This document shows, piece by piece, positions 1 to 53,972 of a DNA stretch of 53,972 nt (the first letter of the stretch is position 1; every line of letters starts with the position of its first letter). This DNA comes from Magnetococcales bacterium (GTDB taxonomy: Bacteria > Pseudomonadota > Magnetococcia > Magnetococcales > Magnetaquicoccaceae), in contig JADFWP010000015.1 of assembly GCA_015234115.1 (NCBI GenBank), positions 1 to 53,972 of the forward strand. Reading direction: 5' to 3'. Both the position numbers and the translations under genes were made by a program. A model generated the notes under the pieces. That model ran no database searches, had not been told where the DNA came from, and was given only the letters and a program-made list of their open reading frames with translations.

Positions 1-16
1 GTCAATAATCACCTTG

Positions 17-676
17 TCAAGGCTTGGCACCTTTGTTTCTGATCTGAACGGTTACATCTGTTCTATGTGATGATAGAATCAGGTATCCGTTACCATCTCC
101 AAATGTTAGATCCATGTCTCCGGCTACCGATAGCAAACCGTGATAACGATCAATTTCTTCCTCAGCAAGAATAATTGGATATTCAATTAGACCGGTTTTA
201 TCTTCAAGAATCCAATCTCCTCCTAATGCCATATTGCCTGTAGCATTCATTGAAGCCGCCACATCGGCACCGGTCAATTGGGACAACGCCTGAACGAATC
301 GGCTGCCGCCTTCTCCTTGCGCCACATCGCAGCCATACAGCAGCAGATCGGCATCCGGGGTGAGTGCATCGCGCCAGGAAAAAAGAGCGGTGGAATACGC
401 GGAGAGATTATCCAGGGAGAGATGCCGGGAACCGAGTTGCAATTGGCCGGGCGCACCGTGGGAGAGGATGTGAATCGCAGAAATATTTTGATGTTTTTCC
501 AATACCGAGGTGATCTGAGTCACCCCGTCCTGACCCGCATCCAGCCTCACCACCAGGGCATTGGCGGCAATCCCGGACAACAGACCTACCGGATCCGGCA
601 CAGCCGCATCGATGAAGACGATTTCACTCGGGGGGGGGATGGAAATAACTGATTGATTAATAATATTATTTGCCAT
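17..676 (-). CDS. DUF4347-domain surface protein, short or truncated
   Basis: This 219-residue protein is almost entirely a DUF4347 domain (about residues 18-180). Visible motifs are IHILSHGAPGQLQLG, LLLYGCDVAQGEGG, GADVAAS and GGDWILE. In known proteins this domain sits at the N-terminus of very large secreted adhesins or RTX/cadherin-type proteins and is followed by repeats. Here the domain runs into GDMDLTFGDGNGY, which resembles the start of a delta-60 repeat, and then stops 16 bases from the window edge. The gene may therefore be the head of a broken larger gene. The start ATG has AGGAG seven to eight bases upstream and a good promoter further up. A run of nine C falls at codons 13-16. 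No signal peptide is visible. Domain call is firm; whether the protein is complete is unknown. Confidence 0.75.
   Translation of the reverse strand: MANNIINQSVISIPPPSEIVFIDAAVPDPVGLLSGIAANALVVRLDAGQDGVTQITSVLEKHQNISAIHILSHGAPGQLQLGSRHLSLDNLSAYSTALFSWRDALTPDADLLLYGCDVAQGEGGSRFVQALSQLTGADVAASMNATGNMALGGDWILEDKTGLIEYPIILAEEEIDRYHGLLSVAGDMDLTFGDGNGYLILSSHRTDVTVQIRNKGAKP
630..638 (-). repeat. C9 homopolymer inside the DUF4347 gene
   Basis: Nine C in the coding direction span the end of Ile13 through Pro16, about 40 bases after the start codon. A one-base slip would shift the frame and end the protein early. Such tracts near the 5' end of surface-protein genes are a known basis of phase variation; use of this one is inference. 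Confidence 0.6.
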
Positions 677-720
677 TTATTGTCTCCTGCTGCGGTCATG
701 GTGTGATTGACTGATCCATG

Positions 721-749
721 AGTATATTGCTTGGTTATATCATGGTCAA
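721..749 (-). promoter_or_regulatory. Sigma70-type promoter for the DUF4347 gene
   Basis: On the minus strand TTGACC (749-744) and TATACT (726-721) are separated by 17 bases. Transcription would start near 714, leaving a leader of about 40 bases before the ATG at 676. Each box differs from consensus at one position. Confidence 0.55.
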
Positions 750-862
750 GGCTGCCATGCGTTCCAGGCGATTTTGAAACATCAAGTCGCATTAATGGAT
801 GACTCCTGAAAGGTGTGATGGAATCCCTGGCTGGAGCGGATGACCATTCAGCCAACGAATGG

Positions 863-891
863 TTGTCTCATTGTACGATTGGCCGTATACT
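863..891 (+). promoter_or_regulatory. Sigma70-type promoter for the coiled-coil PD-(D/E)XK gene
   Basis: TTGTCT (863-868) and TATACT (886-891) are separated by 17 bases, placing the transcript start near 898, about 45 bases before the ATG at 942. Confidence 0.5.
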
Positions 892-941
892 GGAGACGAC
901 TCGCAAGCAGCGCATTAAATGCCACAACCCGGAGAACCCCC

Positions 942-1607
942 ATGTCTCAGGCCCTGACCTTTGATGATGTCTGGAAAATGTTCCAGGAGACCGACCGTCG
1001 CTCCAAAGAGACCGACCGTCTGATCAAGGAAATCGCACTTCAGTCCAAAGAGACCGACCTCAAATTCCAGGAGACCGACCGCCGTTTCAAGGAGACCGAC
1101 CTCAAGTTCCAGGAGACCGACCGCCAGATCAAAGAACTCGCTCGTCAGTCCGAACTCCGGTCCAAAGAACTCGACCGCCGCCTCGGTCAACTGGGTGGAC
1201 GGCTGGGGGAGTTTGTGGAAGGGCTGGTCGCACCGGCCTGCGAAATCCTGTTCGAGCAGCGGGGTATTCCGATCCATCATGTCAGCCGCCGGGTGACGGC
1301 CAAACTCCCTGGAGGTCGCTTTATGGAAATCGATCTCCTGGTGGAAAATACCGATACCCTGGCCCTGGTCGAGGTGAAGAGCAAGATGACCGTGAAGGAT
1401 GTGGAGGAGTTCATGGAGGATTTGACGAATTTTCGGGAGTTTTTCCCCCGTTATGCGGACCTGAAGGTCATGGGGGCAATTGCGGCCATGGTGATCGAAG
1501 AGAACGTGATGCGCTTTGCCATCAACCAGGGACTGTTCGTCATCGTGCAGGCAGGCGACAACGTGCGCATGGCCAATGATCAAAATTTTGTGCCGCGCGC
1601 ATGGTGA
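942..1607 (+). CDS. Coiled-coil protein with PD-(D/E)XK nuclease-like domain
   Basis: The protein has 221 residues. The ATG at 942 follows GGAG by seven bases and gives the same N-terminus (FDDVWKMFQET) as a paralogue at 6975-7802, so the longer upstream reading was rejected. Residues 15-80 are a coiled coil of near-exact heptads of the type KETDRxx/QETDLKF. Residues 85-221 form a PD-(D/E)XK-like fold with MEIDLL (Asp131) and VEVKS (Glu144, Lys146), and the protein ends FVPRAW. Related uncharacterised proteins with a variable coil and this nuclease-like tail are known. Catalytic activity is not shown; the fold is inferred from the motif. An Rpn-type nuclease gene follows 67 bases downstream on the same strand and may be cotranscribed. 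Confidence 0.75.
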   Translation: MSQALTFDDVWKMFQETDRRSKETDRLIKEIALQSKETDLKFQETDRRFKETDLKFQETDRQIKELARQSELRSKELDRRLGQLGGRLGEFVEGLVAPACEILFEQRGIPIHHVSRRVTAKLPGGRFMEIDLLVENTDTLALVEVKSKMTVKDVEEFMEDLTNFREFFPRYADLKVMGAIAAMVIEENVMRFAINQGLFVIVQAGDNVRMANDQNFVPRAW

Positions 1608-1674
1608 GTATGAGTTCCAGCTACACTGCCAACGGATCCCCGTCATCGACTCTCTCCCACTGCCAGAACACACC

Positions 1675-2664
1675 ATGCCCAACAGGCTCGACAACGATTC
1701 CAGCTACAAGCTGCTTTTTTCCCATCCCGAGATGGTGCGGGATCTGATCCTGGGTTTTGTTCACGGGGACTGGGTGGCGCGTCTCGACTTTTCCACCATG
1801 GAAAAGGTGAATGGCCTGTTTGTCGGGGACGAATTCCGTGATCGGGAGGATGATGTCATCTGGCGACTGCGTTTTGGCGATGCCTGGCTGTATGTGTATA
1901 TCCTGTTGGAATTTCAGACCTGGATCGACGACTTCATGCCCCTGCGGGTGGGCGATTACATGTTTTCCCTGTACCAGGATCTGCGCAAGGCCAAACAGTT
2001 ACCGGACAAAAAATTACCCCCCATTTTGCCGGTTGTGATCTATACTGGGAAACAAAAATGGGATGCTCCGCTGGATGTCAACGAGATGATCGTCCCGCTC
2101 CCTGGCCTGGATGTTTATCAACTCCACATGCGCTATCTGCTCCTGGATGTGACCACCATGGCGGAATCGGAGTTGGAGTCTTTGCGCAATCTGGCAGCGG
2201 TGCTGTTCCGTCTGGAGAAGAGCCGATCTGTGGAGACGGTCCGGGAGTTGGTCAACACCCTGCAAGAGTGGTTGCAAGCGCCCGAGCAGGCCAGTCTGCG
2301 CCGGGCCTTCGCCATATGGCTGAGACGGGTCTTGTTGCCAAAACGTCTGCCGAAGAGTGAAATTCCAGAAATAACCAACCTGTATGAGGTGGGCACCATG
2401 TTAGCCGAAACCGTTCAAGAGTGGGTCAAACCGTGGATGGATCAGGGGCGTCAGGAGGGGCGTCAGGAGGGGCGTCAGGAGGGGCGTCAGGAGGGGCGTC
2501 AGGAAGAAGCCGCTGCCATGCTCCTCAAACAGATGCGCCGCAAATTCGGCCCGACACCAGATGGCGTGATCGACAAGGTGAGGTCGGCCAATCTGGAACG
2601 GATTGAAATCTGGAGCGACAATTTCGTGTTTGCCAACTCCATCGAGGAGGTGTTTGCCTCCTGA
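1675..2664 (+). CDS. Rpn-family recombination-promoting nuclease (PD-(D/E)XK)
   Basis: The protein has 329 residues. The start at 1675 gives MPNRLDNDSSYKLLFSHPE, the typical beginning of the Rpn/transposase-like family (PF04754). The nuclease core shows REDDVIWRL (Asp60 region), then LLEFQ (Glu79-Phe-Gln81) and a later VVIYTGKQKW segment that is also typical. Family members are DNA endonucleases that stimulate RecA-independent recombination; some act as phage-defence or toxin-like genes. The C-terminal part holds five GRQE units encoded by a 12-bp tandem repeat, then a basic helical tail. An AGGAG-type ribosome site is not clear upstream. The gene ends 48 bases before a strong palindromic terminator and converges on mrcA. 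Confidence 0.8.
   Translation: MPNRLDNDSSYKLLFSHPEMVRDLILGFVHGDWVARLDFSTMEKVNGLFVGDEFRDREDDVIWRLRFGDAWLYVYILLEFQTWIDDFMPLRVGDYMFSLYQDLRKAKQLPDKKLPPILPVVIYTGKQKWDAPLDVNEMIVPLPGLDVYQLHMRYLLLDVTTMAESELESLRNLAAVLFRLEKSRSVETVRELVNTLQEWLQAPEQASLRRAFAIWLRRVLLPKRLPKSEIPEITNLYEVGTMLAETVQEWVKPWMDQGRQEGRQEGRQEGRQEGRQEEAAAMLLKQMRRKFGPTPDGVIDKVRSANLERIEIWSDNFVFANSIEEVFAS
2449..2508 (+). repeat. 12-bp tandem repeat, five units, in the Rpn gene
   Basis: Four exact units of CGTCAGGAGGGG and one degenerate unit encode GRQE repeats in frame. Copy-number change would add or remove four residues without shifting the frame. Each unit also contains an AGGAGGGG ribosome-binding-like string. Confidence 0.9.
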
Positions 2665-2712
2665 CCTGGGCGATCCCCACACAAACCGCGCCCATTTCAA
2701 AACAAACCATTG

Positions 2713-2764
2713 AAAAAAAGAGGGGGTCTGGGGGATTCGTCCCCCAGACCCCCTCTTTTTTTTT
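2713..2764. terminator. Palindrome copy A, bidirectional terminator
   Basis: A perfect stem of about 23 bp (left arm 2713-2735, loop TTCG, right arm 2740-2762) has a core of GGGGGTCTGGGGGA, with an A-run on one side and a T-run on the other. It lies between the convergent Rpn and mrcA genes and fits a Rho-independent terminator for both strands. It is also one copy of a dispersed palindrome family (20723-20780, 28140-28254). Confidence 0.85.
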
Positions 2765-2771
2765 AATGGTT

Positions 2772-5591
2772 TCAGTAAAGCCCGCCGTCCATCTCCCCCT
2801 GGCCATGACGACCGCCACCCGGAGCCACCGGAGGCGTTACCGTCCCGCCACCACCACTCCCCCAACTGCTGCCCCCCCGCGCCGGCTTGCCCGCCGGAGC
2901 CGCAGGCGTACCCCACGAAGACGACGGGACACCAGGATCATCCTCACCCAAAGACTCGCCCGCCGCGCCACTGCTCCCCTCCTCATGGGTCGCCGCAGCG
3001 GCCAGAGGCGTCTGACCCGGCTTGAACGCCTCGAAAACCCGATGGGTCGTACCGGCATCCGGCAGAGTCCCGGTCTCGGCATCGATCTCCTCCAACGAAA
3101 TCCCCGGCGGCACGGCAAAATCGGTCGCAGGCTGCCCCTGCAACGCCTCTTGCATGTAATCCATCCAGATCGGCAACGCCGCCGTGCCGCCGGTCTCGCC
3201 GAGAATGGAGAAATCATCCATGCCCACCCAAACCCCGGCCACCAGCGACGGGGCGATCCCCATGAACCAGGCATCCCGATAATCGTTGGTGGTGCCGGTC
3301 TTGCCCGCAATCGGCCGATTGAGCGCCAGCGCCTTGCGCGCGGTGCCATAACGCACCACCCCCTTCATCAACCCCACCACCTGATAGACACTGGCCGGAT
3401 TCAAGGTCGGCTTGCCGAATTTCGGCGAACTGGGCGCCTCGCCAGCCTGGGGAATGATCCGCTCCGGCTCCTGATGACACAACAGACAGTCCCCGCCCCC
3501 ATGCCGGAAAATGGTCCGTCCGAACCGGTCCTGCACCCGGGCGATGTAAACCGGCTCGACCCGCTTGCCGCCGTTGGCAAATACCGCATAGGCCGCCGTC
3601 ATCTTGAGCGGCGAAAAACCCAATGACCCCAGGGAGAGCGACAGATCCTGCCGGTCCGCAGGCACATCCAGCCCGAAATTCTTCAAATACGAGGCGATAT
3701 AGGGAATGCCGATGCTCTTGGCCAGCCGGACAGTCACCAGATTGCGCGAATGGGTCAAGGCCACGCGAATCGTGGTGGGTCCGAAGTATTTCTTCTCGTA
3801 GTTTTCCGGCTGCCACACCTTGGACTCACCGGTATTCGGATCCCGATAGGTGATGGGCAACGGACTGTCGTCGATCTTGTCTACCGGGGAGAACCCCTTG
3901 TCCATGGCTGCGGTGTAGATGAACGGCTTGAAAGAGGAACCGGGCTGGCGCATGCTCTGAATGGCGCGGTTGAATTCGCTGCGCCCGAAATCATAGCCTC
4001 CCACCATGGCCAACACCTGCCCGGTATGCGGGTCCATGCTGACCAGAGCCGCTTCGGCCACCGGATCCTGGGCCAGGAGATAATAATTCCGCTTGCCTTC
4101 GGGCGGATCGACCAGAATCACATCCCCCGGACTCAACAGATCGGCGATCTTCTTGGGAGCGGGTCCGAGATCCTTGCCATCGCGACTGTCCTTGGCATCC
4201 TTGCGCCGTGGACGCGCCCATTTCACCCCCTCCATGGTGAGCGGCACCTCCTTGCCCGAGGTGAGCATCAACAAGGCAGCCCCCTGCTGCTTGGGCACTT
4301 CGAGGACCAGAGCCTGCACAAACCCGCCAGCCGTGGGCTGACTCTTTTCATGACTCTTGATCCAGGCGGAACGGCCATACGGACCGACATCCGTCACATG
4401 GGTCAATGGACCGCGATAGCCATGACGACGGTCGTATTCCAGCAATCCCTTGCGCACCGCATGCTGGGCAATACGCTGCAACCGGGGATCCAGGGCGGTA
4501 TGCACCTCCAGACCACCGTTGAACAACTGATCGCTGCCCCACTCCTCCAGAATGGTACGACGCACATGTTCCAGATAATAAGGGGCGATCTGTTCCAAAG
4601 ACTCCTTGGGCCGGACCAGATTGAGCGGCGCTTCGATGGCCTCCGCCGCCTCTTCAGCCGTGGCCAGCCCCAGCTCCACCATGCGGTTGAGCACCAGTTT
4701 CTGACGCGCCTTGGCCTTTTCGGGATCACGCCACGGACTGTAATAGCTCGGGGCCTTGGGCAGACCAGCCAGCATGGCCATCTGCCCCAGACTCAATTCG
4801 GAGACATCCCGGGCAAAATAGGCATGCGCCGCCGCCCCCATGCCATAGGCCCCGGCTCCCATGTAGATCTGATTGAAATACAACTCCAGAATTTCATCCT
4901 TGGTGAAACGCTTTTCGATCTGAAACGACAGAATGATCTCCTTGATCTTGCGCTCCATGCTCTTGATGGAGGTCAGAAGAAAGGTGCGGGCCACCTGCTG
5001 GGTGATGGTGGAAGCCCCCTGCTTGCGTCCTCCGGCCTTGAGATTGGTGACCACGGCACGCGCAATGCCGGTCATATCGATACCGGGATGCTGGTAGAAC
5101 CGGGAATCCTCGATGGCCAACAAGGCATCGATCAACCGCTGAGGCATCTCGGAACGGGGGATGAACAGCCGGCGCTGGATGTAAAACTCGCCCATCAGTT
5201 GATAATCCCGCGCATAGACGCGGGTGAGCAGATTGGGACGATAATCGGCCAGACCGTTCAGGGTGGGCAGTCCCTCGGAGAAATGCTGATAGACCCCCCA
5301 GGCCAGCCCGATTCCGGCCAATAACATGAGAAAACCAAGCAAAAACAGTCTCTTTGTCCAGCGCCAGAACCAGCCGGAACCGGATTTTCTGGGCGGTTTG
5401 ACCGGAGGTTTGGCCGGAGGCTTGGCTGCGGATTTGACCGCAGGTCGGCTGGCAGCAGACGATGCCACCGGTTCCGGCGCTTGCCGATCGATGACCAGAT
5501 CCGGTTCAACCGGTCCTCCGGGAACCGGGTCGAAGAGATCCGGTTCGATGACGCCCCTGCCCGGATCGCCTGGTTTGCGTACCGTACCCAT
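2772..5591 (-). CDS. mrcA: Penicillin-binding protein 1A, bifunctional murein synthase
   Basis: The protein has 939 residues from the ATG at 5591; an extra 34 upstream residues in the open frame look non-native. An N-terminal cytoplasmic stretch rich in Pro and Lys (about 50-72) precedes one membrane anchor (about 80-101). The GT51 glycosyltransferase domain shows AIEDSRFYQHPGID (catalytic Glu near 161), GASTITQQVAR and ELYFNQIYMG. The transpeptidase domain shows SSFK (Ser near 552), SRN and KTGTT (near 764). It polymerises and crosslinks peptidoglycan on the outer face of the inner membrane. Between the SRN and KTG motifs lies a loop with CLLCH. The C-terminal 100 residues are Gly/Pro/Ser-rich, low-complexity and probably disordered. 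The gene is divergent from aroB. Confidence 0.95.
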   Translation of the reverse strand: MGTVRKPGDPGRGVIEPDLFDPVPGGPVEPDLVIDRQAPEPVASSAASRPAVKSAAKPPAKPPVKPPRKSGSGWFWRWTKRLFLLGFLMLLAGIGLAWGVYQHFSEGLPTLNGLADYRPNLLTRVYARDYQLMGEFYIQRRLFIPRSEMPQRLIDALLAIEDSRFYQHPGIDMTGIARAVVTNLKAGGRKQGASTITQQVARTFLLTSIKSMERKIKEIILSFQIEKRFTKDEILELYFNQIYMGAGAYGMGAAAHAYFARDVSELSLGQMAMLAGLPKAPSYYSPWRDPEKAKARQKLVLNRMVELGLATAEEAAEAIEAPLNLVRPKESLEQIAPYYLEHVRRTILEEWGSDQLFNGGLEVHTALDPRLQRIAQHAVRKGLLEYDRRHGYRGPLTHVTDVGPYGRSAWIKSHEKSQPTAGGFVQALVLEVPKQQGAALLMLTSGKEVPLTMEGVKWARPRRKDAKDSRDGKDLGPAPKKIADLLSPGDVILVDPPEGKRNYYLLAQDPVAEAALVSMDPHTGQVLAMVGGYDFGRSEFNRAIQSMRQPGSSFKPFIYTAAMDKGFSPVDKIDDSPLPITYRDPNTGESKVWQPENYEKKYFGPTTIRVALTHSRNLVTVRLAKSIGIPYIASYLKNFGLDVPADRQDLSLSLGSLGFSPLKMTAAYAVFANGGKRVEPVYIARVQDRFGRTIFRHGGGDCLLCHQEPERIIPQAGEAPSSPKFGKPTLNPASVYQVVGLMKGVVRYGTARKALALNRPIAGKTGTTNDYRDAWFMGIAPSLVAGVWVGMDDFSILGETGGTAALPIWMDYMQEALQGQPATDFAVPPGISLEEIDAETGTLPDAGTTHRVFEAFKPGQTPLAAAATHEEGSSGAAGESLGEDDPGVPSSSWGTPAAPAGKPARGGSSWGSGGGGTVTPPVAPGGGRHGQGEMDGGLY

Positions 5592-5763
5592 GGTGGATTT
5601 CAACCTTGTTTGATGCGATGAACGAGACAAAAGGGAGGGACGCGACCAAAAAGGGGGGATTGCCAGCGCCCATCCTCTTCCAGTAAAGTGCATCTGATTT
5701 GTAGACGATTCAGCCCCATCCGTCCAGATCCCTCATACCAAAAAACAGCTCCGAGGCCATCGC

Positions 5764-6876
5764 ATGTCCCCGACCACCCTGCCCGCACGCCAACTCACCG
5801 TGGATCTTGGTCCACGCTCCTATGATATTCTCATCGGTTCCGGCATTCTGGCCGAACTCGGCACCGCGTTGCAATCCCGCTTTCGCGGCCAACGGCTGGC
5901 GGTGGTCAGCAACGAAACCGTGGCCCCGCTCTACCTGGCCCAGACCCGCAGCGCGCTGGAACAGGCCGGATACCGGGTCACTCCGATCATCCTGCCCGAT
6001 GGGGAAACCTACAAGAACTGGACCACACTGCAACGCATCTTCGACACCCTGATCGAAAACCGCTTTGAACGGGGAGACGGGCTGCTGGCTCTGGGCGGCG
6101 GGGTGATCGGCGACATGACCGGCTTCGCGGCGGCCTGTCACCAGCGCGGGGTGCCCTTCATCCAGGTGCCGACCACGCTGCTGGCCCAGGTCGATGCCTC
6201 GGTGGGCGGCAAAACCGGCATCAACCATGCGCTCGGCAAGAACCTGATCGGCGCCTTTCATCAACCCTGTCTGGTGCTCATGGACGCAACCACCCTGACC
6301 ACCCTGCCCCATCGGGAACGCCTCGCCGGTCTGGCCGAGGTGATCAAATACGGGGTGATCTGGGATGCGGAACTGTTCGCCCGACTGGAAACCCAACTGG
6401 CAGAAATTCTCGCCGCCACCGCCGAACCGGTCATTGATCTGCTCTACCGCTGCTGCGCGATCAAGGCGGCGGTCGTGGCCATGGACGAACGGGAGCAGGG
6501 CACCCGCGCGCTCTTGAATTTCGGCCACACCTTTGGCCACGCCATCGAATCCCTCACCGGCTACGATGGCTGGCTGCATGGCGAAGCCGTGGCTGCCGGC
6601 ATGGTGGTGGCCGCCCGTCTGGCCGCGCGCATCGGTCTCTGTCCTCCGGAGGACGCCGAACGGCTCCATACCCTGATCCGACGCGCCGGTCTGCCCACCC
6701 GCCTCCCTGCCCGCCCGGTGGAACACTACCTGGAAGCGATGATCCACGACAAAAAGGTCGAAGCCGGCAAAATCCGTTTTGTCCTGCCCACCCGCATCGG
6801 TCACGCCGTGGTGCGCGCCGACCTGACCACCGCCGACCTTCAGGCGGTACTGGCCGATCACATGGGAGATCCCTGA
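5764..6876 (+). CDS. aroB: 3-dehydroquinate synthase
   Basis: The protein has 370 residues, normal for the family. It converts DAHP to 3-dehydroquinate, step two of the shikimate pathway, using NAD and a divalent metal in the cytoplasm. Motifs: ALGGGVIGDMTGF (NAD site), PTTLLAQVDASVGGKTGIN, HALGKNLIGAFHQP, LAEVIKYGVI and FGHTFGHAIES followed by LHGEAVAAGM, which carry the metal ligands. The start ATG is preceded by GAGG about seven bases away. It is divergent from mrcA. The shikimate kinase gene (aroK), often adjacent in proteobacteria, is absent here. Confidence 0.96.
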   Translation: MSPTTLPARQLTVDLGPRSYDILIGSGILAELGTALQSRFRGQRLAVVSNETVAPLYLAQTRSALEQAGYRVTPIILPDGETYKNWTTLQRIFDTLIENRFERGDGLLALGGGVIGDMTGFAAACHQRGVPFIQVPTTLLAQVDASVGGKTGINHALGKNLIGAFHQPCLVLMDATTLTTLPHRERLAGLAEVIKYGVIWDAELFARLETQLAEILAATAEPVIDLLYRCCAIKAAVVAMDEREQGTRALLNFGHTFGHAIESLTGYDGWLHGEAVAAGMVVAARLAARIGLCPPEDAERLHTLIRRAGLPTRLPARPVEHYLEAMIHDKKVEAGKIRFVLPTRIGHAVVRADLTTADLQAVLADHMGDP

Positions 6877-6974
6877 TTCCAAAGAAGTGGCGCACCCGGA
6901 CCGCAGGGACGGACGGAACCGAATCGGTTTCATCCGGGCATACATAACCGGTCACAGTCCGCCAGATTGCTGCA

Positions 6975-7802
6975 CTACCAACTTCTGGGCACGAAATCCG
7001 GGGCATTGGCCAATTGCACGCTGTCGCCGGTCTGGGCGATGACGAACAGCCCTTTTCTCATAGCAAAGAGATCCGCTTCCGAGGCGATCACCATGCCGGC
7101 GACCGCGCCATAGACCTGACAATTGGCAAAGCGTGGGAAAAATCGCTTGAATGCGGTCAAACGGTCCAAATGATCTTGGACATCTTCGGCGGTCAGGTGG
7201 CTTTTGACCTCGATCAATACCGCATCCACCGTATTGGCCAGCAGGATATCGATTTCCATGCGCTTGCCGTCCACGACTTTCTTTGCCCGACCGAAAACCT
7301 CATCCACCTGGAGGCCTCGCGCCTGAAACATGGCGAGGCAGGAGGGCTTGATCATCTCTTCGATGAATTGGCCCAATCGACCGCCCAACTCGCCGATCTG
7401 TTTGCCGACCGCCTTGATCTGGAGATCGGTCTCCCGCATCTGGCGAGCGTTCTCCTGTAGTTGGCGGTCCGTCTCCGCGCGCGACTCCCGCATCTGGCGC
7501 TCCGTCTCCGCGCGCGACTCCCGCATCTGGTGCTCCGTCTCCGCGCGCGACTCCCGCATCTGGCGGTCGGTCTCCTGCATGCGGCGGTCCGTTTCCGCTC
7601 GGCGCTCCCGATCCTCGCGGTCCATCTCCTGCATGCGGCGGTCCGTTTCCGCTCGGCGCTCCCGGTCCTCGCGGACCATCTCCTGCATGCGGCGATCCGT
7701 TTCCGCTCGGCGCTCCCGATCCTCGCGGACCATCTCCTGGAATTGCAGTCGGGTCTCCTGAAACATTTTCCAGACATCATCAAAAGTCACGGCGTGCGAC
7801 AT
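6975..7802 (-). CDS. Coiled-coil protein with PD-(D/E)XK nuclease-like domain, paralogue 2
   Basis: The protein has 275 residues. The ATG at 7802 is preceded by AGGAG with an eight-base spacer; an in-frame GTG at 7811 overlaps that site and is less likely. The N-terminus (VTFDDVWKMFQET) and C-terminus (FVPRSW) match the protein at 942-1607, as does the PD-(D/E)XK-like core MEIDIL (Asp185) and IEVKS (Glu198, Lys200). The coil differs: three 18-residue units (residues 23-76, built on REDRERRAETDRRMQ) are followed by three 11-residue units (81-113, MRESRAETE type). The coil has therefore grown by in-frame tandem duplication while the ends stayed fixed. It converges on aroB without a visible terminator. 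Function unknown; nuclease activity is inferred from the motif only. Confidence 0.75.
   Translation of the reverse strand: MSHAVTFDDVWKMFQETRLQFQEMVREDRERRAETDRRMQEMVREDRERRAETDRRMQEMDREDRERRAETDRRMQETDRQMRESRAETEHQMRESRAETERQMRESRAETDRQLQENARQMRETDLQIKAVGKQIGELGGRLGQFIEEMIKPSCLAMFQARGLQVDEVFGRAKKVVDGKRMEIDILLANTVDAVLIEVKSHLTAEDVQDHLDRLTAFKRFFPRFANCQVYGAVAGMVIASEADLFAMRKGLFVIAQTGDSVQLANAPDFVPRSW
7464..7736 (-). repeat. 54-bp x3 and 33-bp x3 coding tandem repeats
   Basis: Positions 7575-7736 hold three 54-bp units and 7464-7562 three 33-bp units, both in frame within the coiled-coil gene. They encode 18- and 11-residue periods. 18 equals one heptad plus one hendecad, so coil phase is kept when units are gained or lost. 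Confidence 0.85.
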
Positions 7803-8164
7803 GGCGGGCACTCCTGGTTTGGGGCAACGATGAACGACAGGATACCTCTTTCCGGTGTCTCATGGAATGATTTTCTGGTGACGCATGATCAAAGATCTCC
7901 AAGCCACAACCATTGCGGGTTCTGGCTCAAAGGCGGCGCCTGCGGCAAAGCGCACCAAAGGCCAAACTCCCAAGAGGCTCTCGCCCCTGGACCCCACTGA
8001 CCAACGCCGCAGTGGTGAAGCCGCCAGGATACCCGGTTGAACCAGCAGACCATCCAGATCACCGGCGACAGAATCTGCGAGCAGAATTTTGCTTGTATTC
8101 AGCCCCTGCGCATGTTTCAATTCGAAGCGGCTCCCCCCATAAAATACCCGGCTCCCGAGAATCC
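7803..8164. other. Intergenic region, 362 bases
   Basis: This gap lies between the divergent coiled-coil gene and the sxtJ-like gene. It contains one copy of the GC-rich dispersed repeat (7926-8005). I see no convincing promoter boxes, RNA gene or conserved open frame in the rest. Confidence 0.6.
7926..8005 (+). repeat. GC-rich dispersed repeat, copy 1 (short form)
   Basis: This copy runs from CTCAAAGGCGGCGCCTGCGG to CCCCTGGACCCCACTGACC. It matches the copies at 26218-26343 (same strand) and 36232-36348 (opposite strand) but lacks the internal CGACCGGGAGGCGCGCC segment and the duplicated CCCCTGG segment. Confidence 0.8.
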
Positions 8165-8578
8165 ATGGTGATGACTGACGAATCGCATCCGGAACAATTG
8201 CCGAGCAACAAAAATTTTGGTTATTTTTTTGCCGTCCTCCTTGCCCTGGGTGGCGTTTACGTCACCGGGAAGTTGCACAGCCTGTGGGGGGTGGTCTGGT
8301 TGCTGGCTGCCGCCTTGCTGGCTGCCGTCACGGTGCTCGCCCCCCACCGACTGGCCCCCCTGAACCGGCTCTGGTTCGCGCTCGGCCTGCTGCTGGGACG
8401 CATCGTCCGGCCCATTGTCCTGGGCATCCTCTTTTTCGCCCTGATCACACCGATCGCGCTGATCATGCGGATGGCCAGACGCGATGCGCTCCGCCTGCGC
8501 CGCTCCAGTCTTCCCTCCCTCTGGCTGACGCGCGCACCGGAAAGTTTCACACCCGACTCCTTCAAACGGCCATTCTGA
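8165..8578 (+). CDS. SxtJ-family membrane protein
   Basis: The protein has 137 residues from ATG 8165; a second ATG at 8171 is possible. Three hydrophobic segments (about 18-38, 41-60 and 70-98) are followed by a basic helix (RMARRDALRLRRSS) and a tail ending SFTPDSFKRPF. This layout matches SxtJ-type proteins, named from the saxitoxin cluster but widespread beside carbamoyltransferases. The molecular role is unknown. The DUF5989-type gene starts seven bases after the stop and the carbamoyltransferase follows, so the genes form an operon. Family assignment rests on the combination of sequence pattern and neighbours. Confidence 0.75.
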   Translation: MVMTDESHPEQLPSNKNFGYFFAVLLALGGVYVTGKLHSLWGVVWLLAAALLAAVTVLAPHRLAPLNRLWFALGLLLGRIVRPIVLGILFFALITPIALIMRMARRDALRLRRSSLPSLWLTRAPESFTPDSFKRPF

Positions 8579-8585
8579 GACGAAC

Positions 8586-8735
8586 ATGGATTTCATCCAA
8601 GAACTGTGGGCTTTTCTGCGCGTCCGAAAAAAGCTGTGGCTGCTGCCCGTGATCATCGTGATGGTCCTGCTGGGCGGACTGCTGATTCTGGCCCAAGGCT
8701 CCGTGATCGCGCCCTTCCTGTACACCCTCTTCTGA
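8586..8735 (+). CDS. Small DUF5989-family membrane protein
   Basis: This 49-residue protein begins MDFIQELWAFLRVRKKLWLL, a short amphipathic cytoplasmic stretch, followed by one membrane span (about 20-38) and GSVIAPFLYTLF. The pattern (ExWxFLRxRKKxWLLP, then a span and a SxxAPFIYTLF-like end) is that of DUF5989, the usual small partner of SxtJ and carbamoyltransferase genes. It starts seven bases after the sxtJ-like stop and ends 16 bases before the carbamoyltransferase start, with GGGAGG between. Probably a membrane scaffold or subunit; function unknown. Confidence 0.8.
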   Translation: MDFIQELWAFLRVRKKLWLLPVIIVMVLLGGLLILAQGSVIAPFLYTLF

Positions 8736-8751
8736 AAATTCGGGAGGCCAC

Positions 8752-10590
8752 ATGCATCTGTTGGGAATATCGGCCTACTACCACGATGCAGCCGCCTGCC
8801 TGATCACAGACGGCAAAATCGTGGCCGCAGCCCAGGAGGAACGCTTCACCCGCAAGAAACACGATCCCGGATTCCCGGCCCATGCCATCGCCTGTTGCCT
8901 GGATGAGGCCGGCATCCGTCCGGATCAACTCGATCATGTGGTGTTCTACGACAAACCGTTCCTGAAATTCGAACGGATCCTCGAAACCTATCTGGCCTTC
9001 GCCCCACAGGGATTCGGCAGCTTCGTCACCTCCCTGCCGGTCTGGGTCAAGGAAAAGCTGTTCCAGAAATCGGTGCTCCTCCAGGCACTGCGCACCTCCG
9101 TCGATCCGAACACCGACTGGGCCTCCAGACTGCTCTTTTCCGAGCATCATTTAAGTCACGCGGCCAGTGCCTTCTTTCCCTCCCCGTTCGACCGCGCCGC
9201 CGTGCTGACCCTGGATGGGGTCGGCGAGTGGACCACGACTTCGGTGGCAATCGGCAACGGCAACCGGTTGCACGTCACCAAAGAGATTCACTTTCCCCAC
9301 TCGTTGGGCCTGCTCTATTCGGCGTTCACCTACTATACCGGCTTCAAGGTCAACTCCGGGGAATACAAGGTGATGGGACTGGCGCCGTACGGAGAACCCA
9401 AATATGCCCAACGCATCCTGGACCACCTGATCGACCTCAAGGACGATGGTTCATTCGCGCTCGACCTGCGCTATTTCAACTACTGCACCGGTCTGACGAT
9501 GACCAACGACGCCTTTCATGACCTGTTCGGAGGTCCGCCGCGCCAGCCGGAATCCCTGCTCACCCAACGGGAACTGGATCTGGCCGCCTCGATTCAGCTC
9601 GTCATCGAAGAGGCGGTCCTCAAACTCGCCCGGGGAATCGCCCGCACCACCGGAGAGAAAAATCTCTGTCTTGCGGGCGGGGTGGCGCTCAACTGCGTGG
9701 CCAACGGCAAACTGCTGCGCGACCGCTCCTTCGAACAGATCTGGATTCAACCCGCTGCCGGCGATGCCGGAGGAGCCATCGGCGCCGCGCTGGCCGCCTG
9801 TCACCTGCTGCTCGACCAACCCCGCCCCCCCCGCCTCGGACAGGACGGCATGCAGGGAGGCTATCTGGGACCGGCCTATGACCAAACAGAAATCGACACC
9901 CGACTGACCCGCCTCGGCGCCCGCTTCACCACCCTGTCCGAAACCGAAATCATCGACCAGACCGCCCAGGCCCTGGCCGACGGCAAGGCGGTGGGATGGC
10001 ACAGTGGCCGCATGGAGTTCGGTCCCCGCGCCCTGGGGGGCAGAAGCATCCTGGCCGATGCCCGCTCTCCCACCATGCAGAAACTGCTCAACCTGAAGGT
10101 CAAATTCCGCGAATCCTTCCGTCCCTTCGCCCCCAGCGTGCTGCGGGAGGATCTGGCCGCATGGTTTGAACTCGATGTCGATACCCCCTACATGCTCCTG
10201 GTCGCCGACGTGGCCCCGGACAAACGCCGCCAGATGACCGACGCCGAAAACGCCCTGTTCGGCATCGACAAACTCAATGTCCCCCGCTCCTCGATCCCAG
10301 CCGTCACCCATGTGGACTACTCGGCGCGCATCCAGTCGGTCCATGCGGAGACCAACCCGCGCTATCACGCCCTGATCCGCCGTTTCAAGGCGCTCACCGG
10401 CTGCCCGGTCCTGGTCAACACCTCGTTCAATGTCCGGGGCGAACCCATCGTGGCCACACCGGAAGATGCCTTCCGCTGCTTCATGGGCACCGGACTCGAT
10501 CTGCTGGTGGTCGGCAACGCCCTGCTCCACAAGGCCGAACAGCCGCAACATCTCGCCGCAGACTACACGGTGCGTTATGAACTGGATTAA
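8752..10590 (+). CDS. O-carbamoyltransferase (NodU/CmcH/TobZ family)
   Basis: The protein has 612 residues, full length. The N-terminal Kae1/ASKHA-like domain starts LGISAYYHDAAACLITDG with AQEERFTRKKHD and the metal-site region EHHLSHAASAFF (His133, His136), then LTLDGVGEWTT. The C-terminal YrdC-like domain carries SGRMEFGPRALGGRSILAD and ends with NTSFNVRGEPIV. Family members form carbamoyladenylate from carbamoyl phosphate and ATP and pass the carbamoyl group to a hydroxyl of a sugar, antibiotic or toxin. The acceptor here is unknown; a glycan or lipid precursor fits the membrane partners and the glycan genes downstream. GGGAGG precedes the ATG by about six bases. Confidence 0.93.
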   Translation: MHLLGISAYYHDAAACLITDGKIVAAAQEERFTRKKHDPGFPAHAIACCLDEAGIRPDQLDHVVFYDKPFLKFERILETYLAFAPQGFGSFVTSLPVWVKEKLFQKSVLLQALRTSVDPNTDWASRLLFSEHHLSHAASAFFPSPFDRAAVLTLDGVGEWTTTSVAIGNGNRLHVTKEIHFPHSLGLLYSAFTYYTGFKVNSGEYKVMGLAPYGEPKYAQRILDHLIDLKDDGSFALDLRYFNYCTGLTMTNDAFHDLFGGPPRQPESLLTQRELDLAASIQLVIEEAVLKLARGIARTTGEKNLCLAGGVALNCVANGKLLRDRSFEQIWIQPAAGDAGGAIGAALAACHLLLDQPRPPRLGQDGMQGGYLGPAYDQTEIDTRLTRLGARFTTLSETEIIDQTAQALADGKAVGWHSGRMEFGPRALGGRSILADARSPTMQKLLNLKVKFRESFRPFAPSVLREDLAAWFELDVDTPYMLLVADVAPDKRRQMTDAENALFGIDKLNVPRSSIPAVTHVDYSARIQSVHAETNPRYHALIRRFKALTGCPVLVNTSFNVRGEPIVATPEDAFRCFMGTGLDLLVVGNALLHKAEQPQHLAADYTVRYELD

Positions 10591-11716
10591 AAAAACGCTC
10601 TTCCTGCTGATCGGCGCCGGATTCGCCCTGGGCGTGGCCATCGCCGCGCTGGAGGCCGTGTTCGGCGACTGGTTCAAACACGACAAATGGCTTGTGACCC
10701 AGCAACTGAATCTGATCCGCAATCAAAAAATCCTGTTCACCACCGACAACCTCCAGGGCGTGGAAACCCCCACCGCCCTCTATACCCGCGACATGTTCGG
10801 TCTGCGCGGTTCGTGCCTCAACCCGAAAGAGATCGACATCGTGACCATCGGCGGCTCCACGACCGATCAACGCTACATCGGCGACGGCCAGACCTGGCAG
10901 GACATCCTGCAACAGGAGCTGCGCGCGGAGACCAATCAACCGATTTGCGTCTCCAATGCCGGCATCGACGGCCACAGCACCTTTGGACACCTCGCCGCCT
11001 TCAACCACTGGTTCCCGCTGCTGCCGGGTTTCAAGCCGCGTCTGTATGTACTCTATATCGGCATCAACGATGCCATGATCCGCCTCACCCCCATGCCCGG
11101 ACGCGACACCAGCACCGCCCCCCCCCCGGAACCGTCCGGAATCAAGGAAAAGATCAAACAGAACTCCGCCATCTATCAATTGCTGCTCTTTGCCGATCAA
11201 CAACGCCAGGCGGCCGCCATCAAACCGGCTTACGCGGGCCACAAGAAATTCCCACCCCGCGACTCGGATTATAACGCCACCGGCAAAACCGCAGGGGTCG
11301 ATTCCCTGATCGAACAGAACACACGCCTGTTCTCCGAACGCCTCTCCCTCCTGCTGGACAAGATCCAAGCCGCCGGTGGACAGGCGGTCTGTGTCACCCA
11401 GCCCCACCTGTTCGTGGCCGAACGACACGGAAAACTGGTCGGCACCGGACCTGGCACCTTCCAGTTTGACGGCAAAACGTACAACGGCTTCGATTACGCC
11501 GCCTCCATCGCCAGCCTCAACCGCGCCATGCAGACGCTCTGCCCGGCCCGGAATGGCTATTATCTGGATATGGCGTCAAAAGAGTTTGCCATCGAGGACT
11601 TCTACGATGGCATGCACAACACGCCACGCGGCGCGGCGCGCCTGGGGAGATATCTCTTTGAAGAGTTCAAACGACAGGGGATGATCCCTCCCCTGCTGAA
11701 AAAAAACGCGGGCTGA
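10577..11716 (+). CDS. Membrane-anchored SGNH/GDSL-family hydrolase
   Basis: The protein has 379 residues. The start ATG at 10577 overlaps the end of the carbamoyltransferase gene by 14 bases, which suggests coupled translation. One N-terminal hydrophobic anchor (about 7-28) is followed by an SGNH-type domain: block I IGGSTTD (Ser94), block II NAGIDGHS, block III IGIND (Asn164), and a C-terminal YDGMHNTPRGAARLG with Asp344 and His347 as likely catalytic pair. Family members are esterases or O-acyl transferases acting on lipids or polysaccharides. The location is predicted periplasmic or outer face of the inner membrane. Substrate unknown; operon context suggests it edits the carbamoylated product. 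Confidence 0.8.
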   Translation: MNWIKKTLFLLIGAGFALGVAIAALEAVFGDWFKHDKWLVTQQLNLIRNQKILFTTDNLQGVETPTALYTRDMFGLRGSCLNPKEIDIVTIGGSTTDQRYIGDGQTWQDILQQELRAETNQPICVSNAGIDGHSTFGHLAAFNHWFPLLPGFKPRLYVLYIGINDAMIRLTPMPGRDTSTAPPPEPSGIKEKIKQNSAIYQLLLFADQQRQAAAIKPAYAGHKKFPPRDSDYNATGKTAGVDSLIEQNTRLFSERLSLLLDKIQAAGGQAVCVTQPHLFVAERHGKLVGTGPGTFQFDGKTYNGFDYAASIASLNRAMQTLCPARNGYYLDMASKEFAIEDFYDGMHNTPRGAARLGRYLFEEFKRQGMIPPLLKKNAG

Positions 11717-11770
11717 AAACCCGCTCCAAACCGGATCACGCGCATTGGCCAACCATTCGGATCAGACCCC

Positions 11771-14700
11771 ATGAGACGTCCCTTTGATCACCTCCCCATG
11801 GCCTATCGCATGGTGATTGGATTCTCCGTGCTCATTCTGCTGCTGGTCATACAGTTTCTGCTGTTCGATGCCCAGAATCAGCAACTCGGATCCATCCACG
11901 ACCGACTGGTCCAGCATCCTTTTCTGGTCAGCCGCGCGGCGCTCCAGGCCGAGAACAAAATCCTGGAAATCCAGATCCTCAGCGAGCGACTCCTCGCGGT
12001 CCAGACCAGCGACCAGATCCAGATCATCGAGCAGAACCTGGAACAGAACCGGGATGCGCTCCACAAGCAACTGGCCATCATTCAGGAACGCTTCCTGGGA
12101 GATCTGGAACGCGTCCAGGAGACCCGGAACCTGTTGGATGGCTGGTGGCACAGCCTGTACCAACACGAACTCCACCTGATCCGGGAGAACCATCCGGATC
12201 AGGTGGTAGCCCTGCGCGCCACGCCGGAGTACCGGCAACGGCTGGAACAGATCAATCAAAATATTAATTATATCATTCAGTTCGCCCACGACAAAGCCCT
12301 CTCGCTGACCCGCGCCTTTGACCGGACCACCGACCACAGCCGCAAGACGCTGCTTGTGCTGCTTGCCGGCATCATCCTGTTCGGGTTGATCGTGGCCATC
12401 CTCGCCACCCGCGCCATCACCCGTCCTCTGGCGCAGATGAGCGCGGCGGTCACCCACATCGCAGACAAGAATTTCGCCCTCACCGTACCCGGCATCGAAC
12501 GCGGCGATGAATTCGGCCTCCTGGCCCGATCCATTGCCAGACTTCAAGAAATGGCCCGCCATACCGATGAGGAGTCCTGGATCAAAAGCCAGGTCAACAC
12601 CCTCTCGACCCTGCTGCAACAAAGCGCGGATCCGACCGCCTTTGCCGATCATGTGCTCCACCACCTGACGCCACAGCTCAATGCCACCCTCGGCGCCTGT
12701 TATTTCCATGACGAAGAGCAGGGCGTCCTGAGACTCCAGGCCGGATATGGCCTGGACAGCACCGACACCCTCCGTGACACCATCCCCCTCGGGGAGACCC
12801 TGGTCGGTCTGTGCGCCCGCAAAGGGGAAACGCTGCGGATTGCCGAGTTGCCCGACGGCTATCTCACCCTCACCTCATCCCTGGGCTCCTCGCGGCTGCG
12901 CACCCTGCTGCTGGTGCCCCTGCTGTTCCAGGAACGGGTGCTGGGCGTGCTGGAATTCGCCGCGCTGCAACCGTTCTCGCCCATCCACCATGCCCTGCTG
13001 GAGAGCATCCTGCCGGTCATCGCCATCAACCTGGAGAGCCTCAACCGCCTGCTGCACACCTGGCAACTGCTCCATGAATCCCAGCAACAGGCCCAACGGC
13101 TTCAGCAATCCCGCGAGGAACTGGAAACCCAAAGCGAAGAGTTGCGCAGCATCAACGAAGAGCTGCAAAGCCAGAACGAAGCCATGGAGCGCCACGCCGA
13201 AGCCTTGCGCGCCGCCAAGCTGGAGGCCGAACAGACCGCCGCCGAACTGGAACAGACCTCGCGTTACAAATCCGAATTCCTGGCCAACATGTCCCACGAG
13301 TTGCGCACCCCCCTGAACAGCCTGCTGATTCTGGCGCGCACCCTGGTGACCAATCCGGAAAAGAATCTGACCGACGATCAGATCGAATCGGCCCAGATCA
13401 TCCACGACAGCGGCCAGGATCTGCTGTTGCTGATCAACGACATCCTCGATCTGGCCAAGGTGGAATCGGGCCGCATGGAGGTCACCCACGAACCGGTGCT
13501 GCTGACCCAACTGTGCGCCAATCTGGAGCGCCGTTTCGCCCCGCTGGCCAGAGAACGAGGCATCGGCCTGCACTTCCGCATCGCTCCGGCCACCCCGCGC
13601 GGCTGGTACACCGATCCGCACAAACTGACCCGGATTCTGACCAATCTGCTGGCCAATGCCATCAAGTTCACGGATCAGGGCTCCGTCACCCTGACCGTGG
13701 ATCGAATCGCGTCCCAGACCCCCGGAGAGGAGACCCCATGGCTGGCCCTGGCGGTCGAGGATACCGGCACCGGCATTCCGTTGGGCCAGGAGGAGCGGAT
13801 CTTCGAGGCTTTTCAACAGGTGGACGGCACCACCAGCCGCCGCCACGGCGGCACCGGCCTGGGCCTGACCATTGCGCGGGAACTCTCCAGACTGTTGGGT
13901 GGCCAGATCCGGCTCACCACCACACCCGGCCAGGGCAGCACCTTCACCCTGCTGCTGCCGGTCATCGATCCCATCTCCGGGCAGGAACCGCCCCCGGCCC
14001 AACCGCCCGTTCCCGCCCGTTCCGACTTCCGGTCAAACCCGACCCCGCCAGGTTCCGGCAACCGGACCGTGCTGATCATCGAAGACGATCCGGTCTTTGC
14101 CCGCATTCTGGGGGATCTGACACGCAAACAGGAGTTCACGCCGCTGATGGCTCTGGATGGCGCGCAGGGACTCGCCCTCGCCCGCCGCCATCTCCCTGCC
14201 GGCGTGATTCTGGATCTCACCCTGCCCGACCAGGATGGTCTGAACATCCTCCACCAACTCAAGGCCGACCCGACCACGCAGGCCCTCCCGGTGCATATCA
14301 TCTCGGCGCGGGACGAAATCGCGCGCGGCATGGCCGAAGGGGCCGCGGACTACTGGGTGAAACCGATCAGCCAGGAACATATCCAGGCCGTACTGCAACG
14401 CATTGCCAGCAGTCAGGGCCATCTGGAACCCCGGCATGTGCTGGTGATCGAAGACGACCCGCATGCCCGCAAGGCCATCGGCATCCTGCTCGCGTCCAGC
14501 GCGGTCCAGACCACCTGCGTGGCCAGTGCCGAAGAGGCGATGGCACACCTCAACACCGCATCGTTCTGCTGCATGATCCTCGACCTGAATCTCGCTGGCA
14601 TCAGCGGATTCGAACTTCTGGAGCAGGCCTGTTCCCAGGGCATGACCTTGCCTCCGGTCATCGTCTACTCCGGCAAGATGTTGACCCCTGCCGAGACCCT

Positions 14701-15244
14701 GCGGCTGCGCCAGTTCACCGATCACATCATCCTCAAAGGAGAACGCGCCCCGGAACGGCTGCAAGAGGAGGTCGCCCTGTTTCTCCATCAGGTGAAGAGC
14801 GGACCGACCGACCCCCCGCCGCCAGCCGCCATCCCCCCCGCCAGCCAGCCCCCTGACCCGGCCCTGCACCAGAAAACCATCCTGATCGTGGATGACGACA
14901 TGCGCAACATCTTCGCCCTTTCCAAGGCGTTGCGCAGCCGTGGACTCCAGGTGCTCCTGGCCCAGGACGGAAAACGCGCCCTTGCCCTGCTGCAAGAACA
15001 CCCGGAAATCGATCTGGTGCTCATGGATATCATGATGCCCGAAATGGATGGCTATGCCGCCATCCAGGCGATCCGGGCCAGGGAGGAGTGGCGTCGCCTT
15101 CCGGTGCTGGCCCTCACCGCCAAAGCCATGAACGGCGAGCGGGAAAAATGTCTCCAGGCCGGAGCCAACGACTACCTGACCAAACCCGTGGAACTGGAGC
15201 CCCTCATGACCAGGATCCACCACTGGGTGAGCCAATCCCCATGA
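11771..15244 (+). CDS. Hybrid sensor histidine kinase: TM-HAMP-GAF-HisKA-HATPase-REC x3
   Basis: The protein has 1157 residues. Two membrane spans (about 13-32 and 193-213) bracket a helical periplasmic region (34-190, four-helix-bundle-like). HAMP follows (about 212-265), then a GAF domain (about 275-425) and a coiled coil rich in Gln and Glu (430-495). HisKA has NMSHELRTPLN with phospho-acceptor His509. HATPase shows NLLANAIKFTD, DTGTGI and GGTGLGL. Three receiver domains have predicted phosphorylated Asp815, Asp938 and Asp1086. Such kinases relay phosphate from a periplasmic or GAF-sensed signal; no HPt domain or DNA-binding output is visible, so output is through partners. The second receiver lacks a typical KP near its end (LKGERAPERL). 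The gene lies 54 bases after the SGNH gene and 97 before a second hybrid kinase. Confidence 0.93.
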   Translation: MRRPFDHLPMAYRMVIGFSVLILLLVIQFLLFDAQNQQLGSIHDRLVQHPFLVSRAALQAENKILEIQILSERLLAVQTSDQIQIIEQNLEQNRDALHKQLAIIQERFLGDLERVQETRNLLDGWWHSLYQHELHLIRENHPDQVVALRATPEYRQRLEQINQNINYIIQFAHDKALSLTRAFDRTTDHSRKTLLVLLAGIILFGLIVAILATRAITRPLAQMSAAVTHIADKNFALTVPGIERGDEFGLLARSIARLQEMARHTDEESWIKSQVNTLSTLLQQSADPTAFADHVLHHLTPQLNATLGACYFHDEEQGVLRLQAGYGLDSTDTLRDTIPLGETLVGLCARKGETLRIAELPDGYLTLTSSLGSSRLRTLLLVPLLFQERVLGVLEFAALQPFSPIHHALLESILPVIAINLESLNRLLHTWQLLHESQQQAQRLQQSREELETQSEELRSINEELQSQNEAMERHAEALRAAKLEAEQTAAELEQTSRYKSEFLANMSHELRTPLNSLLILARTLVTNPEKNLTDDQIESAQIIHDSGQDLLLLINDILDLAKVESGRMEVTHEPVLLTQLCANLERRFAPLARERGIGLHFRIAPATPRGWYTDPHKLTRILTNLLANAIKFTDQGSVTLTVDRIASQTPGEETPWLALAVEDTGTGIPLGQEERIFEAFQQVDGTTSRRHGGTGLGLTIARELSRLLGGQIRLTTTPGQGSTFTLLLPVIDPISGQEPPPAQPPVPARSDFRSNPTPPGSGNRTVLIIEDDPVFARILGDLTRKQEFTPLMALDGAQGLALARRHLPAGVILDLTLPDQDGLNILHQLKADPTTQALPVHIISARDEIARGMAEGAADYWVKPISQEHIQAVLQRIASSQGHLEPRHVLVIEDDPHARKAIGILLASSAVQTTCVASAEEAMAHLNTASFCCMILDLNLAGISGFELLEQACSQGMTLPPVIVYSGKMLTPAETLRLRQFTDHIILKGERAPERLQEEVALFLHQVKSGPTDPPPPAAIPPASQPPDPALHQKTILIVDDDMRNIFALSKALRSRGLQVLLAQDGKRALALLQEHPEIDLVLMDIMMPEMDGYAAIQAIRAREEWRRLPVLALTAKAMNGEREKCLQAGANDYLTKPVELEPLMTRIHHWVSQSP

Positions 15245-15341
15245 ATACGACCCGGATCTGCACCCCACGCACGGCACCATGCCGTGACGTGCCGGCCACA
15301 ACAGGCCGTATTCCAACCTGTCGGAATCTGGATGCCTCGTC

Positions 15342-17036
15342 ATGACCACCTTTCTGCCCAAACTGCTGATCGTGGATGATGTCACGGCCAACCGTCTGGC
15401 CCTGCGCAAACTGCTGCGCCAACTCCAGGTCGAAATCCTGGAAGCGGCCTCGGGCAATCAGGCGCTGAACCTCTGTCTGGAACACGAATTCGCCCTGATT
15501 CTGCTGGATGTGCAGATGCCCGACATGGATGGCTACGAAGTGGCCACCCTGTTGCGCGGCGAGGAAAAAACCCGGGAATATCCGATCATCTTCGTCACTG
15601 CCGCCTACAAGGATCTCTCCCATCGGGTCCATGCCTACGGCGTCGGCGCCGTGGATTACATCGAAAAGCCGATCGATGATGATACCCTGTTGTCCAAGAT
15701 CCGGATTTTCCTGGAACTCTACTATCGCCGCACCGCCATGACGAAACTGCTCCAGGAACTGGCGGCGAGCAATGCCCGCTTGCTGGACGAAATCAACGAA
15801 CGACAGAAAATCGAACAGGAACTGCGCGAAGCCAAAGAGCGGGCGGAACGGGCGGCACAAGCCAAAAGCGAATTCCTGGCCGCCATGAGCCATGAAATCC
15901 GTACCCCGATGAACATTGTCCTGGGACTGAGCGGTGTGCTGCTGGAGAGCGAACTGTTGCCTGAACAGCGTCATTTCGTGGAGATGATGCACCGCTCCGG
16001 CGGGGCCTTGTTGACGATCATCAACGACATTCTCGACTACTCCCGGATCGAATCGGGCCGTTTCACCCTGAACGAAGCCCCCTACTCCCCAGGCGCCCTG
16101 GTGGCAGAGATTTCCCATCTGATGCGCATCTCCGCCGAGCAGAAAGGGCTGGTCCTGCATGTTCAGATCGATCCCGACATCCATCCCCTCATCCTGCTGG
16201 GAGATGACGGACGGATCCGGCAGATCCTGATCAACCTCATCGGCAATGCCATCAAGTTCACGGCCCAGGGAGAGATCCGGGTGGAATTGCGGTTCGATCC
16301 GCACCGTTCCGATCAACTGCTCTGCACCGTCGCCGATACCGGGATCGGCATTGACCCGGAGTTTCAGGCCCATCTGTTCGAGCGCTTTTCCCAGGCCGAT
16401 ACCGGCATCAACCGACGCTTCGGCGGCACCGGGCTGGGTCTTTCCATCTCCCGCAAACTCCTGACCCTGATGCAGGGCACCATCTGGGTGGAGAGTCAAC
16501 CGCAACAGGGAAGCCGCTTCCATTTCACCCTGCCAATCCGCAAGGCGGAGTCCGGCGCCACGCCGCTGCATGTGCGTTCGGATCCGACCCTCTCCATTCC
16601 CAGACTCACGATTCTGCTGGTGGAGGATTGTCCCGAAAATCAAATCCTGTTTCAGGTCTATCTGGAGTCGTCCCAGGAACGGGTCGTCACGGTCAACAAC
16701 GGGCAGGAGGCACTGGAACAACTGCAAAAGGAGTCATTCGACCTGGTTTTGATGGATCTGGAAATGCCGGTGCTGGATGGACTGAGCGCAACCCGACGCA
16801 TTCGCCAATGGGAAACCGAACAGGGACGCGCGCCGATGATCATTCTCGCCTTGAGCGCCCATGCCACGAGCGACAAACGACACGAAAGCATTGCCGCCGG
16901 CTGCGATGGTCATTTGACCAAACCGGTCAGCAAACGGGAGTTGCTGGAAGGAATCCGCCAGGCCGTGGACTCCCGCAGGTCGGCAACCGGTGCCGACCTG
17001 ACGGAAGCAACGGAAGATCAGCGTTTGAACTGCTGA
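15342..17036 (+). CDS. Soluble hybrid histidine kinase: REC-HisKA-HATPase-REC
   Basis: The protein has 564 residues with no membrane span. An N-terminal receiver ([11 protein letters not shown], phospho Asp56, Lys109) leads through a helical linker (130-178) to HisKA ([11 protein letters not shown], His184) and HATPase ([23 protein letters not shown]), then a C-terminal receiver ([11 protein letters not shown], Asp472, final KP). The N-terminal receiver suggests that an upstream kinase, likely the adjacent 1157-residue one, controls it. It is cytoplasmic. The final 19 bases overlap the convergent CheX-like gene. Confidence 0.93.
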
Positions 17037-17512
17037 ACGTAGAAGAAAAACTCGACGAAGAACAGCCCGGCGTCGCACTTGAAATACTGTTTGACGCTAT
17101 CGAAGTTGCTCTTGTATTGCATCCGGTAGTCCGTGCCGGTGATCAGCGTGGGTGGGGTGAGGTTGATGTTGCCGTAACGGGTGCCCAGACGGGTTTGCAC
17201 GCCGCCAGCCGCGATATTCGCCAGTTCGCCAAAGCCGTCTCCGGCCTCGCCATAAATGGAGTCATACTGCTCGCCCGCAAAGGCCGAAGCCAACTCGATG
17301 GCCGAATGCAACGGCGCGGCCAGATGGATGCCGCCGTTGATCCCTCCCGAGAAATTGATGACCACCGTCACCTCGGAACTCGGGGGACGATAGACATCCT
17401 CGTCTTTCTTGCAGACCGTGGGACCATTTTCAAGCTGCATGACCAGATAAGCGGAGAACATCTCCTGCACCGCACTCTTGATCAATTCGGAAAACTCCAT
17501 TTTCAGCTTCAT
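17018..17512 (-). CDS. CheX-like chemotaxis phosphatase-family protein
   Basis: The protein has 164 residues. The central [19 protein letters not shown] resembles the CheX/CheC helix ExxN(M/I)xxG, with Glu and Asn of the phosphatase motif present (E-L-A-N). Flanking strands ([25 protein letters not shown]) fit the CheX fold (PF13690). CheX proteins dephosphorylate CheY-P or related receivers. Here it lies tail to tail with, and overlaps, a gene with two receiver domains, so those receivers are candidate targets (inference). The ATG at 17512 is preceded by GAGG about 11 bases away; an in-frame ATG four codons later is possible. Confidence 0.7.
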
Positions 17513-17686
17513 AATCGTTGCGCCCTCGGATGGATATCGAGAAAAAAAGAGAGAGTTTTTCCAAACAGACCATTCCAGGAAACTGCTCTCGCCCCTGAAC
17601 TGACTTACAATAATTTATTGTTGTCGCTCATGCCATCAGTCTATCAGATCATGCCCCGCAAGGCAACCAGCAAATAATTTTTCCGC

Positions 17687-18730
17687 TTATCCCGGTTTCA
17701 GACGCCGCCACCAGGCCAGACGAAGTTGCAAGGCCAACCGGGTCGCCAGCCGGAACGGTTTGGCGCGGGCGCCCCGACCACTCTCTTCCCAGGCCCGGAC
17801 CATGAAATCAAGATAGGCCCGCCCCACCTGATCGAGCGTGGGCACCTGGATCCGCTGGCGATACCCCTCCAGATCGGCCACCACCCGTTCCAGCAGGGCC
17901 GGAATCTCTTCCGGATGGTCGAACAACTCGCCTCCCTGCCCCACCAGACCGGATTGCCCGCCATCCCGTTTGGCCACCACCGGCAAGCCGCAATGCAACG
18001 CCTCGATCACCGAATTGGGGCAGGATTCCCGCGTCGCCGCACTGATGAACAGATCGTGCTGACGCAAGGCGGTCGCCAACTCCGCGCTGCTCATGGGCGG
18101 CAGATGACGGATCCGTTCGAAAGTGAGCGGCGCATTGCCAATGAAGGTCATGTCGTAACGGTCGAAATCGAGATTCCGGTCGAGCCAGCGATAGGTTTCA
18201 AACCCCTTGCGCCAGTTGCTCGACCAACTGGCCGCCAGCAGACGCGGCTTGCGCTCCGGCGCGCAAGGCGCACGCCCGATGGCGTGAAACAGGTTCGGAT
18301 CCGGCGCGTTGGGCAGCACCTGCACGGCAGCCGGCAGTCGCAACCCCCGCTCCAGGGCGCGATCCCGGCTCCAGGTGGATTGAATCACCGTGCCGTCGCA
18401 TACCCAACGGCTCAACGCATACCCCATCCGATCCAGATGCACATCCACCGGCTGATCCCGCCCCAGACACATGGGACCGTCCAGCCGCAAAATGACCACC
18501 GGAGCGGGACGACGCTGCTTGAGCCGATACAAGGGCAGAAAGAATTGGAGGATCGATGGTTGATCGGAGTTGATCAGCAGGATATCCGCCTGCTCGGCGT
18601 TCTCCTCGTAACAGCCCTGCCGTTCCAGAAACACGCGCAGCGCCTTGAGAAACTGATTGCCCCCGCCCCAGGGGCCATCCCGGAAACGAAAGAGAATGTG
18701 AATGCGCGGCACAACCGGATCCTGTGACAT
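17687..18730 (-). CDS. Glycosyltransferase, GT4-like (GT-B fold)
   Basis: The protein has 347 residues. The N-terminal half begins IHILFRFRDGPWGGGNQFL, with a glycine-rich acceptor-side loop. The C-terminal half has HDLFISAATRESCPNSVIEALHCGLPVVA, the EX7E-type nucleotide-sugar region of GT4 enzymes (Glu at the RESCPNSVIEA motif). It likely transfers a sugar to a glycan in the cytoplasm. GAGG stands six bases before the ATG. It is last of a minus-strand trio with another GT4 and a methyltransferase; a 33-base gap with a 10-bp tandem repeat separates it from the GT upstream. Sugar and acceptor unknown. Confidence 0.85.
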   Translation of the reverse strand: MSQDPVVPRIHILFRFRDGPWGGGNQFLKALRVFLERQGCYEENAEQADILLINSDQPSILQFFLPLYRLKQRRPAPVVILRLDGPMCLGRDQPVDVHLDRMGYALSRWVCDGTVIQSTWSRDRALERGLRLPAAVQVLPNAPDPNLFHAIGRAPCAPERKPRLLAASWSSNWRKGFETYRWLDRNLDFDRYDMTFIGNAPLTFERIRHLPPMSSAELATALRQHDLFISAATRESCPNSVIEALHCGLPVVAKRDGGQSGLVGQGGELFDHPEEIPALLERVVADLEGYRQRIQVPTLDQVGRAYLDFMVRAWEESGRGARAKPFRLATRLALQLRLAWWRRLKPG

Positions 18731-18740
18731 GGGCGACCTC

Positions 18741-18770
18741 GTTTCAGACCGTTTCAGACCGTTTCAGACC
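18741..18770. repeat. 10-bp tandem repeat, three units
   Basis: Three exact copies of GTTTCAGACC lie between two glycosyltransferase genes; the third copy supplies the TGA stop of the upstream (minus-strand) gene. No known site type is recognised. Confidence 0.85.
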
Positions 18771-19849
18771 ACGCCGCAGGCGCGAAACAGGGCATGGTAT
18801 TGCGCGGCGACCCGCTCCCAGGCCAACCCCTGCACGGTTTCCAGCCCCCCCGCACGCACCCGGTCGAGCAGCGCCGGATCCTCCATCAGGCTGCGCACCT
18901 GTTCGGCCATGCGCTCCGTATCCCCCACATCGGCGAGAAAACCGTTCTGACCGTCCAGAATCCAATCCGCAGGCATCCCCATGCGGGTGGAAACCACGGG
19001 AACACCACAGGCCCAGCTCTCCATCAGCGCCTTTGGTCCCCCTTCGGAACGCGAGGTGATGGCATAAAGATCCAGCGCCTGATAATACCGGACAATCTGC
19101 AAATAATCGTCCAGAAAGTGGTGACGGTAGGGAATGGCCAGCCGTTCCAGCCCCCGCTTGACATACCCGCGGGCCGGACCGGTCAGCAGCACCATCAGGC
19201 CAGGATGCACCCCGCGAATCCGCTCCAGAAGCGCCAGGAAAAGATCCGGCCCCTTGACCGGTTTCGGTGCTTCGCCATCCCCCCAGCCCACGCCATCCTT
19301 CTGAAAGGAGCCGATGCAAAACGCCCCTTCGGGAATGTCCAACGCCCGGCGGATCTCGGCCCGCTCCCTGGGAGCGGCGGGACGGAACCGGCCCGGATCC
19401 ACACCCAGCGGGATCAATTCGATCCGGTCGCCAGCCACCCCGAGTTCCATGAGCACCCGACGGGAGAACTGGCACGAAACGATCACCTTGCGCACCCGGT
19501 CAAAAGCGGCGGGAAGTTGGGCGCACATCCGGTCGATGCTCTCATCTCCGGTATTCGGCTCGCCGTGAAACCAGGTCAGAAACAGGGTGTTGGAAGGATG
19601 CAACCGGTCGCGCGGCCCGAAAAAATAGGGATAGCGGTTGCCAAACAGAATCACCTGGTGACGCAGGGACCAGGGCGTGGTGATGATCGGCACCGGTTGC
19701 CCGAGCAGCGGTTCCAGCCCCTGGGCAATGTAGTGGGCATCCCACTTGAACGACCAGTTGCCCGAGTCGGTGACATAATGGACCCGCCGGAACAGTCGTC
19801 CCAGAATCTCGTGTCGAAGAGAATCGAGCAGCAGACGCGGATTCAGCAT
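18764..19849 (-). CDS. Glycosyltransferase, GT4-like
   Basis: The protein has 361 residues from ATG 19849, which overlaps the methyltransferase stop by seven bases and indicates coupled translation; the longer upstream frame is spurious. The C-terminal Rossmann half shows IELIPLGVDPGRF, FCIGSFQKDG and ITSRSEGGPKALMESWACGVPVV, the usual GT4 donor-binding EX7E motif. It probably adds a hexose or derivative to a surface glycan. It is cytoplasmic or membrane-peripheral. Exact linkage cannot be told. Confidence 0.87.
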   Translation of the reverse strand: MLNPRLLLDSLRHEILGRLFRRVHYVTDSGNWSFKWDAHYIAQGLEPLLGQPVPIITTPWSLRHQVILFGNRYPYFFGPRDRLHPSNTLFLTWFHGEPNTGDESIDRMCAQLPAAFDRVRKVIVSCQFSRRVLMELGVAGDRIELIPLGVDPGRFRPAAPRERAEIRRALDIPEGAFCIGSFQKDGVGWGDGEAPKPVKGPDLFLALLERIRGVHPGLMVLLTGPARGYVKRGLERLAIPYRHHFLDDYLQIVRYYQALDLYAITSRSEGGPKALMESWACGVPVVSTRMGMPADWILDGQNGFLADVGDTERMAEQVRSLMEDPALLDRVRAGGLETVQGLAWERVAAQYHALFRACGVV

Positions 19850-20658
19850 GCCGGTTCGCTCCGCTCCGGAAGATCCGGTCGCACCTCGGCCCAGATCTCG
19901 CCCCAGCGGATCTCCAGATGGGTGGGGGTCAACCCGGCCTCGTTCATCTCCGCCAGAAAGGATTCCTGGGTATATTCGGTTTCGTGGGTGGGATCGAGTC
20001 GCCACTCCACGCCAAGTTCCCGTTTCAACGGCACCCGCCACTCCCGGTCGAACAGGGGCACCCGGATCAACAGACGGGAAGGCGTCGCCTGCTGCACCAG
20101 ACGCCGCAAGAACGCAGGCCGATCCTGGAGATGTTCCAGCACATTCGAAAGGGTCACGACATCGAAGGCGCCCTGCCCGTCCGTCAGGGCCGTGGCATCG
20201 CCCACCTGATAGACCACGTTCGGATGGGCATGATCCCGTCTGGCGTCGGCGATTTTGGCAGCTTCCAGTTCCACACCCAGCACCTGGCATCCGCCCCGCG
20301 CGCCCATGTCGCAGGTGAGCGCGCCGTTGCCACACCCCACATCCAGCACCCGTTCTCCCGGAATCAGACGGGCGACAAAAAAATCGTGGTAGTTCATCAG
20401 GCGGTGCTTGACGTGCAATCCCTGGCCATGGCGCACGGCCTGACGCCCCTGCAAGGCATACAGGCGGCCATCCAACTGGAGAAGAAAGCGCAGCGCCTCT
20501 GCCCCGGAAGGCAGGGAATCCGCCCGCGCCGCAGCCAGACGACGCAGCACATCGACCAACTGGTCATTGTCCAGTCGTTTGCCGAGCCTGCCCATCCCGG
20601 CCACGATCCAGGGCGCTGGCAGCCAACCGAAGATCCTGTCCACCCATTCGCCGATCAT
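19843..20658 (-). CDS. SAM-dependent methyltransferase
   Basis: The protein has 271 residues from ATG 20658; the upstream open frame runs through a palindrome and is not coding. A class I Rossmann domain starts near residue 115 with VLDVGCGNGALTCDMG (motif I), then VVYQVGDAT and FDVVTLSNVLEHL (motifs II and IV). The first 100 residues are helical. It heads a glycan operon with two glycosyltransferases, so O- or C-methylation of a sugar is a reasonable guess. A promoter with TTGACA lies at 20814-20842, and palindrome copy B falls in the predicted leader. Confidence 0.82.
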   Translation of the reverse strand: MIGEWVDRIFGWLPAPWIVAGMGRLGKRLDNDQLVDVLRRLAAARADSLPSGAEALRFLLQLDGRLYALQGRQAVRHGQGLHVKHRLMNYHDFFVARLIPGERVLDVGCGNGALTCDMGARGGCQVLGVELEAAKIADARRDHAHPNVVYQVGDATALTDGQGAFDVVTLSNVLEHLQDRPAFLRRLVQQATPSRLLIRVPLFDREWRVPLKRELGVEWRLDPTHETEYTQESFLAEMNEAGLTPTHLEIRWGEIWAEVRPDLPERSEPAC

Positions 20659-20722
20659 GCCGCCCCCGATGAAACAAAAAAATTGACCCGTCAAACCGCG
20701 CCCATGCCAGGAATGCATACTT

Positions 20723-20780
20723 TTGAAAGAAAAGAAGGGGTCTGGGGGAGGAATCCCCCAGACCCCTTCTTTTCTTTCAA
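20723..20780. repeat. Palindrome copy B
   Basis: A perfect 27-bp stem (20723-20749 with 20754-20780, loop GGAA) has the core GGGGTCTGGGGGA. Relative to copy A the arms read GAAGGGG/CCCCTTC instead of GAGGGGG/CCCCCTC, a compensated change. It lies downstream of the minus-strand promoter and before the methyltransferase ATG, so it is not a simple gene-end terminator here. Confidence 0.9.
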
Positions 20781-20813
20781 TAATGTCGTCATGACTCGGG
20801 CCGCAGCAGCAAA

Positions 20814-20842
20814 ATGTTAAAATACAAACCACCCCCTGTCAA
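20814..20842 (-). promoter_or_regulatory. Sigma70-type promoter for the methyltransferase-GT4 operon
   Basis: On the minus strand, a perfect TTGACA (20842-20837), a 17-base spacer and TAACAT (20819-20814). The -10 box matches consensus at four of six positions. Confidence 0.45.
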
Positions 20843-20883
20843 CCACGACCTCTTGCCGCCCGGAGAGGCTGCCAGTTTGGAAC

Positions 20884-20912
20884 TTGACCCTGAAGAAGCG
20901 TGTCCATAGAAT
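20884..20912 (+). promoter_or_regulatory. Sigma70-type promoter for the GT2 operon
   Basis: TTGACC (20884-20889), 17 bases, TAGAAT (20907-20912). Transcription would begin near 20919, giving a leader of about 105 bases before the ATG at 21024. Confidence 0.55.
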
Positions 20913-21023
20913 GAATCAATGGGAACCGTCCAAACGCGCTCCCATGGCTGCCGCCGGAGGCCGCCACTCCCAACGGCATCACCACCTCGACCCCTTATCT
21001 CCCCTGATCCGGATCACGGAACC

Positions 21024-22076
21024 ATGCCCCAGCCCGGAGCCATCCCAGCCGAACCCCTCCCCGCCCCACCACTCGTGGCCACCGTGATCCCCTGCTATCG
21101 GGTGCGCAACCATATAGCCGGAGTGATCGAAAAAATCGGCCCCGAAGTGACCTGGATCTTTTGCGTGGATGACCACTGCCCGGAAGAGAGCGGACGCTAC
21201 ATCGCAACCACCATCACCGATCCCCGGGTGCGGGTGCTGTTTCATGCGCACAATCAGGGGGTGGGCGGAGCCACCATCACCGGGATCCGGGCCGCATTGG
21301 CCGAAAAATGCACCGTCATCGTCAAACTGGATGGCGATGGACAAATGAATCCCAAACTGATCCCGCTGCTGATCGAACCCATCCTGAAAGGCCGCGCCGA
21401 TTACACCAAAGGCAACCGTTTTTTCGATATCGAAGGCCTGCGCCAGATGCCCCCGGTCCGCATCTTCGGCAATGCCGTGCTCTCCTTCTTCGCCAAGGCC
21501 TCCACCGGATACTGGAACATCTTCGATCCGAACAACGGATTCGTCGCCATTCATGGCCATGTCGCCCAACTGCTGCCGCTGGACAGAATCAATCGCACCT
21601 TCTTCTTCGAAAGCGATATGCTCTTCCGGCTGAATACCATCGGCGCCGTGGTCCAGGAAATTCCCATGACCGCCCAATACGGCCATGAGAAAAGCAACCT
21701 GGTCATTTCGAAGATCATCGCCCCCTTTCTGATCAACCATCTGGGCAACCTGACAAAACGGATTTTCTATAATTATTTCCTGCGCGGTTTTTCCGTCGTC
21801 TCGATCGAACTGTTTTTCAGCATCATCCTGTTGTTCCTGGGGATCATTTATGGCTCGCTGGAGTGGTGGGAAAGCATTGTGACCGGTATTGCCCGTCCCA
21901 CAGGCTCGGTAGTATTGACCGCCATCCTGCTGCTGGTCGGTCTGCAACTCTTTCTTGGCTTTCTGCATTTCGACATATCGAACCTGCCGCGCACCCCTCT
22001 GCAATCGTTCGGATCTTCATTGTTACGCATCAAGACCTTAAACTCTGCTTCAGGACAAACCGATGAGAAAAATTGA
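21024..22076 (+). CDS. Family 2 glycosyltransferase, polyprenyl-phosphate sugar type
   Basis: The protein has 350 residues from ATG 21024; an open frame extends further up but across the promoter region. The GT-A domain shows ATVIPCYRVRNHI, FCVDDHCPE and VIVKLDGDGQMNP (the DxD-like metal site), followed by FDPNNGFVAI and two C-terminal membrane spans (about 260-290 and 300-325). This matches DPM1-like enzymes that load a sugar onto a polyprenyl phosphate. The next gene, a GT-C-like membrane protein overlapping by 14 bases, would use such a lipid-linked sugar. Confidence 0.85.
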   Translation: MPQPGAIPAEPLPAPPLVATVIPCYRVRNHIAGVIEKIGPEVTWIFCVDDHCPEESGRYIATTITDPRVRVLFHAHNQGVGGATITGIRAALAEKCTVIVKLDGDGQMNPKLIPLLIEPILKGRADYTKGNRFFDIEGLRQMPPVRIFGNAVLSFFAKASTGYWNIFDPNNGFVAIHGHVAQLLPLDRINRTFFFESDMLFRLNTIGAVVQEIPMTAQYGHEKSNLVISKIIAPFLINHLGNLTKRIFYNYFLRGFSVVSIELFFSIILLFLGIIYGSLEWWESIVTGIARPTGSVVLTAILLLVGLQLFLGFLHFDISNLPRTPLQSFGSSLLRIKTLNSASGQTDEKN

Positions 22077-24117
22077 GAAAATATTTTTAATAATCTCAGT
22101 TATCACGGTTGCTGGCCTGTTTGCCGCCATGGAAGCGCTGCCCTTTCTTGGCCGCTTTGGTCCCCTGGAAGCGGATGACAGCGCCATTCAAATCGCCAAG
22201 ACCGTACAAATGAAGGAGTGCCTGCTGCAAACCTGTCCCGCCTTGACCGCCCTGAATGACCAGTTCGAGCGGTTGCGCCATCAGGATGGCATCGACGGCG
22301 TGGCATTGTTTGATGCCTATGGCCGATTTGTTTTATCCTACTCCCCGCTCTTCTCCATGGCGCTGATCGGGCTGGAATCCGCCGGACTCACGATGGAAAC
22401 CGCCTATGAGGGCGTGCTGATCGCCGGAACCGTGCTGTTCTTTGCCGCCTGCGCCTATTGGTTGCTCCCGCTGATCGGCCCTCTGGCCACCGCCTTGACG
22501 ATGATTCTGCTGCTGGGTCTGGAATTTCCCGGCTACGGGGTCCACAAGTTCACCCCGAACAATCTGTCCCTGGCCATTGCCTTCTGGATCTGGGGACGTA
22601 CCATCCGCACCAGGGGGGCGTGCGGTCCCTCCCTGCTCCTGGCCATTGTGCTCGCCTGCGCCATGCACTCCATGGGCAAAATCTGGATGACCATTGCCTT
22701 GCTGCTCCATGGCAGTTATCTGATCACCCATTTCAATCAAAGAAATCTGCTCCATGGACTGGCCGGAGCCACTCTGCTGGGGATCTGGCTGCTGCTGCCC
22801 CACCTGTTTCCCCACCCCATGCTCGCCATCCCCGCCATCCAGGGACAAACCCTGGAGTTGACCGCCGTATGGCAATTCAATTTCCCGGTCCTGATCACCA
22901 CGCTCAAAAACTGGTTCCATTATTTCAGAGGATCCCCGATCGCCATCCTGTGGTTGATCCTGGGATTCTTCTTTCTGACCGTCCACAACAGAGGAAACCG
23001 CCGGGCCTATTGGATCCTGCTGGTTCTGTTCGCCGGAATGATCCTGACCTCCCTGCTGGTCTACTTCCCCTACAGCGAGGGCGGGGTGGTGTTCAGCCGC
23101 GTCTGGACCCCGTTCGGCATTCTGCTGACCGCCACGGTCGCGTGCGGCATGACCGCTCTGGTGGCCCGGCTGAAATCCATCACCGGCCTGCTCCGCACCC
23201 GTCAGACAACCGGAATCCGGCCATCGGATCTCCTGCTGATGCTGGCCCTCGGTCTGGTGCTCCTCCTCGCCACCATGGATCAACTGGCCAACCATCTCCA
23301 TGTCTTCGCCCGCGATTTCCATCAGCGGATCCGCCATTTCACCGACCGGCAACAACACTTCCTCGATCCGGACCAGCTCAAGGTGCTGAACCGGGAGGCC
23401 CGCACCTTTGGCCCGCCGCGGATCCTCTACGACGACGTGGAGAGCATGGCCTTTTACTTCAGCCAAGGAGCGTTGGAGCATGCGGCCTTCTTCCTCCCCC
23501 CGCTCGGCCAGGCCCCGGATGCCAGGCGCTGGGATGGCCTGGATCGCCAGACGACCCATTTCGTCCGCCTGAACCCCCACCTGCCCAACCATCGGGGATT
23601 TCTCATCGGACCGGATGACCGCTTTGGCGGCGCTTTGCAACTGGCCATCCAGTTCACGCAAACCCGCGTTGCTCCCCAACCTTTGTGCCTGCGCCTGGCC
23701 AATCTCGCCAGCCGACCGGCCACCCTCTCTTTGCAGCGGGAAGGTCAGGATCCGCAACCAACCGGCTCTTCCCAACAAACCACCCTGGCAGCACACGAGA
23801 AAAAATGGTGGTGCGTGCCAGAAACGACTGCCTGGGCCGGGGAGCAGCAACTTCGAATCCGCACCAATGCTCAAGATAAACTTTATCTCATCGGAGTCCG
23901 GATCGGGCAACCCACCGATCTGACCTGGCCCTGGGAACAACCCCTGACCATCCGGTATCCCCTGGACTCCCGCAAGGAGCAACCCCGGACCTTCCGGTTC
24001 ACCTCGGCTGCGCTGTGGCAGATGACCCCCCGTCGCGTTGCCATCGTTGCCGACGCCGGCCATACGCTCTTGTTGCGATTTCTCCGGGACGAGGAAGAAA
24101 ACGCCCCCGCCCCCTGA
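22063..24117 (+). CDS. Multi-pass membrane protein, GT-C glycosyltransferase-like
   Basis: The protein has 684 residues. It has an N-terminal span (about 5-25), then an outward loop with LEADDSAIQIAK, in the position where GT-C enzymes keep catalytic acidic residues. About ten more hydrophobic segments run to residue 410, followed by a soluble C-terminal region of about 270 residues (410-684). It lacks a recognisable named family signature to me; the GT-C assignment is based on topology, the acidic first loop and the overlapping GT2 gene. If correct, it transfers a sugar from a polyprenyl carrier to an acceptor outside the inner membrane. Confidence 0.6.
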   Translation: MRKIEKIFLIISVITVAGLFAAMEALPFLGRFGPLEADDSAIQIAKTVQMKECLLQTCPALTALNDQFERLRHQDGIDGVALFDAYGRFVLSYSPLFSMALIGLESAGLTMETAYEGVLIAGTVLFFAACAYWLLPLIGPLATALTMILLLGLEFPGYGVHKFTPNNLSLAIAFWIWGRTIRTRGACGPSLLLAIVLACAMHSMGKIWMTIALLLHGSYLITHFNQRNLLHGLAGATLLGIWLLLPHLFPHPMLAIPAIQGQTLELTAVWQFNFPVLITTLKNWFHYFRGSPIAILWLILGFFFLTVHNRGNRRAYWILLVLFAGMILTSLLVYFPYSEGGVVFSRVWTPFGILLTATVACGMTALVARLKSITGLLRTRQTTGIRPSDLLLMLALGLVLLLATMDQLANHLHVFARDFHQRIRHFTDRQQHFLDPDQLKVLNREARTFGPPRILYDDVESMAFYFSQGALEHAAFFLPPLGQAPDARRWDGLDRQTTHFVRLNPHLPNHRGFLIGPDDRFGGALQLAIQFTQTRVAPQPLCLRLANLASRPATLSLQREGQDPQPTGSSQQTTLAAHEKKWWCVPETTAWAGEQQLRIRTNAQDKLYLIGVRIGQPTDLTWPWEQPLTIRYPLDSRKEQPRTFRFTSAALWQMTPRRVAIVADAGHTLLLRFLRDEEENAPAP

Positions 24118-24166
24118 AAGAGGGATTCCCGGGCCACCAATGCGCCTGACTGGAAGGAGCCACACC

Positions 24167-24991
24167 ATGGGAACGACCATTCGCACGGTCGAACAGCACC
24201 GTCTCACCTGGTTTCACGCCCACGCGCCCGCATCCTACTGGGAAGATCTCTGGGATCAACACCTCAACCCCGAGACCTACCGGAACGCCGAACAGGGGGA
24301 TCTGGGCGAATTCGAAGAGGTCTTCACCCGCTTTCTGCCCCGCAGCGGACCGATTCTGGAAGCGGGCTGCGGCGTGGGCACCTTTGTGCTGGCCCTGCGT
24401 CAACGTCACTACGAGGCCGAAGGGGTGGACAACGCGGTCCGCACCATCGAACAGGCATTGCGGTTGCGTCCCGATCTCCCCTTGCGCGTCGGCGACGTGG
24501 GCAACCTCGCCGTACCCGATGACCATTACGCCGGATACTTTTCCAACGGGGTGGTGGAACACTTCCGGGCCGGGCCGGAAAAGATCCTTCTGGAAGCGTG
24601 GCGGGTATTGCGACCGGGCGGGGTGGCCATCATCACCGTCCCCTATTTCAATCCACTGCGTCGGCTGAAGGCCAGACTGGGCCGGTTCCGCAACGATCCG
24701 ACCGGACTGGAATTCTATCAATACGCCTTTGGCGCACCGGAGTTCCTGACCATCCTGGCCGGAGTCGGCTTCACCATTCTCCAGACCGACCATTTCGGCC
24801 TCCAGAAAGGATTGCGCGATGAATGGCCGTTCCTGGGGCGCATCCAGCATCTGCCCTGGATCGGACCCGCGCTTGGCTGGCGCATCCAGTCCTGTTTGCG
24901 CCGCTGTCAGAAGCCCCTGAGCCGATGCTGCGCCCACATGTTGCGGGTGGTGGTGCGCAAACCCGAGGCCGGATCCAGGCCATCCCGATGA
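24167..24991 (+). CDS. SAM-dependent methyltransferase
   Basis: The protein has 274 residues; ATG 24167 follows GGAAGGAG by seven bases. Motif I is ILEAGCGVGTFVLAL, then GVDNA, LRVGDVGNL and FSNGVVEHF, and the post-motif region RVLRPGGVAIITVPY is typical of UbiE/type-11 methyltransferases. The C-terminal part is basic and Cys-rich (RRCQKPLSRCCAHML), which is unusual. The stop overlaps the next start by four bases (ATGA). A sugar or lipid-linked intermediate is the likely substrate. Confidence 0.85.
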   Translation: MGTTIRTVEQHRLTWFHAHAPASYWEDLWDQHLNPETYRNAEQGDLGEFEEVFTRFLPRSGPILEAGCGVGTFVLALRQRHYEAEGVDNAVRTIEQALRLRPDLPLRVGDVGNLAVPDDHYAGYFSNGVVEHFRAGPEKILLEAWRVLRPGGVAIITVPYFNPLRRLKARLGRFRNDPTGLEFYQYAFGAPEFLTILAGVGFTILQTDHFGLQKGLRDEWPFLGRIQHLPWIGPALGWRIQSCLRRCQKPLSRCCAHMLRVVVRKPEAGSRPSR

Positions 24992-26163
24992 TCCATCTGC
25001 TCTATTCCGCCGATTACGAACTCTATCTCGGCAGCCTCGCCCAGCCCGAAGCGGCGGTGCTGCTCGCCCCGACCGCACAACTGCTCGCCACCTGCGAAAA
25101 AATCGGCATTCCCCTGACCCTGTTTGCCGATGTCGCCTGTTTGTGGCGCTACCGGGAGTTGAATCGCCATCCCTTTCCCGACCAGGCCGAAGCGCAACTC
25201 GTGGCCGCGATCCGCCAGGGACACGATGTCCAGACCCATCTCCATCCCCACTGGATCACCACCCGGTTCGATGGCGCACGCTTTCATTTCGATCCCAAGG
25301 ATTACCGGATCGGGACGATCTCGCCGGATCCGGAGGCGTGTGGTCGCCTGGCGCGCATCTGGCTGCAACGGGCCACGGACCACCTGACCACCCTGCTGAC
25401 GCCGCACGCCCCGGATTACCGGTGTCTGGCCTTCCGGGCCGGAGGATACGGCCTGCAACCCCACGAAGGAGTGCTGCTTCAGGCGTTGTACGCAACCGGC
25501 TATCGCATCGATTCGAGCATCGTCCCCGGCGCCCGGTTCGCAACCCCGGTCCAGGAGGTCGATTTTACCGCCGTGCCCGCCCTGGGCAACTACTGGCTGG
25601 CACCCGCCACCGGACTGGCCACCCCGGCCCCCCAGGGCACGGGACTGTTCGAGATTCCCATTGCCGCCTGCCGCTTTTCCGCGCAGGAGCGCCGCGCCGT
25701 GCGCGTCCCGGAGGCGCTGCGTCAGGCCCTGGCGCTGCTGACCAACCGTCCGACCCCACCCGTGCGCGGGCTGCCCTGCACCCTGCCCGCCACCCCCGAC
25801 GACACCACCGACACCCTGGCCGCAAGCCGTCTGAAACGGGCCTACTGGCGCGCCAGGGCCATTCTGGCCAATGACTTCCAAAGGCTGGAACTCGGCACCG
25901 ACCTGCGCGCCCTGCTGGCCTGCTTTGATCGCTATGTCCGGACCCGTCAATCCACCCAACCGGAGGAGCCGCTTTTCCTGTCCATGAACATCCATCCGAA
26001 GGGGATCCATCCCGCCCATCTCGACACCCTGACCCGCTTCCACCAGACCCTGTTGCAACGCCATCCGGGAAAGATCCGCGCCATCACCTTTCAGCAGGCG
26101 TGGCAGTTGCTAAACCGCGACCCTGTTGGGATGTGTGGTCAAACCGCACCCGCTTCGAGATGA
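24988..26163 (+). CDS. Polysaccharide deacetylase-like protein
   Basis: The protein has 391 residues. The ATG at 24988 is coupled to the previous stop. Motifs are LFADVACLWRY, VQTHLHPHW (histidines in the place of NodB metal ligands) and LAFRAGGYGLQ followed by DSSIVPGA, resembling the WalW/NodB-like deacetylase group found in glycan loci. C-terminal MNIHPKGIHP also fits that group. It probably removes acyl groups from a glycan. No signal peptide is evident, so cytoplasmic action is possible. It is the last gene of the plus-strand glycan operon; a GC-rich dispersed repeat follows 54 bases later. Confidence 0.65.
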   Translation: MIHLLYSADYELYLGSLAQPEAAVLLAPTAQLLATCEKIGIPLTLFADVACLWRYRELNRHPFPDQAEAQLVAAIRQGHDVQTHLHPHWITTRFDGARFHFDPKDYRIGTISPDPEACGRLARIWLQRATDHLTTLLTPHAPDYRCLAFRAGGYGLQPHEGVLLQALYATGYRIDSSIVPGARFATPVQEVDFTAVPALGNYWLAPATGLATPAPQGTGLFEIPIAACRFSAQERRAVRVPEALRQALALLTNRPTPPVRGLPCTLPATPDDTTDTLAASRLKRAYWRARAILANDFQRLELGTDLRALLACFDRYVRTRQSTQPEEPLFLSMNIHPKGIHPAHLDTLTRFHQTLLQRHPGKIRAITFQQAWQLLNRDPVGMCGQTAPASR

Positions 26164-26217
26164 TGTGTTTTGGCCCAAAGGCGCTGGTTTGGCCTAACCG
26201 TTTTGACCTGAACTTAG

Positions 26218-26343
26218 CTCAAAGGCGTCGCCTGCGGCGACCGGGAGGCGCGCCTGCGGCAAAGCGCGCCAAAGGCCAAAGTCCCAAGGGCTTCGCCCCT
26301 GGACCCCACCAGGGGCCCCTGGCCCCTGGACCCCATTGACAAA
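26218..26343 (+). repeat. GC-rich dispersed repeat, copy 2 (full form)
   Basis: This copy starts CTCAAAGGCGTCGCCTGCGG and ends CCCCTGGACCCCATTGAC. Its reverse complement is nearly identical over about 115 bases to 36232-36348. It contains self-complementary parts (GGCGCGC...GCGCGCC and GGGGCC...GGCCCC). It lies between the deacetylase-like gene and the convergent PilZ gene. Confidence 0.85.
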
Positions 26344-26386
26344 CAACATATCTCGAAATGGTCGCAGTTCAGAAACCACACACCCA

Positions 26387-28105
26387 TCATAACGTATTGC
26401 TGTTGGCCCGCCGCACCAGCTCCTCGCGCTGCCGACGCACGATATGGGCTTGCAGCTTCTCCCGATGAAGCGGGGCCATATGCTCGAAATAACTGGCCAC
26501 ACGCCGTTTCCCCTGTTCATCCGGCTCGGCGACCACCACCACCCGACCATAGGCCCAAACCACCTCCATGCCCCGTCCCTCCGGATCCACCCCAAGCCGC
26601 ACCTCCACCAGATCCCCCTTGTAAATCCGACTTTTCAAGGTGCTCCATGCCACGCCGGTGGCACTCAGATTGACGGTGAAAATGGCATCCCCTTCGGCAG
26701 TCAACTGTTTCGGGATATCCTGCAACGAAAGATCCATCATGGCAAAAGCCTCGCGCAACCCCTCCAGTTTTCCCGCCAGATCCGAACCGGCGGCGCGCAA
26801 CTCGGCCATGAGTTTGCTGCTCTGGCGTCTCACCTCGACCAGATCCTCTTCGGCCTTGCTCCGGGCCTGCTTCTGACTCACCGGATCCATCAGATCCCGC
26901 GCCATCTGCAAATCCACCTGATCCTTGATCAAGGACACCACCTGGGCCGCCGTCATCGAACCCGGCGGACGCTTGGTCAACTCCCGGATCAACGCGAAAA
27001 AGAGCATCAAAGCACTCTGGTAAAACTCCTCTTCGTTTTCGGAATTGGCCTGTCGGAACCGCTGATCCAGAAACTCCCGGAACCACACCACGGGCCGTCT
27101 GGCTTTGACATTGAGCTGTTTCAACAATTTCAACTGCACATCGACTTCGGCCAGCAGCCGTTTCTGTCGCGCCACCCGTTCGCGCAACGGAAACTCGCGA
27201 TGATTTTCAAAATACTCGATGGCCTGATCGAAACTCTTCTGGGTCAACACCTTCCAGGCCAACGGCAGATTGTCGTTCAGCCGGAAATCCTGGCGCTTGG
27301 TGCCCGTATGCACCCCTCCCTGAAACGATACCGTGGCCGGAGGCGGCGCCGCTCTCGGGACAGGACGGGGCGGAGGAGGTGGAGGGGGCGTCACATGGGC
27401 TGCAACCACTCTGGGATCGACCTCCAGCATGGCCTTGCCTGCGGCCAGGGTGTGATCCCATCGCTCCTGCGCAGACTCGGCCACGGCTGGAGCATGCGCT
27501 TGAACCGGAAGAGACGCCGGAGGGGATGCCGGCAGAGAGGCAGGCCGGACCACCTCGGGAGCTGAAGCGGTCTGCGGCAGAGGCTGTGGATCTTCCACGG
27601 TCTCGAAAACGCAATCAACCCGAATGCCGGTGCCATTCCATTCGGGTCGCACCCGTTGCACCCGACAATAGGCATGCATGGGCATGGGTTGTTCGGCAAA
27701 AAGCGCAAAACGCAATTCCAGCAGGTCGCCAGCCGCAAACTCCCCCTCCGGAACCCAAAAGGTCAATCCGGACCCGGATTCGTGCCACTGCATGGGGTGC
27801 GGCACCAGAAGATCGGCGCCAGGTCGGGAGCGTTCCACCACGCGATTGAGTTTGGCGTTGAAGATCTCCAGGACCAGATGACGCCAGCGTTGCGCCAGGG
27901 AGGCGACCCGGCCGGAGGCGTAATGTTCCTGTTCGGATTCCAGCAGCGACCGGGTTTCGCCGCCCAGACCGGGGTGGACGGAGAGCGCGGGTCGGTTGGT
28001 CCGCCGCGCGCGACGCACGGCAGCGAACTCCACATTCGTAATCTTGCGCCACCACAGTGGCACGTCGATCACGGAGGATCCCGGTGCCGCCACATTTTCA
28101 GCCAT
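26387..28105 (-). CDS. Large PilZ-domain protein with internal helical insert
   Basis: The protein has 572 residues. Residues 30-170 look like a degenerate PilZ barrel (ESGSGLTF, RVQRVRPEWNGTGIRVDCVF). A Pro/Ala-rich linker (about 172-262, including a Pro run at 240-247) follows. A second PilZ-type unit has RQDFR (271-275), the RxxxR c-di-GMP motif, then LPLAW; but the matching NLSATG (479-484) comes some 200 residues later. The intervening part is helical and coiled-coil-like (310-460). The C-terminus carries RVASYFEHM and a basic helix HIVRRQREELVRR, as in other PilZ proteins. The neighbouring 197-residue PilZ protein has the same interrupted layout. Role inferred: c-di-GMP effector acting on the motAB-like unit upstream. 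Cytoplasmic. Confidence 0.75.
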   Translation of the reverse strand: MAENVAAPGSSVIDVPLWWRKITNVEFAAVRRARRTNRPALSVHPGLGGETRSLLESEQEHYASGRVASLAQRWRHLVLEIFNAKLNRVVERSRPGADLLVPHPMQWHESGSGLTFWVPEGEFAAGDLLELRFALFAEQPMPMHAYCRVQRVRPEWNGTGIRVDCVFETVEDPQPLPQTASAPEVVRPASLPASPPASLPVQAHAPAVAESAQERWDHTLAAGKAMLEVDPRVVAAHVTPPPPPPPRPVPRAAPPPATVSFQGGVHTGTKRQDFRLNDNLPLAWKVLTQKSFDQAIEYFENHREFPLRERVARQKRLLAEVDVQLKLLKQLNVKARRPVVWFREFLDQRFRQANSENEEEFYQSALMLFFALIRELTKRPPGSMTAAQVVSLIKDQVDLQMARDLMDPVSQKQARSKAEEDLVEVRRQSSKLMAELRAAGSDLAGKLEGLREAFAMMDLSLQDIPKQLTAEGDAIFTVNLSATGVAWSTLKSRIYKGDLVEVRLGVDPEGRGMEVVWAYGRVVVVAEPDEQGKRRVASYFEHMAPLHREKLQAHIVRRQREELVRRANSNTL

Positions 28106-28139
28106 GTCAACCTCTCCAAAGCGGACAACTTTTAAAAAA

Positions 28140-28254
28140 AAAGAGGGGGTCTGGGGGATTCATCCCCCAGGATTTTGACTTTAAACAAAAAAATTTAAAA
28201 ATGTTTTGTTTAAAGTCAAAATCCTGGGGGATGAATCCCCCAGACCCCCTCTTT
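28140..28254. repeat. 51-bp perfect inverted repeat made of palindrome copies C and D
   Basis: Arms 28140-28190 and 28204-28254 pair without mismatch over 51 bp around a 13-base A/T-rich loop (28191-28203). Each arm contains a TCTGGGGGA half of the family seen at 2713 and 20723, a small inner palindrome (CTGGGGGA...TCCCCCAG), and a new segment GATTTTGACTTTAAACAAAA. It lies between the two PilZ genes and could terminate or stabilise the transcript. Its form suggests two inverted, truncated copies of a small mobile palindrome. Confidence 0.9.
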
Positions 28255-28272
28255 ATCTTTCAATAATTGGAT

Positions 28273-28866
28273 TCAATACCCTCTTTTGGCGCGCAGCAGT
28301 TCCGACTGGCGCTGGAAAATGTATTGGATCAGGCGCTCCCGGTCGGTATCGAGAATCGGCTCGAAACGACACGCCACACGGGTCAAGCCATCCGGCTGCG
28401 GATCACTCACCATCATCACCCGCGCGAAACAATCGATCACCGTCAAGGATTCCACGGACAAGGCCAACCGCAACTCCAGCATCTCCCCCTTGGCCAAACC
28501 CGGATCCTGATCCAGAAAGGAGATCCCTCCCCCGCTCAGATTGACCGGCGTCAACACCATGGGACGCTCGGCCTCCCCTGGATGAAACAGCCGCAACAAC
28601 AAATTCAGCTTCTGGTCCAGCCGCACCAGAATCCGCGCCAGCAAGGGATCGCTCTGTTCCATCAGGCGCACAGCATCCGTGATATCCAGGGAGGTGATGA
28701 TCTGGTGGACATCCAACCCTTTTTGCGGAAAAACACGATGCTTCTCAAAGTGGGCCAGCACCTCCTGAAAACGCGACTCTTCGATGCGCCGCCACGCCAA
28801 AGGAAGCGAGGCATCCACCCGGACAAAAGCCCGCTGCTGTCCCTGAACCGAATTGCTCTGCGCCAT
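28273..28866 (-). CDS. PilZ-domain protein with helical insert
   Basis: The protein has 197 residues. RAFVR (12-16) is the RxxxR c-di-GMP-binding motif and NLSGGG (109-114) the second PilZ motif; ordinary PilZ domains place these about 20-35 residues apart, here 93. The insert (20-100) is helical. The rest of the barrel (LELRLALSVESLTVIDCFARV, RVACRFEPI) and a C-terminal basic helix (YIFQRQSELLRAK) are typical. It starts 17 bases after the motB-like stop. By analogy with YcgR it may bind the motor or stator when c-di-GMP is high (inference). Confidence 0.82.
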   Translation of the reverse strand: MAQSNSVQGQQRAFVRVDASLPLAWRRIEESRFQEVLAHFEKHRVFPQKGLDVHQIITSLDITDAVRLMEQSDPLLARILVRLDQKLNLLLRLFHPGEAERPMVLTPVNLSGGGISFLDQDPGLAKGEMLELRLALSVESLTVIDCFARVMMVSDPQPDGLTRVACRFEPILDTDRERLIQYIFQRQSELLRAKRGY

Positions 28867-28883
28867 GGAAAATCACTCAGCCT

Positions 28884-29672
28884 TCATTGTGCGACAGGAG
28901 CCGAAGCCGGAACCGCAGCAGGTGCCGCTGCTCCGGACGGACCCGAAGAGCGCACACCCGACTCGGCAGGCGACTCGCGGGTCAGAAGAATCTCGATGCG
29001 CGCCATCGGGGCAGCGCCCCCTTCCTCACGGACCGCCGGATGCCCCATGGGCCGCAGACGCGCCGGATCGAGCGCGCCGGATTTCACGAAAAAGTCGGCC
29101 ACGGTCGCAGACTCGGCGGAAGTGAGCGCCCAGGCGCTCCCCAACGGCGCGGAACGCCCCTCTCCGGCATGACTGTCGATGCGCACCGTATTGGGCAACC
29201 GGGCGATCATCTGCGCCAACTGTTTGAGCAGCGGCTCGACCTCGGGCCTCAAGGTCACGGCATCTTCCGCAAAAATGGCCCCGCGACTCAACCGGATCAG
29301 GAATCCCTCATCGACCAGTTTGACTTCCAAAGCCTTGGCGTCACCGAGACGTTGATGCAAAACCGCGAGCTTTTCCTTGATGCGTACCAGTTCCACGGCC
29401 TGCTCGAACGCCATGGCCTCGACCATGGCATGGGAGTCCCCACCACCACTGTCCGCGCGGCGCGGCGACGCATCCGACAGCGCCTCGAACCCGAACGCGG
29501 TCCGGATCGAAGCCGTGACCTCGGCCAGGCGCGCGCCGTCCGGACGGGAGATGGAGAGCAGCAGAATGCATACCGCCAGCAGCATGGTCATCATGCTCAC
29601 CAACGGCATCACCCACCCCGGCGTACCGCCTGGCAGCAATCCGCCCTCTTTTTCCTCTTGCTCATCGATCAT
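28884..29672 (-). CDS. MotB-like stator protein lacking the proton-binding Asp
   Basis: The protein has 262 residues. The N-terminus aligns with MotB: a short acidic tail, PGWVMPLVSMMTMLLA and one membrane span (about 20-41). The position of the invariant MotB Asp (in xADMMTLL) is Ser26, encoded AGC, and no acidic residue is present in the span. The OmpA-like domain (about 115-235) keeps IFAEDAVTLRPEVEPLL, but GHTD reads SHAG and the LSxxRA Arg position reads TSAESA, so peptidoglycan-contact residues are also lost. A Pro/Ala-rich tail follows. It lies 38 bases after a normal-looking motA. Ordinary ion-driven torque seems unlikely; it could be a modified stator or a related transport or signalling unit. 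I leave the symbol blank for that reason. Confidence 0.8.
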   Translation of the reverse strand: MIDEQEEKEGGLLPGGTPGWVMPLVSMMTMLLAVCILLLSISRPDGARLAEVTASIRTAFGFEALSDASPRRADSGGGDSHAMVEAMAFEQAVELVRIKEKLAVLHQRLGDAKALEVKLVDEGFLIRLSRGAIFAEDAVTLRPEVEPLLKQLAQMIARLPNTVRIDSHAGEGRSAPLGSAWALTSAESATVADFFVKSGALDPARLRPMGHPAVREEGGAAPMARIEILLTRESPAESGVRSSGPSGAAAPAAVPASAPVAQ

Positions 29673-29710
29673 CCTGGTGATCCCCTTGGGCGATCAGCAA
29701 CCACGCGCGA

Positions 29711-30463
29711 TCATTTGATGTCTCTTTCGGAGGGCGGCAGCACCGCGACCAAAGACTCCATCAACATGCGGGGATTGACCCCCTTTTGAATGCCGATCAT
29801 GCCATCGATGATCACCTGACGCACCATCTGCTCCTCCTTGCTGTAAGCGGTCAGCTTGTAGGAGATGGGAATGGCCACCAGATTGGCAATGAAAATGCCA
29901 TAGAAAGTGCTGATCAGGGCCATGGCCAAACCAGGTCCGATCGAATTCGGATCCTCCATGTGCACCAGCATCTGCACCAGGCCGATCAGGGTGCCCAACA
30001 ACCCGAAAGCGGGCGCGGCTTCGGCGATGCCTTCGAAGATCCCCACCCCGTTGCGGTGACGATCCCGTTGATAGCTCAACTCTTTGGCCAGCACCTTTTC
30101 CAGAAACGCCGGATCCGCCCCATCCACGCAGTGGTTGATGGCCTTTTGCAGAAACTCATCCTTGGACTTGACCTTTTCCAGGGCGAGAATGCCATCCTTG
30201 CGGGCGACATGGGACATCTCGATGATCTGGCCGATGATCTGGTGGATGTCGTGGGATTTGATGAGAAAGGCCTTCATCAGGATGCCAAAGGCACCAAAGA
30301 CTTCACTCATGCGGTGACGGATGAACAGCGTGGCCATCGTCCCGCCGAAGACGATCAGGATGCTGGGGATGTCCACGAACATGCCGAGCTGACCACCCAT
30401 CAAGATGGCGCCGAACATCAGAGCCAGCCCGAAAATGAAACCGATGATCGTCGCGAAATCCAT
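29711..30463 (-). CDS. motA: MotA-family stator protein
   Basis: The protein has 250 residues with four membrane spans (about 4-22, 33-50, 150-172 and 182-204). Conserved parts are VFGGTMATLF, EAAPAFGLLGTLIGLVQML (TM3, with the conserved Pro) and ALISTFYGIFIANLVAIPISYKL (TM4 with the second Pro). The cytoplasmic loop is of normal size. Family members form the pentameric ring of the flagellar stator around a MotB dimer. The partner downstream lacks the channel Asp, so the working of this pair is open. First gene of a motA-motB-pilZ-pilZ set, 126 bases after mtnA. Confidence 0.88.
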   Translation of the reverse strand: MDFATIIGFIFGLALMFGAILMGGQLGMFVDIPSILIVFGGTMATLFIRHRMSEVFGAFGILMKAFLIKSHDIHQIIGQIIEMSHVARKDGILALEKVKSKDEFLQKAINHCVDGADPAFLEKVLAKELSYQRDRHRNGVGIFEGIAEAAPAFGLLGTLIGLVQMLVHMEDPNSIGPGLAMALISTFYGIFIANLVAIPISYKLTAYSKEEQMVRQVIIDGMIGIQKGVNPRMLMESLVAVLPPSERDIK

Positions 30464-30589
30464 GCGCCAGGTTCCCCGTCAGATGATTGGCTCCGGAAGG
30501 ATCATCGCCCTGCAAGGGCCATTCCCCGGAGGATTCAGGAATTATGAGAGCAAGAAGCGATCCAATCTTATCCGGTTCCCGGCCCGGAT

Positions 30590-31642
30590 TCAAGAGCCGA
30601 ACAGCGCCCGCATCCGCAATGCGTCCGGAACCTGCACCACCCCGCGCTCGGTGACCAGAGCCGAGACCAGTTCCGCCGGGGTCACGTCGAAGGCGGGATT
30701 GAACACCCGCACCCCCTGGGCCGCCACCCGGTGACCGGCAAAGTGGGTGACCTCGGCGGCGACGCGCTCCTCGATGGGGATTTGCGCGCCCGTTGGCGTG
30801 GCCAGATCGATGGTGGAGAGCGGACAGGCCACCAGAAAGGGAATCCCATGCCGTCTGGCCAGCACCGCGTGGCCATAGGTGCCGATCTTGTTGGCCACGT
30901 CCCCATTGGCCGCAACCCGGTCCGCACCCACCACCACCACATCCACCAGACCGCGACTCATGGCGTGCCCCGCCATGGAATCGGTCATCAGCGTGACCTC
31001 GAATCCGTCCTGGACCAACTCCCAGGCCGTGAGACGCGCCCCTTGCAGATAGGGTCGGGTCTCGGTGGCATAGACCACCACCTGCCCCAATCGTTCCCGG
31101 GCGGCACGGATCACGCCCAACGCCGTGCCATATCCCGCCGTGGCCAGGGCACCCGCATTGCAATGGGTCATGATCGCCAAAGGACGCCCCTCGGGCGCCG
31201 CCGGCAGAATCGCCGCACCCGCAGCCCCCATGGCCTGACACGAGGCGATATCCTCGGCGCGGATCGCCTCGGCCTCCTGCAACAGCCGTTCGGGCACCCT
31301 GGCCGGATCCCCGCTGCGCAACAAAGGCGCCATCCGCTCCAAAGCCCAGACCAGATTCACCGCCGTGGGCCGGGAGTCCCGCAACCGCGCCAGACCGGGC
31401 GCCATGGCCTCGGTCCAGGAGTCCGGCAAACCCGAGCGCGCCAACCGGAACGCCTCGACCGCCACCCCGAACGCCGCCGCGCAACCGATGGCCGGAGCAC
31501 CCCGCACCACCATCTCCCGGATGGCCTCGGCCACCTCGGCGGCGGAATCGTAATGGTGATAGATCTCTGCCCCAGGCAGATGCCGCTGATCCAGCATGCG
31601 CACCCGGCCCTCCCGCCACACTGCCACATCGAATACGGTCAT
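30590..31642 (-). CDS. mtnA: S-methyl-5-thioribose-1-phosphate isomerase
   Basis: The protein has 350 residues from ATG 31642, which overlaps the prmA stop by four bases (ATGA). It isomerises methylthioribose-1-P to methylthioribulose-1-P in methionine salvage. Motifs: VRGAPAIGCAAAFG, MTHCNAGALATAGYGTALGV (catalytic Cys) and VVVGADRVAANGDVANKIGTYG (catalytic Asp). The C-terminal FNPAFDVTPAELVSALVTERG is characteristic. No other methionine-salvage gene is nearby. Confidence 0.95.
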   Translation of the reverse strand: MTVFDVAVWREGRVRMLDQRHLPGAEIYHHYDSAAEVAEAIREMVVRGAPAIGCAAAFGVAVEAFRLARSGLPDSWTEAMAPGLARLRDSRPTAVNLVWALERMAPLLRSGDPARVPERLLQEAEAIRAEDIASCQAMGAAGAAILPAAPEGRPLAIMTHCNAGALATAGYGTALGVIRAARERLGQVVVYATETRPYLQGARLTAWELVQDGFEVTLMTDSMAGHAMSRGLVDVVVVGADRVAANGDVANKIGTYGHAVLARRHGIPFLVACPLSTIDLATPTGAQIPIEERVAAEVTHFAGHRVAAQGVRVFNPAFDVTPAELVSALVTERGVVQVPDALRMRALFGS

Positions 31643-32502
31643 GATCGCTCCGCCCACTCGAAAAACAACACCGCCCACTCCTCCACGAACCGGGTCTGCA
31701 TCAGCCGGACCCCCTCGCCCTCGAATGCCAGTTGCACCTCACGGGCCTGCTCCTGCAAAATCCCGGAGAGAATCAGACTCCCGCCCGGCGCCAACGCCCC
31801 CACCAGCCCACCGGCCAACCCGATCAACACCCCGGCCAGAATATTGGCCACCAGGGTCTGAAACGGCCCGGTCGGCACATCGGAACGCTCCACGATCTCC
31901 AACCGCTCCGCCACGCCATTGAGTCCGGCATTGCGCTGCGCCGTCTCGACCGCCACCGGATCCAGATCCGTGGCCACCACCGCCTCGGCGCCCAGCATCG
32001 CCGCCCAGATCGCCAGCACCCCGGATCCACACCCCATATCCAGCACACGCCCCAAAGGACGATGCGCCGCAACCTCCTCCAGAAGCTCCAGACAGCCGCG
32101 CGTCGTGGCATGGGTGCCGCTCCCGAAGGCCATCTCCGGATCCATGCGCAGCACCTGACGCACCTCCCCCTCCGGCTCCGGCAACCACGACGGCAAAATC
32201 AACAAACGCCGCCCCACCGGCAGTGGACCATAAGAGACCTTCCACGCCTCGGCCCAGTCCTGCTCCGGAACAAAATTCCAGACCACCCCTGCTCCCTCGG
32301 CCTGCCACCCTTCCGCAGCCAACGCCAGCAACAGCCGGATCTCCACCCCATGACGATCCGCATCCGCCGGAAAATAACCGGTCATGCGCAATCGCTCACC
32401 CGCCACCGCCGTGGAAACCCCCATGGAGCCTTCAGCCGCCAAATGATCCGCCACCATCTCCTCAAAAGCGCGATCCACAAACAATTGCAATTCCCAGGTC
32501 AT
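31639..32502 (-). CDS. prmA: Ribosomal protein L11 methyltransferase
   Basis: The protein has 287 residues from ATG 32502, with AGGAAG eight bases upstream. It trimethylates L11 lysines and its N-terminus. Motifs: FGSGTHATTRGCLELL, LDMGCGSGVLAIWAA (SAM motif I), ATDLDPVAVETAQRNAGLNG and LVANILAGVL (substrate motif). Length and order are normal. Coupled to mtnA downstream and divergent from mfd. Confidence 0.95.
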   Translation of the reverse strand: MTWELQLFVDRAFEEMVADHLAAEGSMGVSTAVAGERLRMTGYFPADADRHGVEIRLLLALAAEGWQAEGAGVVWNFVPEQDWAEAWKVSYGPLPVGRRLLILPSWLPEPEGEVRQVLRMDPEMAFGSGTHATTRGCLELLEEVAAHRPLGRVLDMGCGSGVLAIWAAMLGAEAVVATDLDPVAVETAQRNAGLNGVAERLEIVERSDVPTGPFQTLVANILAGVLIGLAGGLVGALAPGGSLILSGILQEQAREVQLAFEGEGVRLMQTRFVEEWAVLFFEWAERS

Positions 32503-32578
32503 CGCATTTCTTCCTCTGGCCAAAACCCGTCCACCCCGGTTTCCACGCACCGCGCCACAGAAATCCACTGCTGACGGG

Positions 32579-32606
32579 TTGACATCGCATATTATATTAT
32601 TATAAA
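32579..32606 (+). promoter_or_regulatory. Sigma70-type promoter for mfd
   Basis: Perfect TTGACA (32579-32584), 16-base spacer and TATAAA (32601-32606) in an A/T-rich stretch. Transcript start would be near 32613, about 60 bases before the GTG. The same A/T block may also serve prmA on the other strand (TATAAT-like on minus at 32596-32591), with weaker -35. Confidence 0.6.
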
Positions 32607-32671
32607 TACAGAATCAATCATTTGTCCGAGCCAGTCCACACCCTTGCAAAGATCACCGGCAGTCCATACCC

Positions 32672-35600
32672 GTGAAACACCCCCTGCTTGCTCCCCTGGC
32701 GCCTCTTCTGGATCGACGCGGCCTCCCCCATCCGCTCCTGGGAAACCTCCCCGGCGCCTCCCTCGCCTGGCTCGCGATCGAAGCCTGTCGCCACGCCAAA
32801 GGCCCGGTCGTGATCGTCACCGGCACCACCGCGCGCGCCGAAAGCCTCTACCGCGAAATGCTCTTTTTCGCCGATCACCAGAACCCGGCCATCACCCTGC
32901 TGCCCTTTCCGGCCTGGGAGACCCTGCCCTTCGAAAGACTCTCCCCCTATGGCCCGATCATGGGAGAACGCATCCGCGCCCTGTTCCGGCTGACCCAAAC
33001 CCTGGGCACCGGACCCGTGACCGCCGGCGATGGCACCGGACACGCCCTCACCACCCTGATCACCACCCCCTCGGCCCTCATGCGCCGCACGGTGCCGCAT
33101 CAATACCTCGCCACCCACGGCCTCTCGGTCACACGCGGCGATCAACTCAACATCGCCGCCCTGCGCCACTTCCTCACCTCCGCAGGCTACCGCGCGGTCG
33201 CCCAGGTCGAAGAGTCCGGCGAATACGCCATCCGTGGCGGCATCGTCGATTTCTTCCCCCCCAGCCACGAAGATCCGGTCCGGCTGGAACTCTTCGGCGA
33301 TGAGGTGGAAACCCTGCGGCGCTTCGATCCGATCACCCAGCGCTCCACCGACCGCATCCAGTCGGTCCAGGCCCTGCCCGTGAGCGAAGTGATCCTGACC
33401 GAAGAGACCATCCGCGACTTCCGCACCCACTTCCGCCAGGCCCACGGCATCGGCGCCGCCGAGGACGAACTCTACAAACAGGTTTCCAAAGGGGAAAAAG
33501 CCCAGGGGATGGAACAGTACCTCCCCTTTTTCTACACCCCAGCCGAAACCTTTTTCGACTATCTCCCCCCGGAAACCCTGTTTCTGCTCGATTCCGACGC
33601 CCTGGCCGAAGCCAAACGGTTCGACGTCGAAGTCCAGGAACGGCTGACCAGCGCGGCACAGGAGGCCCGGATCACCCCGAACCGACCGCCGCCGCCACCG
33701 GAACTCTATCTGGCCGAATCCCTGCTGCTGGAACAACTCAATCGCTTCGCCGTCTTCGCCACCACCCCGAAGGCCGCTCCCGGCGGCGTCTCGCTGGGAT
33801 TCGATCCGGCGCCGAATTTCATCACCATCATCAATCAGGAACCAAGCGATCCGCCGCTCTCTCCGCTGGATCTGGCCAGCGACACCATCCGCCAGGCCCA
33901 TGCCCAGGGATTCAAGGTGTGCGTCACCGCCGCCTCGATGGGACAACGGGAACGACTCCGGGAACTCCTCGAAGACCACAAAATCCCCGCAGCCACCATC
34001 CCCAGTTGGAAGGAACTGCTCACCGTCCCCCCCGGACTCACCACCTTTCTGGCCGTCGGCGATCTGGAAAACGGCTTCATCCATGGCCGCATGGGGATCG
34101 TGCTGCTGACCGACAGCGCCATCTTCGGCATCAAAAGCAAACGCCGCAAAACCGATCCCCGCTACCTGGATCAACTCCTCGCCGGGTTTGCCGATCTCCG
34201 TGAACAGGATCCGGTGGTCCATGCCGACCACGGCGTCGGTCGCTATGGCGGACTCCACTCGCTGGAAGTCGGCGGCATCAAGAACGACTTCCTCCTGATC
34301 CACTACGCCGGATCGGACAAGCTCTACGCCCCGGTCGAAAACCTGGATCGGGTCACCAAATATGTCGGCGGCGACGAAGTGCCCCTCGACAAGCTTGGCG
34401 GGGTCAAGTGGGAAAAAACCAAGGAAAAAGCCAAACGAAAAATCCTCGAAATGGCCGAAGAGCTGGTACGGCTGCAAGCCATGCGCGAGGCCAACCAGGG
34501 ATTCACGTTTTCCGCCCCGGATCCCTTGCTGCAAGAGTTCGCCGCCGGATTCCCCTTCGAAGAGACCCCGGACCAGACCGCCGCCATCGAGGCCGTGTTG
34601 AACGACATGGCAAAAGAGCGGCCCATGGATCGCCTGGTCTGCGGCGATGTGGGGTTCGGCAAGACCGAAGTGGCCCTGCGCGCCGCCTTCCGGGCGGTGA
34701 TGGATGGCAAACAGGTGGCCCTGCTCACCCCGACCACCATCCTCACCCAGCAGCACTACGAAACCTTCACCCGTCGCCTCGCCGCCTATCCGATCACCGT
34801 GGAGCAGCTCTCCCGCTTCTGCACCCCGGCGGAACAGAAAAAAAGTGTCGAAATGATCGCCCATGGCGGCGTGGATATCATCGTCGGCACCCACCGCCTG
34901 TTGCAAAAGGATGTGGTTTTCAAGGATCTGGGCCTGCTGATCGTGGACGAGGAGCAACGTTTCGGCGTGATCCACAAGGAGCGGATCAAACAGATGCGCG
35001 CCACGGTGGACATCCTCACCCTGACCGCCACGCCGATCCCCAGAACCCTGCACATGGCCATGAGCGGACTGCGGGACATCTCGATCATCGCCACGCCCCC
35101 CATCAACCGGTTGGCGATCCGCACCTTCGTGATCCAGTACGACCGCCAGAAGGTGCGTGAGGCGATCCTGCGGGAAATCTACCGGGGCGGACAGGTCTTC
35201 TTTGTCCACAACCATGTCCAGGACATCGAAAAAATGGCGGTGGATCTGGGGGAACTGGTGCCCGAGGCGAAAATCGGCGTTGCCCATGGCCAGATGCGCG
35301 AAGGAAGACTGGAGAAAATCATGCTCTCCTTCTATCGCCAGGAGTTCAACCTGCTGCTCTGCACCACCATCATCGAAAACGGGGTGGACATCCCCACCGC
35401 CAATACCATCATCATCCACCGCGCCGACCGTTTCGGCCTGGCCCAACTGCACCAGTTGCGCGGTCGGGTGGGCCGCTCCCGGCATCGCGCCTATGCCTAT
35501 CTCCTCATCCCCCATCCCCAGGCGCTCACCGATGATGCGTTGCGCCGACTCGACGCCATCGAATCCATGGGAGAACTCGGCGCAGGCTTCACCCTGGCCA

Positions 35601-36208
35601 CCCATGACATGGAAATTCGCGGCGCAGGCAACATTCTGGGCGACGAACAATCCGGTCAGATCCGGGAAGTGGGTTTCGATCTCTACAACCAGATGCTCAA
35701 AGAGGCGGTCGATCATCTCAAGGCGGGCAACGGTCCCTCCTCCCAGACCCCCAAGCCCGAAAGCGAAGAGTTCTCGCCCGTGATCAACCTGCACATCTCC
35801 ACCCACATTCCGGAAGATTATGTCCCGGACGTGCGGCAACGGCTGACCCTCTACAAGCGGATCGCCACCCTGGAGACCGCCAACGACTTGGGCGAAATGC
35901 GCGCCGAATTGACCGACCGCTTCGGCATGCTGCCCGAATCAACCGCCAATCTGCTGCGGGTGATGAGCCTGAAACAGGCCTGTCGCCGCATCCGGATCGT
36001 GAAAATCGACGCCGGACCCAAAGGGGCCACCTTGCAGTTTCACACCGCACCCAACGTCAATCCCGATGGCATCATCCAACTGCTTCAGCACAGCAAAGGG
36101 ACCATTCGTCTCAATCAGGAGAGCCAGACCTTGAGCATCAAGGATCGCAACTGGGACGATGCCAGCCAACGCATCGATGAACTGCACGAGATTTTGCGCC
36201 AGTTGTAG
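32672..36208 (+). CDS. mfd: Transcription-repair coupling factor
   Basis: The protein has 1178 residues and begins with GTG. It displaces stalled RNA polymerase and recruits UvrA. N-terminal UvrB-like domains cover about 1-350 (LPFPAWETLPFERLSPYG, IRGGIVDFFPPS, VRLELFGDEVETLR). The RNA-polymerase-interaction domain lies at about 509-570 (PVVHADHGVGRYGG, YAPVENLDRV). The translocase has Walker A GDVGFGKTEVALRAAF (near 660), DEEQRFG (near 758), LTATPIPRTLHMAMSG and the TRG region through LRGRVGRSRHRAYAYLL. The C-terminal domain (about 1030-1160) ends the protein. A GC-rich dispersed repeat starts 24 bases after the stop, then the terminator at 36394. Confidence 0.97.
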   Translation: MKHPLLAPLAPLLDRRGLPHPLLGNLPGASLAWLAIEACRHAKGPVVIVTGTTARAESLYREMLFFADHQNPAITLLPFPAWETLPFERLSPYGPIMGERIRALFRLTQTLGTGPVTAGDGTGHALTTLITTPSALMRRTVPHQYLATHGLSVTRGDQLNIAALRHFLTSAGYRAVAQVEESGEYAIRGGIVDFFPPSHEDPVRLELFGDEVETLRRFDPITQRSTDRIQSVQALPVSEVILTEETIRDFRTHFRQAHGIGAAEDELYKQVSKGEKAQGMEQYLPFFYTPAETFFDYLPPETLFLLDSDALAEAKRFDVEVQERLTSAAQEARITPNRPPPPPELYLAESLLLEQLNRFAVFATTPKAAPGGVSLGFDPAPNFITIINQEPSDPPLSPLDLASDTIRQAHAQGFKVCVTAASMGQRERLRELLEDHKIPAATIPSWKELLTVPPGLTTFLAVGDLENGFIHGRMGIVLLTDSAIFGIKSKRRKTDPRYLDQLLAGFADLREQDPVVHADHGVGRYGGLHSLEVGGIKNDFLLIHYAGSDKLYAPVENLDRVTKYVGGDEVPLDKLGGVKWEKTKEKAKRKILEMAEELVRLQAMREANQGFTFSAPDPLLQEFAAGFPFEETPDQTAAIEAVLNDMAKERPMDRLVCGDVGFGKTEVALRAAFRAVMDGKQVALLTPTTILTQQHYETFTRRLAAYPITVEQLSRFCTPAEQKKSVEMIAHGGVDIIVGTHRLLQKDVVFKDLGLLIVDEEQRFGVIHKERIKQMRATVDILTLTATPIPRTLHMAMSGLRDISIIATPPINRLAIRTFVIQYDRQKVREAILREIYRGGQVFFVHNHVQDIEKMAVDLGELVPEAKIGVAHGQMREGRLEKIMLSFYRQEFNLLLCTTIIENGVDIPTANTIIIHRADRFGLAQLHQLRGRVGRSRHRAYAYLLIPHPQALTDDALRRLDAIESMGELGAGFTLATHDMEIRGAGNILGDEQSGQIREVGFDLYNQMLKEAVDHLKAGNGPSSQTPKPESEEFSPVINLHISTHIPEDYVPDVRQRLTLYKRIATLETANDLGEMRAELTDRFGMLPESTANLLRVMSLKQACRRIRIVKIDAGPKGATLQFHTAPNVNPDGIIQLLQHSKGTIRLNQESQTLSIKDRNWDDASQRIDELHEILRQL

Positions 36209-36231
36209 GTTTCAGGTGGGTGATGTGTCAT

Positions 36232-36348
36232 GTCAATGGAGTCCAGGGGCCAGTGGCCCCTGGTGGGGTCCAGGGGCGAAGCCCTTGGGACTTTTTGCCT
36301 TTGGCGCGCTTTGCCGCAGGCGCGCCTCCCGGTCGCCGCAGGCGATGC
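36232..36348 (-). repeat. GC-rich dispersed repeat, copy 3
   Basis: This inverted copy begins GTCAATGGAGTCCAGGGGCC and ends GCCGCAGGCGATGCC on the plus strand. It is nearly identical to the reverse complement of 26218-26343, with a few substitutions and a small indel. It sits just after mfd. Confidence 0.85.
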
Positions 36349-36393
36349 CTGGACCAGAAATGCATCATCCCAAAATGGTTGCGGTTAGCACAT

Positions 36394-36433
36394 ACAAAAA
36401 AAGCCGATGGCATTGGCCATCGGCTTTTTTTGT
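36394..36433. terminator. Bidirectional Rho-independent terminator
   Basis: A perfect 17-bp stem (36394-36410 with 36417-36433, loop CATTGG) has GCCGATGG core flanked by A7 and T7. It ends both mfd and the large ribosomal run whose last gene is rplQ. Confidence 0.92.
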
Positions 36434-36453
36434 GTCAAACGGTATTGATACCA

Positions 36454-36837
36454 TCAACTTGCAGCAGTCACAGTTCCCTGCTGCCGCTCGACCAATTCCA
36501 GAAAGGCCATGGGAGCACAATCTCCAAACCGGTGGCGGGTCTTGATGATGCGGGTATAACCACCTTGCCGCTCACGATTCCGCTCGGCAATATCGGAAAA
36601 GAGTTTGTGGGTCACCTCTTTGTCTGTGATCACAGACAATGCCTGACGACGGGCATGCAAGGTACCATTCTTGCCCAGGGTCACCATCCGGTCCGCCAGC
36701 ATGCGCAACTCTTTGGCACGCGGCAGGGTGATTTCAATCCGCTCGTAACGGAACAGGCTGGTCAGCATGTTCTTCAGCATGGCGTTACGGATATCGGGTC
36801 TGCGATTGAGCTTGCGGCCCTGCTTGAGGTGTCTCAT
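36454..36837 (-). CDS. rplQ: 50S ribosomal protein L17
   Basis: The protein has 127 residues, normal length. MRHLKQGRKLNRRPDIRNAM is the typical start, with RYERIEITLPRAKELR. L17 lines the exit-tunnel side of the large subunit. It is last in the alpha operon and 33 bases after rpoA; the terminator at 36394-36433 follows. Confidence 0.97.
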   Translation of the reverse strand: MRHLKQGRKLNRRPDIRNAMLKNMLTSLFRYERIEITLPRAKELRMLADRMVTLGKNGTLHARRQALSVITDKEVTHKLFSDIAERNRERQGGYTRIIKTRHRFGDCAPMAFLELVERQQGTVTAAS

Positions 36838-36870
36838 GATCCATCAGTCCTTAAATCAGATGTTCACTTC

Positions 36871-37890
36871 CTAGAAATTCTCTTCATCGAACTGCTTGGC
36901 CAACTCTTCGATATTCTCCGGTGGCCAGCCATCGAGATGCATCCCCAGGCTCAGATCCATTTCCTCAAGCACTTCTTTGATTTCGTTCAAAGATTTGCGT
37001 CCGAAGTTCGGAGTCTTGAGCATTTCGGATTCTGTTTTCTGCACCAAATCACCGATATAGACGATATCATCGTTTTTCAGGCAATTGGCGGAACGTACCG
37101 AAAGCTCCAGTTCATCAACCTTGCGGAAGAGATTGGGATTCCACTTGGGTGTTGCGTTATCGTCACGCCCTTCGTGGATGGGAATATCATCAAAATTGAT
37201 GAACAGACTCAGCTGATCCTGCAAAATCTTGGCCGCCAGAGCCAACGCATCTTCAGGGCTGACCACGCCATTGGTTTCGATATCCAAAACCAATTTATCA
37301 TAGTCTGTCTGTTGACCAACACGGGCATTAGAAACTTTGTACGAAACCCGTTTAACCGGATTATAGCTGCAATCCATGGGGATGTCGCCAATATTGGTCG
37401 GCTGATCATCTGCGCCAGGGGTTGCCCGCACATAACCTTTACCCGTGGTGACGGTCATGGTCATGTTGAGTTTGCCACTCTTGTTCAGGGTGGCAATGTG
37501 GTGATTCGGATTCAGGATTTCGATATCATGGCCGCAATCAATATCCGAGGCTTTGACCACGCCTTCCTTGTCAGCCACGAGTGTCATGGTACGTGTCGTA
37601 CCACTTCTCATGCGGATGGCCACACCCTTCAGATTGAGGATAATATCGGTTACATCCTCCAGCACACCTGGAATGCTGGAGAACTCATGCAACACCCCTT
37701 CGATTCTGACTGAAGAGACTGCTGCTCCCTGCAAAGAAGAGAGCAAAACGCGACGCAAAGCATTTCCCAGTGTGGTGCCAAAGCCTCTTTCGAGGGGTTC
37801 GGCGACCAAGGTGGCTTTGTATTGTGAATCGGCATCTCCGACCAATTCCACTTTGCGTGGTTTGATCAATTCCGTCCAGTTCCTGTACAT
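36871..37890 (-). CDS. rpoA: RNA polymerase subunit alpha
   Basis: The protein has 339 residues from the ATG at 37890, six bases after GGGGG; an adjacent in-frame GTG is less likely. The N-terminal assembly domain shows [22 protein letters not shown]; the C-terminal domain (about 260-320) has [23 protein letters not shown] and [16 protein letters not shown], used to contact UP elements and activators. Standard place between rpsD and rplQ. Confidence 0.98.
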
Positions 37891-37916
37891 CACTTACCCC
37901 CATCCATGTAGTCAGA

Positions 37917-38543
37917 CTACTTGGAATACAGTTCGACGATGAGGTTTTCGTTATAATCGGCCGGAAGATCCGCACGATCCGGAAACGAAAGGAATGTACC
38001 GGTCATGGCCACGGGATCCACTTCCAGCCAAGAGGGGAAGCTGCGACGCATGGCACTATCCAAAGCGCCTTTGATGCGCAGATGAGCCTTGCACTGCTCA
38101 TCAACCGCGATTTTATCCCCTGGTTTGACCATGTAGGAACTGACATTGATGGATTTGCCATTCACCAGGATCTGCTTGTGGCTGACCACCTGCCTGGCTT
38201 CGCTGCGGGATGCGCTGAAACCCAGACGATAGACCACATTGTCAAGTCTCCGTTCCAGGAGAATCAACAAGTTTTCGCCAGTGACACCCGGCATGCGAGC
38301 CGCCTTTTCGAAATAGCTGTGGAACTGCTTTTCGAGCAGGCAATAGGTGCGTTTGATCTTTTGCTTTTCGCGCAGATGCACGCCATAGTCCGAGACCTTG
38401 CGTCGTCGCTGACCATGCAGACCCGGACCATAGTTACGGCGCTCGATGGCACATTTGTCGGAATAGCACTTTTCCCCCTTGAGGAAAAGCTTGGTTGCTT
38501 CACGACGACACAATCTGCATTTGGATCCAAAATAACGGGCCAT
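37917..38543 (-). CDS. rpsD: 30S ribosomal protein S4 (zinc form)
   Basis: The protein has 208 residues. Four cysteines (9, 12, 26, 31) form the zinc-binding N-terminus of the C+ type. The S4 RNA-binding domain shows [22 protein letters not shown]4 starts 30S assembly and can repress the alpha operon. rpsD stands between rpsK and rpoA, as in gammaproteobacteria; many alphaproteobacteria keep it elsewhere. Confidence 0.97.
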
Positions 38544-38579
38544 GTTTTACCTTAAGTCCCTTATATCAACCGAGTCGAA

Positions 38580-38981
38580 TCAGACGCGACGACGTTTTGG
38601 AGGACGACAACCATTATGAGGAATGGGTGTCACATCCTGAACATAGGCGATATTGAAGCCTATATTGGCCAATGCCCGGAGAGCGGATTCACGTCCAGAT
38701 CCAGGCCCCTTCAGTCGAACTTCCAGGTTACGCATACCATGTTCCATCGCCTTGCGACCTGCATCTTCTGCGGCCATTTGGGCGGCGAAGGGCGTGGACT
38801 TGCGCGAGCCCTTGAAACCCTGCGCTCCAGAAGATCCCCAGGAGATGACATTTCCCACGGTATCTGTGATGGAAACGATGGTATTGTTGAAGGTGGATCG
38901 GATATGTGCGATCCCACTGGCGATATTTTTCCGCTCCTTCTTTTTGATTCGGGTAGCGGTTTTCTGAGCCTTCGTCGCCAT
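38580..38981 (-). CDS. rpsK: 30S ribosomal protein S11
   Basis: The protein has 133 residues. [22 protein letters not shown] and the end [18 protein letters not shown] are conserved S11 parts. It binds the platform of the small subunit. Confidence 0.97.
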
Positions 38982-39042
38982 ATCTACTCCTTCATTCCCG
39001 GCCTGGTCTGGTTACCGAGGCCAAACTGTAAGTGATTCATGA

Positions 39043-39405
39043 TCATTTTCCGACCACAGCACGACGCGGACCTTTGCGGGTGCGGGCATTGGTATGGGTA
39101 CGTTGGCCACGGGTGGGCAAGCCACGACGATGGCGCAGACCACGATAGGTTCCCAGATCCATGAGGCGTTTGGTATTCATGGCAACCTGCCGACGCAGAT
39201 CACCTTCGACAATAAAGTCCTTGTCGATGATGGCACGGATACGGGCTGTTTCTGCTTCTGACAGGTCACGAGCCCGGACTTCGGTGGAAACACCGGCGTC
39301 CAATAATATTTTTTTGGCCCGTTCTGGGCCAATCCCGTAGATATACGTCAGAGCCACTTCCATCCGCTTATTAATCGGGATGTTTACGCCAGCAATACGG
39401 GCCAC
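39043..39405 (-). CDS. rpsM: 30S ribosomal protein S13
   Basis: The protein has 120 residues with a GTG start ([13 protein letters not shown]) seven bases after GGAGG. Conserved [14 protein letters not shown] and [21 protein letters not shown]13 contacts the head and the inter-subunit bridge. Confidence 0.97.
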
Positions 39406-39475
39406 CTTCCCACCTCCTGAGCCGGTTCAACCAAAGATACTCATTCCACTACAAACTTGAACGGTTTGTCAGTGG

Positions 39476-39592
39476 TCATCCTTGCCTTTGTTTATGCTTG
39501 GGATGTGCTGGGCAGATCACCCGGGCAACCCCTTTGCGCTTGACCACTTTGCAGAGCTTGCAAAGTGTCTTGACTGATGCTCTTACCTTCAT
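39476..39592 (-). CDS. rpmJ: 50S ribosomal protein L36
   Basis: This 38-residue gene begins [20 protein letters not shown] and ends KHKQRQG. Cys11, Cys14, Cys27 and His33 form the zinc site of the classical L36. It sits between secY and rpmM-side gene rpsM with no adk, map or infA, an arrangement like that of gammaproteobacteria. Confidence 0.95.
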
Positions 39593-39617
39593 GAAAGTCT
39601 CCTCCAAGTCATGGCCA

Positions 39618-40940
39618 TCATCTGCGGCCACGTATTCTCGCCTTCTGCATCAAGCCCTCATATTGACGACTGATCAGGAAGGACTGGATTTGCGCAGCGG
39701 TATCCATGGTGACACCAACGACGATCAGCATGGAGGTTCCACCGAAATAAAACGGCACATTATAGCTCGAAATCAGAATCTCTGGCAAGAGACAAACTGC
39801 AGTGACATACACAGCTCCCACCAGGGTCAAACGGGTCAAAATCTTATCCAGGTATTCAGCAGTTCTCAAACCCGGACGAATCCCCGGAACAAAACCACCA
39901 TATTTCTGGAGATTGTCTGCCGTCTCCTGCGGATTAAACACAATAGCGGTATAGAAATAACAGAAGAAGACGATAGCCAGAGAGTAAACCACCATGTAAG
40001 CGAAATGACCAGGTGACAGGGCATTCGCCACATTCTTCAGCCATTCCCAGGGAGCAAAATTGGCAATGGTCACAGGAAAGAGAATAATCGAACTGGCAAA
40101 AATGGGAGGAATGACACCAGAGGTATTCACCTTCAATGGCAAATGCGTACTCTCACCGCCCACCATGCGGCGACCACTGACTTGCCGCTTTGCATATTGC
40201 ACTGTGATACGCCGTTGTGCCCTTTCCATGAAAATGATGAAGGCAGTTACGGCCACAGACATGACCAGAAGGAACAAAACAAACAGCGGCTGCAAATCAC
40301 CCGTGCGAGCCAGTTCCAAAGTCTTGACCAACGCAATCGGCAGATTGGCAACAATACCGGCAAAGATGATCAGGGAGATCCCATTACCGATCCCTCGTGC
40401 TGTGATCTGTTCGCCAACCCACATAATGAAGGCCGTACCGGAAGTCAAGGTGATCACCGTCATCACGCGAAACGACCAACCCGGTTCCACCACCACACCC
40501 ATGCCACCCGCCTGCATGGATTCCAGTCCATAAGCTATGCCAAGCCCTTGAAAAATCGACAATACTACCGTTCCATAACGGGTGTATTGATTGATCCTTC
40601 TTCTGCCAAGCTCCCCTTCTTTTTTGATGGCTTCCAGTTTGGGCACTACGGCGGTCATCAACTGCAAAATGATCGACGAAGAAATATACGGCATGATGCC
40701 CAAAGCGAAAACGGTCAAACGCGACAAGGCACCACCCGAGAACATGTTGAACATGCCCAGCAGCGTTCCCTGTTGTTGATCAAAAAAAGCAGCCAACGCC
40801 TTTGGATCAATTCCAGGCGTAGGTACATGGGCGCCAATACGATAGACGATCAGCATACCCAGCGTAAAGAGCAGACGTTTGCGCAACTCGGGAATTCGGC
40901 CGAGGTTGGCCAGTCCAGCAAATGGAGATTGCGCTTCCAT
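39618..40940 (-). CDS. secY: Preprotein translocase subunit SecY
   Basis: The protein has 440 residues with ten membrane spans. N-terminal [22 protein letters not shown] and [14 protein letters not shown] are conserved, as are [14 protein letters not shown] and [16 protein letters not shown]. It forms the inner-membrane protein-conducting channel with SecE and SecG. Seventeen bases after rplO in the spc operon. Confidence 0.98.
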
Positions 40941-40957
40941 AAAACTCCTGCTCGTCC

Positions 40958-41434
40958 CTATTCAGCAGCGGCTTGTTCGATTTCAGCAGCGGCAAACTTG
41001 ACAATCACATCACCACCGGCAGCTCTCACCTTGGCAATGGCCGCAGCAGAGGCGCGATCCACTTCAATGGTGATGGCACGGGTCACTTCGCCCTGCGCGA
41101 GCAGTTTCACTCCATCCCGTTCACTGCCAATCAGACCAGAGGCTTTGAGATCCACCAAGCCGATACGGCTTCCCGCATCAAAAATCTCCAGATCCTGAAC
41201 ATTGACCAGCGAGTAGACTTTACGGAACGGATTCTTGAAACCACGCTTCGGCAGACGGCGCTGCAAGGGCATCTGACCGCCTTCAAAGCCGACCTTATGA
41301 TAACCACCTGAGCGGGCACTTTGTCCCTTTTGTCCACGGCAACTGGTTTTGCCATGTCCGGAACCAATCCCGCGTCCCACTCGTTTACCGCCTCGGGCTC
41401 CAGCAGGATTTTTTGGCAGTTCATTCAGTTTCAT
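40958..41434 (-). CDS. rplO: 50S ribosomal protein L15
   Basis: The protein has 158 residues. The Gly-rich start ([27 protein letters not shown]) segment and [18 protein letters not shown] are typical. The C-terminal end is Ala/Glu-rich ([11 protein letters not shown]), slightly longer than usual. About 110 bases separate it from rpmD, the longest gap in this part of the run. Confidence 0.96.
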
Positions 41435-41547
41435 AGTTACATTATCCTACCGGTCAATTGAAAATCGGTTTGCTGCACTTTCATTTCGACATTTTGCAAA
41501 ACAAACTGAAATCCATTCTTCAGATTCAGTGTCACAAAAAGTCGTAT

Positions 41548-41727
41548 TTACTCAACAACACGCACCAAATGAGGCACCTTGGCAATCATGCCACGGACAC
41601 ATTCGTTATCTTGCAATTCACGAATATGACGAATTCTTTTCAAACCAAGACCACGCACAATCAGACGCTGCACCATGGGACGTCCGATCAATGAACGGAT
41701 CTGCTGCACCTTCAGACTTTTGGACAT
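41548..41727 (-). CDS. rpmD: 50S ribosomal protein L30
   Basis: The protein has 59 residues from ATG 41727 (MSKSLKVQQIRSLIGRP); a longer frame upstream overlaps rpsE and was rejected. Conserved GLGLKRIRHIRELQDN and GMIAKVPHLVRV. Ten bases after rpsE. Confidence 0.96.
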   Translation of the reverse strand: MSKSLKVQQIRSLIGRPMVQRLIVRGLGLKRIRHIRELQDNECVRGMIAKVPHLVRVVE

Positions 41728-41737
41728 TGTTCTTTCC

Positions 41738-42301
41738 TCACGCCATTCCGAAGCGAGCCAAAGGCAGGTCACGCTTGGCGGCCACTTCCTTGGGTGAACG
41801 AATGGATTTCAACGCATCAAAGGTGGCCTTAATCAGATTATGCGGATTCGATGTACCAGTGGATTTGGCCAGAATATCGCGGATTCCCAAGGCCTCAAAG
41901 ATCGGACGCATGGAACTGCCAGCAATGATACCAGTACCTTCCACTGCCGGACGCAAAATCACCCCACCCGCGCCATAATGGCCGATCTTTTGATGGAATA
42001 TGGTCCGACCATCTTTGATGGGAATATCCATCATGCTCTTGCGCGCCTTTTCAGTGGCCTTACGAATGCTTTCAGGCACTTCCTTGGCTTTTCCAAGACC
42101 ATATCCTACCCGCCCCTTGCCATCTCCAACGACGACAATGGCCGAGAAATTAAACCGGCTACCACCTTTAACCACTTTTGCCGTGCGTTTAATGGTAACC
42201 AATTTTTCAATAAAATCATCCGACTGCCATCCACCCACCTTCTCTTCCGGTGGCGGATTGTTATTGTTACTGCTGGTATTGTTACCGCGTCGCTTAGCCA
42301 T
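41738..42301 (-). CDS. rpsE: 30S ribosomal protein S5
   Basis: The protein has 187 residues from ATG 42301, five bases after GGGAG; a GTG two codons earlier overlaps that site. The N-terminus carries an Asn/Pro-rich low-complexity stretch (NNTSSNNNNPPP) before the normal VTIKRTAKVVKGG and VVVGDGKGRVGYGLGKAKEVPE. S5 is part of the mRNA entry and fidelity centre. Confidence 0.96.
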   Translation of the reverse strand: MAKRRGNNTSSNNNNPPPEEKVGGWQSDDFIEKLVTIKRTAKVVKGGSRFNFSAIVVVGDGKGRVGYGLGKAKEVPESIRKATEKARKSMMDIPIKDGRTIFHQKIGHYGAGGVILRPAVEGTGIIAGSSMRPIFEALGIRDILAKSTGTSNPHNLIKATFDALKSIRSPKEVAAKRDLPLARFGMA

Positions 42302-42342
42302 CGCCACTCCCGATCATCGTCCCAGCCCAGTGACGGGCCTCT

Positions 42343-42708
42343 TCAGAAATCCAAGCCACCTTCCCGTGCGGCATCAGCCAGTGTCTTGATCCGACCATGG
42401 TACAGATAACCACTCCGATCAAAAACCACACTGCCGACATTAGCTGCCTTGGCTTTCTCGGCCAGACGCTTGCCAACATGGGCTGCGGCATCTTTATTGC
42501 CACCATTTTTGATCTGTTCCCGCACCTCAACCTCCAAGGTCGAAGCGGAGACCAGCGTTATGCCTTGCGCATCATCGATAATCTGCGCATAAATATGCTT
42601 TGCGCTGCGGAATACCGACAGCCTCAACCGGGTACCAGCAAATTGCCGAATCTTATAGCGAATCCGGGCGCTGCGTGTTTTTCTTGCTTCGTGCCGATCC
42701 TGTGACAT
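42343..42708 (-). CDS. rplR: 50S ribosomal protein L18
   Basis: The protein has 121 residues from ATG 42708. Conserved [39 protein letters not shown] and the end [12 protein letters not shown]. It binds 5S rRNA. Confidence 0.97.
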
Positions 42709-42755
42709 CAATCCATCCCCATCCTCTGTTTACCACCTGCTCGTGTGGTCAGCGA

Positions 42756-43289
42756 TTATTTCTTCTTACCGACTTTTCGGAGAATCTTTTCGCCCATATA
42801 TGAAATCCCCTTACCTTTATACGGTTCAGGTAAACGATAGGCGCGAATTTCAGCACAGGTTTGCCCAATACGCTCGATATCCATTCCCTTGAGCACGAGA
42901 ACAGTATTTTTGTCCACAGAAGCTTCCACACCATCCGGAAGATTAAAATCTACCGGATGCGAGAATCCAAGATTCAGGCGTAAAATTCGACCTTCAACCG
43001 CAGCGCGATATCCCACACCGATAATCTCAAGCGTCTTCGTGAATCCTTCTGAAACTCCCTTGACCATATTATTCAGCAAGGCTCGTGACAACCCCCACAA
43101 TGCGCCACTATCCTTATATTCTGGTTTGGGCGTGACAATCAATTGATCACCGCTCTGTGTAATCTGGACCTGCGGTGGAAACTTGCGTGTCAGGGTCCCC
43201 AGTTTGCCTGTAACCTGAATGGTATGGTTTTCGATGGTCACCTCCACCCCTTTGGGGACGGAGATCGGTAATTTGCCAATTCTGGACAC
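42756..43289 (-). CDS. rplF: 50S ribosomal protein L6
   Basis: The protein has 177 residues with a GTG start (SRIGKLPISVPKGVEV) eight bases after AGGA. Conserved ALLNNMVKGVSEGFTKTLEI and the end PEPYKGKGISYMGEKILRK. It lies near the factor-binding site of the large subunit. Confidence 0.97.
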   Translation of the reverse strand: MSRIGKLPISVPKGVEVTIENHTIQVTGKLGTLTRKFPPQVQITQSGDQLIVTPKPEYKDSGALWGLSRALLNNMVKGVSEGFTKTLEIIGVGYRAAVEGRILRLNLGFSHPVDFNLPDGVEASVDKNTVLVLKGMDIERIGQTCAEIRAYRLPEPYKGKGISYMGEKILRKVGKKK

Positions 43290-43307
43290 GAGACGATTCC
43301 TCGAACG

Positions 43308-43703
43308 TTAGAAAACCGTACACAAGAGCTCGCCGCCTACCCCAAGCTTGCGGGCATCACGGTTAGAGACTACACCCTTGCTGGTGGAAAGGATAGCGAT
43401 TCCCAACCCCTGATAGACACTTGGGATCTCATCACGTGCCACATATTCACGCCGTCCCGGACGGGAACGACGACGAATTTCCTCAATCACCGGTCGTCCT
43501 TGCCGGTATTTCAATTCAAGACGCAACATTGGAAAAGCACCTGTCGTGATGAGTTCAATATTTGCAATGAACCCCTCATCCTTAAGGATCTCTGCTATGC
43601 GTGTCTTGAGCTTGGATACGGGGATGTCCACCTGATCCTTACGCACCATTTGCGCATTGCGGATCCGGCTCAACATGTCACTGATCGGGTCGGTCATTCC
43701 CAT
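43308..43703 (-). CDS. rpsH: 30S ribosomal protein S8
   Basis: The protein has 131 residues. [16 protein letters not shown], then [30 protein letters not shown] in two parts, mark S8. S8 is a central-domain assembly protein and the known repressor of the spc operon in E. coli; no target structure was assessed here. Confidence 0.97.
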
Positions 43704-43736
43704 GGATACAAAGCTCCAGTCAATTTAAGCTGTTTA

Positions 43737-43922
43737 CTACCAAGATGCTTTCACAATTCCGGGAATTTCGCCCCGCAAGGAAAGCTGTCTGAGACAAATC
43801 CGACACAAAGTAAACTTTCTGAGATATCCTCTGGGTCGAGAACAACGGGCGCAGCGATGATAGGTTCGCACGCTGAATTTTGGTTTCCGCTTGCACTTGG
43901 CAATCAGTGATTTTTTGGCCAT
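43737..43922 (-). CDS. rpsN: 30S ribosomal protein S14, zinc-binding short form
   Basis: The protein has 61 residues with Cys24, Cys27, Cys40 and Cys43, the zinc ribbon of the short (type Z) S14. Most proteobacteria carry the longer zinc-free form in this position, so this is noteworthy. Fits between rplE and rpsH as usual. Confidence 0.95.
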
Positions 43923-43944
43923 GACTTCGCCTCATCCTCGACGA

Positions 43945-44484
43945 TCAGTTCTTGAAAGGCATCCGGAAAGCCCGCAGCAGGGCTTTGGCTTCCTTGTCAG
44001 TGGGGGCAGATGTCACGATCACAATATCCATTCCTCGTACCGCATCCACCTTGTCATAATCGATTTCCGGAAAGATGATCTGCTCCTTTAACCCCATACA
44101 GTAATTACCCCGACCATCAAAGGAGTTGCCCTTGATCCCCTGAAAGTCACGTGTACGCGGCAATGCAACATTGATCAAACGATCCAAGAACTCATACATA
44201 CGCTCACGACGCAAGGTCACACAGCAGCCAATCGGTTGCCCTTTCCGGAGCTTAAAACCGGCAACGGATTTCTTGGCTTTGGTAACCAGTGGTTTTTGTC
44301 CGGAAATGGCCGTCAAATCTGTAACGGCTCCATTCAGCAGATTTTTATCCGCTACTGCTCGTCCGACCCCCATATTGATGACCACCTTTTCGATCCGCGG
44401 AATCTGCATCACATTGCGGTACTCGAAATCCTTCATCAATGCGGGTCTGATTTCTTTCTCATACAGCTCTTTCAATCTGGCCAT
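43945..44484 (-). CDS. rplE: 50S ribosomal protein L5
   Basis: The protein has 179 residues, normal. Conserved [35 protein letters not shown] and [19 protein letters not shown]. It binds 5S rRNA and the P-site tRNA. Confidence 0.97.
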
Positions 44485-44552
44485 TGCTCATTTCCTGTGG
44501 GGCCTGGCTTATTTAAGGACTCAATCCGGTTCAATACACCGATGAATACTCT

Positions 44553-44882
44553 TTAGCGATCGATGGTTTCGCCTGATTTACAAGCAACTCGCACCTTGCG
44601 TCCATCTGCCAAAATTTTCTTGCCAATCCGCGTCCCTTTGCCAGTGGCCACATCCAGATACATCAGATTGGAGATGTGAATTGGTGCTTCCCGTTCCACG
44701 ATCGAAGCTGCCTTCTCTTTCGTCGCCCGGGTATGGCGTTTGATCATGTTGACCTTTTCCACCAAGGCACCATGCTGATCGGTGACAATCTGGAGAATGC
44801 GACCGCGCTTGCCTTTGTCCTTCCCGGCGATCACGACAACCTGGTCACCCTTTTTCAGGGAAGTTTTGAAAGCGGTATTCAT
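44553..44882 (-). CDS. rplX: 50S ribosomal protein L24
   Basis: The protein has 109 residues. The KOW motif reads KKGDQVVVIAGKDKGKRGRI, followed by VEKVNMIKRHTR and ISNLMYLD. An assembly initiator of the large subunit. Confidence 0.97.
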   Translation of the reverse strand: MNTAFKTSLKKGDQVVVIAGKDKGKRGRILQIVTDQHGALVEKVNMIKRHTRATKEKAASIVEREAPIHISNLMYLDVATGKGTRIGKKILADGRKVRVACKSGETIDR

Positions 44883-44922
44883 CGAGCATTTCCCATCATC
44901 GTCAATATCGAATCATTGCCGC

Positions 44923-45291
44923 TTACAGAACTTCAGGCGCCAATGAAATGATTTTCATGTAGTTTCGCACGCGCAATTCACGAGTCACAGGACCGAAGAT
45001 ACGCGTTCCTACCGGATCACCGGTCTTTGTAATCAATACAGCGGCATTCCGATCAAAGCGAATGTAGCTGCCATCATCACGCACCACCTGCTTTTTGGTA
45101 CGCACCACAACAGCACGGGCGACATCACCCTTTTTGACTTTCCCGCGAGGAATTGCCGATTTGATGGCCACGGAAATGATATCACCAACCTGGGCATAAC
45201 GCCTCTTGGAACCACCCAGCACTTTGATGCATTGTACCTTCTTGGCACCGGAATTGTCCGCCACCTCAAGAGTCGTTTGTACCTGAATCAT
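44923..45291 (-). CDS. rplN: 50S ribosomal protein L14
   Basis: The protein has 122 residues from ATG 45291 ([18 protein letters not shown]), seven bases after GGAGG. It overlaps the rpsQ stop by four bases (ATGA). Typical end IISLAPEVL. Confidence 0.97.
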
Positions 45292-45527
45292 GAGGATTCC
45301 TCCGAAATCACCACCCAGCATTTATCCTTGCTTACCGGTGGGCACTCACGAATACGCGCCACATCGCCAATTTTCAGACGATTTTCCGGATCATGCGCCT
45401 TGTACTTCTTGGAACGCTTAATGATTTTGCCGTACAGTTCATGTCGCACATTCCGTTCGACTTTCACCACAACGGTCTTGTCCATCTTGTCGCTTACCAC
45501 GACGCCCTGCATGATGCGTTGCGCCAT
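45288..45527 (-). CDS. rpsQ: 30S ribosomal protein S17
   Basis: The protein has 79 residues. [18 protein letters not shown] and the conserved [13 protein letters not shown] are visible. Two bases after the rpmC stop; coupled to rplN. Confidence 0.97.
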
Positions 45528-45529
45528 GA

Positions 45530-45748
45530 CTAGGTCTCCTTGCCAACCGCATTTTGTTTCAAGGCGCGTTCGCCAACAATCGTGTAGATTCGGGCGATCT
45601 CTTTACGTACCTTGCGAATTCTCGCCGTATTTTCCAGTTGCGCTGTCGCAAGCTGAAAGCGCAAATTGAATGCTTCCTGATAAAGCGCTTTCAGCTTTTC
45701 GCCGACTTGCGCATCTGAAAGCGCTCGTATTTCAGCTGCCTTCTTCAC
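45530..45748 (-). CDS. rpmC: 50S ribosomal protein L29
   Basis: The protein has 72 residues if it starts at GTG 45748, which overlaps the rplP stop (GTGA) and follows GGAGG by five bases; a TTG four codons earlier would overlap that site. Core: [28 protein letters not shown] in two parts. L29 lies at the tunnel exit and binds trigger factor and SRP. Confidence 0.95.
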
Positions 45749-46164
45749 GCCTTCCTCCAATTATGGACAAACTTGGTTGGAATGGGCAGTTTGGCACCGG
45801 CCAAAGCCATGGCCTGGCGTGCAATCTCTTCCGAGACCCCTTCCATTTCATACAGAATGCGACCGGGTTTAACACGGCCCATCCAAAATTCTGGATTACC
45901 TTTACCTTTTCCTTGACGCACTTCAGCCGGTTTCTTGGAGACTGGCACATCCGGGAAAAGACGAATCCAAATACGTCCGCCACGTTTGATGTGACGGGTC
46001 ATGGCGCGGCGAGCAGCTTCGATTTGTCTGGCCGTGATACGTCCGGCCTCCATGGCCTTCAGTCCATATTGGCCAAAGTTCAATTCCGAACAGCTACCCG
46101 CAATGCCATGAATACGCCCTTTATGGGCTTTGCGGAATTTGGTCTTTTTGGGTTGCAAAAGCAT
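45745..46164 (-). CDS. rplP: 50S ribosomal protein L16
   Basis: The protein has 139 residues. [20 protein letters not shown] and [21 protein letters not shown]-like segment [17 protein letters not shown] mark L16. It lies near the peptidyl-transferase centre. Confidence 0.97.
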
Positions 46165-46176
46165 GACAAAGAATCC

Positions 46177-46821
46177 TTACGGCCTCCTGATTTCCCTGTC
46201 GATGATCTCGCCCTTGAACACCCAAACCTTGACGCCGATCACGCCATAGGTGGTGTTGGCATCAGCGAAGCCGAATTCAATGTCCGCACGCAAAGTGTGC
46301 AACGGAACTCTACCTTCACGATACCATTCGGTACGGGCAATTTCACCACCGCCCAAACGGCCAGAGCAGTTGATACGAATTCCCAGTGCACCAAGACGCA
46401 TGGCTGAAGTCACAGCGCGCTTCATGGCACGTCTGAAAGCCACACGGCGTACCAGTTGCTGGGCTACATTCTCGGCAATCAACTGCGCTTCCGCCTCAGG
46501 CTTGCGAACTTCAACGATATTCAGTGCCACCTCAGTATTGGCTACTTTGGCGATATCGTTTTTCAGCTTCTCAATATCCGCACCTTTCTTGCCGATGATA
46601 ATACCCGGCCGTGCTGTGTGAATATTGATACGTGCCTTTTTCGCAGGACGCTCAATGATGATCTTCGATACACTGGCATGTTCCAGACGCTTCTTGATCC
46701 ACTCACGCAGCTTGATATCCTCAAGCAACAAAGTGGCAAACGCTTTATCCGCATACCAGCGCGTGTCCCAGGTCTTGGTAATACCAAGACGAAATCCAGT
46801 TGGATGTACCTTTTGACCCAT
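46177..46821 (-). CDS. rpsC: 30S ribosomal protein S3
   Basis: The protein has 214 residues. [20 protein letters not shown], the KH motif [19 protein letters not shown] and the C-terminal [26 protein letters not shown] region in order. It lines the mRNA entry. Confidence 0.97.
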
Positions 46822-46881
46822 TGAGTCGCTCTCCAGCTCTAGCTTAATGAGGATCCTTCGACCCGATTCGTCACGTCCGAA

Positions 46882-47220
46882 TTACTCGGCGGAACGCACG
46901 GTGATGGTGAGATGGCTCGTTCGCTTAATAAGCCGACCGGCCCGGCCTCTGGCACGAGGCCGAAACCGTTTCATCACCAATCCTTGATCGACACTTGCCT
47001 GAAAAACGATCAAAGTGTCAACATCCAATCCATAATTGTTCTCGGCATTGGCGATCGCTGATTTGAGCGTTTCTCTGACAGAGTTCGCCACACGCTTCTT
47101 GGAAAATTCCAACGTGCGCAGTGCGTGCTCCACTCGATGTCCGCGAATCTGATCCACAACCAGTCTAACCTTTGTCGGAGAGACCGGGAGATTCCTCAAT
47201 CTGGCTACTGCTTCCATCAT
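46882..47220 (-). CDS. rplV: 50S ribosomal protein L22
   Basis: The protein has 112 residues; two ATG codons in tandem (47220, 47217) are possible, the second having better spacing to AGAGGA. Conserved PTKVRLVVDQIRG, KSAIANAENNYGLD and RFRPRARGRAGRLIKRTSH. Its loop lines the exit tunnel. Confidence 0.97.
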   Translation of the reverse strand: MMEAVARLRNLPVSPTKVRLVVDQIRGHRVEHALRTLEFSKKRVANSVRETLKSAIANAENNYGLDVDTLIVFQASVDQGLVMKRFRPRARGRAGRLIKRTSHLTITVRSAE

Positions 47221-47232
47221 CCGGTCCTCTTG

Positions 47233-47511
47233 CTATTTCCGGTTGGATTTCTTGTCCCCGCCATGACCATGAAAGGTGCGGGTAGCAGAAAATTCACCAA
47301 GTTTGTGGCCCACCATATTTTCGGTCACCAGGACCGGAATAAATTTGCGTCCATTATGAACGCCAAAGGTGTAGCCCACGAATTCCGGAATGATCGTCGA
47401 TCTTCTCGACCAGGTTTTGATCAGTTCCTTGCGTCCAATATCGCGCAGCTTCTCCACCTTTTGGAGAAGATATCCATCGAAGAATGGACCTTTTTTTATG
47501 GATCGTGCCAT
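47233..47511 (-). CDS. rpsS: 30S ribosomal protein S19
   Basis: The protein has 92 residues. [40 protein letters not shown] and [18 protein letters not shown] are typical. Confidence 0.97.
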
Positions 47512-47599
47512 GCTAATCCTCTTGCACCCGTTCTGGCATAGACTTAGGCATCATGCCCGGTTGCTTACCTGTTGCGTTACAATGATGCCATCCAAATGC

Positions 47600-48439
47600 C
47601 TACTTGCGATCGCCCGTTTCACGACGCCGCATGATCAGCCTATTGGTGGACTTCACCGGATCGCGGGTTTTCTTGCCCTTGGTCGGGACACCCCATGGGG
47701 TCACAGGATGTCGACCACCCGAAGTCCGACCTTCACCACCACCATGCGGGTGGTCAACCGGGTTCATGGCCACACCACGAACAGAAGGTCTCTTGCCCAT
47801 CCAACGGGAACGTCCCGCTTTTCCCAATTTGATGTTGCCATGGTCCGGATTGGAGACCTGCCCAATCGTGGCCATGCAATCCAACAATACCAACCGCATC
47901 TCACCCGATGGAAGCTTGAGTTGTGCGTACTTCCCTTCCTTGCCCATCAGTTGCACATAATTACCAGCAGAGCGAGCCAATTGCCCACCTTTGGCCGGTT
48001 TAAGCTCGACATTATGCACAACCGATCCAAGCGGAATCACCCGCAACGGCATGGCATTTCCAGGTTTGACCTCGACAGACGCTCCAGAAAGCACCTGATC
48101 CCCGGCGGCCAAACGTTGAGGAGCCAGTATATACCGTTTTTCTCCATCTGCATAGTGCAGCAGTGCAATAAATGCAGTCCGATTTGGATCATATTCAATA
48201 CGTTCAACTTTGGCCGGAATGTCATGCTTGTCGCGTTTGAAATCAACAATCCGATACCGCTGCTTGTGACCACCACCCTGATGACGGATGGTCATCCGGC
48301 CATAACTGTTACGCCCGCCAGAGGAGTTCAGTCCAACCGTCAAACTCGACTCAGGCTCTCCACGATACAAAGCGCTACGGTCCACACTAATCTGGGTCCG
48401 CTTTCCATTGGATGTGGGATTATAATATTTCAGTGCCAT
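47600..48439 (-). CDS. rplB: 50S ribosomal protein L2
   Basis: The protein has 279 residues, normal. [42 protein letters not shown] (two parts) and [20 protein letters not shown] with the catalytic-site histidines. It is a core protein of peptidyl transferase assembly. Confidence 0.98.
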
Positions 48440-48473
48440 GTTTGCGCTCCGTGCGTGGAGTTCTCACTTCCTG

Positions 48474-48773
48474 TCAGGACTTGGCAAAAAAATCAATGGA
48501 TTGGCCTTGCTCAAGGCGAACAATCGCCTTTTTCCATTGACTTCTCTGTCCCTGATTGCGGCCAACCCGCTTTATTTTGCCGACCACATTCAGGGTTTGA
48601 ATCGTCTTGACCTGAACATTGAACAGTTTCTCTACCGCAGCCTTGATCTGGGGTTTGTTGGCCCAGGTCGCCACGCGAAAAACCATTTGATTGGCCTGCT
48701 CCTGGCACATGGTGGACTTTTCGGTAATCCGTGGTGCATCCAGGACTTGAAACAATGTGTATGGGCCACTCAT
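48474..48773 (-). CDS. rplW: 50S ribosomal protein L23
   Basis: The protein has 99 residues. APRITEKSTM, FRVATWANKPQIKAAVEKLF and the basic loop KIKRVGRNQGQRSQWKKAIV are typical. The start overlaps the rplD stop by four bases. Confidence 0.97.
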   Translation of the reverse strand: MSGPYTLFQVLDAPRITEKSTMCQEQANQMVFRVATWANKPQIKAAVEKLFNVQVKTIQTLNVVGKIKRVGRNQGQRSQWKKAIVRLEQGQSIDFFAKS

Positions 48774-49447
48774 GCTTGGCTTCCTTCTGTCTGATCGCTC
48801 TCAGATGTTCTGGCCCCGGCAGCCCTGGCCATTCTCTCTTCCAACTTTTGCAACGCTGCTTCGGTAACAATCAGTTTTTCGTGTACCAGGAGATCATACA
48901 CATTCACGCCTTCCACACGAATCACATCCACATTGGGTAGATTACGTGCAGACAGTTCAATTTGGCTATTGCTCTCCGGCAACACAATCAGTACCGAATT
49001 GGCTGCATTCAATCCATTCAAAATCCCAAGCAAGGCTTTGGTCTTGATCTCTGTCAGGCCAAAATCCTTGAGAATGATCAGCTCACCTGCTTCACGCTTT
49101 GCAGACAACGCACAACGCAATCCAAGCGCCCGCTCCTTCTTGGTCATTTTGACCGAATAGTCACGGGGATGTGGACCAAAAACCACGCCACCGGTCCGGT
49201 ACTGCGGCGCACGAATGGTGCCTTGGCGCGCATTACCTGTTCCCTTTTGGCGGTAGGGCTTGTGTCCACCACCGCGTACCTCACCTCTGCGCTTGGTCGA
49301 AGCGGTACCCAAACGACGTTTGGCCAATTGGTAATGGACCACACGGTTGAGCAGGTCCCCTCGGACATCCGCACCAAAGACAAGGCTACTCAGGTTGACA
49401 GTATGCGACGTTTGATTGGCCGCATCGATTACAGGAAACTCAATCAT
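48770..49447 (-). CDS. rplD: 50S ribosomal protein L4
   Basis: The protein has 225 residues from ATG 49447 ([12 protein letters not shown]), which matches the usual L4 start; an ATG eight codons up overlaps the rplC stop (ATGA) but its AGGA is too close. Conserved [24 protein letters not shown] in parts and [27 protein letters not shown]4 represses the S10 operon in gammaproteobacteria; no leader structure was recognised. The tail is extended ([14 protein letters not shown]). Confidence 0.95.
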
Positions 49448-49467
49448 CTCATCAGATCCCAAACGGG

Positions 49468-50109
49468 TCATTTCCTGGCCGGTTTGACGGCATCCCGGAT
49501 ATAAACAACAGATCCCTTGGAACCAGGTACGCTGCCTTTCAGCACCAACAAATTGCGTTCCAGGTCCACGGAGGCCACGGTCAAGCCCATGACTGTCACA
49601 TTGACATCACCCATGTGACCAGCCATTTTTTTGTTCTTAAACACCCGTCCCGGAGTCTGACATTGACCAATGGATCCGGGAGAACGATGGGTCAGATGGG
49701 CACCATGACTGGCACGGCCACCGCGAAATCCCCACCGCTTCATGCCACCAGCAAAACCTTTACCCACACTGCGCCCTGTGACATCCACCTGCGCCCCCGC
49801 CGCAAAGACAGAGAGATCCAGGCTGTCACCGGTCTGATATGCTTCTGGTTCCGAGACACGGAACTCCTTGAGCATCCGTTGCGGTGGGACATTGGCCTTG
49901 GCAAAAACACCTCGGACCGGTTTCGCTACGCGTGACGGTTTGGCATCTTCGAAGCCGAGCTGTACGGCATCATAGCCATCCACATCACTCTTTTTGATAC
50001 CAACGATTGGGCAAGGTCCGACTTTCAACAGCGTGACTGCCACGCTCTTGCCATCCGTTGTAAAGATTCTGCTCATTCCGAGCTTACGTCCAATCAATCC
50101 CGCGCGCAT
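49468..50109 (-). CDS. rplC: 50S ribosomal protein L3
   Basis: The protein has 213 residues from ATG 50109 (MRAGLIGRKLGMSRIF), nine bases after AGGA. Conserved GKGFAGGMKRWGFRGGRASHG and GSIGQCQTPGRVFKNKKMAGHMG. An early assembly protein of the large subunit. Confidence 0.97.
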   Translation of the reverse strand: MRAGLIGRKLGMSRIFTTDGKSVAVTLLKVGPCPIVGIKKSDVDGYDAVQLGFEDAKPSRVAKPVRGVFAKANVPPQRMLKEFRVSEPEAYQTGDSLDLSVFAAGAQVDVTGRSVGKGFAGGMKRWGFRGGRASHGAHLTHRSPGSIGQCQTPGRVFKNKKMAGHMGDVNVTVMGLTVASVDLERNLLVLKGSVPGSKGSVVYIRDAVKPARK

Positions 50110-50142
50110 CTTGCACCATCCTTTCCTTGACAACCACGCCGT

Positions 50143-50451
50143 CTAGAGTTTGATCTCGACGTTAACGCCGGCTGCCAGATCCAGTTTCATCAAGGCGTCC
50201 ACGGTCTGAGGCGTCGGATTAATGATATCGATGACCCGTTTATGGGTACGAATCTCAAACTGCTCACGCGATTTCTTGTCCACATGCGGAGAGCGCAACA
50301 CCGTATATCGACTGATTCGCGTTGGCAACGGAATCGGTCCACGGATTTCAGCGCCAGTCCGACGTGCGGTCTGAACGATCTCGCCTGTTGATTGATCCAG
50401 TATCCGATGGTCAAACGCTTTCAATCGGATTCGTATCTTTTGATTATCCAT
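50143..50451 (-). CDS. rpsJ: 30S ribosomal protein S10
   Basis: The protein has 102 residues from ATG 50451 ([20 protein letters not shown]). [29 protein letters not shown] in parts is the S10 signature. It also serves as NusE in antitermination. Only 49 bases follow tuf, so no separate S10 leader of the E. coli type is present. Confidence 0.97.
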
Positions 50452-50500
50452 TACCCATTCACCCAACGCCTTCCAGACGCCGCTCCCATACAGGCCATCG

Positions 50501-51694
50501 TCACAACGTGATTTCCGACACGACGCCAGCACCCACGGTCCGACCACCCTCACGGATGGCGAAACGCAATCCCTTTTCCATGGCGATCGGGGCAATCAAA
50601 TCCACTTCCATGGAGATGTTGTCACCCGGCATCACCATCTCTACCCCCTCAGGCAATTTCAGCACACCAGTCACATCTGTGGTACGGAAATAAAACTGCG
50701 GGCGATAGTTGGAGAAGAACGGTGTATGACGACCGCCCTCTTCCTTGGACAAAATATAGCACTCTGCCTTGAACTTGGTGTGCGGTGTGATCGAGTTCGG
50801 CTTTGCCAACACCTGACCACGTTGCACATCTTCGCGTTTGATACCACGCAGCAGCACACCGATATTATCACCCGCCTGCCCTTGATCGAGCAGTTTGCGG
50901 AACATTTCAACCCCTGTGCAGACCGAGTTGGTGACGCTCTTCTTGATGCCCACGATCTGGACATTCTCACCCACCCGGACGATACCACGCTCCACCCGCC
51001 CGGTCACCACAGTACCACGACCAGAAATGGTGAAAACATCTTCGATCGGCATCAGGAAAGCACCATCCAAGGGACGCTCGGGCTGTGGAATGTAAGCATC
51101 CACGGCATCCATCAGCTTCTGAATGGCACCCGAACCGATCGGTCCGGTATCACCTTCCATGGCTTTCAGGGCAGAACCGATCACGATCGGAATTTCATCG
51201 CCCGGGAAGTCATAGGAAGAGAGCAACTCACGAACTTCCAACTCCACCAGTTCCAGCAACTCCGGGTCATCCACCTGGTCGGCTTTGTTCATGAAGACCA
51301 CCAGAGAAGGCACACCCACCTGACGCGCAAGCAGGATATGCTCACGGGTCTGAGGCATGGGACCATCGGCTGCCGACACCACCAGGATCGCGCCATCCAT
51401 CTGCGCGGCACCAGTGATCATGTTCTTGATATAGTCCGCATGGCCAGGGCAGTCCACATGAGCATAGTGACGCTGATCCGTCTCGTACTCAACGTGAGCG
51501 GTCGAAATCGTGATACCACGAGCCCGCTCCTCGGGAGCTGCATCGATCTGGTCATAGGCCTTGAATTCAGCCAAGCCTTTGGTGGCCAGATGTTTGGTGA
51601 TCGCTGCCGTCAGGGTCGTTTTTCCATGATCGACGTGACCAATGGTTCCAATATTGACGTGCGGTTTGTTTCTTTGAAATTTCGCCTTGGCCAT
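50501..51694 (-). CDS. tuf: Elongation factor Tu
   Basis: The protein has 397 residues. G1 [10 protein letters not shown], Dxx[32 protein letters not shown] and the end VGAGVVSEI mark EF-Tu. It delivers aminoacyl-tRNA to the A site with GTP. It starts 12 bases after the fusA stop. Confidence 0.98.
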
Positions 51695-51706
51695 GTCTCT
51701 TTCCCC

Positions 51707-53788
51707 TTAGCCCTTGACTTTCGCCACGATCTCGTCGGCAACGCTCTTCGGCACCGGTTCGTAATGGTGAAACTGCATCGTGAATGTCGCCCGTCCCTGG
51801 GTCATGGACCGCAGATCTGTGGCGTACCCAAACATGTTCGCAAGCGGTGTCATGGCTTTCACCAACTGATTCCCGCCTACGGAATCCATACCATAAATCG
51901 TTCCACGTCGTGAGTTCAAGTCACCAATCACATCACCCATAAAGGACTCGGAGACTTCAACCTCAACCTCCATGATCGGCTCCAGAATCACCGGAGTTGC
52001 CTTGGCGCAACCCGCCTTGATGGACATGGAGGCAGCAATCTTGAAGGCCATTTCCGATGAGTCCACATCGTGATATGAACCATCATAGAGCGCAACCAAA
52101 ATATCCACCATGGGATAACCGGCCATGACTCCATTAAGCAGAGCCTCTTCCGCCCCTTTACCCACAGCGCCAATATATTCCTTGGGCACAATGCCGCCCT
52201 TGATTTCATCCACGAAAAGAAAACCAGCACCCGGTTCGCGCGGTTCAATGCGCAACCAGACATGACCGAACTGGCCACGACCACCCGATTGACGAACAAA
52301 CTTGCCTTCGGATTCAACGGTTTTGGTGATGGTCTCCCGGTAAGCCACCTGCGGCTTGCCGACGTTGGCCTCCACCTTGAACTCACGCATCATGCGATCC
52401 ACGAGAATTTCCAGATGCAACTCACCCATACCGGAAATAATCGTTTGATTCGTCTCATGGTCTGTCGCGACACGGAATGAAGGATCTTCCTGTGCCAACC
52501 GACCCAGTGCAATTCCCATCTTTTCCTGATCGGCCTTGGTTTTAGGCTCAATCGCGATGGAAATAACCGGTTCCGGGAAGGTCATTCTTTCCAGGATGAT
52601 CGGTTTTGCCGGATCACACAGCGTATCTCCGGTGGTGGTCATTTTCAGCCCGACCGCCGCAGCAATATCACCCGTCCGAACCTCTTTCACATCCTCACGC
52701 TTGTTGGCATGCATCAGCATGATGCGGCCAATGCGCTCTTTCTTGTCTTTGCCCGGATTCAAAATGTAAGACCCAGCCGTCAAAACCCCGGAGTAAACCC
52801 GGAAAAAGGTCAGGCTGCCCACAAAAGGATCCGACATGATCTTGAAGGCCAAGGCCGAGAAGGGAGCCGTATCCTTCGCTTCCCGACTGTCAGGAGTGGA
52901 ATCATCCAAGGATTTAACTCCCTGAACATCCGGCACATCCTCAGGCGAAGGAAAGAAGGCGACCACAGCATCCAACAAAGCCTGCACGCCCTTGTTCTTG
53001 AAAGCCGATCCACACATCACCGGGATAAAGGAACCGCGCACAACACCTTTGCGAATGCAACTGCGCAATTCGGCGTCGGTGATGGTATCCCCTTCCAGGT
53101 AACGCTCCATCAACTCATCATCTTCTTCCAGAGCGGTCTCAAGCAATTTCTCGCGATACTCGTTGACATCATTGACCATGTCCGCCGGGACTTCCCGGGT
53201 ATCGAAACGAGCACCGAGTGATTCGTCATCAAAGATGTATGCTTTCCGGGAAAGCAAATCCACCATGCCCCGGAAATTCTCTTCACTGCCAATTGGCAAT
53301 TGAATCGGAACCGCCTTGGCTTTCAGCCGGTCCTTGATCATGGCGACGACACGATAGAAGTCAGCCCCCATGCGATCCATTTTATTGATAAAGGCGACGC
53401 GAGGCACCCCGTAACGATCCGCCTGGCGCCACACGGTTTCGGATTGAGGCTGTACCCCACCTACCGAACAAAAAACCGCAACCGCGCCATCCAGAACACG
53501 CAGGGAACGCTCCACCTCAATGGTGAAATCCACATGACCAGGCGTATCAATGATGTTGATACGATGATCGCTCCAGAAGCAGGTCGTGGCCGCCGACGTG
53601 ATGGTGATGCCGCGCTCCTGCTCTTGCTCCATCCAGTCCATGGTCGCGGTTCCGTCATGCACTTCACCGAGCTTGTGCGAACGGCCGGTGTAATACAGAA
53701 TCCGCTCGGTCACGGTGGTTTTACCGGCATCGATGTGCGCCATGATGCCGATATTGCGCACGCGAGACAGTGGTATTTCCCTTGACAC
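51707..53788 (-). CDS. fusA: Elongation factor G
   Basis: The protein has 693 residues from GTG 53788 ([20 protein letters not shown]), six bases after AGGGGA; an ATG six codons earlier overlaps that site. G1 [43 protein letters not shown] and domain [18 protein letters not shown] are present. It translocates the ribosome with GTP. It belongs to the str operon (rpsG-fusA-tuf). Confidence 0.97.
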
Positions 53789-53845
53789 GTCACATCCCCT
53801 GTACAAAGACCACGGAGGTGAATCGCTTCACCAATCCTGTTGGTG

Positions 53846-53972
<127 letters not shown>

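Follow-up and report, generated by a model that had tools for sequence, protein, structure and literature searches.

A recurrent MotB-like protein without the ion-binding aspartate in PilZ-linked, stator-like operons of the Magnetococcales

The single ion-binding Asp in the membrane helix of MotB is regarded as the hallmark residue of a flagellar stator. Dual stators are known, and both members of the Pseudomonas pair, MotAB and MotCD, drive the motor. Among the closest described systems to the locus analyzed here is the sodium stator PomAB of Vibrio (structures 8brd and 8bri); in PomA numbering, R88, K89, E96, D114, and R232 are charged residues that contact FliG (passages of PMC10374538). 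Stators that lack the Asp have been engineered. PomB-D24N and PomA-T158A/T186A abolished ion transport while the complex was still formed (PMC6677748), MotB-D24N units of Borrelia docked at about 7 of 16 places and stators of other species are described as leaving the motor once ion flow stops (passages of PMC6663468), and MotB-D24A of B. subtilis was dominant-negative (PMC3963450). PilZ proteins regulate motors as YcgR, MotI, FlgZ, and MotL. MotI and FlgZ bind the stator A subunits MotA or MotC, FlgZ being paired with MotC, and in Shewanella the lateral flagella are under the control of motL, a PilZ gene located downstream of motB (passages of PMC8203827). One magnetotactic strain has several motAB/pomAB sets, and passages of the review that mentions them are silent on a MotB without the Asp (PMC7175107). 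Titles and abstract openings listed in searches of the open literature, a scope outside which most subscription journals fall, contained no report of a natural Asp-less MotB.

The whole stretch of DNA that was analyzed, referred to as the window (53,972 nucleotides), comes from a Magnetococcales genome (G000) that consists of 161 contigs and is 77% complete. It contains an operon on the minus strand in the order motA, motB-like, pilZ1, pilZ2, with the following features.

29711..30463, minus strand: motA/pomA (Pfam MotA_ExbB, E 6e-29; phmmer to the PomA structure 8brd, E 1.4e-61)
28884..29672, minus strand: motB/pomB-like gene, an open reading frame of 262 aa with Ser26 at the position of the ion-binding Asp
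29544..29627, minus strand: membrane helix of the MotB-like protein, about residues 16-43, without an acidic residue (extent by alignment)
29595..29597, minus strand: codon of Ser26, which aligns with PomB Asp24 (coordinates computed from the start of the reading frame)
28273..28866, minus strand: pilZ1, a PilZ-domain protein with RxxxR and NLSGGG (Pfam PilZ, E 1.2e-9)
26387..28105, minus strand: pilZ2, 572 aa with two PilZ stretches (Pfam PilZ, E 3.6e-6; TIGR02266, E 6e-7)

An inverted repeat with 66-nt arms, 92% complementary and 1 nt apart, lies between pilZ1 and pilZ2 at 28131-28263 of the window. Its core, GTCTGGGGGATTCATCCCCCAGG, had 233 matches per strand in the 3.3 Mb genome at no more than 3 mismatches (0 for the reversed control), and several of the listed copies sit about 10 bases from contig ends. 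The repeat is probably a high-copy palindromic element that breaks the assembly.

The window MotB has the architecture of MotB and PomB, with an N-terminal membrane helix (GWVMPLVSMMTMLLAVCILLLSIS), a plug region, and an OmpA-like domain, and its gene adjoins motA. Pfam matched MotB_plug (E 2.4e-4) and OmpA (E 2.5e-5), both slightly below the curated cut-offs. What it does not have is the ion-binding Asp of the helix. Ser26 aligned with Asp24 of Vibrio PomB when solved chains were used, in agreement with the preliminary description of this DNA, which had placed a Ser at the invariant Asp and had seen no acidic residue in the span. The second part of that observation held well beyond the window: none of the 24 Asp-less MotBs of related operons has an acidic residue inside the membrane helix, one G020 copy having an Asp directly before the helix and not within it. 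The place of the Asp is taken by Ser in 10 of these genes, Gly in 9, Thr in 2, Asn in 2, and Ala in 1. An assembly error is unlikely to account for the missing Asp because the gene was found in nine of the 10 other genomes of the window genus, in all nine without the Asp; G005 (76% complete), the tenth, yielded no such operon. Every copy found in the genus has an open frame, 10 in all, and so do the Asp-less genes of other lineages. The same position is lost in the engineered stators PomB-D24N, MotB-D24N, MotB-D24A, and MotB-D32N, which remain able to assemble and, in certain species, to dock or interfere, but the form in the window is natural and lineage-wide, has evolved at least three times, and is accompanied by intact partners and PilZ genes.

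The OmpA-like domain of the window MotB also departs from PomB, with SHAG in place of GHTD and Glu187 at the place of the Arg of LSxxRA. Both had been put forward as losses that accompany the loss of the ion site, an argument that proved weaker than stated. The Asp of GHTD is missing from all 10 genes of the window genus, from 12 of the 24 Asp-less genes, the other half of which keep it, and from one of 16 Asp-bearing operon genes. The absence of the Arg is not special because the Arg is missing from nearly all Magnetococcales MotBs seen; it is present in 2 of 16 Asp-bearing and 3 of 24 Asp-less operon MotBs and in none of the 41 further MotBs retrieved from Magnetococcales genomes, in which this column is less securely aligned. 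For that reason the loss of peptidoglycan-binding residues was mostly dropped as independent evidence.

The partner MotA is normal in most respects. It is colinear with PomA 1-239 without gaps, so that PomA numbering applies, it is PomA-like over its length, and it has the conserved Pro pair (Pro151 and Pro199) that had been noted in the preliminary description. It retains T158 and T186 of the sodium-type ion site and carries R88, K89, E96, D114, and R232 on the rotor-facing side, and it differs from PomA in having Ser for T185 and Leu for M155. Position 155 is Leu in 18 of 23 Asp-less MotAs, and position 185 is variable (Ala or Ser), with Ala in 24 of 30 other MotAs of the order. We weighed these two changes as possible proof that the ion site is dead and set them aside because proton stators carry such letters and an M155L stator retained 80% motility (passages of PMC10374538). 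Position 186 behaves differently between the two classes. All 13 Asp-bearing operons have Thr there, as do all 30 other MotAs that were fetched from the order, vs. 16 of 23 Asp-less operons, the remaining seven having Ile (three), Val (two), Ala (one), and Phe (one). On the MotA tree these replacements amount to five changes, all within Asp-less clades, which make up 36% of the tree length; the chance of all five falling there is 0.36^5 = 0.006. The charged residues that face the rotor were nearly always kept in the Asp-less MotAs: R88 in 23 of 23, K89 in 22, E96 in 21 (the other two having Asp), D114 in 23, and R232 in 22.

The pilZ genes have no counterpart in the comparison with Vibrio PomAB. 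PilZ1 carries RAFVR and NLSGGG, which fit the YcgR/MotI-type pattern (RxxxR and (D/N)xSxxG), motifs that predict binding of c-di-GMP. R12 and R16 did not vary in either of two alignments (20 and 27 rows), whereas genus g2 has an altered second motif. The only solved structure that PilZ1 matched was MotI/YpfA (5vx6), and the match was weak (E 0.008). A stretch near the C-terminus of PilZ2 is 34% identical to PilZ1. The layout resembles that of motL in that PilZ genes adjoin stator genes, but the partner stator here lacks the ion site and c-di-GMP binding by PilZ1 and PilZ2 is predicted from their sequences.

The motA-motB operon with pilZ genes recurs across the order Magnetococcales. A strong match to pilZ1 was detected in 41 of 48 genomes of the order (43 with weak matches counted), usually in the gene order motA-motB-pilZ1-pilZ2 and in genus g2 as pilZ1-motA-motB. 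The linked MotB was readable in 37 genomes. Twenty-three of these lack the Asp (24 genes) and 14 have it (16 genes; G014, G019, G023, G024, G025, G027, G028, G032, G033, G034, G037, G038, G039, and G041), while 11 of the 48 were left unclassed (G005, G015, G016, G021, G022, G026, G031, G036, G040, G043, and G046). G004, in which pilZ1 is off the contig, was placed with the Asp-less genomes on account of the relationships of its MotA and MotB; G033, in which MotA is off the contig, was counted among the Asp-bearing genomes. The search for homologues with the same change and the same pilZ neighbors, which the preliminary description had proposed, was thus productive. It also returned what that description had named as evidence against a changed function, namely operons with the same neighbors in which the Asp is kept, although these 14 genomes belong to other genera. 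All 10 readable operon MotBs of the window genus are without the Asp. Two genera contain both states: in g2 the residue is Asp in G014 and Gly in G011, G012, G013, and G017, and in g14 it is Asp in G039 and Ser or Gly in six others. G014 and G039 and their respective genus mates offer related genomes for comparison, in which the activity of a stator unable to pull could be examined.

Tandem motB copies lie between motA and pilZ1 at three loci, both copies having the Asp at L059 (G032) and L060 (G034) and both lacking it at L082 (G020). Five genomes of genus g2 carry a further type of Asp-less MotB-like gene (L101, L102, L103, L104, and L105) in which Asn occupies the Asp position, and no motA or pilZ1 was seen on the stretches read around these genes.

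Outside the order, in the same phylum, the Asp motif was present in one of the six frames of 40 of 40 MotB_plug stretches, which were picked by hand among the best matches listed, the weakest matches lying outside the sample. Short patterns taken from the PilZ1 alignment were used to scan one genome each of 84,980 species. The loci confirmed by tblastn numbered 30 and were all in the Magnetococcales, which does not prove absence elsewhere. Genome contigs scanned with the window MotB protein as the query gave no confirmed relative, and a plasmid search gave six distant matches (22-28% identity).

The Asp state changed repeatedly within the order. A tree of MotA plus PilZ1 from 36 operons, from which G016 (MotB off the contig) was excluded and G033 is absent, required a minimum of three changes of Asp state, and a single clade of all 23 Asp-less operons was rejected (p-AU 1.4e-7). 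The placement of G018, G020, and G030 is uncertain owing to long branches; three changes were still required when three long rows were removed. A tree of 66 MotAs gave four changes. Support for the nodes that join Asp-less rows was 100/97 in g2, 100/99 in g1, and 85/71 in g14 (97/90 on the MotA tree). The direction of change was presumably loss rather than gain of the Asp because other stators carry it.

Genomes with an Asp-less operon usually encode another stator. A second, Asp-bearing MotB was detected elsewhere in the genome in 22 of 23 Asp-less genomes vs. three of 14 Asp-bearing genomes (G014, G025, and G039). A second stator was defined as a MotB_plug match of more than 50 bits, each of the 22 genomes having at least one that was read as Asp-bearing; matches below 50 bits, present in many genomes, were not counted, and some of the 11 Asp-bearing genomes without a second match are incomplete assemblies. 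The Fisher p of 4.6e-6 for this association ignores kinship. With kinship considered there are about three independent contrasts and the association is not significant, so we dropped it as a statistical claim. The pattern recalls MotAB and MotCD of Pseudomonas in that there are two stators per genome, one of which is tied to a PilZ regulator; it differs in that both Pseudomonas stators drive the motor.

The sole exception among the 23 is the window genome itself. The preliminary description had asked whether an ordinary motAB pair is also present; none was found in G000 (77% complete), whereas the other Asp-less genomes all have a second, Asp-bearing MotB. In G010 a gene identified by eye as glnS precedes the ordinary motAB. 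There are 81 bases between the end of the glnS-like gene of G000, which is 89% identical to that of G010, and the start of contig C91, which opens in sequence resembling the high-copy palindromic repeat, and the ordinary pair of the window genome therefore probably sits in an assembly gap. The gene expected to flank the pair on its other side was not found in G000.

The missing Asp, the lack of a substitute acid, its repeated loss, the constraint on MotA and its rotor-facing charges, and the second stator in 22 of 23 genomes are the sequence observations that any explanation must accommodate. The most far-reaching reading, with a probability of roughly 0.4, is that at least three times in the Magnetococcales a working PilZ-linked stator turned into a MotA5B2 pseudo-stator unable to use ions, a passive brake or place-holder at the flagellar rotor, gated by c-di-GMP, beside a driving stator. 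Its parts differ in strength. That the operon unit is non-conducting and has been kept for a function is highly probable. Given that, a role as a brake or slot-filler at the rotor would be slightly favored over other roles. The more general statement, which we prefer, is that the stator ceded ion-driven work to a second one and was kept as a non-conducting unit facing the rotor, perhaps as a brake or slot-filler; it has about even odds on the comparative data.

The ancestor would have been an ordinary PilZ-linked flagellar stator, which it apparently still is in genomes such as G027, a single contig of 4,719,581 bases where the operon MotB is the sole strong match. In lineages with a second, Asp-bearing stator, the PilZ-linked MotB would have lost its Asp and some MotAs also Thr186, in an order of events that we infer, and the charged face of MotA that meets FliG would have been retained through these losses. 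Judging from the mutants of known stators, the complex would still assemble and would pass no ions and generate no torque. More speculatively, c-di-GMP acting through the PilZ partners may bring about docking at the rotor, where the unit could slow or block rotation or occupy stator places.

Several observations weigh against this pseudo-stator reading. Constraint on the Asp-less MotB is relaxed, with a marked fall in helix identity, and the association with a second stator loses significance when kinship is considered. The window's own MotA keeps T186 and T158, no pilZ2 was seen beside the operon in genus g2, and the second stator of the window genome was not found. A unit without the Asp of GHTD, as in the whole window genus, may not be anchored to the cell wall, in which case it would not brake. 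The reduced docking of D24N units and the departure of stators without ion flow likewise argue against firm attachment.

The operon could instead encode a signaling scaffold, in which the MotA ring is a membrane dock for PilZ proteins, MotB is kept only for assembly of the ring, and contact with the rotor is unneeded; such a scaffold might sense load or c-di-GMP or store PilZ proteins for release to brake the other stator. Several observations favor it: whether or not the Asp is present, pilZ1 adjoins motAB, and so does pilZ2 except in genus g2 and at contig ends, MotB is less constrained than MotA and PilZ1, and the Asp of GHTD is lost across the whole window genus. We nevertheless regard a scaffold as unlikely. 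Each FliG-facing charge of MotA is retained by 21-23 of the 23 Asp-less operons, which is beyond the needs of a mere dock, even if these residues are also part of the MotA-MotA junction and could bind PilZ. Furthermore, pilZ1 and pilZ2 occur together with no motAB adjoining in G021, G036, and G040.

Alternatively, the operon could be in slow decay, a stator made superfluous by the second one and drifting, weakly constrained, toward loss, and the behavior of MotB gives this explanation some basis. Estimates of dN/dS for the Asp-less MotB in nine pairs of Asp-less genomes were 0.12-0.30; in the four of those pairs with ordinary MotBs the values were 0.12-0.23 for the Asp-less MotB and 0.044-0.096 for the ordinary one, and MotBs of Asp-bearing operons gave 0.058 and 0.096 in two pairs. 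These values, obtained by a Nei-Gojobori count on stop-to-stop frames with eight codons trimmed at each end, are rough in that certain genomes enter more than one pair and dS reaches or exceeds about 1 in some pairs. Identity in the MotB helix was 0.89 over the 16 Asp-bearing operon MotBs vs. 0.56 within the window genus, and the outer domain showed no drop of this kind. The five losses of T186 and the nearly constant presence of a second stator point the same way. Constraint on the Asp-less MotB is thus relaxed, yet its dN/dS is well under 1. The MotA of the same nine pairs, with dN/dS of 0.016-0.093, is as constrained as the MotA of ordinary pairs (0.032-0.096), so that the membrane part of MotB was released while MotA was held. 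Since the frames also remain open and pilZ1 is matched strongly in most genomes of the order, we consider decay more doubtful than a scaffold. The preliminary description had preferred a changed function to decay and had named relaxed selection across relatives as a sign to the contrary. Its preference is borne out by the spread of the Asp-less form through the genus, its recurrence at least three times, the constrained MotA with rotor charges nearly intact, and the open frames; the contrary sign is present in MotB, above all in the helix, and not in MotA.

A third alternative is that Asp-less MotB pairs with an Asp-bearing MotB in mixed complexes that have one ion site per unit instead of two. 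Both kinds of MotB occur in 22 of 23 Asp-less genomes, and two MotBs per MotA do occur, either as the tandem copies of G032, G034, and G020 or as two Asp-bearing MotBs near one MotA in G011, G012, G013, G014, and G016. Mixed complexes are nonetheless quite improbable, because nearly every Asp-bearing MotB that was read adjoins its own MotA or one shared with another Asp-bearing MotB (the exception, in G026, lies at a contig start), the tandem copies agree in having or lacking the Asp, and the loss of T186 from operon MotAs speaks against conduction in those lineages. Of the two possibilities raised in the preliminary description, a non-torque complex fits the data, whereas a differently energized stator, in which another ion or residue such as Glu148 of MotA replaces the Asp, is the least credible explanation, since an acidic residue (Glu or Asp) occupies position 148 in all 23 Asp-less MotAs but equally in all 13 Asp-bearing ones, the replacement of the Asp varies by lineage as expected for lost rather than swapped chemistry, T186 drifts in several lineages, and no acid peculiar to Asp-less operons was seen inside the MotA helices (Asp31, commoner in Asp-less MotAs at 16 of 23 vs. 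3 of 13, lies in the outer loop).

If the pseudo-stator reading is true, a conserved and recurrent Asp-less stator-like unit would be to motors what pseudo-enzymes are to enzymes, and the part that MotA plays in contacting the rotor would be separated in nature from its ion-driven role. The repeated loss of the ion residue from genes that were kept beside signal-sensing partners suggests that a motor part was turned into a control part in the Magnetococcales.

Other motor-related genes were seen in these genomes. A full-length FliG is encoded on contig C89 of G000 among flagellar-looking genes (neighbors named by eye), and a stand-alone, short FliG_C-like gene (L189) lies on contig C22 at 3768-4181 on the minus strand. 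Short FliG_C-like genes, with open frames mostly of 145-215 aa, were also found in G003, G004, G005, G008, G009, G010, genus g2, and some g9 genomes, and they adjoin transporter-like and integrase-like genes in G000, G010, and G014 (labels by eye). We dropped the idea that extra FliG_C genes supply a separate rotor for a dead stator because they occur as well in G033, G037, and G041, where the sole strong MotB match has the Asp. G001, called 100% complete, has stator genes and no FliG_C match. On contig C161 of G000, L001 encodes a 286-aa MotB_plug protein that has the Asp (NPFWISYADLMTALVMLF) and that presumably resembles ZorB of the Zorya defense system; weak MotB_plug matches of comparable extent are found repeatedly across the Magnetococcales.
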